This document shows, piece by piece, positions 1 through 41,400 of a stretch of DNA of 41,400 bases (its first letter is position 1; each line of letters begins with the position of its first letter). Origin of the DNA: Oerskovia merdavium (lineage in GTDB: Bacteria; Actinomycetota; Actinomycetes; Actinomycetales; Cellulomonadaceae). The stretch lies in assembly GCF_014836755.1 (NCBI RefSeq), contig NZ_JACSQF010000009.1, positions 63,881-105,280 on the forward strand, in the 5' to 3' direction. The position numbers were made by a program, and so were the translations under genes. Below the pieces are notes generated by a model that was given only the letters and a program-made list of their open reading frames with translations, was not told where the DNA came from and did no database searches.

Positions 1-32
1 ACGAGGGCCGCTCGATGGTCTGACCGGGTCCC

Positions 33-47
33 GGGGGGGGGGGGGGG
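33..47. repeat. G15 homopolymer run
   Basis: Fifteen consecutive G residues flanked by CCC on both sides. It lies downstream of the binding-protein gene at 96-1943, whose transcript would read it as C15. It may be a length-variable tract or an assembly artefact. No gene is visible in positions 1-95. Confidence 0.9.
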
Positions 48-55
48 CCCGACCG

Positions 56-69
56 GGGGCTTTGGCCCC
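56..69 (-). terminator. short GC hairpin after the binding-protein gene
   Basis: GGGGC, loop TTTG, GCCCC, lying 26-40 nt after the stop codon of the minus-strand gene at 96-1943. The stem is only 5 bp and there is no clear U tract, so terminator function is weakly supported. Confidence 0.3.
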
Positions 70-95
70 GTGCTCAGGAACGGATGGGCTCGACG

Positions 96-1943
96 CTACG
101 CGCCGAGCTCCCAGTTCCAGAAGCCGTAGAAGATCGTCGGGCTGATGGTGATCGCGTCGACGCCCTTCAGGTTCTCGTTCCAGCCCTGGATCGCGGGGAA
201 CTGGAAGATCGTGGTGCCGAACGCGTCAGCCCACAGGTTCTTCTCGACCTCGAGCTGGAGCGCGAACTGCTCGTCGGGCTCGGTCGCGACCTGGAGCTGG
301 TCGAGCGCGGCGTCGACGGCCGGGTTCGAGTAGAAGCCGTAGTTGTTGATGCCGCGCTCAGGAGCGAAGCGGTAGTTGGCGTCCGACTCGGTGACGGCGG
401 TCGAGGTCGACTGCCAGCCGAAGAGCGATGCGTCGTACTCCTGCTGACCGGTCGCGAGCAGCGTGCCCCACGTCGCGGCGGGGCGGCCGGTGTCGACGAT
501 CTCGAAGCCGGCCTGCGAGGCGGTGTCCGTGATGAGCGCGAGCTCGTTGACACGACGCGCGTTCTCGTTGTTGTACGCGAAGCGGACCTTGACCGGGGTG
601 GTCACGCCGGCCTCGGCCAGGAGCGCCTTGGCGGCCTCGATGTCGGCCTCGGGCTTGTAGAAGTCCGACCCGTTCTCAGCGACCATCTTGTCGTAGTTCG
701 GCGAGCCCGGGATGAGGATCTGCGAGTTGCGGACCTCGGCGTCGGGGTTCAGCGGGACGATCAGGTTGTCGACGATCGTCTGGCGCGGGATGGCCGTGAG
801 GAACGCCTGGCGGACCTTCTTGGCCTTCTCGGCGTCGCCACCGTAGGTCGCCGGGTCGAACGGACCACCGTTCGCGAAGACCAGGTCGACGTGCTCGAAC
901 GTGCCCTCGACGCTGTTGTTGGTCTCGATCCCGGGCAGGGCCTCGAGGGCGCTGCGCACGTCTGCCGAGGCCTGCGGGCCGATGAGGTCGACCTCACCGT
1001 TCTGCAGCGCCTGGACCTGGGCCATCGGGTCGTCGATGTAGCGGACCGTGATGGTCTCGACCGACGCCTTGTTCTTGCCCTTGAAGTCGGGGTTCGCCTT
1101 GAGCGTCAGGTACTGGTTCTCCTCGTACGCGTCGAGGACGTACGCGCCGTTCGAGAGCACGAGTGCCTTGTCCTCGGGCATCTTCGTCATCTCGAAGCCC
1201 GAGTTCCAGAAGGTCGCGACGGGCGAGAGCTTGGCAGCGTCGCCGCTCAGGATGGCGTCGCGCAGAGCGTCCTTGGCCTCCTGCGCGTCCTCGATGTCGA
1301 GCGTGTTCTGTGCGACCACGTGCGCGGGGACGAACTGGTTGGTGAAGTTCAGGGCCCAGTCACCGAACGGCTTGTCGTACACGAAGGTGATCGACTTGCC
1401 GTCTTCGCTGATCTCCGGGGTCGCGCTGATGAGCGCTGCACCCGGGGTCGTGCCGTCGAAGTAGACGCCGGCGTCCAGGGCTTCCTGGTTCGTGACGTTG
1501 CCCTCTTCGTCCGTCTCGGGCTCGACGTTGTTGAACTTGGCGGAGGTACCGGCCCACTGGAGCAGGATGTCCGTCGCGTCGAACGCCGTGCCGTCCGACC
1601 ACTTGGTGTCGTCCGCGACGGTGTACTTGACGGTCAACGGGTCGTCGGAGACCTTCTCGTACGTGCCGAACGAGGTGTCCTCGACCAGGTCGAGGTTCTC
1701 GTCGTAGTAGTTGAAGCCCGAGTTCAGCATGTAACCGATGACGGCGTTCTGCGTCGCGTTGCCGTTCGACGAGCTGAGGTTGAGCTCGTTGAGCGGCGCT
1801 TCCCAGGCCACGGTGACCGCGGACTCCTGGTTGATGCCTGCGTCTTCGGTGTCCGCCTCGTTGGCCGTGCCACCGCATGCGGTCAGCACCAACGCGACCG
1901 AGGCCACGGCCGCGGTGACGGCACTTGTGCGCCTGATGTTCAA
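96..1943 (-). CDS. ABC transporter substrate-binding lipoprotein, peptide family 5
   Basis: Extracytoplasmic solute-binding protein of the DppA/OppA type (SBP family 5), 615 residues, which would deliver peptides, nickel or oligosaccharides to a membrane ABC importer. A signal peptide with a lipobox (VLTAC, Cys23) anchors it to the outer face of the membrane. Family hallmarks include the early segment with VAWEAPLNELNL, the YTVADDTKWSDGTAFDATDI block near residues 110-130 and the LFGWQSTSTAVTESDANY region near the C-terminus. The start is TTG, chosen because a perfect AGGAGG sits 5 nt upstream and no in-frame ATG or GTG is close. No permease or ATPase is visible; in this orientation the rest of an operon would lie before position 1. 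The ligand cannot be read from the sequence. Confidence 0.9.
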   Translation of the reverse strand: MNIRRTSAVTAAVASVALVLTACGGTANEADTEDAGINQESAVTVAWEAPLNELNLSSSNGNATQNAVIGYMLNSGFNYYDENLDLVEDTSFGTYEKVSDDPLTVKYTVADDTKWSDGTAFDATDILLQWAGTSAKFNNVEPETDEEGNVTNQEALDAGVYFDGTTPGAALISATPEISEDGKSITFVYDKPFGDWALNFTNQFVPAHVVAQNTLDIEDAQEAKDALRDAILSGDAAKLSPVATFWNSGFEMTKMPEDKALVLSNGAYVLDAYEENQYLTLKANPDFKGKNKASVETITVRYIDDPMAQVQALQNGEVDLIGPQASADVRSALEALPGIETNNSVEGTFEHVDLVFANGGPFDPATYGGDAEKAKKVRQAFLTAIPRQTIVDNLIVPLNPDAEVRNSQILIPGSPNYDKMVAENGSDFYKPEADIEAAKALLAEAGVTTPVKVRFAYNNENARRVNELALITDTASQAGFEIVDTGRPAATWGTLLATGQQEYDASLFGWQSTSTAVTESDANYRFAPERGINNYGFYSNPAVDAALDQLQVATEPDEQFALQLEVEKNLWADAFGTTIFQFPAIQGWNENLKGVDAITISPTIFYGFWNWELGA

Positions 1944-2118
1944 TGTTCCTCCTCAAGGGGATGGCGACTCCCTTGCCCCGAAGGAACGCGCGGGGTGACC
2001 CGCAGGGCGTCCCTCGGCGGCGTCGTCAGGGAAGCCCACCATGGTTTGGGGCAACGGTACCGACCAAGATGGGTGACTTCACCCGGTTGCACCATTCGAG
2101 CAACCGATCGTTACCGAG

Positions 2119-2180
2119 TTGATACTGGCCGGTACGGTCCTGTTTCCGTCTTGATACCGGGAGAAACCGGTACGTAACAA
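2119..2180 (-). promoter_or_regulatory. candidate promoter with duplicated TTGATAC / CCGGTACG motifs
   Basis: On the minus strand, TTGTTA (plus 2175-2180) and TATCAA (plus 2151-2156) are separated by 18 bp and would start transcription towards the binding-protein gene. The -10 lies inside one of two TTGATAC repeats, and CCGGTACG is also repeated, so a regulator may bind here. This is inference from spacing and repetition. Confidence 0.4.
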
Positions 2181-2249
2181 CCCGGACACAAGGAATAGCA
2201 ACCTGCCTCGTCTCACGATACGGCGCTACTCGTCCCACGAACCGTGAGT

Positions 2250-2278
2250 GTGACCGGTCTCTCGGAGACGTCGGTCAC
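2250..2278 (-). terminator. hairpin downstream of yjdM
   Basis: GTGACCG+GTCTC pairs with GAGAC+CGGTCAC around a TCG loop, with a 2-nt bulge. It lies 120 nt beyond the minus-strand yjdM stop. There is no U tract. Confidence 0.4.
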
Positions 2279-2397
2279 GCAGCCGATCCACCCGTTCGAC
2301 GGCCGAGACCGCGCCCTGCGGGGGAAGTCGCTCGAACGCTCCTGACCGAGCCGCACGCCACGAGATGGAACGGGTCGTCCCGGACGCATCGATCGGA

Positions 2398-2769
2398 CTA
2401 CAGAACCTTCTTCACCACGCTCGACTTGAGCTGCATCTGCCCGAAGCCCGGCACCTTCGCGTCGATGTCGTGGTCACCCACGCCGTCGGAGATCAGTCGG
2501 ACGCCGCGCACCTTGGTGCCGACCTTGACGACCCCGCCGCCCGCACCCTTGACCTTCAGGTCCTTGACGATCGTGACGTCGTCGCCGTCCTCCAGCGGAT
2601 TGCCGACGGCATCCTTCACGACACGTGCGTCCAGCGTCCCGACCTCGTCGGTCTCCTCGACGCTTCCGGGCGCCCACTCGTGGCCGCACATCGGGCACAC
2701 CAGCAGTGCGCCGGACTCGTACGTGAAGTCGCTCGCGCACGAAGGGCAGGGGGGCAGCTGATCAGACAT
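2398..2769 (-). CDS. yjdM: YjdM/PhnA-family zinc-ribbon protein
   Basis: Small cytoplasmic protein (123 residues) of the YjdM family, historically called PhnA. An N-terminal zinc ribbon is made by two CxxC pairs (CPSC near residue 8, CPMC near residue 30), followed by the family's beta-rich domain with DGDDVTIVKDLKVKG and the closing FGQMQLKSSVVKKV. The length is typical and the ATG has a GGAGG about 5 nt upstream. The family was named from proximity to phosphonate genes in E. coli, but a biochemical function is not established and no phosphonate genes are nearby. It lies 57 bp downstream of the two unknown genes at 2827-4766 on the same strand and could be co-transcribed with them. Confidence 0.93.
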   Translation of the reverse strand: MSDQLPPCPSCASDFTYESGALLVCPMCGHEWAPGSVEETDEVGTLDARVVKDAVGNPLEDGDDVTIVKDLKVKGAGGGVVKVGTKVRGVRLISDGVGDHDIDAKVPGFGQMQLKSSVVKKVL

Positions 2770-2826
2770 TGGACCTCCAGGTCGTCGTGTGTCGAGGAAT
2801 CGGCCTCGAGCCGGTCATCGTTCCTG

Positions 2827-4104
2827 TCACCGTGTGGGTGCGTCGGGCCGGGGCCACCCGGCGTCGCGCCGCCGACGTGCGTGCTCGAGCTCGGCGGCGT
2901 CCAACATCCACGGGCCGTGCTGGTCGAGCCCGGCGCAGCCGCCGCGGACGAAGGCGCTCACCACGGTCCGGTACCCGCTCGTCCCGTCGACCAGACCGTA
3001 CTCGACCCGGTACTCCGGTTCCGCCCCGCCGACACCCTCGTGCACGGTCGTGACCCGGGCGATCGAGTCCGCGTAGAAGTGGAGCTGGATCCCTTCGCCC
3101 ATCGTCTCGTCCTCGATGGTGAACACCTCGTTGTCCGGGGCCGACCGATCACCGACGAACTCCCAGAACTCCGCGTCGGCGCTGCGGGGATCGCCCCGCT
3201 GCCAGAGCCTCTCGACGTCCTTGTCGTCGGTGAAGGTCAGCTTCACCTTTCGCGTACCGGCGCCTGGTCCGGGGGCCGCCTCGTCGTCACCCACGGGCAG
3301 GTTCCGTGTACGGTCCGCGACCTCCGAGCACATCAGGAAGCTCACGGAGCGCACCGCGTCGTCGACGAGCCCAGGGTGTGCGCCGCGCACCGCGGCCTCG
3401 ACGGCCTCCGCCACGCGGTCCCACTCTCGCCTGTCCGTGGCGCGCTCTCCCCGTCGCGGATCGCGCCCGATCCGCATCCCGGCGCACGCTTGCTCGGCAG
3501 TGCCGATCACGCGCAGGACCTCGGGCAGCAGCGCGGGGTCGACGGCCTCGGGAAGACGCCTCGGGATCGTCGCGCCGTGCAGGTGCTGTCCCGTGAACTT
3601 CAGGATCGCGGTGTCGAGCGGACCGAGCACCACACCGCGCCCGGCGCGACGGCGGTCCGCGGAGTACTCCTGCGCCCGTCTCCCGTCGGGCGTCTCCGTG
3701 GCCGACCGCATCGCCGCGCAGAGCTGACCGCGCTCGAGCAGGAGGATGTCGGCCCCGTGAGCGACGAGCCGGCTCCTGTCCCACGGGATGCGCTCGAACA
3801 GCGCGTCGACGGCGGCGGACGGCGAGAGGAGGACCGGGTCCAGGAGCGCGACTGCGGCGTCCTCGTCGAGGCGCCCCCGGGTCCCGGCCGCGTCGCACAA
3901 GGGAAGGACCGCACTCCACAGCAGCAGGTGTCTCGCCAGGTCCTCCCGGATCACCGCCAGATGGGCATCCCCGATCGGGAACGTGAACGTCCGCGGATCG
4001 TGGTTGGCGTCGGCCCCGGCAGCGAGCATCAGCGTGAGCACGCCGTCCTCCCGGATCACGGTGGGGATCCAGCCGCTCGTGCGCGCGAAGACGACCTCCG
4101 TCAT
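2827..4104 (-). CDS. uncharacterised protein, shares a C-terminal domain with its upstream neighbour
   Basis: I do not recognise a characterised family. The 425-residue protein has no signal peptide or membrane segment. Residues 1-260 form a helix-rich part opening with VFARTSGWIPTVIREDG. A Gly/Ala/Pro linker follows at about 272-284, then a domain at about 304-410 containing FTIEDETMGEG and GGCAGLDQHGPW (388-399). That C-terminal region aligns by eye with residues 32-125 of the adjacent gene product (shared DP..A...F..F, DE..G, AGLD..G.W). The start ATG overlaps the stop of the upstream gene by 4 bp (ATGA), indicating translational coupling and a two-gene operon. The long overlapping open frame extending further upstream is not used. 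Confidence 0.75.
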   Translation of the reverse strand: MTEVVFARTSGWIPTVIREDGVLTLMLAAGADANHDPRTFTFPIGDAHLAVIREDLARHLLLWSAVLPLCDAAGTRGRLDEDAAVALLDPVLLSPSAAVDALFERIPWDRSRLVAHGADILLLERGQLCAAMRSATETPDGRRAQEYSADRRRAGRGVVLGPLDTAILKFTGQHLHGATIPRRLPEAVDPALLPEVLRVIGTAEQACAGMRIGRDPRRGERATDRREWDRVAEAVEAAVRGAHPGLVDDAVRSVSFLMCSEVADRTRNLPVGDDEAAPGPGAGTRKVKLTFTDDKDVERLWQRGDPRSADAEFWEFVGDRSAPDNEVFTIEDETMGEGIQLHFYADSIARVTTVHEGVGGAEPEYRVEYGLVDGTSGYRTVVSAFVRGGCAGLDQHGPWMLDAAELEHARRRRDAGWPRPDAPTR

Positions 4105-4766
4105 GACCACTTCTCGAGCTCGACGTCGAGGCGCTCGTCGGTGCGCACCCAGACCTCGCCGTCGGAGGCCTCGCTCGGCGCATCGACCCGCTGGAGCCCG
4201 AGGAACGTGATCAGTCCGAGCAGCTCGGCTCGTTCCGCCTGGTCCTCGTCGAGGCCGTGCGCACCGAAGAAGACGTAGAGCTGGTCGCTCGGGTCGATCG
4301 TGCCCGAGTCTCCCCAGATCCGAGCGACCTCCTCGATCGCCGCGGCTTCGGTCGTGATCGCCGCGGCACGGGCGGCACCACGCGCCTCCGGTGACGCGTC
4401 GAGGTCGGCGACCGCCGGGAGCCACTGGCCGAACCGGTCCAGGCCGGCAAACCCGTTCTCGAAGAACAGCATGGCGCTCGGCAGGTAGCGATGGGCCCGG
4501 TCGACCGTGAGGTGCTCGCTCCGGGCGCGTCCTGCTGCTTCGATCCTCACGATCACACCGCGACCGGGCATGAGCACCAGGCGTTGGCCCGCCGACTCGT
4601 CGTCCACGGTGTACGTGTCCGACTCTCGACCGCTGAAGAACGCGGAGAACGCGACGTAGGCCTCCTGCGGGTCGTCCACGGAGACCCGTCGGTCGTCGCC
4701 GTCGCCGACGCCGTCGCCGACGCCGAAGACGAACTGCTTCGGTCCGGGGTGGTACGGGCGGGCCAT
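4101..4766 (-). CDS. uncharacterised protein, first gene of an overlapping pair
   Basis: A 221-residue acidic, soluble protein of no family I can name. A short Gly/Asp repeat (GVGDGVGDGDD, about 15-25) precedes a domain at about 32-125 with YTVDDESAG and GFAGLDRFGQW (105-115); this domain resembles the C-terminus of the downstream protein. A helical region rich in Ala and Glu (130-150) and a C-terminal part ending ELEKW follow. The ATG has GGAGGA 5 nt upstream. The stop overlaps the next start by 4 bp. The shared domain suggests duplication, or two subunits that recognise a similar ligand; a role such as an immunity or partner protein is possible but nothing here shows it. Confidence 0.75.
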   Translation of the reverse strand: MARPYHPGPKQFVFGVGDGVGDGDDRRVSVDDPQEAYVAFSAFFSGRESDTYTVDDESAGQRLVLMPGRGVIVRIEAAGRARSEHLTVDRAHRYLPSAMLFFENGFAGLDRFGQWLPAVADLDASPEARGAARAAAITTEAAAIEEVARIWGDSGTIDPSDQLYVFFGAHGLDEDQAERAELLGLITFLGLQRVDAPSEASDGEVWVRTDERLDVELEKWS

Positions 4767-4839
4767 GGCTGTCCTCCGTCGTCGTTCGTGCGGTCCCGCC
4801 CGCGGTCGTCGAGCCGACACCGACCCGGCCAGACCCACC

Positions 4840-4871
4840 GGCCCGGCTCGCCCCGGGCCGGGCCGGGCCGG
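4840..4871. repeat. GGGCC tandem repeats with self-complementary flank
   Basis: Three tandem GGGCC units (4855-4869); the preceding GGCCCGG (4840-4846) can pair with CCGGGCC (4853-4859). It lies 12 nt after the stop of minus-strand ychF and could act as a weak terminator. Confidence 0.4.
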
Positions 4872-4882
4872 GCGCCGCGCGA

Positions 4883-5968
4883 CTACACGTTGAAGCGGAA
4901 CTCCACGACGTCGCCGTCGACCATGACGTAGTCCTTGCCCTCGATGCGCGCCTTGCCCGCCGCACGAGCAGCCGCGACCGAGCCGGTCTCGACGAGGTCG
5001 TCGAACGAGATGACCTCGGCCTTGATGAAGCCGCGCTCGAAGTCGGTGTGGATGACGCCCGCGGCCTGCGGCGCGGTCCAGCCCTTGCGGATGGTCCAGG
5101 CGCGCGACTCCTTGGGCCCGGCGGTCAGGTACGTCTGCAGGCCGAGCGTGTCGAAGCCGACGCGAGCGAGCTGGTCGAGCCCCGACTCCTCCTGGCCCGT
5201 CTCGGCGAGCATCTCGGCCGCTTCCTCGGGCTCGAGCTCGGCGAGCTCGGACTCGAACTTGGCGTCCAGGAAGATCGCCTGGGCCGGCGCGACGAGCGCG
5301 CGCAGCTCGTCCTTGCGGGCCTCGTCCACGAGCCCCGCGTCGTCGGTGTTGAAGACGTAGATGAACGGCTTGGCCGTCATGAGCTGCAGGCTCGCGATCT
5401 CGGCCAGGTCCAGGCCCGCGGCAGCAGCGCCCTGGAAGAGCGTGATGCCCTGCTCGAGCAGCGACTGGGCCTTCTGCGCGGCCGCGACGAGGACGGGGTC
5501 GCCCTTCTTGATCTTGACCTCCTTCTCGAGGCGCGGCAGCGCCTTCTCGAGGGTCTGGAGGTCCGCGAGGATCAGCTCGGTGCTGATGGTCTCGATGTCG
5601 TCCGCGGAGTCCGTGGACCCCTCGACGCGGATCACGTCGGGGTCGTCGAACGCGCGGGTCACCTGGCAGATCGCGTCCGCCTCGCGGATGTTCGCGAGGA
5701 ACTTGTTGCCGAGGCCCTCGCCCTCGCTCGCGCCCTTGACGATGCCCGCGATGTCGACGAACGAGACCGTCGCGGGCAGGATGCGCTCGCTGCCGAAGAT
5801 CTCCGCGAGCTTGTTCAGCCGGGGGTCCGGGAGGGACACCACGCCGACGTTCGGCTCGATCGTCGCGAACGGGTAGTTCGCGGCGAGGACCTGGTTGCGC
5901 GTCAGGGCGTTGAAGAGGGTGGACTTGCCGACGTTGGGCAGGCCGACGATGCCGATTGTAAGAGCCAC
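4883..5968 (-). CDS. ychF: redox-regulated P-loop NTPase YchF (Obg-like ATPase)
   Basis: Universal translation-associated P-loop NTPase of the TRAFAC/Obg class that hydrolyses ATP preferentially and associates with ribosomes. The 361-residue product has the family's usual length. G1 is GLPNVGKS (9-16), G3 is VDIAGIVKGASEGEGLGNKFL (about 71-91), and the G4 position reads NTDD (207-210) rather than NKxD, consistent with the altered base specificity of this family. The C-terminal TGS domain includes TAPQAAGVIHTDFERGFIKAEVI and ends YVMVDGDVVEFRFNV. The GTG start aligns with family N-termini; a TAGACT box ends 8 nt before it, suggesting a leaderless mRNA. A longer in-frame extension upstream is not supported. 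Confidence 0.97.
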   Translation of the reverse strand: MALTIGIVGLPNVGKSTLFNALTRNQVLAANYPFATIEPNVGVVSLPDPRLNKLAEIFGSERILPATVSFVDIAGIVKGASEGEGLGNKFLANIREADAICQVTRAFDDPDVIRVEGSTDSADDIETISTELILADLQTLEKALPRLEKEVKIKKGDPVLVAAAQKAQSLLEQGITLFQGAAAAGLDLAEIASLQLMTAKPFIYVFNTDDAGLVDEARKDELRALVAPAQAIFLDAKFESELAELEPEEAAEMLAETGQEESGLDQLARVGFDTLGLQTYLTAGPKESRAWTIRKGWTAPQAAGVIHTDFERGFIKAEVISFDDLVETGSVAAARAAGKARIEGKDYVMVDGDVVEFRFNV

Positions 5969-5976
5969 GGGGCCTG

Positions 5977-5982
5977 AGTCTA
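5977..5982 (-). promoter_or_regulatory. -10 box of ychF, leaderless type
   Basis: TAGACT on the minus strand ends 8 nt before the GTG of ychF, and there is no Shine-Dalgarno sequence between them. No good -35 is visible. Confidence 0.45.
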
Positions 5983-6043
5983 CGGGAGCCGCGCCCCGGC
6001 CCGCTCGCGCGCTCGGCGGCCCGCAGCCCGACGGCGCCGCCCA

Positions 6044-6083
6044 CCCGTGTGCGCCCGTGCAGGACTGCACGTGCGCACCCGGG
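6044..6083 (-). terminator. long hairpin after the ABC exporter operon
   Basis: A 19-bp inverted repeat (6044-6062 with 6065-6083) with two mismatches, lying 22 nt past the stop of the permease gene and upstream of nothing else on that strand before ychF. The stem is strong but has no U tract, as is common in actinobacteria. Confidence 0.6.
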
Positions 6084-6104
6084 CGAGAGGCGGCGTCGGG
6101 CCCG

Positions 6105-7691
6105 CTACTTGTAGCTCATGACCTGCTGGAGCAGCTCCGGCCCCCGCTGGTCCACCAGACGCCCGCCCCAGCGCATGCCCAGCACCAGGAAGAGCCCGCC
6201 GAGACCGATGCCCACGACCAGCGCGAGCCAGCCCCACACCGCGTCGCCCGTCAGGACGTTCGTGAGCGCCAGGCCCGCCGCGGGCAGGGACAGCGCGAGG
6301 AGCACGAGCATCGTGATCATCTGCGCGAACATGGTCGCCATCGCGGCACCCTGGGGCGACTTGAAGGGGCTGTCCCCCGGCTTGGGCACCGGGTAGAGGA
6401 GCCGCGCCGAGACCACGCTCGACACCCCGAGCCCCGTCGCGAGCACGCCCAGGCTCAGCCCGACCGTGGCGACCAGCAGGTCCCAGCGCCCCGTGAACGC
6501 TACCGAGACGACCGCGAAGATCGTCACGACCGGGACCCCCAGCACCGCGGCCGCGAGCACACGGCCCGCGCGGTCCGCGAAGCCCGTGACCCCGGACGAG
6601 AGCTGCGTCCAGAAGGCGGTGTGGTCGTAGGCGATGTCCGCCGAGATCGCGAACCCGAACGTGAACGCCGTGAGCGGCCCGAGCACGAGCATGAGCTCGC
6701 GGAACCCGTCGCCGCCGTCGATCCCCATGCTCGACCCGACGAACCACAGCAGGACCGGGAGCAGCGGGACGACCGCGATGGACCCCGAGTAGCGCGGGTC
6801 GCGGAACCAGTACGTCAGGCAGCGCGCCGCGACGGCCCCGACCGGGGTCGCCGGGAAGCGGTCGAACCAGCCCAGGCCCTTGGACTTGCCCGCGCTCGCG
6901 CCGCCGCGCGGGGCGACGAGCGCCTTGGCGAGCGCGCGGTCCCACACGACCCACGCCAGCGCGACCACGACCACGGCGATCGCGAGCCGGGCGAGCGCGA
7001 GTCCCCAGGCGCCGTCCGCGACCGCGGACGCGACGGCCCACGGTGCTCCGAAAGGCGTCCAGCCCAGGACGTCCGCGATGACCGGCAGGACGTCCTGGCC
7101 GCGGGCGATCGCCGCGGTCGCCCAGCCGATGATCGGGCCGGCGAGCATGAGCGGCACGAACGCCGCGATCGACAGGACCTCGCGGTAGCGGCGCGAGTCG
7201 AGCAGCGGCGCGAGCGCCGTCGTGGTCGCGCGCGACCCCACGACGCACATCGCGACCGCGAGCAGCCCGCCCACGACCGCGGCGAGGGCCGCGACGGGAG
7301 AGCGCCACCACGCGAGCGTGGTGCCGAGCGAGACCAGGAGCGTCACGACACCCGGGATCCCGACGAGCCCTGCGACCGCGAGGCCCGCCAGGAGCTGGCG
7401 CTGGGGCACCGCGAACGTCACGAAGCGCTGCGGGTCGAGCGTGGCGTCCACGCCGAACGCGAACAGCGGCACGACCCACCACGCGATGACCACGACCGAG
7501 CCGACGATCGTCACGATCTGGCCCGCGGTCTCCGGGGCCGTGGTGCCCAGGACCGCGAGCCCGATCAGCGCCATGGTCGCGATGCCGAGCCCGTAGAGGA
7601 TGCCGAGGGCCAGCCCGATGGTCTGCCACACGCTCTTCTTGAGCGTGTTGCGCATGAGCGTGAGCTTGAGCCTTACGAGGTGCGCAACCAC
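6105..7691 (-). CDS. ABC exporter permease, multi-spanning
   Basis: Polytopic membrane protein of 528 residues with about twelve hydrophobic stretches (for example TIGLALGILYGLGIATMALI, VVALAWVVWDRAL, LGVSSVVSARLLYPVP), a cytoplasmic loop near residues 230-270 carrying RGGASAGKSKGLGWF, and a basic start. It is the membrane partner of the ATPase encoded just upstream. The GTG start at 7691 lies inside the end of the ATPase gene (19-bp overlap) with GGAGGGG upstream, so the two are translationally coupled. It looks like the large ABC-2-type permeases of actinobacteria, which are usually unassigned as to substrate. Translation further upstream in this frame would be an artefact of the ATPase coding sequence. 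Confidence 0.85.
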   Translation of the reverse strand: MVAHLVRLKLTLMRNTLKKSVWQTIGLALGILYGLGIATMALIGLAVLGTTAPETAGQIVTIVGSVVVIAWWVVPLFAFGVDATLDPQRFVTFAVPQRQLLAGLAVAGLVGIPGVVTLLVSLGTTLAWWRSPVAALAAVVGGLLAVAMCVVGSRATTTALAPLLDSRRYREVLSIAAFVPLMLAGPIIGWATAAIARGQDVLPVIADVLGWTPFGAPWAVASAVADGAWGLALARLAIAVVVVALAWVVWDRALAKALVAPRGGASAGKSKGLGWFDRFPATPVGAVAARCLTYWFRDPRYSGSIAVVPLLPVLLWFVGSSMGIDGGDGFRELMLVLGPLTAFTFGFAISADIAYDHTAFWTQLSSGVTGFADRAGRVLAAAVLGVPVVTIFAVVSVAFTGRWDLLVATVGLSLGVLATGLGVSSVVSARLLYPVPKPGDSPFKSPQGAAMATMFAQMITMLVLLALSLPAAGLALTNVLTGDAVWGWLALVVGIGLGGLFLVLGMRWGGRLVDQRGPELLQQVMSYK

Positions 7692-8563
7692 GACAGCCCC
7701 TCCGTGGTGTGACGGCCGCCGACGAGGTCGACGAAGCGGTCCTCGAGGCTCTGGCCCGCGCGCACCTCGTCCACGGTGCCCGCCGCGAGCACGTGCCCGC
7801 CCGCGATGACCGCGACGTGGTCGCACATGCGCTGGACCAGGTCCATGACGTGCGAGGACACGATCACGGTGCCGCCGCTCGCGACGTACCCGTTGAGGAT
7901 CTCGCGGATGTTGGCCGCGGAGACCGGGTCGACGGCCTCGAACGGCTCGTCGAGCACGAGCAGGCTCGGCGCGTGGATGAGGGCCGAGGCGAGCGCGATC
8001 TTCTTGGTCATGCCCGCCGAGTAGTCGACGACGAACGTGTTCGCGTCGGCCGCCAGGCCCAGGGCCTCGAGCAGGTCCGCGGTGCGCTCGGCGACCGTCT
8101 GCCGGTCCATGCCGCGCAGCAGGCCCGCGTACGTGATCAGCTGGGCGCCCGTGAGGCGGTCGAACAGGCGCACGCCGTCGGGCAGGATGCCGAGCATGCG
8201 CTTGCCCTCGAGCGGGTTGGCCCACAGGTCCAGGCCGTGCACGTGGACCGTGCCGAAGTCGGGTCGCAGCAGGCCAGTGGCCATGGACAGCGCGGTCGTC
8301 TTGCCCGCGCCGTTGGGGCCGACGAGCCCGTAGAAGGATCCGGCCGGGACGTCGAGGTCGATCCCGGCCACGGCGATCTTCTCGCCGAACTTCTTCCACA
8401 GCCCGCGCACCGAGAGCGCGGGGGCAGCGGGCCCCTGCGTCGACGGGGCCGGGGGCGCTGCGGGAGCGAGCACGGGGGCGGTCTCGGCCGGGGCGGTCGG
8501 CGCCTCGGGTGCGCCGGGGGTCGTGGGTGGGAACAGGTCGCGGGGCTCAGGGTCGTGGGCCAT
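7673..8563 (-). CDS. ABC exporter ATP-binding protein
   Basis: Cytoplasmic ATPase subunit (296 residues) driving the neighbouring permease. After a Pro/Ala-rich leader of about 45 residues comes a single nucleotide-binding domain: Walker A GPNGAGKT (82-89), a signature reading YSAGMTKK (181-188), as expected in ABC-2 exporter ATPases where LSGGQ is relaxed, Walker B LLVLDEPFEAVDP (201-213) and the switch His in SSHVMD. The ATG at 8563 follows a TACGTT -10 box by 7 nt, so the mRNA is probably leaderless and the promoter sits in the 132-bp divergent spacer shared with rmuC. Substrate unknown; bacteriocin, antibiotic or lipid export are typical for the family. Confidence 0.92.
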   Translation of the reverse strand: MAHDPEPRDLFPPTTPGAPEAPTAPAETAPVLAPAAPPAPSTQGPAAPALSVRGLWKKFGEKIAVAGIDLDVPAGSFYGLVGPNGAGKTTALSMATGLLRPDFGTVHVHGLDLWANPLEGKRMLGILPDGVRLFDRLTGAQLITYAGLLRGMDRQTVAERTADLLEALGLAADANTFVVDYSAGMTKKIALASALIHAPSLLVLDEPFEAVDPVSAANIREILNGYVASGGTVIVSSHVMDLVQRMCDHVAVIAGGHVLAAGTVDEVRAGQSLEDRFVDLVGGRHTTEGLSWLRTS

Positions 8564-8570
8564 ACGGACA

Positions 8571-8576
8571 AACGTA
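8571..8576 (-). promoter_or_regulatory. -10 box of the ABC exporter operon
   Basis: TACGTT on the minus strand, 7 nt before the ATG at 8563 and without a Shine-Dalgarno sequence, implying a leaderless transcript. Confidence 0.5.
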
Positions 8577-8683
8577 GCGGAGCAGGGCCGCTGCTCCCCC
8601 TGTGAAATGTCACGTCTTTCGAGGTGGGAGGTTCGCCCGCACGCCCGACGGCGTCGCTCACCCGTCCTGTCGGTGGCACCTGG

Positions 8684-8689
8684 CAGAGT
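8684..8689 (+). promoter_or_regulatory. possible -10 box of rmuC
   Basis: CAGAGT lies 6 nt before the rmuC ATG and no Shine-Dalgarno sequence is present. It is a weaker match than the other leaderless boxes in this window. Confidence 0.35.
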
Positions 8690-8695
8690 GCGGGC

Positions 8696-10306
8696 ATGGA
8701 CAACGCCTTGCCGTGGTTGATGCTCGTCGTCGGGCTCCTCGTGGGTGCCCTCCTGGGGTGGTTCGCGCGGCGGTCCGCGCCGGACTCGGGGCGCGAGGAG
8801 ATCGGCAGGCTCACGGGCCTGCTGTCCCAGGCGCAGCAGGAGGCCGCGCGCGGCGCGGGGCTCGCCGAGCGCCTCGAGGCCGAGCGCGAGGGGTTCGAGC
8901 GACAGCTCCGCACCGAGCGCGAGGGGTTCGGACGTCACCTCGCGGGCGTCGAGCGCGCAGCGGACGAACGGTTCGACATCGAGCGCGCCAACCACGAGCG
9001 AGCCATCGAGGAGCTGCGCGCGGGCTCCGAGAAGAGGCTCGGCGAGATCCGCGGCGACCAGGCGCGCCTCGAGGCGCAGTTCGAGGTCCTGGCCCGCAAG
9101 GCCCTCGCGACCAGCAGCGAGCAGTTCCTCACCCAGGCCGAGGAGCGCTTCAAGCGCAGCCAGCAGGTCGGCGAGTCCGAGCTGGCCAAGCGCGAGCAGG
9201 CCGTCCAGCAGCTCGTCGAGCCGCTGAGCAAGGCCCTCGACCAGGTCAAGGCCGAGGTCACGGCCGCCGAGCGGGCCCGCCGGGAGGCGCACGGCACGCT
9301 CACCGAGCAGGTGCGCAGCATGCGCCTCGACTCGGAGGCCCTGCGCTCGGAGACGGCCCAGCTCGTCACGGCCCTGCGATCCTCGCAGGTGCGCGGGGCC
9401 TGGGGCGAGCTCCAGCTGCGCCGCGTGGTCGAGGCCGCGGGCATGATCCCCCACGTCGACTTCATGGAGCAGGACCAGGTCAGCACCGACGACGGCGCGC
9501 TGCGCCCTGACATGGTGATCAGGCTCGCGGGCGGGAAGAACGTCGTCGTGGACGCCAAGGTCGCGTTCCTCGGCTACCTCGACGCCCAGCAGACCGCCGA
9601 CCCCCGGGTGCGCGCCGAACGCCTGGCCGCGCACGCGCGCCACTTCCGCAAGCACATCGACGACCTGGCGGGCAAGAGGTACTGGGACCAGTTCAGCCCC
9701 GCGCCCGAGTTCGTGGTCATGTTCGTGCCCGCCGAGTCGTTCCTGTCGGCCGCGGTCGAGCAGGACCCCTCGATCCTCGAGTACGCGGTCGCCAAGAACG
9801 TCATCATCGCGGCCCCCATGACCATGATCGCGCTGCTGCGGACCGTCGCGTACGCGTGGCGCCAGGACGCCCTCGCGGCCAACGCCCAGCAGGTGCTGAC
9901 GCTCGGCAAGGAGCTGCACGGGCGCCTCGCCGTCATGGGCAGCCACCTGGCCAAGCTGGGGAGGTCCATCCAGGGCGCCGCCGAGTCGTACAACAAGACC
10001 GTCGCCTCGCTCGAGACCCGCGTCCTCGTGAGCGCCCGCCGCTTCGCCGACCTCAACGTCGTCGACGAGGACCTCGAGACCCCCGCCCCGGCGAACCCGC
10101 AGCTCAGCGCCGTGAGCGCACCCGAGCTGCTCGCCTCGGTCAACGAGTCGGTCGTCGCGCTCGACGAGATCGGGAGCGCCTCGGGTGCGGGTGCGGACCC
10201 CGGCTCACGCGGCGACGGCAGTGACGGTGTGCTCGACGCGGGCATGCTCGGGACCATCAACGGCCCCGGACGGCACGAGCGCGACCGCGGGGCCGACGCG
10301 TCCTGA
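8696..10306 (+). CDS. rmuC: DNA recombination protein RmuC
   Basis: RmuC-family protein (536 residues), a predicted membrane-tethered nuclease-like protein that limits inversion and recombination at short inverted repeats in E. coli. An N-terminal membrane segment (about 4-23, ALPWLMLVVGLLVGALLGWF) is followed by a long charged coiled coil rich in Glu, Arg and Ala (about 30-200), then the conserved RmuC domain: GAWGELQLRRVVEAAGM, PDMVIRLAGGKNVVVDAKV, then KRYWDQFSPAPEFVVMFVPAESFLSAA. The C-terminal tail after about residue 460 is low-complexity. The ATG at 8696 begins directly with the membrane segment; an upstream in-frame ATG at 8624 would add an unlikely 24 residues. Convergent with ispH across a strong bidirectional hairpin. 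Confidence 0.95.
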   Translation: MDNALPWLMLVVGLLVGALLGWFARRSAPDSGREEIGRLTGLLSQAQQEAARGAGLAERLEAEREGFERQLRTEREGFGRHLAGVERAADERFDIERANHERAIEELRAGSEKRLGEIRGDQARLEAQFEVLARKALATSSEQFLTQAEERFKRSQQVGESELAKREQAVQQLVEPLSKALDQVKAEVTAAERARREAHGTLTEQVRSMRLDSEALRSETAQLVTALRSSQVRGAWGELQLRRVVEAAGMIPHVDFMEQDQVSTDDGALRPDMVIRLAGGKNVVVDAKVAFLGYLDAQQTADPRVRAERLAAHARHFRKHIDDLAGKRYWDQFSPAPEFVVMFVPAESFLSAAVEQDPSILEYAVAKNVIIAAPMTMIALLRTVAYAWRQDALAANAQQVLTLGKELHGRLAVMGSHLAKLGRSIQGAAESYNKTVASLETRVLVSARRFADLNVVDEDLETPAPANPQLSAVSAPELLASVNESVVALDEIGSASGAGADPGSRGDGSDGVLDAGMLGTINGPGRHERDRGADAS

Positions 10307-10362
10307 CGCACAGCACGGTCGGGGGGCTCGCCGCGAGGTGAGCGCCGTCGTCGGGCCGGACG

Positions 10363-10399
10363 ACGAAGGCCCGCCCCCAGCAGGGGGGCGGGCCTTCGT
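10363..10399. terminator. bidirectional terminator between rmuC and ispH
   Basis: A perfect 16-bp stem (10363-10378 with 10384-10399) around a 5-nt AGCAG loop, placed between two convergent genes, 56 nt past rmuC and 32 nt past the ispH stop. It can serve both strands. Confidence 0.85.
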
Positions 10400-10431
10400 G
10401 CGGCTGCTCGATGCAGACTGACGCGGACGGG

Positions 10432-11451
10432 TCAGACGGGCTCGACCGAGAGCGACGTCCGGTTCTCGCGGCGAGGGCGGGCCGGGGCGTTGCCCGCGGC
10501 CTTGAGGTCCGCGCGCAGCTCCTTGGGGAGCGAGAACATGAGGTCCTCGGTCGCGGTGCGCACCTCCTGCACCTCGCCGTAGCCACGCTCGGCCAGGTAC
10601 GCGAGCACGTCGTTGACGAGGATCTCCGGGACCGAGGCCCCCGAGGTCACGCCGACCGTCGTGACGCCCTCGAGCCACGACTCGTCCATCTCCTGCGCGC
10701 GGTCGATGCGGTACGAGGCGTCCGCGCCGGCGTTCAGGGCGACCTCGACGAGACGCACCGAGTTCGACGAGTTGGCCGAACCGACCACGATCACGAGCTC
10801 GCACTCGGGGGCGAGCTTCTTGACGGCGACCTGACGGTTCTGCGTCGCGTAGCAGATGTCGTCCGACGGCGGGTTCTGGAGCGTCGGGAACCGCTCACGG
10901 AGGCGGTCGACGGTCTCCATGGTCTCGTCGACCGACAGCGTCGTCTGCGAGATCCACACGACCTTGTCCGGGTCGCGGACCGTCACGTTCGCGGCGTCGT
11001 CGGGCGAGTTGACGATCTGGACGTGGTCCGGAGCCTCACCGGCCGTGCCCTCGACCTCCTCGTGACCCTCGTGCCCGATCAGCAGGATGTCGTAGTCGTC
11101 CGCCGCGAAGCGCACGGCCTCCTTGTGCACCTTGGTGACCAGGGGGCACGTCGCGTCGATCGTCTGGAGGTTGCGCTGCGCAGCGGCCTCGTGGACCGCG
11201 GGCGAGACGCCGTGGGCCGAGAACACGACGCGCGCGCCCTCGGGCACCTCGTCGGTCTCGTCGACGAACACCGCGCCCTTGTCGCTCAAGGACTCGACGA
11301 CGTACTTGTTGTGGACGATCTCCTTGCGGACGTACACGGGGGCGCCGTAGTGCTCGAGCGCCTTCTCGACCGCGATCACGGCGCGGTCGACCCCCGCGCA
11401 GTAGCCGCGGGGGGCGGCGAGGAGGACACGCTTACCAGTCGGGGAAGTCAC
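10432..11451 (-). CDS. ispH: 4-hydroxy-3-methylbut-2-enyl diphosphate reductase
   Basis: IspH (LytB), the last enzyme of the MEP isoprenoid pathway; it reductively dehydroxylates HMBPP to isopentenyl and dimethylallyl diphosphate using an oxygen-sensitive [4Fe-4S] cluster. The three cluster ligands are present as Cys18 ([10 protein letters not shown]), Cys102 (DATCPLV) and Cys200 ([11 protein letters not shown]). Substrate-binding His47, His80 and His130 ([11 protein letters not shown]) and the SSNSVRL segment that binds diphosphate are also present. The 339-residue length is normal for actinobacteria. The start is GTG, with TAGACT 6 nt upstream. Divergent from xseA, a conserved actinobacterial arrangement. 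The last 25 residues are an unconserved basic tail. Confidence 0.98.
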
Positions 11452-11457
11452 CCCACG

Positions 11458-11463
11458 AGTCTA
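11458..11463 (-). promoter_or_regulatory. -10 box of ispH, leaderless type
   Basis: TAGACT on the minus strand with 6 nt to the GTG of ispH and no Shine-Dalgarno sequence. It is the same hexamer as in front of ychF. Confidence 0.45.
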
Positions 11464-11602
11464 GGCGACGGGCCTCCGGGGCCGGGCCGGGCCGGCGGCC
11501 CCGGGTGCGGTCCGGGCCAGGTCCTGGCAGCAACTCCACAGGATCCCCACGGGTCGGCGCGCACACAGCCCTCCTGTCAGACCCATGAGGCAGTCTTGAC
11601 CC

Positions 11603-12856
11603 GTGACCGACCGCCCCGCCAGCCCCGCCCCGCCGCCCGCGCTCCCCGCCCGGGCTCTCGACACGACCGCCGAGAACCCGTGGCCCGTCCGGCTGCTGTC
11701 GAGCAAGATCACGGCGTACATCGACAAGATGGCCCCCGTCTGGGTAGAGGGTCAGGTCGTCCAGCTCAACCGTCGGCCCGGCGCCTCGATGGCCTTCCTG
11801 ACCCTGCGTGACACCGACGCCGACATGTCGCTCCCGGTCGCCGCCCTCGCCAAGGTCTTCGAGGCCGCGAGCACGCCGCTCACCGAGGGCGCGCACGTCG
11901 TCGTCCACGCCAAGCCGGTCTTCTGGCCCAAGCGCGGGTCGTTCCAGCTCCAGGCGAGCGAGGTGCGCACGGTCGGGATCGGCGAGCTCCTGGCCCGCAT
12001 CGAGCACCTCAAGCGAGTCCTGGCCGCCGAGGGCCTGTTCGACGCGGACCGCAAGGTCCCGCTCCCCTTCCTCCCGGCGGTCGTCGGCCTGGTGTGCGGC
12101 CGCGAGTCCAAGGCCGAGCACGACGTCGTGGTCAACGCCCGCGCCCGCTGGCCCCAGGTGCGCTTCGAGATCCGCGAGGTCGCCGTCCAGGGCACGGGGG
12201 CCGTCGCGCAGGTGAGCGCCGCGATCGCCGAGCTCGACGCGCGCCCCGACGTCGACGTGATCGTGGTCGCACGCGGGGGCGGCGCGGTCGAGGACCTCCT
12301 GCCGTTCAGCAACGAGGCCCTGGTCCGGGCTGCGGCGGCCTGCCGCACCCCGCTCGTGAGCGCGATCGGCCACGAGACCGACACGCCGCTCCTGGACCTG
12401 GTCGCCGACTACCGCGCCTCGACCCCCACGGACGCCGCCAAGCGCATCGTGCCGGACGTGGGCGAGGAGCGTGCGCGCGTCCTGCAGGCCCGGTCCCGGA
12501 TCCGGGCCGCGATCACGCACCAGCTCCAGCGCGAGCAGTCGCGCCTGGACAGCGCACGCTCACGTCCGGTGCTCGCAGCCCCCGAGACCATGATCTCGAC
12601 GCGCGAGCAGCAGGTCCTCACCGCGAGGGACCGGGCCCGGCGCTCGCTCGACGCGGTCCTGCTGCGCGCGCACGGCGAGGTCGACCGGCTCGCGGCCCAG
12701 GTGCGCGCCCTGTCCCCCGCCTCGACGCTCGAGCGGGGCTACGCGGTCGTGCACGGCCCGGACGGCGCGATCGTCCGGTCGCCCGACGACGTGAGCCCGG
12801 GCGACGCGCTGCACGTCCGCCTCGCCCAGGGCGCGATCGACGCCACCGTGCGCTGA
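11603..12856 (+). CDS. xseA: exodeoxyribonuclease VII large subunit
   Basis: XseA, catalytic subunit of the single-strand-specific exonuclease VII that degrades ssDNA from both ends. The N-terminal OB fold (about 25-125) contains VWVEGQVVQLNRRPGASMAFLTLRD. The nuclease domain carries FLPAVVGLVCGRESKAEHDVV, VIVVARGGGAVEDLLPF and VSAIGHETDTPLLDLVADYRASTPTDAA, which hold the family's acidic and His residues. A coiled-coil region binding XseB follows, and the end reads LERGYAVV with a conserved DGAIV loop. Length 417 is slightly under the E. coli protein. The start is GTG; CAGTCT 6 nt upstream might be its -10. xseB follows 87 bp downstream. Confidence 0.97.
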   Translation: MTDRPASPAPPPALPARALDTTAENPWPVRLLSSKITAYIDKMAPVWVEGQVVQLNRRPGASMAFLTLRDTDADMSLPVAALAKVFEAASTPLTEGAHVVVHAKPVFWPKRGSFQLQASEVRTVGIGELLARIEHLKRVLAAEGLFDADRKVPLPFLPAVVGLVCGRESKAEHDVVVNARARWPQVRFEIREVAVQGTGAVAQVSAAIAELDARPDVDVIVVARGGGAVEDLLPFSNEALVRAAAACRTPLVSAIGHETDTPLLDLVADYRASTPTDAAKRIVPDVGEERARVLQARSRIRAAITHQLQREQSRLDSARSRPVLAAPETMISTREQQVLTARDRARRSLDAVLLRAHGEVDRLAAQVRALSPASTLERGYAVVHGPDGAIVRSPDDVSPGDALHVRLAQGAIDATVR

Positions 12857-12876
12857 ACCCGTCCGGCCGCCCCCCA

Positions 12877-12900
12877 CAGCACCGCAGCACCGCAGCAAAC
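12877..12900. repeat. imperfect tandem octamers between xseA and xseB
   Basis: CAGCACCG, CAGCACCG and CAGCAAAC in tandem, followed by a further GCAGCACC. A short low-complexity spacer with no evident function. Confidence 0.6.
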
Positions 12901-12943
12901 GCAGCACCCAGGTTCCAGACCAGCCCCAGGAAGGCCCACCACC

Positions 12944-13204
12944 ATGACCACCACCCCTCCCCACGCCGACGTCGCCGACCTCACCTACGAGCAGGCCCGC
13001 GACGAGCTGGTCCAGGTCGTGTCCCGCCTCGAGACCGGCGGCGAGCCGCTCGAGGCCTCGCTCGCCCTGTGGGAGCGTGGCGAGGCCCTCGCGGCCCGCT
13101 GCCAGCAGTGGCTCGACGGCGCGCGCGAGCGCCTCGCGTCAGCACGCGCCGCGGACGCCCCCGCCGCGGCGGGCGGTTCCTCCGAGGCGACCGAGGACGA
13201 CTGA
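12944..13204 (+). CDS. xseB: exodeoxyribonuclease VII small subunit
   Basis: XseB, the small helical subunit that wraps the coiled coil of XseA to form active exonuclease VII. The 86-residue product has the family pattern: [42 protein letters not shown], a two-helix hairpin with LE.G...LE.SL.L..RG..L...C, and an acidic Ala-rich tail. AGGAAGG lies 8-14 nt before the ATG. Its stop is only 10 bp from the convergent stop of the sugar ABC ATPase gene, with no room for a terminator. Confidence 0.95.
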
Positions 13205-13214
13205 CCGGGTCGCG

Positions 13215-14486
13215 TCAGGCGCTGGCCTTCTGGGACTGGGCGTCGGCCTGCGCCTGGGCGCGCTCGAGCGAGGCGCGCCGGTCCTCCTCGTTCTCCCGGT
13301 CGAGCCGGTCCACCTCGTCCTGGTCGTGCGTGAGGTTCTCCCCCGTCTCGGGGTCGAAGATCATCATCTTGTCGGGGTCGAACCAGAGCTCGGTCGTGTC
13401 ACCGTCGCGCACGCGCGAGGCCGAGTTGAGCGCGACGACGAACTGGGTCCGCAGGCCCTCGCCGTCGAGCTCGCGGTCCAGCTCCTCGAGCTTCTCGGCG
13501 ACCGACGCGTGCATCTCGAACGGCACGTACGCGTAGAGCTCGGCCCCGAGCCACTCGGTCACGTCGATCTGGGCGTCGAACGTGCGACCTCGGTCCTTCT
13601 TCGTCGGGTCGACGAGCCGGGCGTCCTCGAAGTGCTCGGGGCGCAGCCCCACGATGACCAGCTCGCGCTCCCCGACCGCGCTCACGATCCGCTCGGGCAG
13701 CTCGAACGTCCCGAACGGCAGCTCCATGCTGCTCCCGGAGACCTGCCCGGGCAGGAAGTTCATGGGCGGCGACCCGATGAACCCCGCGACGAACAGGTTG
13801 ACGGGCTGCTCGTACAGGGCGCGCGGGCTCGCGAGCTGCTGCAGCTCGCCCTTGCGCAGCACCGCGACACGGTCCCCGAGCGTCATGGCCTCGGTCTGGT
13901 CGTGGGTCACGTACACGGTCGTGGTCGCGAGGCGCCGCTGGAGCCGGGCGATCTCGGTCCGCATCTGCCCGCGCAGCTTGGCGTCCAGGTTGGACAACGG
14001 CTCGTCGAACAGGAAGGCCTTGGCGTCTCGCACGATCGCCCGGCCCATCGCGACGCGCTGTCGCTGACCACCCGAGAGGTTGGCGGGCTTGCGGTCGAGG
14101 TGCTCGCGCAGCTCGAGGAGGTCGGCCGCGTACTCGACCTTCTCGCGGATCTCCGCGTCGCTGAACTTCCCCCTGGTCAGCCGCAAGGGGAACGCGATGT
14201 TCTCCCCGACGGTCAGGTGCGGGTACAGGGCGTAGTTCTGGAAGACCATCGCGAGGTCACGGTCGCGCGGCGCCTTCTCGTTGACACGCTGCCCGTCGAT
14301 CATCAGGTCTCCCGAGGTGATGTCCTCGAGGCCGACGATCATGCGCAGCAGCGTCGACTTCCCGCAGCCCGACGGGCCGACGAGGATCACGAACTCGCCG
14401 TCGGCGATGTCGATGCTCACCCCGTTCACGGCGGGGAACCCGTCGCCGTACTTCTTGACGATGTCCTTGAGGGTGATCGACGCCAT
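13215..14486 (-). CDS. carbohydrate ABC transporter ATP-binding protein, UgpC/MalK type
   Basis: ATPase subunit of a CUT1-type sugar importer (423 residues). Walker A GPSGCGKST (37-45), Q-loop VFQNYALYPH (81-90), signature LSGGQRQR (137-144), Walker B FLFDEP (158-163), the D-loop SNLDAKLR and the switch His in VYVTHDQTEAM are intact. The C-terminal regulatory TOBE-like domain follows from about residue 240 (FIGSPPMNFLPG). An unusual highly charged tail (about 375-423, acidic then Gln/Ala-rich) extends beyond the typical length. It is the last gene of the cluster, separated from the second permease by 172 bp containing a hairpin. In other actinobacteria one such ATPase (MsiK) can serve several sugar importers. 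Confidence 0.95.
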   Translation of the reverse strand: MASITLKDIVKKYGDGFPAVNGVSIDIADGEFVILVGPSGCGKSTLLRMIVGLEDITSGDLMIDGQRVNEKAPRDRDLAMVFQNYALYPHLTVGENIAFPLRLTRGKFSDAEIREKVEYAADLLELREHLDRKPANLSGGQRQRVAMGRAIVRDAKAFLFDEPLSNLDAKLRGQMRTEIARLQRRLATTTVYVTHDQTEAMTLGDRVAVLRKGELQQLASPRALYEQPVNLFVAGFIGSPPMNFLPGQVSGSSMELPFGTFELPERIVSAVGERELVIVGLRPEHFEDARLVDPTKKDRGRTFDAQIDVTEWLGAELYAYVPFEMHASVAEKLEELDRELDGEGLRTQFVVALNSASRVRDGDTTELWFDPDKMMIFDPETGENLTHDQDEVDRLDRENEEDRRASLERAQAQADAQSQKASA

Positions 14487-14541
14487 CAGCTCTCTCCTCG
14501 GTCGGGGGTCGGGCAGCGAAGGGTTCGGGCGCGTGCTGGTG

Positions 14542-14570
14542 GGAGGTGCCCGACGGCGTCGCGCACCTCC
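14542..14570 (-). terminator. intra-operon hairpin between permease and ATPase genes
   Basis: GGAGGTGC pairs with GCACCTCC (8 bp) and CGAC with GTCG (4 bp) around a GGC loop, with one C-C mismatch between them. It lies after the permease stop at 14659 and before the ATPase start at 14486. It may attenuate read-through or stabilise the upstream mRNA 3' end. Confidence 0.5.
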
Positions 14571-14658
14571 GAGCGGGTTCTCCCCCGCGCGCGGCGCGCC
14601 GTGCGCAGGGGGCGTCGAGCGCTCGGGGCGGGCGGCGCCGTCGGGCCGGTGGCTCTGC

Positions 14659-15513
14659 TCATCCCTTGACCGCCCCCTGCGTGAGGCCCGAGACGATCTG
14701 GCGCTGGAACAGCACCACGAGGATCACCACGGGGATCGTCACGACCACGGCAGCGGCCGAGATCGCCCCCGTCGGCTCCTCGAAGTACGACGCGCCCGTG
14801 AAGAACGCGAGCGCCGCGGGCACGGGCCGGGCCGCGCTCGTCGACGTCAACGAGATGCCGTAGATGAAGTCGTTCCACGCGATGAAGAACGCGATGAGCG
14901 CCGTCGTGAACACGCCAGGGGCCGCGAGCGGCACGATGACCTTGCGGAACGCCTGCCACGGCGTCGCGCCGTCGACCTGTGCGGCCTGCTCGAGCTCCCA
15001 CGGGATCTGCCGGAAGAAGGCCGCGAGGGTCCAGATCGAGATCGGCAGCGTGAGCGAGAGGTACGGGATGATGAGCCCGAGCCACGTGTCGTAGAGCCCG
15101 ATGTTGCGCCACAGGTTGAACAGCGGTGTCACGATCGAGACCACGGGGAAGATCGACACCCCGAGCGCGGTCGTCAGGATCAGCCGCTTGCCCGGGAAGT
15201 CGAGGCGCGCGATCGCGTAGGCCGCGAGCGTCGCGAGGACCACGGCGATCGCCGTCGCGATGAGCGAGATGCCCACCGAGTTGCGCAGCGCGGACAGGAA
15301 GAGCTCCTGCGCGGACCCGCCCGAGGACAGGATCTGTTCGTAGTTGTCGGTGCTCCACTGCGGGGGCAGGAACGTGCCCGAGTTGATGTCGCTCGGGCCC
15401 TTGAAGCTCGTCATGAGGATCGAGACGACCGGGAACAGCGCCCCCACGAGGACGACGACCGTGATGACGGCCCACCACACGCGGGCCCGGGTGCTCAGGA
15501 CGCTGCCCATCAT
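14659..15513 (-). CDS. sugar ABC transporter permease, MalG type
   Basis: Second inner-membrane permease (284 residues) of the CUT1 importer. Six membrane segments are apparent, beginning with VWWAVITVVVLVGALFPVVSILM. The cytoplasmic EAA loop that docks the ATPase reads EQAAQVDGATPWQAFRKVIVP (about 180-200). The large extracytoplasmic loop after the first segment contains FLPPQWSTDNYEQIL, typical of MalG-type proteins. Its ATG overlaps the stop of the first permease by 4 bp (ATGA), so translation is coupled. The second ATG immediately after it is an alternative start. Confidence 0.93.
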   Translation of the reverse strand: MMGSVLSTRARVWWAVITVVVLVGALFPVVSILMTSFKGPSDINSGTFLPPQWSTDNYEQILSSGGSAQELFLSALRNSVGISLIATAIAVVLATLAAYAIARLDFPGKRLILTTALGVSIFPVVSIVTPLFNLWRNIGLYDTWLGLIIPYLSLTLPISIWTLAAFFRQIPWELEQAAQVDGATPWQAFRKVIVPLAAPGVFTTALIAFFIAWNDFIYGISLTSTSAARPVPAALAFFTGASYFEEPTGAISAAAVVVTIPVVILVVLFQRQIVSGLTQGAVKG

Positions 15514-16496
15514 CGCTCCCCTCTCGCGCCGGCCAGATCGACCTTGAAGAGCTTGATCGCCACGAAGCAGATCCCGATCACGCAGAGGAACAGCAGGACC
15601 GAGATCGCCGAGCCCATGCCGATCTGGAGCTGGCCGATCGAGGTCCGGTAGGCCAGCAGCGACAGGACCTCGGTGTTGTTCGCGCCGTTGGTCATGATGA
15701 AGACGTTGTCGAAGATGCGGAACGCGTCGAGCGCTCGGAACAGCACCGCGACCATGATCGCGGCCTTCATGTTGGGCACGATCACGCGCGAGAAGCGCTG
15801 CCACGCCGTCGCGCCGTCGACCTTCGCGGCCTCCTCGAGGTCGCCCGGCACCTGGGCCAGGCCCGCGAGCAGCAGGAGCGAGATGAACGGCGTGGTCTTC
15901 CAGACCTCGGACGCGATGATGACGAACAGGCTCGTGCCCTGGTGCGCGAACCAGTTGAGGTCGGGGCCGACCCCCGGCACCCAGTCGAACCAGCTGTTGA
16001 CGTACCCCGAGGTGATGTCGAACGCGTAGAACCACGCGAACGCCGAGACCACGGTGATGATCCCGTAGGGCACGAGGATCGCGGTGCGCAGCAGCCCTCG
16101 CAGACGCTTGATCGCCCGGTGCATGACGAGCGCGAGCGCGAACCCCAGGACGAGCTCGACCACGACGGACACGACCATGATGAAGAACGTCACCGCGAAG
16201 TCGCGCCACCACACGGGGTCGCTGAGGATCACCAGGTAGTTGCCGAGCCCGACGAACGAGCGGTCGTCGGGCGCCGTGAGCTTGTAGTTGAACAGCGAGT
16301 CGTAGACCGCCTGGAGGATCGGGTACAGCGTCACGGCCAGCATCACGACGAACGCGGGTCCGGCGAGGTACCAGCCGAGCCGGGCCTCGGCGCGGGCACG
16401 GTCGCTGCGTGCGGCCCTGCCCTTCCTGCCGTGCGCGGGGTCCGGGGCGGCGGGCTCGGGCTGGGCGCGGCGGGCGCCTCGGGTCTCGGTGCTCAC
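15510..16496 (-). CDS. sugar ABC transporter permease, MalF type
   Basis: First inner-membrane permease (328 residues) of the CUT1 importer. A basic, disordered N-terminus of about 38 residues precedes six membrane segments (first at about 40-62, WYLAGPAFVVMLAVTLYPILQAV). The EAA loop reads EEAAKVDGATAWQRFSRVIVPN, and the following FDNVFIMTNGANNTEVLSLLAY is characteristic of family members such as UgpA and MsmF. The GTG start overlaps the stop of the binding-protein gene by 4 bp (GTGA). With both partners in tight overlap, all three membrane-side components are clearly one transcription unit. Confidence 0.94.
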   Translation of the reverse strand: MSTETRGARRAQPEPAAPDPAHGRKGRAARSDRARAEARLGWYLAGPAFVVMLAVTLYPILQAVYDSLFNYKLTAPDDRSFVGLGNYLVILSDPVWWRDFAVTFFIMVVSVVVELVLGFALALVMHRAIKRLRGLLRTAILVPYGIITVVSAFAWFYAFDITSGYVNSWFDWVPGVGPDLNWFAHQGTSLFVIIASEVWKTTPFISLLLLAGLAQVPGDLEEAAKVDGATAWQRFSRVIVPNMKAAIMVAVLFRALDAFRIFDNVFIMTNGANNTEVLSLLAYRTSIGQLQIGMGSAISVLLFLCVIGICFVAIKLFKVDLAGARGER

Positions 16497-17788
16497 AGCA
16501 GTCGCTCCCCTCGCAGGACGGCGGTGATGAAGTCGGTGGACTTCACGGGGGTCCCGTCCTCGGTCACGCTCGAGGGCGGGTACCAGGTCTGCTGGAGGCC
16601 CGTCGAGACCTCGTTGTAGAACGGGGTCTGCGGCCGGGGTGCGGCCTGCTCGAGCGACTGCCGGATCACGTCGTACATCGGGTAGGCCGCCTGCACCGCC
16701 GGGTCGTCGTAGGCCGTGGTGTTGGACGCCGGGTTCCCGTCGGACACGAAGTACGCGGCCTGGTTCTCAGCACCGACGATGCACTGCGCGGCCTCGTACG
16801 CGAGGTCGGTGTGGTCGCTGAACGCCCCGACGCCGATGCTGATGCCGCCGTAGGGCGGGCGGGTGTCCTCGCCCGCCACGGTCTGGGGATAGAGGGTCCA
16901 GCCGATGTCGTCGAGCAGCGACTGGTCGAGCGAGCCCGCCTCGACCCCGCCCTGCGTCGACGACCAGACGAACGGCCAGTTGACCATGAACGAGCCCTTG
17001 TCCCCCTGGAAGAGCGTGAGGGAGGCGGACTCGTCGGCGCTCGGCAGGCCCGGACCCCCGACGCCCGACGTCCCGATCTCGCCGATGATCCGGGCCGCGT
17101 CACGGCCCGCGTCGGTCTCGAGCCCGAGCTTCAGCTCGTCGGCGGGGGCCTCGGGGTTCTCGAGGATCTGGCCGCCGGCCGAGGCGATCAGGGCGTTGAT
17201 CCACACCGTGAGCGACTCGGCCTTGGCACCCTGGACCGCGAGGTACTTGTCCTGGGACTGCGCGGCGTCGATGAGCTGGTCCCAGGTCACGGGCTGGGTC
17301 AGGTCGAGTCCCGCGGCCTCGGCGACCGACTTGCGGTACCAGAGGAGCTGGGTGTTGGCCCAGAAGGGGATCGCGACGAGCTCTCCCTTCCACGTCGAGC
17401 CGTCGATCGCGCCCTGCACGACGTCCTCGGTCGCGGCGGCCGCGACGTCGTCCGGGACGGGGGCGAGGAAGCCCGCCTCGGCGAGCTCGGGGATGAACGG
17501 CGGGTCGAGGCTCATGAGGTCGATCGACGAGTCCTTGGCCGCGAGACGTCTCGCGAGCTGCTCGCGCTGGGCGGCCGCGTCTCGCGGCAGGAGGGACGTC
17601 TCGATCGTGTAGGCGCCCCCTGCCGCGTCCGTGCACGAGGCCGCGATCGAGGCCTGTCCCCCGTTGTCCGGGTTGATGTACCAGGTGAGCACGGGAGGGC
17701 CGGAACCCTCTCCGGTGCTGCACGCGGCGAGCGGCACGATCGTCGCGACGGCGAGCGCCGCGGCAAGTGCTCGGGTGCGTCGGTGCAC
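16493..17788 (-). CDS. sugar ABC transporter substrate-binding lipoprotein, family 1
   Basis: Extracytoplasmic sugar-binding lipoprotein (431 residues), first gene of the importer operon. Signal peptide with lipobox PLAAC (Cys23). Family features: LAKRLAAKDSSIDL-like segment (LARRLAAKDSSIDLMSLD), PVPDDVAA, a LLWYRKSVAEAAGL block and WDQLIDAA, then GKGSFMVNWPF-type region (DKGSFMVNWPFVW). The GTG at 17788 is chosen because AAGGGGAG lies 4-5 nt upstream and the signal peptide begins here; the frame stays open further upstream but without a plausible N-terminus. The ligand is not identifiable; trehalose or other oligosaccharides are frequent for related actinobacterial systems. No glycosidase or LacI regulator is adjacent. 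Confidence 0.93.
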   Translation of the reverse strand: MHRRTRALAAALAVATIVPLAACSTGEGSGPPVLTWYINPDNGGQASIAASCTDAAGGAYTIETSLLPRDAAAQREQLARRLAAKDSSIDLMSLDPPFIPELAEAGFLAPVPDDVAAAATEDVVQGAIDGSTWKGELVAIPFWANTQLLWYRKSVAEAAGLDLTQPVTWDQLIDAAQSQDKYLAVQGAKAESLTVWINALIASAGGQILENPEAPADELKLGLETDAGRDAARIIGEIGTSGVGGPGLPSADESASLTLFQGDKGSFMVNWPFVWSSTQGGVEAGSLDQSLLDDIGWTLYPQTVAGEDTRPPYGGISIGVGAFSDHTDLAYEAAQCIVGAENQAAYFVSDGNPASNTTAYDDPAVQAAYPMYDVIRQSLEQAAPRPQTPFYNEVSTGLQQTWYPPSSVTEDGTPVKSTDFITAVLRGERLL

Positions 17789-18021
17789 GGTCTCCCCTTC
17801 GTCCAACGGGCGCTGCCTCGTGCCCGTTCTCGGTTGGTTCCCTCCTCCTAGGGCTACACCGTCGCGGGACGTCTCGCCACAGGGGGGACATTCCGGAGGG
17901 CCGTCGGGGCGCCCGTGCGCCGGCCCGACGACGCCGCGCGCCCCGTGCGGCAGGCCCGCCGCGTCCACGGCGAGGGTCGGATCGTGAACACCGCCGACAG
18001 GACGCGCTCGCGTGAGCGAAC

Positions 18022-18702
18022 ATGGAGGTTGTGACGACGACTGAGACGACCGAGCAGACCCCACCCGTGATGACCCCCGCCGAGGCCTGGGCCATGCTCC
18101 GCGACGGCAACGGGCGCTTCGTCCGCGACGAGATGGAGCACCCCTCCCAGGGCGCCGCGCGCCGGGCCGAGCTCAGCGTCGCGCAGCACCCGCACACCGT
18201 GATCTTCGGCTGCGCGGACTCGCGTGTCGCCGCCGAGATCATCTTCGACCAGGGCCTGGGCGACGTGTTCGTCGTGCGGACCGCGGGTCACGTCCTGGAC
18301 ACCACCGTGATCGGGTCGATCGAGTACGGGGTCAACATCCTGGGGACCCCGCTCGTGGTCGTGCTCGGCCACGACAGCTGCGGTGCGATCGCCGCGGCGG
18401 CACACACCCTCTCGACCGGTGAGCAGGCCGACGGGTTCGTCCGTGCGGTCGTGGACCGGGTCATCCCCTCGATCGTCAACATCACGAGCAGCACGGGCAG
18501 CCTCGCGACCCTCGACCCGGACACGCTGCGTCGTGAGCACGTGCGCCACACGGTCGACATGCTCCACGGCTACTCGGCGGCCCTGGCCGACGCCGTGGCC
18601 GAGGGCAGGCTCGCGATCGTCGGCGTCGAGTACACGCTCGCGGACGGCCGCGCCCGGCTCGTCGAGGTCGTCGGCGACGTCGGCGAGACCCAGGACGTCT
18701 GA
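18022..18702 (+). CDS. beta-class carbonic anhydrase
   Basis: Zinc enzyme interconverting CO2 and bicarbonate in the cytoplasm. The 226-residue product has the complete active-site set: Cys64 (FGCADSRV), Asp66 and Arg68 (catalytic dyad), His117 and Cys120 (GHDSCGAI) as zinc ligands. The N-terminal helix with ML.DGN.RFV is typical. Start choice is uncertain: ATG at 18022 is given, but GTG at 18031 has GGAGG just upstream (2 nt, rather close). It is divergent from the sugar operon (233-bp spacer) and followed immediately by a hairpin, so it is probably monocistronic. Bicarbonate supply for carboxylating enzymes is the likely role. Confidence 0.95.
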
Positions 18703-18722
18703 CCGGCGCCCTCCCGCGCCGG
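18703..18722 (+). terminator. hairpin directly after carbonic anhydrase
   Basis: CCGGCGC and GCGCCGG form a perfect 7-bp stem with a CCTCCC loop, starting at the base after the stop codon. No U tract. Confidence 0.5.
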
Positions 18723-18796
18723 AACCGGTCCGCGCGGGCGGCGTGCAGCACGCACCCGCCCCGCGGCCGGGTTCGAGATCACCCGTGCTCGTGCGG

Positions 18797-18802
18797 CACC
18801 AT
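18797..18802 (+). promoter_or_regulatory. possible -10 box of fumC
   Basis: CACCAT ends 7 nt before the fumC ATG, which lacks a Shine-Dalgarno sequence. It matches the spacing of other leaderless starts here, but the hexamer is a weak match. Confidence 0.25.
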
Positions 18803-18809
18803 TAGCCCC

Positions 18810-20219
18810 ATGACTTCTGCCGACGCTTCCGACTACCGCATCGAGCACGACACCATGGGTGAGGTCCGCGTCCCCGCGGCCGCCCTCTACCGCGCGCAGA
18901 CGCAGCGCGCCGTGGAGAACTTCCCGCTGTCGGGCACTCCTCTCGAGCGCAGCCACATCGAGGCCCTCGCTCGTGTCAAGAAGGCCGCCGCGCGCGCCAA
19001 CGCCGAGCTGGGGGTGCTCGACGAGGACGTCGCGGCCGCCATCGTGGCCGCGGCCGACGAGGTCGCCTCGGGCGCGCACGACGCCCACTTCCCGATCGAC
19101 ATCTTCCAGACGGGCTCCGGCACGTCGTCGAACATGAACACCAACGAGGTCCTCGCGACGCTCGCCACGCGCTCGCTGGGCCGCGAGGTCCACCCGAACG
19201 ACCACGTCAACGCGTCGCAGTCGTCCAACGACGTCTTCCCGACGTCGGTGCACCTGGCCGCGACCGCGGGCGTCGTGCACGACCTGATCCCGGCCCTGAC
19301 GCACCTCGCGGAGGCCCTCGAGGCCAAGGCTGCCGAGTTCGCGACGGTCGTGAAGTCGGGCCGCACGCACCTCATGGACGCGACCCCGGTCACGCTGGGC
19401 CAGGAGTTCGGCGGGTACGCCGCGGCCATGCGCTACGGGATCGAGCGCCTGCAGTCGGCGCTCCCCCGCGCGGCCGAGGTCCCCCTGGGCGGCACGGCCG
19501 TCGGCACGGGCATCAACACGCCGGCCGGCTTCCCGCAGCGCGTCATCGCCCTGCTGGTCGAGGACACGGGCCTGCCGCTCACCGAGGCGCGCGACCACTT
19601 CGAGGCGCAGAGCTCGCGCGACGGGCTCGTCGAGCTCTCGGGCGCGCTGCGCACCATCGCGGTCTCGATCACCAAGATCTGCAACGACCTGCGCTGGATG
19701 GGCTCGGGCCCCAACACGGGCCTGGGCGAGATCTTCATCCCGGACCTGCAGCCCGGCTCGTCGATCATGCCGGGCAAGGTCAACCCCGTGGTGCCCGAGG
19801 CCGTCCTCATGATCGCCGCGCGCGTGATCGGCAACGACGCGACCGTGGCGTGGGCCGGGGCCTCGGGGAGCTTCGAGCTCAACGTGCAGATCCCGGTCAT
19901 CGCGCTGGGCGTCCTGGAGTCGATCCGTCTGCTGTCGAACGCGTCGGTCGTCCTCGCGGACAAGACCGTCACGGGCATCACGGCCAACGTCGAGCGCGCG
20001 CGTGCGCTCGCGGAGTCCTCGCCGTCGATCGTCACGCCACTCAACCGCGTGATCGGCTACGAGGCGGCGGCCAAGGTCGCCAAGCACTCGGTCAAGCAGG
20101 GCCTCACGGTCCGCGAGGCCGTGATCGACCTGGGCTTCGTCGAGCGCGGCGAGGTCACCGAGGAGCAGCTCGACACGGCGCTCGACGTCCTGTCGATGAC
20201 GCGCCCGCCGCAGGCCTGA
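18810..20219 (+). CDS. fumC: class II fumarate hydratase
   Basis: Iron-independent fumarase of the TCA cycle, a homotetramer that hydrates fumarate to L-malate. The 469 residues match FumC length. Signature [11 protein letters not shown] (316-326) includes the catalytic Ser loop; the [14 protein letters not shown] block (101-114), the [18 protein letters not shown] block (128-145) and the catalytic His187 in [10 protein letters not shown] are intact. The fumarase subtype rather than aspartase or argininosuccinate lyase is indicated by the overall FumC-like order of these blocks. Convergent genes are absent; a hairpin 17 nt downstream ends the unit. The proximity of fum to phoH and to xseAB-ispH is shared with mycobacteria. 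Confidence 0.97.
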
Positions 20220-20236
20220 CGAGGCGCTGAGGCAGC

Positions 20237-20269
20237 GAGGAGTGCGCTCCGGCGTGGAGCGCACCCCTC
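20237..20269 (+). terminator. terminator hairpin of fumC
   Basis: A 14-bp inverted repeat (20237-20250 with 20256-20269) with one A-C mismatch and a GGCGT loop, starting 17 nt after the fumC stop. Confidence 0.65.
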
Positions 20270-20479
20270 GGCCTGCACGACGGACGGCGTGTGCCGGGTG
20301 CGGTCACCCGGCCCACGCCGTCGGTCGTTCCTGCCACCCCTGTGCGCACCTCGTCGCCGGGCACACGCTGTCGATCCGCGCTTCGCCGACGACGTACCCG
20401 GGCGGCGACGAGAACCCGTACCCTTGGCGGCGCCAGACTCTCCCCACCGGGGCGACACGTACGCAAGGAGCAAGCACAC

Positions 20480-20890
20480 GTGCAGGTGGCACTGACGGTC
20501 CAGGAGTGCGAAGCAACCCTGGCGGCGATCGTTCGCCTGAAGTTCGATGAATCCGGCGATGTGCCCGAGCCGTACTTCGGCAGCCCTTTCGTCGCGGACG
20601 CAGCGTCGAAGATGCTTCAGGCGATTCTCGACGAGAGCGACCGGACCGAGGATCGAGGGCGCGCAGCGGGCTGGCGCCGATGGGCTCAGTGGTCCAACCG
20701 CGGCACCGAGCCTCCGATCGTGGTCCGATACCTGGCCTCGTCAGCCCCCTGGGACACCTGGACCCGCGCAGAGCGGGTCTCCTGCCTCAGGATCTGTGCC
20801 GCACCCTTCATCCTCTCCGAGGCCGACGTCGAGACCCTGCTCGCCGCCGTCGACACCGAGCGACACGGAGCGAGACCGACCAGCAGCTGA
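20480..20890 (+). CDS. small uncharacterised protein
   Basis: A 136-residue soluble protein I cannot assign to a family. It opens VALTVQECEATLAAIVRLKFDESGDVPEPYFGS and contains RGRAAGWRRWAQWSNRG (about 55-72) and an aromatic SSAPWDTWTRAERVSCLRIC stretch; there is no signal peptide or membrane segment. The GTG start is supported by AAGGAG 9 nt upstream. Codon use is less GC-biased than in the neighbours (GATGAATCC, ATTCTC appear), hinting at a different history. It sits alone between fumC and marR, with a 260-bp upstream region that contains the fumC hairpin and a possible -10 (TACCCT at 20419-20424). Confidence 0.65.
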   Translation: MQVALTVQECEATLAAIVRLKFDESGDVPEPYFGSPFVADAASKMLQAILDESDRTEDRGRAAGWRRWAQWSNRGTEPPIVVRYLASSAPWDTWTRAERVSCLRICAAPFILSEADVETLLAAVDTERHGARPTSS

Positions 20891-21006
20891 CGGAGCACCG
20901 ACCTGGCCGTCGACGTCCTCGGCGTCGCCGTCCACCTCGCGCGGCTCGGGAGGCTTGGCCCGATGACGACTGCCCAGGGCGCTCTCGTCGCCCGAGCCCC
21001 TGCCGC

Positions 21007-21495
21007 TCAGTACTCGACCGGGTCCACCCGACGCAGCACGATCGCGAGCAGCTCGGCGAGGCGCTCGCGCTCGTCGCCGGTGAGCCCGCCGAGCGCGGCA
21101 CGCTCGCGGTCGAGCTGGGCGGGGAAGAGCTCGTCGACGAGCCGGGTCCCCTCCTCGGTGAGCGAGAGCAGCACACCCCGGCGGTCCCGCTCGACGACGG
21201 TGCGCTCGACGAGCCCCTCGCGCTGGAGGTGGTCGAGGCGCTTGCTGATCGATGCGCCGGGGGCGCGGGTGATGGTCGTGACCTCGCGGGCCCGCAGGGG
21301 GCGGCCCGCGCGCCGCAGGGCCGTGAGCACCTCGAGCTCGGGGCGGGTCAGGGACCGCTGCGCGAGGGCGGCGTCGCTCGCCTCGGCCAGCAGCGCGGCG
21401 ATCCGGGTGATCCGGCCGATCGAGTCGGCGGGCGAGACGTCGACGTCGGGCATCTGCTCTGCCCATTGCTCGCGCAGGCGCTCCACGTAGTCCAC
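21007..21495 (-). CDS. MarR-family transcriptional regulator
   Basis: Winged-helix dimeric repressor (162 residues) of the MarR family, likely controlling itself and the divergent FUSC transporter. The DNA-binding core is visible: LTRPELEVLTALRRAGRPLRAREVTTITRAPGASISKRLDHLQREGLVER (wing follows with DRRGVLLSLTEEG). The GTG at 21495 is preferred because a TACGCT -10 box lies exactly 7 nt upstream and because the alternative TTG at 21522 falls inside the palindromic operator. Ligand unknown; MarR proteins often sense phenolic or aromatic compounds, which fits an aromatic-acid-exporter-like neighbour. Confidence 0.9.
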   Translation of the reverse strand: MDYVERLREQWAEQMPDVDVSPADSIGRITRIAALLAEASDAALAQRSLTRPELEVLTALRRAGRPLRAREVTTITRAPGASISKRLDHLQREGLVERTVVERDRRGVLLSLTEEGTRLVDELFPAQLDRERAALGGLTGDERERLAELLAIVLRRVDPVEY

Positions 21496-21502
21496 GAGAC
21501 CC

Positions 21503-21562
21503 AGCGTAGTGCCCGTCGCCAACTAGTTCACTAGTGAAACGTCTGCGAACGAGGCGTACCCT
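21503..21562. promoter_or_regulatory. mirror-symmetric divergent promoters around a MarR-type palindrome
   Basis: The perfect 12-bp palindrome TTCACTAGTGAA (21527-21538) abuts AACTAGTT (21521-21528). On the plus strand GTGAAA (21534-21539), 17 bp, TACCCT (21557-21562), 7 nt, ATG. On the minus strand GTGAAC (21526-21531), 17 bp, TACGCT (21503-21508), 7 nt, GTG. Both -35 elements come from the palindrome, so one bound dimer would block both leaderless promoters. Confidence 0.75.
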
Positions 21563-21569
21563 GGACGGG

Positions 21570-22907
21570 ATGCCACTCTCCTCCGCGACCGCCACAGCCC
21601 TGTCCCCCGAGCCACCAGCCGATCGACGCTCCCCCGTCCGCACCGCCGCACGCGAGGTCCTCGACCCCTCCCACCTGCGGGCCGCGCTCCGACTCACCTC
21701 TGTCGACGCGACCCTCACAGCAGCCCTGCGGTGCGGTGCGAGCGTCGCTCTCACGCTCGTCCTCGCCGCCACGAGCGGGCACCAGGACCTCGCGGGCTTC
21801 GCGGCCCTCGGTGCCCTGACCTCGCTCTACGGGCGGTTCGACCCGTACCGCCGTCGTGCCGCTCTGCTCGCCCTGGTGGGCGCGACCATGACCGGCTCGA
21901 TCCTGCTCACGACCGCGATCACGGCCGCCGGCGCCCCGGCCGCCGTGACGCTCGGGGTCGTCGCACTGCTCGCGGGCGGCATGACCGCCCTGTGCCAGCT
22001 CGTCCGCACGGGTGCGCCCGGCGCCACGATCGTCGTCTTCGCGGCCGGTGCGGGCCTGGCAGGAGCGCCCACGTTCGCCGACCTCGCCCCGCGGGGCCTC
22101 GCCGCGCTCCTGGGAGTCGTGGTCGCGTGCGTCGTGTGCCTGGCAGGATTCCTGGTCCGGCCGAGCGGACCCGCGCGGCTCGCCGTGCGCCGCGCGACCC
22201 TCGCCGCCGAGGCCGCAGCCCTCGCACCCGAGGACCGTGGCGCCGTCGGGCGCGCGCAGGAGGCCGTGGCCCTGGCCCGGACCGTCCTCGCCGACGACGC
22301 CTCTCACGGCCGCACGCGCGCCACCGCGCTGCGGCTCGCCGACGAGCTCTCCGGGGCGGCCGGGACCCCCGCTGCCCTTCCACCTCGCCTCTCGTTGCGC
22401 CAGACAGCCCACAGGTCCCTCGCTGACGGAGGCTGGGGTCTGCGCGCGGCCCGCGTGACGCTCGCGGCGGCCGCAGCGGCGGCGATCGCGCAGGTCGCCG
22501 GGTTCGGCCACCCGGCCTGGGCCGCGATGGGCGCCACCGCGACGCTCCAGGGCACGACGACGCAGCACGCCGTGGTCCGCGCGCTCCAGCGGGCGCTCGG
22601 CACGGTCGCGGGCGCCCTGATCGCGTGGCCGCTGCTCGACGCGCACCTCGGGTTCTGGGCCACCGCGGCGCTCGTCGTCGTGCTCCAGGTCGTCACCGAG
22701 ATCGTCGTGGGGCGTCACTACGGCCTCGCGATGCTGACCATCACGCCCATGGCCCTGCTCATGACGTCGCTCGGCGGGACCGGAGAGGGCATCGCGCTGG
22801 ACCGGGCGCTCGACACGGCCGTGGGCGCGGTCGTCGGCGTGCTGACCGTGGTGCTGGTCCACGCGCGGCGTGGCGCGCCACGCGTCAGCGGTGCTGTGCG
22901 GACCTGA
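21570..22907 (+). CDS. FUSC-family membrane protein, putative aromatic-acid exporter
   Basis: Polytopic inner-membrane protein (445 residues) of the FUSC/aromatic acid exporter superfamily. Two hydrophobic halves of several segments each (about 50-180 and 290-430) are separated by a soluble helical region (about 195-275). The second half shows the FUSC_2-like pattern: GHPAWAAMGATATLQGTTTQHAVVRALQRALGTVAGALIAW. The ATG at 21570 lies 7 nt after its -10 box, so the GTG at 21534 inside the operator is rejected. Probably exports weak organic acids or phenolics under control of the divergent MarR protein. Its last 23 bp overlap the end of the convergent GrpB-family gene. Confidence 0.85.
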   Translation: MPLSSATATALSPEPPADRRSPVRTAAREVLDPSHLRAALRLTSVDATLTAALRCGASVALTLVLAATSGHQDLAGFAALGALTSLYGRFDPYRRRAALLALVGATMTGSILLTTAITAAGAPAAVTLGVVALLAGGMTALCQLVRTGAPGATIVVFAAGAGLAGAPTFADLAPRGLAALLGVVVACVVCLAGFLVRPSGPARLAVRRATLAAEAAALAPEDRGAVGRAQEAVALARTVLADDASHGRTRATALRLADELSGAAGTPAALPPRLSLRQTAHRSLADGGWGLRAARVTLAAAAAAAIAQVAGFGHPAWAAMGATATLQGTTTQHAVVRALQRALGTVAGALIAWPLLDAHLGFWATAALVVVLQVVTEIVVGRHYGLAMLTITPMALLMTSLGGTGEGIALDRALDTAVGAVVGVLTVVLVHARRGAPRVSGAVRT

Positions 22908-23520
22908 CCGGCTCGCCGACGGCCCGAACCCTGCGCTCGAGCTCGTCCTGGACCTCGTCGAAGAACACCGTCTTGGCACGCGTGTAGTCGTCGTAGTCGC
23001 CGTCCTCCGCGTGCTCGCGAGCCAGCCGGCTCTTGAGGCGCTCGTACTGCGCCCGCCGGCGCGGGTCGTCGCGCAGGAGGTCCCGGAGCGCGACGGTGTA
23101 CGCGCCCCAGGGCGAGTCGGACCGCCGGACGTGCAGGATCGCTGCGGGCACGGCCGAGACGAAGAGGGACTTCCTCCAGAGGCTCTCGTCGTCGCGTCCC
23201 GTTCGCCCTCGCGGGAGATCGAACGTGACACCCGGGGAGTCGGGTCTGCTGCCGTGCGCCTGGCGGAAGGTCGTCGACCCGAGGGCGTGCGCCCAGTCCT
23301 CGACAGGAAGCAGCACCGGGACACGCACCTGGAGATCGAGGAAGGGCTTGGCGGCGAGCCCGGGGACCGCCGTGGACCCGATGTGGTCATAACGCATCTC
23401 GTCCGCTCCCTCGAGGGGAGCGAACGCACGACGCACGTCCGCGAGAAGGGCCGCGGCCTGGTCGCCCCACGCCGGGTCCGAGGGGACGAGGACCGCGGGA
23501 CCTTGCTGACCTGTGCTCAT
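22885..23520 (-). CDS. GrpB-family protein (nucleotidyltransferase fold)
   Basis: Soluble 211-residue protein of the GrpB family (UPF0157), related to the nucleotidyltransferase superfamily. The diagnostic block is HIGSTAVPGLAAKPFLDLQV (46-65), giving the GS motif and a downstream Asp of the D.D type (Asp62). The C-terminal half contains FVSAVPAAILHVRRSDSPWGAYTVALRDLLRDDP, where related proteins carry LHVV..GS..W...L.FRD.LR. Biological role is unknown for most members; in some actinobacteria a fusion with dephospho-CoA kinase occurs. The ATG follows a CATACT box by 7 nt (leaderless). It overlaps the 3' end of the FUSC gene by 23 bp. Confidence 0.9.
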   Translation of the reverse strand: MSTGQQGPAVLVPSDPAWGDQAAALLADVRRAFAPLEGADEMRYDHIGSTAVPGLAAKPFLDLQVRVPVLLPVEDWAHALGSTTFRQAHGSRPDSPGVTFDLPRGRTGRDDESLWRKSLFVSAVPAAILHVRRSDSPWGAYTVALRDLLRDDPRRRAQYERLKSRLAREHAEDGDYDDYTRAKTVFFDEVQDELERRVRAVGEPVRSAQHR

Positions 23521-23527
23521 CGCACCG

Positions 23528-23533
23528 AGTATG
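23528..23533 (-). promoter_or_regulatory. -10 box of the GrpB-family gene
   Basis: CATACT on the minus strand, 7 nt before the ATG at 23520, with no Shine-Dalgarno sequence. Leaderless start predicted. Confidence 0.4.
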
Positions 23534-23584
23534 CCTGCCGACGTCGGAGAGCCGACCTTCGGACAGGCCCGAGCATCGTGCACC

Positions 23585-23620
23585 GTCGCGGCCCCGGTCC
23601 GTGAGGACCGGGGCCGTGAC
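23585..23620 (-). terminator. strong terminator hairpin of phoH
   Basis: A 16-bp stem (23585-23600 with 23605-23620) containing one G-T pair, closed by a GTGA loop, 19 nt past the phoH stop and upstream of the GrpB-family promoter region. Confidence 0.75.
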
Positions 23621-23638
23621 GCACCGGATCCCGCGAGG

Positions 23639-25030
23639 TCAGACCTCGATGCTCTCCAGCATCTCCGTCACGAGCGCCGCGACGGGCGAGCGCTCGGAGC
23701 GCGTCAGGGTCACGTGCGCGAACAGCGGGTGGCCCTTGAGCGCCTCGATCACCGCGGCGACGCCGTCGTGTCTCCCGACGCGCAGGTTGTCACGCTGGGC
23801 GACGTCGTGCGTGAGGACGACCCGCGAGGACTGGCCGATGCGCGAGAGCACGGTCAGCAGGACGTTGCGCTCGAGGGACTGGGCCTCGTCGACGATGACG
23901 AACGCGTCGTGGAGCGAGCGTCCGCGGATGTGGGTCAGCGGCAGGACCTCGAGGACGTCGCGGTCCACGACCTCCTCCATGACCTCCTTGGACACGAGCG
24001 CCCCCAGGGTGTCGAACACGGCCTGGGCCCACGGGTTCATCTTCTCGGCCTCGGAGCCGGGCAGGTAGCCGAGCTCCTGGCCGCCCACGGCGTACAGGGG
24101 ACGGAAGACCATGATCTTGCGGTGCTGCCTCTTCTCGAGCACCGCCTCGAGGCCCGCGCACAACGCGAGCGCGGACTTCCCCGTCCCGGCACGCCCGCCG
24201 AGCGACACGATCCCGATCTCCTGGTCGAGCAGCAGGTCGATCGCGATGCGCTGCTCGGCCGAGCGCCCGTGCACGCCGAACACGTCCTGGTCCCCCCGGA
24301 CGAGCTGCACGTGCTTGTCGGCCGTGACGCGGCCCAGCGCCGAGCCGCGCGGCGAGTGGACCACGAGCCCCGAGTGCACCAGGAGCGGCTCGGCGGCCGC
24401 GACCGTGGCGGCGTCGAGGGCCGAGAGCTCGACCGACTCGTGCTCCCACAGGTCGGCCATCTGCTCGTCGCTCACGTCGATCTCGCCCATGCCCGTCCAG
24501 CCCGAGTCGATCGCGAGCTCGGCCCGGTACTCCTCGGCCCGCAGACCCACGGCCGAGGCCTTGACCCGCATGGGCAGGTCCTTGGACACCACGGTCACGT
24601 CGCAGCCCTCGCTCGCGAGGTTGGCCGCGACCGACAGGATGCGCGTGTCGTTGTCGCCCAGACGGAACCCGGCGGGAAGCACCGCCGGGTCCGTGTGGTT
24701 GAGCTCGACGCGCAGCGTCCCGCCCACGGCCCCCACGGGGAGCGGGGCGTCGAGGCGGCCGTGCTTGACCCGCAGGTCGTCGAGCATGCGCAGCGCGCTG
24801 CGGGCGAAGTACCCGAGCTCGGCGTGGTGGCGCTTTGCCTCGAGCTCGGTGATGACGACGACGGGGAGGACGACGTCGTGCTCGGCGAAGCGCAGCATGG
24901 CTCGCGGGTCGGACAGGAGCACGGACGTGTCGATGACGAAGGTGCGCAGACCCTCGGGGGACGTCGTGCCACGGGACGCGATGTCCGTGACGTCGGGTGC
25001 AGCTCCAGAAGCAGAGGCGGTTCGGACCAC
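23639..25030 (-). CDS. phoH: PIN-PhoH protein (PhoH2-like RNase/ATPase)
   Basis: 463-residue fusion of an N-terminal PIN ribonuclease domain and a C-terminal PhoH ATPase. The PIN part carries acidic metal-binding residues at Asp34 (FVIDTSVLL), Glu62 (VITELEAKR) and an Asp cluster at [11 protein letters not shown] (125-135). The PhoH part has Walker A GRAGTGKS (279-286), the [19 protein letters not shown] block and Walker B VIVDEAQ (378-384). The mycobacterial homologue PhoH2 is an ATP-dependent RNA unwinding and cleaving enzyme with a small upstream antitoxin gene; here a 27-codon ORF lies just upstream. GTG start with GGAGGGAG 6 nt upstream. A strong terminator follows. Confidence 0.95.
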
Positions 25031-25049
25031 AGCAGGCTCCCTCCGGCGC

Positions 25050-25133
25050 TCAGCGCCGTTCTCGCTGGGTGGGGCAGGCGACCGGCCGACAGAAGGCCGG
25101 TGCCGGCCCTCCTGCGCGGAGCAGAAACTCCAT
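25050..25133 (-). CDS. candidate 27-residue upstream ORF of phoH
   Basis: Minus-strand ATG at 25133 preceded by GGGAGG at 7-nt spacing, encoding a peptide that begins [12 protein letters not shown], contains two Cys (FCRPVAC) and ends RERR; the stop lies 19 nt before the phoH GTG. It could be a leader peptide coupling translation, or an analogue of the small antitoxin ORF upstream of mycobacterial phoH2. The region also folds: ACCGGCC/GGCCGGT (25081-25101) and CGGCGCT/AGCGCCG (25044-25058). Coding status rests only on the start, the Shine-Dalgarno match and the position. Confidence 0.35.
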
Positions 25134-25253
25134 CGGATGGCCTCCCGGAGGACGACGTGTGTCGTCCGTCACGTTCGAAACTACGCCCGTGAAGTTCTGC
25201 CGTGTCGACCTGACACGCCGCGCGTCCGAGATGTCACCTGCCGTTCACGTGAC

Positions 25254-25328
25254 GGGCCCCGCCCGCCCCCTGGGACGGGGCGAGCGGGGCCCGGCACGCC
25301 CGACGGCGGCACGCACGCACCGCCGTCG
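25254..25328 (-). terminator. two hairpins after the MFS gene
   Basis: Within the 316-bp gap between phoH and the MFS transporter. A 9-bp perfect stem (25301-25309 with 25320-25328, 10-nt loop) starts 18 nt after the MFS stop; a 16-bp stem with one mismatch (25254-25269 with 25277-25292) follows. The remainder of the gap holds the phoH leader and the mini-ORF. Confidence 0.65.
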
Positions 25329-25346
25329 GTCTCCGTCGCCGCGTGC

Positions 25347-27065
25347 TCAGTCCGCGTGCGCGACGTGCGTCCCCCGCATGGCGAGCGCCGCGACGAGCCC
25401 GATCACCAGGACCGCCGACGTCACGAGGAGCGTCTGCCCGACCGCGACAGAGAATCCCTGGTGCAGCGCGGTCGTGGCGGCCTCGCGGATCTGCGCCGCG
25501 GCCTCGGGCGGGATGCCCGCAGGGAGATCGAAGCTCTGGGCAGCGCCCGTGTACGACCCGCCGGCCGACGCGAAGCCGTCGACGAACGGCTGGCGGAGCT
25601 CGGGAGGCAGGCCTGCCGCGGCGTCGCGCGCGGCCGCGGGCAGGGTCGCCGAGAGACGGCTCGTGAGGGTCGCGACGATCGCAGCCGAACCGATCACGCC
25701 GCCCACCTGACGGAACGTGTTGAACGCGCCCGCGCCGGCGCCCGCCGTGCGGTGGTCGAGCCCCGACGTGGCGAGGTTGGCGAGCGGCGAGAAGACGGCG
25801 CCGGTACCGATCCCGAACAGGGTCATGGGCGCGACGATGGACAGGGTGCTCGCGTCAGGTGTGATCGCGACACTGAGCCACGCGACCGACGCCGCGAGCA
25901 GCGCGAAGCCCGTCGCGACGACCCACTTGGCCGGGATCCGGTCCGAGAGCCTGCCCGCGAACGGTGCCACGACACCGGACACGAGCGACCCCGGCAGGTT
26001 GATGAGCGCCGCCTCGAGCGGCGAGAGACCCAGGATCGACTGCAGGAAGATCGTCAGCGGGAAGAAGATCCCGATCATCCCGAACGACACGGCCATGCCG
26101 GACACGTTCGCGAGCGAGAAGTTGCGCGAGTGGAAGAGCGTGAGCGGCAGCAGGGCACGGTCGCCCAGGTGCCGCTGCCACAGCACGAACGCCGCGAGCA
26201 CCAGGACCCCCAGGCCGATGATCGACCAGATGGTGAGCGGGCCCACGACCCTGCCCCAGTGATAGGTCTCGCCCTCCTGCAGACCGAACACGAACAGGAA
26301 CAGGCCCACGATCGACAGCGCGACCCCGACCATGTCGAAGCTGCGCTTGTTGGTCGGCAGGGACGGCAGGCTCCGCAGCGCCAGGACGAGAGCCACGACG
26401 CCCACGGGGATGTTGACGAAGAAGATCCACTCCCAGCCCCAGGACTCGACGAACACACCGCCGAGCAGCGGTCCCGCGATCGTCGCGACCCCCGCGACCG
26501 CGCCCCACAGCCCCATCGCCGCGCCGCGCTGACGCGGCGGGAAGACGCGCGTGATCATCGACATGGTCTGCGGGGTCATGAGGGCGGCACCGACGCCCTG
26601 GACCGCGCGGGCCACGATGAGCATCTCGACCGACCCGGAGAGCCCGCACCACAGCGAGGAGAGCGTGAAGACCACGAGCCCCAGGACGAACACGGGCTTG
26701 GGTCCGAACCGGTCGCCCAGGCGACCCGCGAGCAGGAGCAGCACCGCGTACGTGAGCAGATAGGCGCTGTTGACCCAGCCCACCGCGGTGAGGGTCGTGT
26801 CGAACGTGTCGACGAGCGTGGGGACCGCGATGTTCACGATCGTGGTGTCGACCATGATCATGAAGAAGCCCAGGCACAGCGCGGGCAGGATGCTCCACGG
26901 GCTGCGCCCGCCGAGGTCGACGAGCGGCGGTCCTGCGGTCGCGCCGGGCGCCCCGGGTGCGCCTGCGGGCGGGCCTTCCGGTGGTGCAGCGAGCGTCGGC
27001 GTGGCGGGGTCCGTCCGGGTGCCGGTCGTCGGCAGGCTCTCGGAAGAGGGTGGCGTGGTGGTCAT
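25347..27065 (-). CDS. MFS multidrug efflux transporter, DHA2 (EmrB/QacA) family
   Basis: Proton-driven drug exporter (572 residues) with fourteen predicted membrane segments. After a Pro/Thr-rich cytoplasmic tail of about 55 residues, the first segment (LCLGFFMIMVDTTIVNIAVPTL) shows motif D1 of DHA2 transporters with its membrane Asp. Motif A is GRLGDRFGPKPVF, and the antiporter motif C region is GPLLGGVFVESWGWEWIFFVNIPVG. A long extracytoplasmic loop lies between the last two segments (about 480-535). The ATG has GAGGA 7 nt upstream. It lies 82 bp downstream of a PadR regulator on the same strand, a common arrangement for drug-inducible efflux. Confidence 0.94.
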   Translation of the reverse strand: MTTTPPSSESLPTTGTRTDPATPTLAAPPEGPPAGAPGAPGATAGPPLVDLGGRSPWSILPALCLGFFMIMVDTTIVNIAVPTLVDTFDTTLTAVGWVNSAYLLTYAVLLLLAGRLGDRFGPKPVFVLGLVVFTLSSLWCGLSGSVEMLIVARAVQGVGAALMTPQTMSMITRVFPPRQRGAAMGLWGAVAGVATIAGPLLGGVFVESWGWEWIFFVNIPVGVVALVLALRSLPSLPTNKRSFDMVGVALSIVGLFLFVFGLQEGETYHWGRVVGPLTIWSIIGLGVLVLAAFVLWQRHLGDRALLPLTLFHSRNFSLANVSGMAVSFGMIGIFFPLTIFLQSILGLSPLEAALINLPGSLVSGVVAPFAGRLSDRIPAKWVVATGFALLAASVAWLSVAITPDASTLSIVAPMTLFGIGTGAVFSPLANLATSGLDHRTAGAGAGAFNTFRQVGGVIGSAAIVATLTSRLSATLPAAARDAAAGLPPELRQPFVDGFASAGGSYTGAAQSFDLPAGIPPEAAAQIREAATTALHQGFSVAVGQTLLVTSAVLVIGLVAALAMRGTHVAHAD

Positions 27066-27147
27066 GGGTGTCCTCGGGCTCGGAGAAGTGCGGGGAGTTC
27101 AGGAAGGGCTGCGCGAGCAGCGGAACCGGCGTGACGCCGGCGGCCCG

Positions 27148-27783
27148 TCAGGGCACGTCACCTGCGGCCGCGGCCCGCGAGCGGGCGGCGGAGAAGTCAC
27201 GGAAGGACTGCGGGACGGACTCGTCCCAGTCCAGGGCGCCGGAGTCGAGGTCGGCGAGCAGGCGGTCGATCCAGGCCAGCTCGGACTCGATCCGGTGGAT
27301 GTCGTACTCGACGTCGAGCAGGAGGCGACGTGGCAGCCCGTGGCTGCGGACGACGTCGTACCTGGCGATGTAGGACGCGAGTTCCTCGGCCGACGCGGCC
27401 CGCCGGTCCCGCAGCGCGTCGACCGCGCTCGCCCGGTCGATCGCGTGCGCCTGCGAGAGCGCGAGCGGGAACGAGGGGTGCTCGCGCCGGGGTCGACCGA
27501 GCAGCAGCGCGGTGCGGTCGGCGAACGCGTCGCGCCCCGCGCCGGTCAGGCGATAGGTGGTCCGCTGCGGACGGTTGCCCTCGCGGTCGGTGCCGACCAC
27601 CTCGACGTACCCCTCGGACTCCAGGCGGTCCATCGCGTGGTAGACCGAGCCCGGCGTGATGCTCGCGAGCCGGTCGTCCCCGCGCTGCTTGAGCGTCTGG
27701 TGGACCTGGTAGGGGTGCATGGGCTGCTCGTGGAGGAGCCCGAGCAGCAGGAGCGCGGCGGCGGACAGCTCCTTGCGTGCCAT
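27148..27783 (-). CDS. PadR-family transcriptional regulator
   Basis: Winged-helix repressor of 211 residues, PadR subfamily 2 by size. The N-terminal DNA-binding domain is typical: SAAALLLLGLLHEQPMHPYQVHQTLKQRGDDRLASITPGSVYHAMDRLESEGYVEVVGTDREGNRPQRTTYRLTGAGRDAF (first about 90 residues, including YxxxxxLE.EG and the wing R.TY.LT). The C-terminal half is a helical dimerisation and ligand domain. ATG with AGGAGG 5 nt upstream. It likely represses its own operon with the MFS pump; an AT-rich repeat region about 140 bp upstream is a candidate operator. Confidence 0.93.
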   Translation of the reverse strand: MARKELSAAALLLLGLLHEQPMHPYQVHQTLKQRGDDRLASITPGSVYHAMDRLESEGYVEVVGTDREGNRPQRTTYRLTGAGRDAFADRTALLLGRPRREHPSFPLALSQAHAIDRASAVDALRDRRAASAEELASYIARYDVVRSHGLPRRLLLDVEYDIHRIESELAWIDRLLADLDSGALDWDESVPQSFRDFSAARSRAAAAGDVP

Positions 27784-28255
27784 GTCTCGCCTCCTGACGG
27801 TGGGGTGGCTCGTTGGTTCGTTGGTGTGGTTCGTGCGAGCAACCTGGCGGCCGACGACGGGTGGCCGGAGAGCCGGAGCGGCGGGTGTGCGCGAGCACTC
27901 CAGCACGGTCGTTCCCCCAGGAATATTCCCGTCGGAATATACGCCCCCGCAGCGGCAGGGTCGAGGGCGATGCCGCCACGGTGGGGCACGTCACGTGTCC
28001 CTGCCGTCGTCCGACGGACCGGGCCGACGTGCCCGCATGCTGCCGAGGTGTTGACTACTCCGGTCGCCACTCACGGCACTAGGCTCGGACGGGCGGTGCG
28101 CGCGGGCAGGACGGACGGCATCGCTGCAGGTCAAGCACCACCCCGACCGCGGCCGCCGAACGGCGCCGGTGCGGACGCCGGCACGGCCCGCCACCGGAGC
28201 GGTGTCCGGGCGGCATCAGAGCGGTATCGAGAACGAGCTCGACACGAGGAGACGC
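27784..28255. other. 472-bp divergent intergenic region
   Basis: No gene supported. It holds the padR promoter/operator candidate (27920-27964) and, near the FGE gene, two copies of GAGCGGTNTC at 28197-28206 and 28219-28228, 22 bp apart (two helical turns), which could be a regulator site. TAGGCT at 28080-28085 is a possible plus-strand -10 without a clear -35. Confidence 0.5.
27920..27964 (-). promoter_or_regulatory. candidate padR promoter with GGAATAT repeats
   Basis: The palindrome GGAATATTCC (27920-27929) is followed by a second GGAATATA (27934-27941), an AT-rich island in very GC-rich DNA. On the minus strand TCGACC (27959-27964), 17 bp, TATATT (27936-27941) makes a promoter directed at padR, with the palindrome over the start site as expected for autorepression. 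Confidence 0.5.
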
Positions 28256-29482
28256 ATGGACACGGCAGCGGGCACGTCATCGGCACCCGAGCAGACGAAG
28301 GGGCCCGACGGCGGGACGACCGGCAGCGCCGGTCGGGCCGGCACGACCGTCCCCGCGACGGCCCCCGTGACGGCCCGCCCGACCTCGACCCTCTCGCCCC
28401 TGGTCCCGCTGCCCGGCGGCACGTACCGGCGGGGATCGACCGAGTTCTACCCCGACGAGGCTCCTGTCCACGAGGTCACGGTCGGCCCGTTCGAGATCGA
28501 GCAGCACCCGGTGACCAACGCGCAGTTCGCGGCGTTCGTCGACGCGACGGGCTACGTCACGGTCGCCGAGCGTCCGCTCGACCCGGCCGACTACCCGGGC
28601 GTCGCGGTCGAGGACCTCCAGCCGGGGGCGCTCGTCTTCACCCCGACCGCCGGTCCTGTGAACCTCTCCGACTGGCGCCAGTGGTGGCGCTGGCAGCCCG
28701 GGGCCCGGTGGAGCGCACCGCACGGCCCGGGCAGCTCGATCGAGGGCCGCGAGGACCACCCGGTCGTGCAGGTCTCGTACGAGGACGCCCAGGCCTACGC
28801 GGCGTGGGCAGGCAGGTCGCTCCCCACCGAGGCCGAGTGGGAGTACGCAGGACGCGGCGGGCTCGACGGCGCACGCTTCGCCTGGGGCGACGAGTACCAG
28901 CCCGACGGCGAGCTCCTCGCGAACCACTGGCAGGGTTCGTTCCCGTACCGCAACACGGGCGCCCGGGGGTGGGTCGGCACGAGCCCCGTGGGGACGTTCC
29001 CCGCGAACGGGTTCGGGCTCGCCGACATGACCGGCAACGTCTGGGAGTGGACCTCGTCCTTCTACACGCCCAACCACGCGGTCGACGCCCGCACGGCCGA
29101 GGAGGTCGCCGCGGCACGTGACGCGCTCACGATCGAGATGCCCGCGTGCTGCGCGCCGAGCACCGGCGCAGCCATGGCAGCGGCCCACCCCGCCCCGCAC
29201 GACCCGCTGGGAGCGGCCGGCCTCGACGAGGACACCGCGACGGACGTTCGGGCCGCCGCGAGCGCCGAGCCCGGCTCGGCGATCCCCCGCAAGGTCCTCA
29301 AGGGCGGGTCGCACCTGTGCGCACCGGAGTACTGCCTGCGCTACCGGCCCGCGGCTCGTTCGCCCCAGGCGGTCGACACCGCGACGAGCCACATCGGCTT
29401 CCGCTGCGTGGTCCGCCCGCCCGTGGCGGTCGCCCCGTCGACGCCCGGCATGCCGGCGTCCGCGCGCAACCTCCTGGGCTGA
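28256..29482 (+). CDS. formylglycine-generating enzyme (sulfatase-activating)
   Basis: Copper-dependent oxidase that converts the Cys of a CxPxR motif in sulfatases to C-alpha-formylglycine. The 408-residue product shows the FGE fold: PGGTYRRGSTEFYPDEAP, FEIEQHPVTNAQFAAFVDATGY, NHPVV-like EDHPVVQVSYEDAQAYAAWAG, RSLPTEAEWEYAGRGG, TGNVWEWTSSFY and the active-site segment GSHLCAPEYCLRYRPAARS with Cys355 and Cys360. Those two Cys distinguish true FGE from related FGE-sulfatase-domain proteins. A CC pair (298-299) and an Ala-rich insertion of about 45 residues before PRKVLKGGSH are longer than I expect. The ATG has GAGGAG upstream. No sulfatase gene is visible in the window. DUF1697 gene follows after 3 bp. 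Confidence 0.93.
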   Translation: MDTAAGTSSAPEQTKGPDGGTTGSAGRAGTTVPATAPVTARPTSTLSPLVPLPGGTYRRGSTEFYPDEAPVHEVTVGPFEIEQHPVTNAQFAAFVDATGYVTVAERPLDPADYPGVAVEDLQPGALVFTPTAGPVNLSDWRQWWRWQPGARWSAPHGPGSSIEGREDHPVVQVSYEDAQAYAAWAGRSLPTEAEWEYAGRGGLDGARFAWGDEYQPDGELLANHWQGSFPYRNTGARGWVGTSPVGTFPANGFGLADMTGNVWEWTSSFYTPNHAVDARTAEEVAAARDALTIEMPACCAPSTGAAMAAAHPAPHDPLGAAGLDEDTATDVRAAASAEPGSAIPRKVLKGGSHLCAPEYCLRYRPAARSPQAVDTATSHIGFRCVVRPPVAVAPSTPGMPASARNLLG

Positions 29483-29485
29483 GGC

Positions 29486-30061
29486 GTGTCCGGGTCGAGC
29501 GTCCCGTCGGCCTACGCGGTGCTGCTGCGCGGGGTGAACGTGGGCGGGGGCCGCAAGGTCCTGTCGGCGGACCTGCGCGCTGTCGCGCAGGACGCAGGGT
29601 TCGCGGGCGCGCGCACGCTCCTCAACAGCGGGAACCTCGTCGTCTCGCCGGGGACGTCGGGAGCCTCCGGGCCCGACGACGTCGCGCGCCTCGTGCGCGC
29701 AGGGCTCGCCCGGCGCCTGGGGCTGGACGTCGACGTGCTCGCGCTGACGGGCGCGGACCTCGAACGAGCGATCGCCGCGAACCCCTTCCTCGAGGCCGCG
29801 GGCCAGGACCCGTCGCACCTGCTGCTGACGTTCTACCCGGCGGCACCGGACCCGGAGCGGGTCGCAGCGCTCGACCCGCTCGCCTACGGGGTCGAGCACA
29901 TGGCGTGGTCCGGGCCGGTCAGCTACACCTGGTACCAGGGCGGGGTCGGGACCTCGAGGCTCACGCCGGCGGTGCTGCTGCGGACGGTCGGGCTGTGGGG
30001 CACGGCCAGGAACTGGAACACGGTCACCAAGCTCGCCGGGCTGGTCGACGCGGCGGGCTGA
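29486..30061 (+). CDS. DUF1697 family protein
   Basis: 191-residue soluble protein of the DUF1697 family, whose function is unknown. The family opening is clear: YAVLLRGVNVGGGRKVLSADLRAVAQDAGFAGARTLLNSGNLVVS. The later L..RGLW.TARNWNTVTKL segment (VGLWGTARNWNTVTKL) is also conserved. The start is GTG, 3 bp after the FGE stop, so it is probably co-transcribed with and translationally dependent on FGE; the pairing has no obvious biochemical logic. Its stop lies 7 bp from the convergent stop of the next gene. Confidence 0.92.
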   Translation: MSGSSVPSAYAVLLRGVNVGGGRKVLSADLRAVAQDAGFAGARTLLNSGNLVVSPGTSGASGPDDVARLVRAGLARRLGLDVDVLALTGADLERAIAANPFLEAAGQDPSHLLLTFYPAAPDPERVAALDPLAYGVEHMAWSGPVSYTWYQGGVGTSRLTPAVLLRTVGLWGTARNWNTVTKLAGLVDAAG

Positions 30062-30068
30062 TCTTCCC

Positions 30069-30857
30069 TCAGGCCCGGCGCTCGACGCCGATCGCGCCCG
30101 TGGGCGCGGCGGGCGCGACCGGACGCCAGAGCTGCACGGTCCCCTCGTCCCGCACCACGACCCCGATCGCCGCGAGGTCGGCTCGCAGCTCGCGCACGTG
30201 GTCGTCCTTTCCCGCGTCGATCAGTCCGGCTCGTGCGCGCAGGAGGGCGTCGGCCCCCGCGGGAAGCCCCAGGTCGCCTGCCTCCCACGGGCGGTATGCC
30301 GCACGGAACGGGTCGCCGGTCTCACGCCAGGGCCACCCGTGCGTGTCGAAGGCCGCCCGGACCTCCGCGGAGGGCAGGTCGGCGGACCACCGGGCGACCT
30401 CCCGCTCGCCGCGCAGGAGGACGATCTCCTTGCCGTCCGCGAACACGTCGGTGACCTCGGACCGCCCGAGGGTCTCGAGAGTGTCCTTGGTCTTGAACCC
30501 GGCCCCCGTGGACGTCACCGCGACGCGCCCCATGGTCTCGACCAGGTGCTGGGCGAAGACCGCTCCGACGATCGCGCCCACGATCGCGAGCCCGACGACG
30601 GTGCACGCACCCCACCTGTCGGCGAGCGTGTCGACAGACCGGGCGATGCCCTGCCACGGCGCCCACGACAGGCCGGACATCCACGCCGCGAGCCAGCGCA
30701 GGCCGACGCCGGCCGCGGCACCGAGGACCGGGAGGACGGCACGGAGGAACAGCGTGTCGGCGGACGAGCACCCCACGACCGTCTCCTCCGGGGTGCGAGG
30801 GGTGGTCGATGCGGAGGGCGGCGTGGGGGTGGGCGCGTCAGGGGTCTTCTCGTACAC
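30069..30857 (-). CDS. YqeB-like membrane protein
   Basis: 262-residue protein with two or three membrane segments (about 36-60, LFLRAVLPVLGAAAGVGLRWLAAW, and about 85-108, VVGLAIVGAIVGAVFAQHLVE) and a cytoplasmic C-terminal domain beginning MGRVAVTSTGAGF. The block VTDVFADGKEIVLLRGEREVARWSADLPSAEVRAAFDTHGWPW resembles the YqeB family of Bacillus and actinobacteria; function is unknown. The GTG at 30857 is preferred because AGGAG lies about 9 nt upstream; ATG at 30893 has only a G-run directly adjacent. Divergent from nhaA. Confidence 0.7.
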   Translation of the reverse strand: MYEKTPDAPTPTPPSASTTPRTPEETVVGCSSADTLFLRAVLPVLGAAAGVGLRWLAAWMSGLSWAPWQGIARSVDTLADRWGACTVVGLAIVGAIVGAVFAQHLVETMGRVAVTSTGAGFKTKDTLETLGRSEVTDVFADGKEIVLLRGEREVARWSADLPSAEVRAAFDTHGWPWRETGDPFRAAYRPWEAGDLGLPAGADALLRARAGLIDAGKDDHVRELRADLAAIGVVVRDEGTVQLWRPVAPAAPTGAIGVERRA

Positions 30858-31016
30858 CCGTACATGCTCCTGCCGGGCGGGTGTCCGAGACATCCCCCTT
30901 TCGGCGGACTTCGGTCGCGTCCGTGTCCACCTTCCGGCATCCCCCGGCGAGCGTGCCGTCCTCCTCCGGTCCGGTCCAGGACCCGACGGGCGGGCCCGCC
31001 CGAGCCGGGCCACCGG

Positions 31017-31022
31017 TAAGAT
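31017..31022 (+). promoter_or_regulatory. -10 box upstream of nhaA
   Basis: TAAGAT, about 65 bp before the nhaA start, in a region otherwise devoid of AT-rich hexamers. Transcription would begin near 31029, leaving a leader of about 60 nt with an AGGAG. No good -35 is evident. Confidence 0.4.
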
Positions 31023-31088
31023 GGGACGCTGGTGTGCCGGGAAGTCTGGTCGGCGTGACGTCGACGACCCCTCAACCACAGGAGCCCT

Positions 31089-32507
31089 GTGAGCACGCAC
31101 GAGCAGCACACCCCCACCCCGGACGACTCCCCCCGCACGAGCGCGACGCCCGGCCCGGCGACCGCGGACGGCGCGGTGAACCTCCCTGCTGGCGCGACGC
31201 CGTCGGGCAGCGAGAACCCCGCCCCCTCGCCCGCCGCCCAGCCCGCGCCGCGCCCCGGCGCCGCGCAGCGCTGGAAGCGCTGGGTCACGCGCGAGACCAC
31301 GGGCGGCGCGCTCCTCATCGGCGCCGCGATCATCGCGCTCGTGTGGGCCAACTCGCCCTGGCGCGCGGCGTACTTCGACCTGTCCGCGCTCACGTTCGGA
31401 CCCGAGTCCCTCCACCTCGACCTGTCGCTGTCCACGTGGGCCGCCGACGGGCTGCTCGCCATCTTCTTCTTCGTGGTGGGCGTCGAGCTCAAGCAGGAGT
31501 TCGTCGCCGGCTCGCTGCGCAACCCGCGTCAGGCCGGCGTCCCCATGCTCGCGGCCGTGGGCGGCATGATCGTGCCCGCGATCCTCTACGTCACGGTCGC
31601 GCTCTGGGGAGGCGGCGCCGACGCCGTGCACGGCTGGGCCATCCCGACCGCGACCGACATCGCGTTCGCGCTCGCGGTCCTCGCGGTGTTCGGCCGCGGG
31701 CTCCCGACGGCGATCCGCACGTTCCTGCTCACGCTCGCCGTGGTCGACGACCTGCTCGCGATCGTCGTCATCGCGGTCTTCTACACCGAGACCCTGCACT
31801 GGGCCCCGCTGGGCCTGGCGCTCGTGGGCGTCGCGCTGTTCGCGTTCCTGGTGCGCCGCCGCCGCACGCACTGGTGGCTGCTGCTCCCGCTCGCGTTCGT
31901 CGTCTGGGCGCTGGTCCACGCGTCCGGGATCCACGCGACCGTCGCGGGCGTGCTCCTGGGCTTCACGGTCCCGGCCGTCGTCCTGTTCGGCGAGAAGACC
32001 TCGCGCACGCACCGGTTCGAGCACGTCGTCCGACCGATCTCCTCGGGCATCGCCCTGCCGATCTTCGCGTTCTTCGCGGCCGGCGTCTCGCTCGTCGACG
32101 GCGGCGGGATCGGCGAGATGATCGGCCAGCCGGCCGCGATCGGCATCATCGTGGGGCTCGTGGTCGGCAAGGGCATCGGCGTGCTCGGCGTCACCGCGCT
32201 CGTGACGAGGCTGACGCCGCTGCGGCTCGCGCCCGGCATCGGGGTGCGCGACCTGCTGCCCGTGGGCCTGCTCGCCGGGATCGGGTTCACGGTCTCCCTC
32301 CTCATCGCCGAGCTGTCCTTCCCCGACTCCGAGCACACGGACTCGGCCAAGGCCGCGGTGCTGCTGGCCTCGGTGATCTCGGCGCTGCTCGCCGCGACGG
32401 CGCTGCGCTGGGACGCCCGGCGCAAGCGCTCCGACGACATGAACGAGGACGGGCTGCCCGACGACGTCTCGACGTACATCGGGGACGCCGTCGACGACGA
32501 GCGCTGA
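31089..32507 (+). CDS. nhaA: Na+/H+ antiporter NhaA
   Basis: Electrogenic sodium/proton antiporter for pH and salt homeostasis (472 residues). After a Pro-rich N-terminal extension of about 60 residues come twelve membrane segments. The signature PTATDIAFALAVLAVFG (186-202) and the cation site VVDDLLAI with Asp220-Asp221, matching Asp163/Asp164 of E. coli NhaA, are present, as is the GVELKQEFVAGSL loop. The C-terminal tail (DDMNEDGLPDDVSTYIGDAVDDER) is acidic. GTG start with AGGAG 5 nt upstream. A small GC hairpin follows. Confidence 0.96.
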   Translation: MSTHEQHTPTPDDSPRTSATPGPATADGAVNLPAGATPSGSENPAPSPAAQPAPRPGAAQRWKRWVTRETTGGALLIGAAIIALVWANSPWRAAYFDLSALTFGPESLHLDLSLSTWAADGLLAIFFFVVGVELKQEFVAGSLRNPRQAGVPMLAAVGGMIVPAILYVTVALWGGGADAVHGWAIPTATDIAFALAVLAVFGRGLPTAIRTFLLTLAVVDDLLAIVVIAVFYTETLHWAPLGLALVGVALFAFLVRRRRTHWWLLLPLAFVVWALVHASGIHATVAGVLLGFTVPAVVLFGEKTSRTHRFEHVVRPISSGIALPIFAFFAAGVSLVDGGGIGEMIGQPAAIGIIVGLVVGKGIGVLGVTALVTRLTPLRLAPGIGVRDLLPVGLLAGIGFTVSLLIAELSFPDSEHTDSAKAAVLLASVISALLAATALRWDARRKRSDDMNEDGLPDDVSTYIGDAVDDER

Positions 32508-32534
32508 GCCAGGTCCCGGCCGGGCGAGGTGGCG

Positions 32535-32551
32535 GGAGCCGCGAGGGCTCC
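32535..32551 (+). terminator. hairpin downstream of nhaA
   Basis: GGAGCC and GGCTCC, a 6-bp stem with a GCGAG loop, 27 nt after the stop codon. Modest support. Confidence 0.35.
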
Positions 32552-32624
32552 GGACTCCCTCACCCGGCGGGGACCGCCCCACCGGCTTCACCCGGCGCCC
32601 GGTGGCGCGAAACCCCCAGCCCCG

Positions 32625-32630
32625 TACGAT
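32625..32630 (+). promoter_or_regulatory. -10 box of the alpha/beta hydrolase gene
   Basis: TACGAT followed by 7 nt (CGCACCC) and the GTG start at 32638. There is no Shine-Dalgarno sequence, so a leaderless mRNA is predicted and the GTG is preferred over the ATG at 32602. Confidence 0.6.
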
Positions 32631-32637
32631 CGCACCC

Positions 32638-34542
32638 GTGCAGCCAGACGTCACGCAGAAGCCCGAGAACGCTCCGGACGCCGGGACGCCCGAGGTCCCC
32701 GAGGGGGCCGGCTCCGATGGCTCCGTCGGCCCCGCCGGACCCGCCGGGCCGACGGGCAGCTCCGGCGCACGGACCCCAGCCCGCCCGGCCACGCCCGACG
32801 GCGAGGCGAGCACGCGGCCACCGCTGCGCCGTCGGCCGTGGGCCTGGCTCCAGCACTACGTGCGGCGCTTCTCCACGACCGGGCTCGTCCTCGCCCTCCT
32901 GTTCTTCTGCTTCTCCCTCACGCCCTCGCTCATCCCCCGCGCCTGGTACTACCAGGCGCTCATCACGGGCATGAGCATGGTCGGCGGGTACGGGATCGGG
33001 GCGTTCGTCGAGTGGTTCGCCCTCAAGGTGGGGCTCCGGATCCGCTGGAGCCCACGCGTGAGCCGGATCGCCTGGTGGGTCCTGGGCGCCGCGACGATCG
33101 TCCTCGTGCCGGTCTTCCTGGTCCTGGGCGCCCGGTGGCAGCACGAGCTGCGCGCCCTGTTCGGCATGCCCGAGCAGGCGCCCGCCAACGACGTCGCGGT
33201 CGTGTTCGTCGCGGTCCTCATCGCGATCGGCGTCCTGCAGCTCGGCCGCGCGCTGCGCCGCGTCGCGCAGTGGGTGAGCCTGCTGGTGGACAACATCATG
33301 CCCAAGCCGGTCGCCCGCTTCCTGAGCGGGGTGATCGTCGCCGTCGTGGTCGTGCTGCTCTTCAACGGCGTGATCTGGGCCGGCGCGCTGCACATGCTCA
33401 ACAACGTCTACGCGAGCGCCAACGAGAAGATCGACCCGGACCTCGCCCCGCCCACCTCGCCCGACCGGTCGGGCTCGCCCGAGTCCGGTTCGTCCTGGGA
33501 GTCGCTCGGTGCCGAAGGGCGCCGGTTCGTGGCGCTCGGCCCCACGCAGGCCGAGCTGACCGAGTTCGCCGCGGGCGGCGACGTGGTCGACCCGGCCGAC
33601 GTCCAGGAGCCCATCCGCGTCTATGCGGGTCTCGACCCGGAGGGCGACCTCGACGCGACCGCCCAGCGCGTGGTCGACGAGCTCGACCGCACGAACGCCT
33701 GGGACCGCTCGGTCCTGGTCGTGGCCACCACGACCGGCACGGGCTGGGTGGACCCCGGCATGAGCAACTCGCTCGAGCTCATGCACGGAGGCGACACCGC
33801 GATCGCCTCGATGCAGTACTCGTACCTGCCGAGCTGGATCAGCTTCGTCGGTGACCGCAGCACCCCGCCGAACGCGGGCAAGGCCCTCTACGAGGCCGTG
33901 TACGAGGCGTGGTCGAAGCAGCCCGAGGACTCGCGTCCGCAGCTCATGGCGTTCGGCATCTCGCTCGGCTCGTTCGGTGCGCAGGGCGCGTTCAGCGGCC
34001 TGCAGGACATGACGACCCGCACCGACGGGGCCATGTTCGTGGGCACGCCCAACTTCACGCCCAACTGGACCGACTTCACGAACCACCGCGACGCCGGCTC
34101 GCTCGAGTACTCGCCCGTGTACGAGGAGGGCGCACAGGTCCGGTGGGGCACCGAGGTCTCGAGCGCGGCCAACATCTGGTCGGTGCCCGGCACGTGGGAG
34201 ACACCGCGTGTCGTGTACGTCCAGCACGCGTCCGACGGCGTCACGTGGTGGTCCCCCACGACCCTGTGGTCCGAGCCCGACTGGATGCGCGAGCCCCGCG
34301 GGCCCGATGTCCTCGACGCCGTGCAGTGGCGTCCCGTCGTCACGTTCTGGCAGCTCACGGGCGACCTCTTCGTGGCCGCGGCCTCGGACATCCCCGCAGG
34401 TCACGGGCACGTCTACTACCTCGAGTACGCCGACGGCTGGTCGGCGCTCAACGCCCCCGACGGCTGGGACGAGGACGACACGCTGCGCCTCAAGGAGCAG
34501 ATGCTGACCAAGCAGCCGGCCGCGTCGAGCTCGACGGGCTGA
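32638..34542 (+). CDS. membrane-anchored alpha/beta hydrolase
   Basis: 634-residue protein joining an N-terminal membrane domain to a C-terminal hydrolase, the architecture of the Abhydrolase_9 family of actinobacteria. A disordered Gly/Pro/Ala-rich cytoplasmic part (1-70) precedes five hydrophobic segments (about 82-100, 108-130, 144-165, 184-205, 231-255). In the catalytic part, the nucleophile elbow is GISLGS (440-445, Ser442), following DSRPQLMAFG; downstream candidates for the acid and His are Asp548 and His591 (GHGHVYYLEYADGW). Substrates are unknown; lipid or cell-envelope esters are plausible. Its last 53 bp overlap the end of the convergent reductase gene. Confidence 0.85.
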   Translation: MQPDVTQKPENAPDAGTPEVPEGAGSDGSVGPAGPAGPTGSSGARTPARPATPDGEASTRPPLRRRPWAWLQHYVRRFSTTGLVLALLFFCFSLTPSLIPRAWYYQALITGMSMVGGYGIGAFVEWFALKVGLRIRWSPRVSRIAWWVLGAATIVLVPVFLVLGARWQHELRALFGMPEQAPANDVAVVFVAVLIAIGVLQLGRALRRVAQWVSLLVDNIMPKPVARFLSGVIVAVVVVLLFNGVIWAGALHMLNNVYASANEKIDPDLAPPTSPDRSGSPESGSSWESLGAEGRRFVALGPTQAELTEFAAGGDVVDPADVQEPIRVYAGLDPEGDLDATAQRVVDELDRTNAWDRSVLVVATTTGTGWVDPGMSNSLELMHGGDTAIASMQYSYLPSWISFVGDRSTPPNAGKALYEAVYEAWSKQPEDSRPQLMAFGISLGSFGAQGAFSGLQDMTTRTDGAMFVGTPNFTPNWTDFTNHRDAGSLEYSPVYEEGAQVRWGTEVSSAANIWSVPGTWETPRVVYVQHASDGVTWWSPTTLWSEPDWMREPRGPDVLDAVQWRPVVTFWQLTGDLFVAAASDIPAGHGHVYYLEYADGWSALNAPDGWDEDDTLRLKEQMLTKQPAASSSTG

Positions 34543-35617
34543 GGAACCCGCTCTCCGTGCCCGACGGCTGAGCGCCCCCGTCGACGAACACCTCGACGGC
34601 CGCCTCTCCTCCGGCCGCGACGAGCCGCTCTGGCAGGTCGGCCAGGCCGTCGACCTGCTCGACGTGACGCACGCCCGGCGCGACGTGCCCCGCGAGGACC
34701 GCGAGCGCCACCTCGGCCGCGACGAGCCCCGTGACCCGGCCTTGGCCCGACGCGACGAGCGAGACCTGGACCTCGCGGTCGCCGTGGCGCGCCGTGGCAG
34801 CGAGGGCGAACCGGTCGCCGCCCACGTGCACGGCGGCGAAGACCGATGCGAGCGCCCGCCGCCCGCGCTCGCCGCGGAAGGCGTGCAGGACCCCCGCACG
34901 CCGCGCCCCGAACACCGATGCGGTCAGCAGGCGGGAGTCGAGCGCGAACCGCGTCGTCACGTGCGGCACGTCGAGCGTGCGACGCAGGGCGTGCTGGTCG
35001 GAGAAGTCGAAGGGATGGACGGTGCGCCGCCCGAGGCCGGGCAGCAGCACCTGGCGTGCGCCGCCGTCGGGCTGCGGACCGACCAGCCCGTCGACCGTCC
35101 AGCGGATCGCGTCCGCGCCGTGCGCCTCGCCCCCGCCGAGGACCACCGCCACGTCGATCTCCTGGGCACCTCCGACCAGGTCGTGCGCACGCCGGGCGAG
35201 CAGGTTCGTGAGCCCGGGCGCGACGCCCACGCTCAGCACGGCCGCGCCGCCCGCGTCACGGGCGACCTCGTCGAGGCGCTCGGTCGCCTCGAGCTGTTCG
35301 CGGGATGCCGAGACGTCCACGAGCGACACGCCCCGTGCGAGGCACGCCCGGGCCACCCGGTCGTCACCGGGCTCGACCGCCAGGACGACCAGGCCCACGC
35401 CGTCGAGCGCCGCAACGAGGGTCGCGGGGTCGGCGAGGTCCACGCGCACCGCGCGCGGGGAGCCGATCCGTCGCGCGAGCGCCTCCGCGGCATCGAGGTT
35501 GCGCCCTGCGGGGACCACGCGCCCGGGGATCGCCTCGGCGAGCCGTTCGCACACGACGGACCCGACCGCCCCGTAGCCACCGATCACGAGCACGTCCCGC
35601 ACATTCACTAGAGTCAT
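34490..35617 (-). CDS. saccharopine-dehydrogenase-like NAD(P)-binding reductase
   Basis: 375-residue cytoplasmic oxidoreductase with an N-terminal Rossmann fold (VLVIGGYGAVGSVV, about 9-22) of the saccharopine dehydrogenase family, followed by VLAVEPGDDRVARACLARGVSLVDVSA and the SVGVAPGLTNLLARRA segment typical of the group. The substrate is unknown. The ATG at 35617 follows a TATTCA -10 box by 7 nt and lies at the centre of the TetR-type operator; GTG codons at 35608 and 35602 are alternatives. The C-terminal 25 residues (Ser/Pro/Ala-rich) overlap the convergent hydrolase gene by 53 bp and look unconserved. Likely repressed by the divergent TetR protein. Confidence 0.85.
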   Translation of the reverse strand: MTLVNVRDVLVIGGYGAVGSVVCERLAEAIPGRVVPAGRNLDAAEALARRIGSPRAVRVDLADPATLVAALDGVGLVVLAVEPGDDRVARACLARGVSLVDVSASREQLEATERLDEVARDAGGAAVLSVGVAPGLTNLLARRAHDLVGGAQEIDVAVVLGGGEAHGADAIRWTVDGLVGPQPDGGARQVLLPGLGRRTVHPFDFSDQHALRRTLDVPHVTTRFALDSRLLTASVFGARRAGVLHAFRGERGRRALASVFAAVHVGGDRFALAATARHGDREVQVSLVASGQGRVTGLVAAEVALAVLAGHVAPGVRHVEQVDGLADLPERLVAAGGEAAVEVFVDGGAQPSGTESGFLSPSSSTRPAAWSASAP

Positions 35618-35654
35618 GCTCTAGTGAATATCACTGTAGTCTAACTACAGTCAA
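35603..35654. promoter_or_regulatory. two adjacent operators and a promoter between tetR and the reductase
   Basis: Operator 1: perfect 11-bp arms ATTCACTAGAG (35603-35613) and CTCTAGTGAAT (35619-35629) around TCATG. Operator 2: ACTGTAGT (35633-35640) and ACTACAGT (35644-35651) around CTA. On the minus strand TTGACT (35649-35654), 18 bp, TATTCA (35625-35630), 7 nt, ATG; the -10 lies in operator 1 and the spacer in operator 2. On the plus strand TACAGT (35646-35651) may be the tetR -10. Confidence 0.75.
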
Positions 35655-35681
35655 TTGTCGGCGACCGTCCCCCGGAGACCC

Positions 35682-36290
35682 ATGCCCCCCACCCGCGCCG
35701 AGAAGGCCCGCGCGACACGCACCCGCATCCTCGACGCGGCGCACGAGTTCTTCGTCACGAACGGCTGGACCCGCACCTCGGTCGAGGACGTCGCACGCGC
35801 GGCGGGCGTGGCCACACAGACGATCTACTACACGTTCGGCACCAAGCACGCGCTCTTCAAGGAGCTGCTCGACGTCCGCATCGCGGGAGACCACGACGAC
35901 GTCGCCACGCTCGACCGCCCCTGGGCCCGCGAGGTGCTCGCCGAGCCCGATCCCGCACGTCACCTCGCCCTGCACGTCGCGGGCGCCCGCGCCGTCCTCG
36001 AACGCGTCGCCCCCCTCCTGCGCGTGCTGCGCGACGCCGCGCCCGGCCTGCCGGCCCTCGCCGACCTGTGGGCCGCCAACCAGGAGCAACGACGGACCGT
36101 CGCTGCGACCCTGACGAGCGCGCTCGCCACGAAGTCCGCGCTCCGCACCAGCACGCAGGTCGCGACCGACATCACCCACGCACTGCTCAGCCCGGACACG
36201 TACGGCACGCTCGTGCTCGACCTGGGCTGGTCCCCTCAGGCCTGGCAGGACTGGGCGACCGACGCGCTCGTGCGTCAGCTCCTGCCGTAG
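35682..36290 (+). CDS. TetR/AcrR-family transcriptional regulator
   Basis: Dimeric repressor of 202 residues. The N-terminal helix-turn-helix is clear: ATRTRILDAAHEFFVTNGWTRTSVEDVARAAGVATQTIYYTFGTKHALFKELLD. The C-terminal ligand domain is helical and unidentifiable. The ATG at 35682 has GGAG 4 nt upstream; a TTG at 35655 would add nine residues but lies close to the second operator. Divergent from the reductase gene, whose promoter is covered by two palindromes, so it probably represses both itself and the reductase. Confidence 0.93.
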   Translation: MPPTRAEKARATRTRILDAAHEFFVTNGWTRTSVEDVARAAGVATQTIYYTFGTKHALFKELLDVRIAGDHDDVATLDRPWAREVLAEPDPARHLALHVAGARAVLERVAPLLRVLRDAAPGLPALADLWAANQEQRRTVAATLTSALATKSALRTSTQVATDITHALLSPDTYGTLVLDLGWSPQAWQDWATDALVRQLLP

Positions 36291-36398
36291 CGCGCCAGGC
36301 GCGACACCTGGACGGCCGACCGGCCGGGTGCCGGCCGCGCACGCCCGGCCCGACCCCACCCGATGCCGACCGGCTTCAGGACCGCGCCGCGACGCTGC

Positions 36399-36404
36399 TA
36401 GGGT
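36399..36404 (+). promoter_or_regulatory. -10 box of the metG leader
   Basis: TAGGGT followed by 7 nt and the ATG of the leader ORF at 36412; TTCAGG at 36375-36380 with 18-bp spacing is a weak -35. The leader ORF would be leaderless. Confidence 0.55.
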
Positions 36405-36411
36405 CGGACGC

Positions 36412-36462
36412 ATGAGCTGCTCGTCGACCGTCATGATGCGCCCCACCCGGGGCCCTTCGTGA
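36412..36462 (+). CDS. candidate Met-rich leader peptide of metG
   Basis: Sixteen-codon ORF encoding MSCSSTVMMRPTRGPS, ending in TGA. It begins exactly 7 nt after a TAGGGT -10 box, so it would be the very 5' end of the transcript, and codons 8 and 9 are tandem ATG. It lies 132 nt before a methionyl-tRNA synthetase gene and upstream of a terminator hairpin. Slow decoding of the paired Met codons when charged Met-tRNA is low would stall the ribosome and keep 36448-36457 free for antitermination. Coding status is inferred from position and architecture only. Confidence 0.5.
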   Translation: MSCSSTVMMRPTRGPS

Positions 36463-36513
36463 TGCGCTGAGCACGCTCGTCACCACCCAAGGCCTCGCCG
36501 CAGCGAGGCCTTT
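36448..36513 (+). promoter_or_regulatory. candidate transcription attenuator ahead of metG
   Basis: Terminator: AAGGCCTCGC (36489-36498), loop CGCA, GCGAGGCCTT (36503-36512), then T; a perfect 10-bp stem. Antiterminator: CGGGGCCCTT (36448-36457), at the end of the leader ORF, can pair with AAGGCCTCG of the left arm (nine pairs, one G-T, one bulged C). A ribosome finishing the leader would cover 36448-36457 and favour termination. A further 7-bp hairpin (36552-36558 with 36563-36569) precedes the metG ribosome-binding site. No other gene is visible in 36291-36593. Confidence 0.5.
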
Positions 36514-36593
36514 CGTGTGTCCGGGCCCGGTGCGGTCGAGGCGCCCGTCGAGGCACCTCCCAAGGTGCCGCAGTCCCCGAGAGGACCACCGCC

Positions 36594-38201
36594 ATGACCG
36601 CCGCACCCGCCCAGCCCCGCAGCACGACACCGCCCAGCAGCCCCACCTTCTACGTCACGACCGCGATCCCCTACGTCAACGGCGACCCGCACCTGGGCCA
36701 TGCGCTCGAGCTCGTCCAGGCGGACGTCCTGGCCCGCCACGCGCGACTGCGCGGACGACCGACCCGCTTCCTGACGGGCACCGACGACCACGCCCTCAAG
36801 AACGTGAGCGCGGCCCGAGCGGCAGACCGCGAGGTCGGGGAGTTCGTCGCCGAGCGTGTCGAGGACTTCCGCGCCCTGCGCCCCGCGCTGTCGCTGTCCA
36901 CGGACGACTTCCTGTCGACGTCGTCCGACGCCCGCCACCGTCCGGGCGTCGAGGCCCTGTGGCGGCGGTGCGCCGAGGCCGGCGACTTCTACCTGCGCTC
37001 CTACGAGGGTCTGTACTGTGCGGGCTGCGAGCAGTTCTACTCCCCCGACGAGCTCGACGCGTCGGGCCGCTGTCCGGAGCACCTGCCCCTGCCCGAGCGC
37101 GTGGTCGAGGAGAACTGGTTCTTCCGCCTGTCCCGCTACGCCGACCGCGTCCGCGAGGAGATCACGTCGGGGCGCGTGCGCATCAACCCGCCCGCCAAGC
37201 GCAACGAGGTCCTCGCGTTCGTCGACGCCGGGCTCGAGGACTTCAGCGTCTCGCGGCCCGAGACCCGCTCGGACGGGTGGGGCGTCCCCGTCCCGGGCGA
37301 CCCGTCGCAGGTCATCTACGTGTGGTGGGACGCGCTGACCAACTACGTCACCGCGCTGGGCTACGGCTCGGACCCGGCCGACCCGGGCGCCGCGGACGAC
37401 TACCGCACCTGGTGGTCCGGCGGCGACGAGCGCGTGCACGTGATCGGCAAGGGCATCACGCGCTTCCACGCGGTGTACTGGCTCGCGCTCCTGCTCTCGG
37501 CGGGCGAGCCGCTGCCCACCACGATCCACGTGCACGACTACGTCACCGCCGGCGGCGCCAAGCTCGCCAAGTCCGCGGGTACCGCGGTGCACCCCGTCGG
37601 GCTCGTGGACGCCTACGGCACCGACGCACTGCGCTGGTGGTTCGCGCGCGAGGTCCCGCTCCTGGGCGACGCCGAGTTCACGGCCGAGCGCCTCGTGGCC
37701 CGGCACGACGACGAGCTGGCGCACGGCGTGGGCAACCTGGTCAACCGCACGCTCACGCTCGTGCACCGGTTCCGGGACGGCGTCGTGCCTGCGCTCCCCC
37801 GCACCCGGGCGAGCGCACCCGACGAGCTGGGCTCCGCCGTCGGGCAGGTCGCCCCTGCCGTGGACGCGGCCCTCGCGGACGCCGACCTGCGGGCCGCGAC
37901 CGGAGCCGTGCGGCGCGTCGTCGACGCGGCCAACCGGTACGTGAACACCGAGCGGCCGTGGGAGCTCGCGGCGCGCGAGCGGGCCGGGGACGCGGACGCT
38001 GCGGAGGCTGCTGCGCACCTGGACGAGGTGCTCGCGCGGCCCGTCGAGGCGTGCCGGGTCGTGGCGGTCGAGCTCTCGCCGTTCGTGCCCGACGGCGCCG
38101 CGCGGCTCCGCGAGCAGCTCGGCGGGCCCGCGGGCGGCGGGCAGGAATCCGGCACCGACCGCGTGGGCACGCCGGTGCCGGTCTTCCCCCGCCTGGGCTG
38201 A
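36594..38201 (+). CDS. metG: methionyl-tRNA synthetase with altered KMSKS loop
   Basis: Class I aminoacyl-tRNA synthetase charging tRNA-Met (535 residues, no C-terminal dimerisation domain). The HIGH motif is HLGH (33-36) in FYVTTAIPYVNGDPHLGHALE. A zinc knuckle uses Cys142, Cys145 (YCAGCEQFY), Cys160 and His163. The methionine pocket region VIYVWWDALTNYVTALGY and VIGKGITRFHAVYW are conserved. The KMSKS loop reads KLAKS (323-327, GGAKLAKSAGT), keeping both lysines but changing Met and the first Ser. GAGGA lies 8 nt before the ATG. It may be a second, divergent MetRS in this genome, for instance drug-resistant or stress-related; only one copy is in view. Ends 16 bp from the convergent ramB-like gene. 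Confidence 0.93.
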   Translation: MTAAPAQPRSTTPPSSPTFYVTTAIPYVNGDPHLGHALELVQADVLARHARLRGRPTRFLTGTDDHALKNVSAARAADREVGEFVAERVEDFRALRPALSLSTDDFLSTSSDARHRPGVEALWRRCAEAGDFYLRSYEGLYCAGCEQFYSPDELDASGRCPEHLPLPERVVEENWFFRLSRYADRVREEITSGRVRINPPAKRNEVLAFVDAGLEDFSVSRPETRSDGWGVPVPGDPSQVIYVWWDALTNYVTALGYGSDPADPGAADDYRTWWSGGDERVHVIGKGITRFHAVYWLALLLSAGEPLPTTIHVHDYVTAGGAKLAKSAGTAVHPVGLVDAYGTDALRWWFAREVPLLGDAEFTAERLVARHDDELAHGVGNLVNRTLTLVHRFRDGVVPALPRTRASAPDELGSAVGQVAPAVDAALADADLRAATGAVRRVVDAANRYVNTERPWELAARERAGDADAAEAAAHLDEVLARPVEACRVVAVELSPFVPDGAARLREQLGGPAGGGQESGTDRVGTPVPVFPRLG

Positions 38202-38217
38202 CCTGTCGCCTCGCTGG

Positions 38218-39759
38218 CTACCGCAGCGCCGGTGCGTGCGCCTCGAGGAACCGGTAGACCTCGGTCTGGTCCACGCCCGGGAAGGCCCCCACGGGCATCG
38301 CGGCGAGCATGCTCGCGTGCGGGCGCGCGCTGGGCCACGACTGCTCGCCCCAGCGCTCGGTCAGCGCGGCGGGCGGGCGCCGGCAGCACGACTCGTCGGG
38401 ACAGCGCGAGACCGTGCGCTCGCTCGTCTCGCGCCCCCGGAACCACTTGACGTGCGCGAACGGCACGCCCACGCTCACCGAGAACTGGCCGTCGTCGGAG
38501 TCCTGGACGCGCGAGGTGCACCAGTAGGTGCCGGTCGGGGTGTCGGTGTACTGGCTGAACGGGCTCAGGCGGTCCTCGACCGCGAACACCGTGCGCGCGG
38601 TCCAGTGGCGGCACACGTACTGGCCCTCGACCGCGCCGAGGGGGTCCGCGGGGAAGCGCACGCCGTCGTTCTCGTAGGCCTTGTGGATGATCCCGGACTC
38701 GTGGATCTTCATGAAGTGCACCCCGATGCCCAGGTGCGTCGTGGCGAGGTTCGTGAACCGGTGGGCCGCGGTCTCGTAGGACACCGAGAACGCGTCGCGC
38801 AGGTCCTCGACCGAGATCTCGCGGGCGTCCTTGGCCTCCTTGAGGAGCTTGACCGCGTCCCGCTCGGGCAGCAGCAGCGCGGCCGAGAGGTAGTTGGCCT
38901 CGACGCGCTGGCGCAGGAACTCGGCGTAGTCGCGCGGTTCGTGGTGGCCCAGGACGTGCGACGCGAGCGCCTGGAGCAGGGCCGAGCGCGGGTCGCTCGA
39001 CGCGCGCGTGCCCGTGCTGGGCAGGTACACGCGGTGGTGGCGCAGGTCGATGACCGAGCGGGTCGAGTGCGGCAGGTCGTGCACGTAGTGCAGCGAGAAG
39101 CCCAGGTGGGTCGCGAGGTCGGCGGCCACGCGCTGCGACATGGGTCCGCGGGCGTGCCCGACGCCGTCGAGCAGCTCGCGCGCGGTGGCCTCGAGCTCGG
39201 GGAAGTGGTTGTCCTGGGCGCGCATGGTCGCGCGGAGCTCGGTGTTCGCGCGGCGCGCCTCCTCGGGGGTCGCGGCCCGCTCGGTGTGCAGGCGCTCGAG
39301 CTCGCGCTGGAGGCCCACGATGGCCTCGAGCGCGTCGCTCGGGAGGGACTTGCCGACCCGCACCGCGCCCAGCCCGAGCGAGGCGAACAGCGGACCGCGC
39401 TGCGCCCGCTCGAGCTCGATCTCGAGGGCCGCGCGCCGGGTGGGCGGCTCGGCCGAGAGCAGGTCCTCGACGCTCGCGCCGAGCGCACGGGCGATGGCCT
39501 GGAGCTGGGAGAACTTGGGCTCGCGGCGCCCGTTCTCGATCACGGACACCTGCGAGGGCGCACGCCCGATCGCGGCACCCAGGTCGTCGAGCGTCATGCC
39601 CCTCTCGGTGCGCAGGTGCCGGATGCGGCGGCCGATCGTCAGGGCGTCGGCCTCGTCCTCGACGGCCAGGGTGCCCCCGAGGGGACCGAGGGACTCGCCT
39701 GACGTGCCTCTGATCTTCTGCACCGCGCCGGGGTCAGTTGCCATGACTGAGGGTGACAC
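38218..39759 (-). CDS. ramB: RamB-like XRE regulator with IrrE-like and ScfR C-terminal domains
   Basis: Transcriptional regulator of 513 residues. An XRE helix-turn-helix (about 41-100, [33 protein letters not shown]) is followed by an IrrE/DUF955-like region with ASHVLGHHE (about 266-274) and a C-terminal ScfR-type domain rich in Cys ([21 protein letters not shown]). This is the layout of RamB, which controls glyoxylate and acetate or propionate genes in Corynebacterium and Mycobacterium; location beside aceA fits. The zinc-peptidase HExxH motif is degenerate (HVLGH). The GTG at 39759 is preferred over GTG at 39777 and ATG at 39744 because AAGGAG is 6 nt upstream. Acyl-CoA or a related metabolite is the likely signal. 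Confidence 0.88.
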
Positions 39760-39780
39760 ACGCCACTCCTTGCGCACAAC

Positions 39781-39800
39781 AGAAGAAGTCGACTTCTTCT
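39781..39800. promoter_or_regulatory. 20-bp perfect palindrome, likely RamB-type operator
   Basis: AGAAGAAGTCGACTTCTTCT is perfectly self-complementary and sits in the divergent ramB/aceA spacer, 22 nt from the ramB start. A related half-site, ACGAAGAAAGTCC, follows at 39801-39813. An AT-rich palindrome here is unusual in this GC-rich DNA. It may bind the adjacent regulator. Confidence 0.65.
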
Positions 39801-39921
39801 ACGAAGAAAGTCCTTGTGGACCCCTTGCGCGGCGAAGGAAGGTCGTTCCACGGCCACCGCTCACCCCGAACGGCGACCGGAACGAGTACCACCGCACGCA
39901 ACGAAGCTCTGGAGGCACCCC

Positions 39922-41337
39922 GTGACCACCCCGCCCATCATCAGCCGTCGCTCCGAGAACGAGTACGCCACGCCCCGCCCGGCGTCGGCGACCTCCCGGA
40001 CCGAGGCCGTCACGGCCCCCGTCGCATCCTCCGGCCACACCCCCTCGCGCCCCGGCGACCAGCGCCAGTCCGCGGCCGACCTCGCGCTCTCCTGGTCGAC
40101 CGACCCCCGCTGGGCCGACGTCCAGCGCGACTACACGGCAGAGGACGTCGTGGCCCTGCGCGGCTCGGTGCGCGAGGAGCGCACCCTGGCCCGTCGCGGC
40201 GCGGAGAAGCTGTGGGACCTCATCCACACCGAGGAGTGGGTCGCCGCGCTCGGCGCGATGACCGGCAACCAGGCCGTGCAGCAGGTGCGGGCCGGTCTCC
40301 AGGCCATCTACCTCTCGGGTTGGCAGGTCGCGGCCGACGCCAACCTGTCCGGCCAGACCTACCCGGACCAGTCGCTCTACCCTGCGAACTCGGTCCCGGC
40401 CGTCGTGCGCCGCATCAACAACGCCCTGCTGCGCGCCGACCAGATCGAGACCGCCGAGTCTCCCCTGGGGGCACCGGAGCGGGACTGGATCGCCCCCATC
40501 GTCGCCGACGCCGAGGCCGGCTTCGGCGGGCCCCTCAACGCCTACGAGCTCATGCACTCGATGATCGAGGCGGGCGCGGCGGGCGTGCACTGGGAGGACC
40601 AGCTCGCGTCCGAGAAGAAGTGCGGCCACCTGGGCGGCAAGGTCCTCGTCCCCACCGCGCAGCACATCCGCACGCTCAACGCGGCGCGCCTCGCCGCCGA
40701 CGTCGCGGGTGTCCCGACCGTCATCATCGCCCGCACCGACGCACTCGCCGCGGACCTCATCACGTCCGACGTCGACCCCCGCGACCAGGAGTTCCTCACG
40801 GGCGAGCGCACGGCCGAGGGGTTCTATCGCACGCGCCCCGGCATCGACACGGTCATCTCGCGCGGACTGGCCTACGCCCCGTACGCCGACCTCATCTGGG
40901 TCGAGACGGGCGAGCCGGACCTCGAGCTGGCCCGCCGCTTCGCCGAGGTGATCCACGCGCAGTACCCCGACAAGAAGCTCGCGTACAACTGCTCGCCGTC
41001 GTTCAACTGGAAGAAGCACCTCGACGACGCCCAGATCGCGAGCTTCCAGAAGGAGCTCGCCGCGATGGGCTACGCGTTCCAGTTCATCACCCTGGCCGGC
41101 TTCCACGCCGTGTCCCACTCCATGTTCGAGCTCGCCCGCGGGTACAACGACCGCGCGATGAGCGCCTACGTCGAGCTGCAGGAGGCCGAGTTCGCCTCCG
41201 AGGCCGACGGCTACACGGCCACCCGCCACCAGCGGGAGGTCGGCACCGGCTACTTCGACCGGGTCGCCACGGCTCTCAACCCCGACAGCGCCACCCTCGC
41301 GCTCGCCGGATCCACCGAGACCGCCCAGTTCCACTAA
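39922..41337 (+). CDS. aceA: isocitrate lyase
   Basis: Glyoxylate-cycle enzyme splitting isocitrate into glyoxylate and succinate, needed for growth on acetate and fatty acids. The 471-residue product has the active-site signature KKCGHLGGK (232-240, Cys234), the metal-binding DAEAGFGG segment, [16 protein letters not shown], and [20 protein letters not shown]. It is longer at the N-terminus (about 45 residues, Ser/Ala/Pro-rich) than the usual class I enzyme. GTG start with GGAGG 6 nt upstream. The divergent RamB-like gene and a palindrome in the spacer suggest carbon-source control. No malate synthase gene is visible in the window. Confidence 0.97.
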
Positions 41338-41353
41338 GCCCTGCCCGCCTCGC

Positions 41354-41400
41354 CGAGGTAGAGGTCTCGCGTCGAGGTAGAGGGCTCCAGCCCTCTACCT
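41354..41400 (+). terminator. repeat-hairpin terminator after aceA
   Basis: The 11-mer CGAGGTAGAGG occurs twice (41354-41364 and 41373-41383). The second copy starts a perfect hairpin: AGGTAGAGGGCT (41375-41386), CC, AGCCCTCTACCT (41389-41400). It ends at the window edge and may continue. A likely intrinsic terminator 37 nt past aceA. Confidence 0.7.

Follow-up and report, generated by a model that had tools for sequence, protein, structure and literature searches.

A leader with tandem methionine codons precedes a second methionyl-tRNA synthetase gene in Oerskovia merdavium and other Actinobacteria: a candidate trp-type attenuator

In the window analysed here—the whole stretch of 41,400 nucleotides from Oerskovia merdavium—a methionyl-tRNA synthetase (MetRS) gene is preceded by a leader that combines a short upstream open reading frame (uORF), containing two adjacent Met codons, with a terminator-like hairpin, an arrangement that is far beyond chance. 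From its sequence and conservation, we consider it highly probable that this leader is a trp-type, ribosome-mediated transcription attenuator sensing elongator Met-tRNA(Met). The gene that it would control is not an ordinary housekeeping metG; it belongs to a second, distinct MetRS lineage. Although this class of mechanism is known, its use for this amino acid and this target gene, and its wide spread together with one lineage, appear to be undescribed.

Architecture of the leader

Within the leader, the Met codons are followed in order by a C-rich segment 1, a G-rich segment 2 formed by the tail of the uORF, and segments 3 and 4, which together make the terminator hairpin (Table 1). An earlier note on this DNA had placed the TAGGGT hexamer, the 7-nt interval, the 16-codon uORF with its ATGATG, the pairing tail and the 10-bp hairpin, and all of these were verified. 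The same note had named folding of the leader as a check, and the fold of positions 36412-36519 reaches -60.6 kcal/mol (z = -6.49), an energy attained by none of 200 dinucleotide shuffles. At the window leader, a generic scanner that demands 5 T in 8 found no terminator, and a sigma-70-type scanner found no promoter.

Table 1 Parts of the leader and the gene downstream, in window coordinates
Feature	Position	Strand	Basis or remark
-10-like hexamer TAGGGT	36399-36404	+	7 nt 5' of the uORF ATG
7-nt spacer CGGACGC	36405-36411	+	between TAGGGT and ATG 36412
Leader uORF MSCSSTVMMRPTRGPS, 16 codons	36412-36459, TGA 36460-36462	+	sequence and comparison within the genus and with relatives
Tandem Met codons ATG ATG (putative sensor)	36433-36438	+	inside the leader uORF
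Segment 1 (GCCCC), directly 3' of the Met codons	36440-36444	+	fold; pairs with 36449-36453; alignment columns 10-15
Segment 2 (CGGGGCC)	36448-36454	+	partner is segment 1 (protector) or 36491-36497 (antiterminator)
uORF tail CGGGGCCCTT	36448-36457	+	able to pair with the left arm of the 10-bp hairpin
Small internal hairpin within the predicted 2:3 antiterminator	36459-36483	+	fold and conservation in the genus
Segment 3, left arm of the terminator hairpin	36489-36498	+	10 bp, loop of 4
Segment 4, right arm of the terminator hairpin	36503-36512	+	followed by a weak T-tract
Weak T-tract after the hairpin, TCGTGTGT	36513-36520	+	sequence
Shine-Dalgarno-like AGAGGA of the MetRS gene	36580-36585	+	sequence
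Second methionyl-tRNA synthetase gene, 535 aa	36594-38201	+	TIGR00398 metG, 362 bits

One alternative is a known metabolite- or tRNA-binding riboswitch, such as the T-box and SAM elements that control Met and synthetase genes elsewhere. No Rfam family, T-box and SAM riboswitch models included, attains its gathering score at any point in the window, and we regard this explanation as very improbable.

The downstream gene belongs to a second MetRS lineage

The window MetRS scores above the 336.35-bit cut-off of the metG model and carries the motifs HLGH and KLAKS, which we take to be the class I HIGH and KMSKS signatures. The earlier note was therefore right to call the target a methionyl-tRNA synthetase, though not in treating it as ordinary metG, as the same genome encodes a canonical MetRS paralogue on another contig (G000:C11) that is 40% identical to the window protein. 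By sequence, the solved chain 2x1l, presumably the MetRS of M. smegmatis, lies closer to this canonical copy (431 bits) than to the window-type enzyme (325 bits). The name MetRS2 already denotes a structural type in the available text of PMC9071491 and is hence avoided here.

Searched with the NCBIfam metG model, 34 of 34 genomes encode both the window-type lineage and a canonical MetRS (467-512 bits)—33 reached through named loci and hand-picked from the best matches, L078 being left out, together with the O. merdavium genome itself. In a search with the window protein at E 1e-60, 24 of the 33 had returned a single match, as if the window type were the sole MetRS in many genomes; this was an artefact of query and threshold, as all 34 have the canonical enzyme. 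Among 19 further genomes of the class, five have both types and 14 show the window-type lineage alone. Overall, a canonical MetRS thus accompanies the window type in 39 of the 53 genomes tested, and the window type stands alone in 14 of 53, several of which are drafts in each of which a canonical copy may have been missed. The lineage is patchily distributed, occurring, at E 1e-120, in 10 of 221 family genomes (seven of these being the genus) and in 36 of 394 genomes of the class. Several large genomes also contain further MetRS-like genes that fall below the metG cut-off (G233:C23, G236:C5, G221:C472 and others).

Conservation of the uORF and its probable start

The leader is kept in all seven Oerskovia genomes, almost invariant in the alignment from TAGGGT or TAAGGT through the uORF and hairpin, whereas little is conserved on its 5' side and the interval between the leader and the MetRS start varies more than the leader does. 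Six of the seven share the uORF peptide MSxSSTVMMRPTRGPS; in L008, one inserted T lengthens the peptide to MSFSSTVMMRPARGPFVMR and the Met pair is retained. Conserved bases past the uORF stop may be explained by the small internal hairpin.

For a wider comparison, we assembled 87 related upstream regions: 10 from the family and 77 named loci, the latter being the best 80 of 576 after L032-L034 were dropped because they duplicate the contigs of L004, L006 and L009. These loci are an uneven sample of organisms, covering Micromonospora, Actinoplanes, Streptomyces, Actinomadura, Saccharothrix, Jiangella and others. A short uORF with an in-frame internal ATGATG is present in 69 of the 87, against a mean of 0.5 and a maximum of 2 of 87 in 40 sets of dinucleotide shuffles, and in none of 27 regions upstream of canonical MetRS genes, a control drawn from 20 of the 33 foreign genomes and the seven genus genomes. 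If an internal Met with a C-rich stretch 3' of it is enough to qualify a uORF, the count rises to 84 of 87. The 18 regions without tandem Met comprise 15 with a single or displaced Met (L099 doubtfully so) and three without such a uORF: no Met uORF was found upstream of the MetRS gene in L046, L054 (Saccharomonospora) and L051 (a MAG labelled delta proteobacterium), where regulation may be either lost or different. The earlier note had pointed to orthologues without the Met codons or the hairpin pairs as evidence that would tell against its reading; instead, both are retained in relatives from many Actinobacteria genera.

All seven genus genomes have TAGGGT or TAAGGT before the uORF, and 70 of the 84 homologous uORFs have a TANNNT box at a distance of 5-9 nt from the start codon, compared with 91 of 945 for all ATG and GTG in the pooled regions, a background that includes the homologous uORFs themselves. 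Given that the window hexamer ends only 7 nt from the ATG, transcription probably begins at or beside that codon, so that the uORF would be leaderless. What the earlier note had called an oddity is thus not unusual among these leaders, most of which have such a box at this distance, and leaderless attenuator uORFs are also reported for S. lividans in the available text of PMC8079986.

These patterns bear on the plainest alternative, in which the hairpin merely terminates the upstream TetR-family gene (ending at 36290) and the uORF is a chance frame. A terminator roughly 200 nt 3' of a same-strand gene would be ordinary. Nonetheless, the leader persists in seven Oerskovia genomes though its 5' flank is little conserved, the uORF and hairpin recur across many genera as a unit before window-type MetRS genes, and canonical ones lack the tandem-Met uORF; we give this alternative next to no credence. 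The chance uORF, taken by itself, is ruled out by conservation in the genus, the excess over shuffles, the TANNNT box and the canonical controls.

Pairing in the putative terminator, antiterminator and protector

Pairing was assessed on an alignment of 67 leaders, obtained from the 84 uORF regions after removal of L048, L090 and L099 (weak hairpins or doubtful uORF), of L043, L069 and L082 (truncated region) and of 11 near-identical rows. Pairs occupy 84.9% of cells in the terminator stem, both partners having changed in 23 cells, and none of 500 shuffles reaches this percentage, this number of doubly changed cells or the covariation score; two of the five terminator covariation measures are ordinary (reached by 159 and 166 of 500 shuffles). 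We also used a swap test in which each strand is offered partners from other clades and a rank of 0.5 signifies no coevolution, with groups assigned by hand from organism names and leader type. Native terminator partners beat swapped ones (rank 0.20), and the terminator stem is selected as a pair.

The 2:3 antiterminator behaves differently. It is paired in 90.9% of cells, versus 28-64% when slid, but its covariation is weak: 16 of 500 shuffles reach its covariation score, 475 of 500 reach its number of doubly changed pairs and its swap rank is 0.50. The antiterminator rests on a conserved GGGG/CCCC core and on geometry, with no coevolution beyond the core. The 1:2 protector, whose register shifts by two bases between clades, ranks 0.44, and the 4:5 and 4:6 pairings show no clear selection (0.36 and 0.43). 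RNAalifold recovers five pairs only from the 67-row alignment. The covariation that the earlier note had looked for in its two hairpins is accordingly present in the terminator and not clear in the antiterminator.

In the window, 36448-36454 is predicted to pair with 36491-36497 around the small hairpin, at -20.3 kcal/mol, as long as segment 4 is still missing; with segment 4 present the terminator fold prevails, at -31.2 kcal/mol. The bare 9-bp antiterminator drawn in the earlier note gives -8.0 kcal/mol, against -18.8 for the bare terminator, so that although this pairing is conserved and its geometry fits, the exact 9-bp version is much the weaker of the two. Because the terminator beats the antiterminator in energy, antitermination would have to be kinetic, as in known attenuators.

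Counted from the opening base of the final Met codon, the G-run of segment 2 begins after 13 or 14 nt in 56 of 66 leaders (range 13-17; L109, with no G-run found, accounts for the remaining row). With the spacing so nearly fixed, and given the size of a ribosome's footprint, a ribosome stalled at the Met pair should sit over segment 1, with segment 2 still free to pair. In five loci (L079, L100, L103, L104 and L106) the uORF ends with MMPR and its stop falls within the 1:2 hairpin loop, and a terminating ribosome should there be positioned on segment 2.

A stalled ribosome might, alternatively, respond to something other than a lack of Met-tRNA, the uORF arresting it through the nascent chain or an antibiotic in the manner of erm leaders. 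Drug-responsive uORFs, such as that of whiB7, exist in Actinobacteria, and the second MetRS might itself be drug-resistant. The peptides, however, are unconserved beyond Met and the residues encoded by segments 1 and 2 (MSCSSTVMMRPTRGPS, MITPSTQHRMMPPHRGC, MNAQVMMAR and VSTARVTAEAASPRMMLMSMPSGLFRAS among them), and no conserved arrest motif of the macrolide type is present in those compared; the constant feature is instead the Met codons, at a near-fixed distance from segment 2 and 5' of the gene for the Met-charging enzyme. We therefore hold drug- or peptide-responsive arrest to be improbable.

Downstream of the stem core, T averages 3.5 per 10 nt versus 1.5 expected (n = 65). The 10-bp hairpin followed by T that the earlier note described is thus present and conserved, with the qualification that its T-tract is weak and falls below the scanner rule. 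This weakness counts toward another reading, translational or two-level attenuation, in which a hairpin that includes the Shine-Dalgarno sequence is the main or a second gate and the upstream hairpins act by rearranging it instead of by terminating transcription. In relatives, an arm 5' of the Shine-Dalgarno region is able to pair with it, native arms outdo swapped ones in 15 of 16 groups (mean rank 0.26), and the arms differ by clade, being CGTCTCCC/GGGAGACG in L035 and GGGGCTCC/GGAGCCCC in L094; at least four Shine-Dalgarno bases are paired in 84% of 62 folds. Against this, the region in Oerskovia mostly folds no better than shuffles (z of +0.20, +1.69, +0.23, +0.75, -1.54, +0.78 and +0.48), and the mean z over 62 of the 67 leaders is only -0.78. 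Mean Shine-Dalgarno pairing probability is 0.66 compared with 0.62 in shuffles (64 loci), and the stem score only modestly exceeds that of shuffles (12.3 versus 9.8 in 81 loci; 8.3 versus 8.4 in 15 canonical controls). Furthermore, the 4:5 pairing that would open the Shine-Dalgarno hairpin is not clearly selected, and the T enrichment after the terminator stem favours termination. We judge a translational or two-level gate unlikely as the account of the leader: a translational second gate is a possible lead in relatives and is not convincing in Oerskovia. Within L035-L111, a Shine-Dalgarno hairpin lies within about 55 nt before the MetRS start, with clade-specific, compensating arms.

Association of the leader with one MetRS lineage

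A covariance model of the leader is specific. In the O. merdavium genome, the window site scores 65.2 bits and the next two matches 23.9 and 22.9 bits, neither of them before a MetRS gene. Across 394 genomes of the class, searched with stricter filters, 19 of 19 matches of at least 42 bits lie directly 5' of a window-type MetRS gene; six of these are sequences used to build the model and 13 are absent from it. At 34 bits, the match in L185 is real and that in L184 is not, and none of the weaker matches checked (L186-L194) precedes a MetRS gene.

The converse count leads to the same association. All 36 window-type MetRS genes in the 394 genomes have a uORF with one or more putative sensor Met codons, tandem in 30; seven of the 36 are shared with the 87 regions above and 29 are not. 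Three of the 19 model matches, at loci whose best protein match is partial (L168, L174 and L183), stand outside this set of 36. With a threshold of 42 bits, the covariance model itself recovers just 16 of the 36. Together with the retention of Met codons and hairpins across genera, this tie to the window-type MetRS supports the earlier note's proposal of a Met-responsive attenuator.

A diverged, Met-rich leader is found in one genus, g76 (family f25), in which uORFs such as VSTARVTAEAASPRMMLMSMPSGLFRAS start with GTG, preceded by TAGGAT, and a GAGGCC...GGAGCCTC hairpin is present in 13 of 13 loci (L210-L218, L220-L222 and L224). In most of these loci segment 1 is arranged differently, with the Met codons enclosed by CCGGAT...ATCCGG. 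The window-type lineage alone was found in 13 of 13 genomes of this genus, and the leader is therefore not confined to spare MetRS copies.

Proposed mechanism

Under ribosome-mediated transcription attenuation, which we prefer, RNA polymerase would start at or near the uORF ATG with a ribosome close behind. When charged Met-tRNA is ample, that ribosome would pass the ATGATG, reach the stop codon and cover segment 2, whereupon segments 3 and 4 would form the terminator and the MetRS gene would be off. If Met-tRNA became scarce—through Met starvation, or because the housekeeping MetRS is poisoned or overwhelmed—the ribosome would wait at the Met pair and cover segment 1; segment 2, left free, would trap segment 3, no terminator would form and the extra MetRS would be made. 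Should the uORF not be initiated at all, 1:2 and 3:4 would form and the gene would stay off.

This last case exposes a conceptual problem for any such attenuator, as a failure of MetRS also lowers initiator tRNA and starves initiation of the uORF. Alone among the amino acids, Met makes ribosome-mediated attenuation look self-defeating, since charged Met-tRNA is needed to start the uORF, and the leader would presumably answer to a shortage of elongator Met-tRNA while initiation still works. Its occurrence in many Actinobacteria genera, tied to one MetRS lineage, offers a way to ask how scarcity of elongator and of initiator Met-tRNA are separated.

Relation to known systems

The likenesses to known attenuators are several, and each has its limits. 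Canestrari et al. 2020 reportedly described leaderless polycysteine uORF attenuators of mycobacteria; these are leaderless, as the window uORF probably is, and like it contain runs of the sensed codon, but sense Cys. An auxiliary, indolmycin-resistant TrpRS gene of S. coelicolor is said, by Vecchione and Sello, to be inducible through Trp leader attenuation. As with the window MetRS in 39 of the 53 genomes tested, such a TrpRS is a second synthetase beside the housekeeping enzyme; the auxiliary TrpRS differs in acting on Trp and has reported indolmycin resistance. An auxiliary indolmycin-resistant TrpRS is also described for S. griseus in the available text of PMC6804068. The leader likewise points to an inducible spare MetRS, which would be relevant to MetRS inhibitors as the auxiliary TrpRS is to indolmycin.

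Closer in form are the trpS and leuS attenuators predicted in Streptomyces (Seliverstov et al. 2005, PMC1262725). As far as the available part of that survey describes them, these share with the window leader an actinobacterial host, a short uORF with cognate codons of the downstream synthetase and, as proposed for the window leader, an antiterminator and a terminator, but sense Trp or Leu rather than Met. The regulated sets in the same part of the survey are those of Trp, Cys and Leu, with T-boxes at isoleucyl-tRNA synthetase genes, and for methionine operons it reports that no conserved RNA structure lies upstream (PMC1262725). The M. tuberculosis ilvB1 attenuator, in the available text of PMC13236596, has a uORF with sensor codons and mutually exclusive hairpins, as proposed for the window leader, from which it differs in sensing branched-chain amino acids and in preceding a biosynthetic gene.

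Nearest in the amino acid is metL of S. lividans TK24, a leaderless uORF 5' of metNIQ for which the available text of PMC8079986 proposes dependence on Met; with this proposal, Met attenuation as an idea is already in print. As the window uORF probably is, metL is a leaderless Met uORF in an actinomycete, but it has 29 codons with scattered Met, precedes a Met uptake operon, was described in one genome and has termination that is called unclear (PMC8079986). None of the eight leaders named in the available text of that paper precedes a MetRS gene, and no Met leader before a MetRS gene was found among the matches listed in the open-licence literature.

More speculatively, the leaders may constitute a class-wide RNA family attached to one MetRS lineage and operating a double gate, in which 2:3 antitermination is joined in many relatives by release of the Shine-Dalgarno sequence. 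Such a family would read elongator apart from initiator tRNA and supply a spare MetRS on demand against natural MetRS inhibitors or Met starvation; we offer this larger picture tentatively and think it unlikely to hold in full.

Elsewhere in the window, a regulator-like frame on the minus strand (38218-39777) weakly resembles RamB, at 52 bits against a model cut-off of 700. It adjoins a divergent frame at 39814-41337, which we take to be isocitrate-lyase-like.
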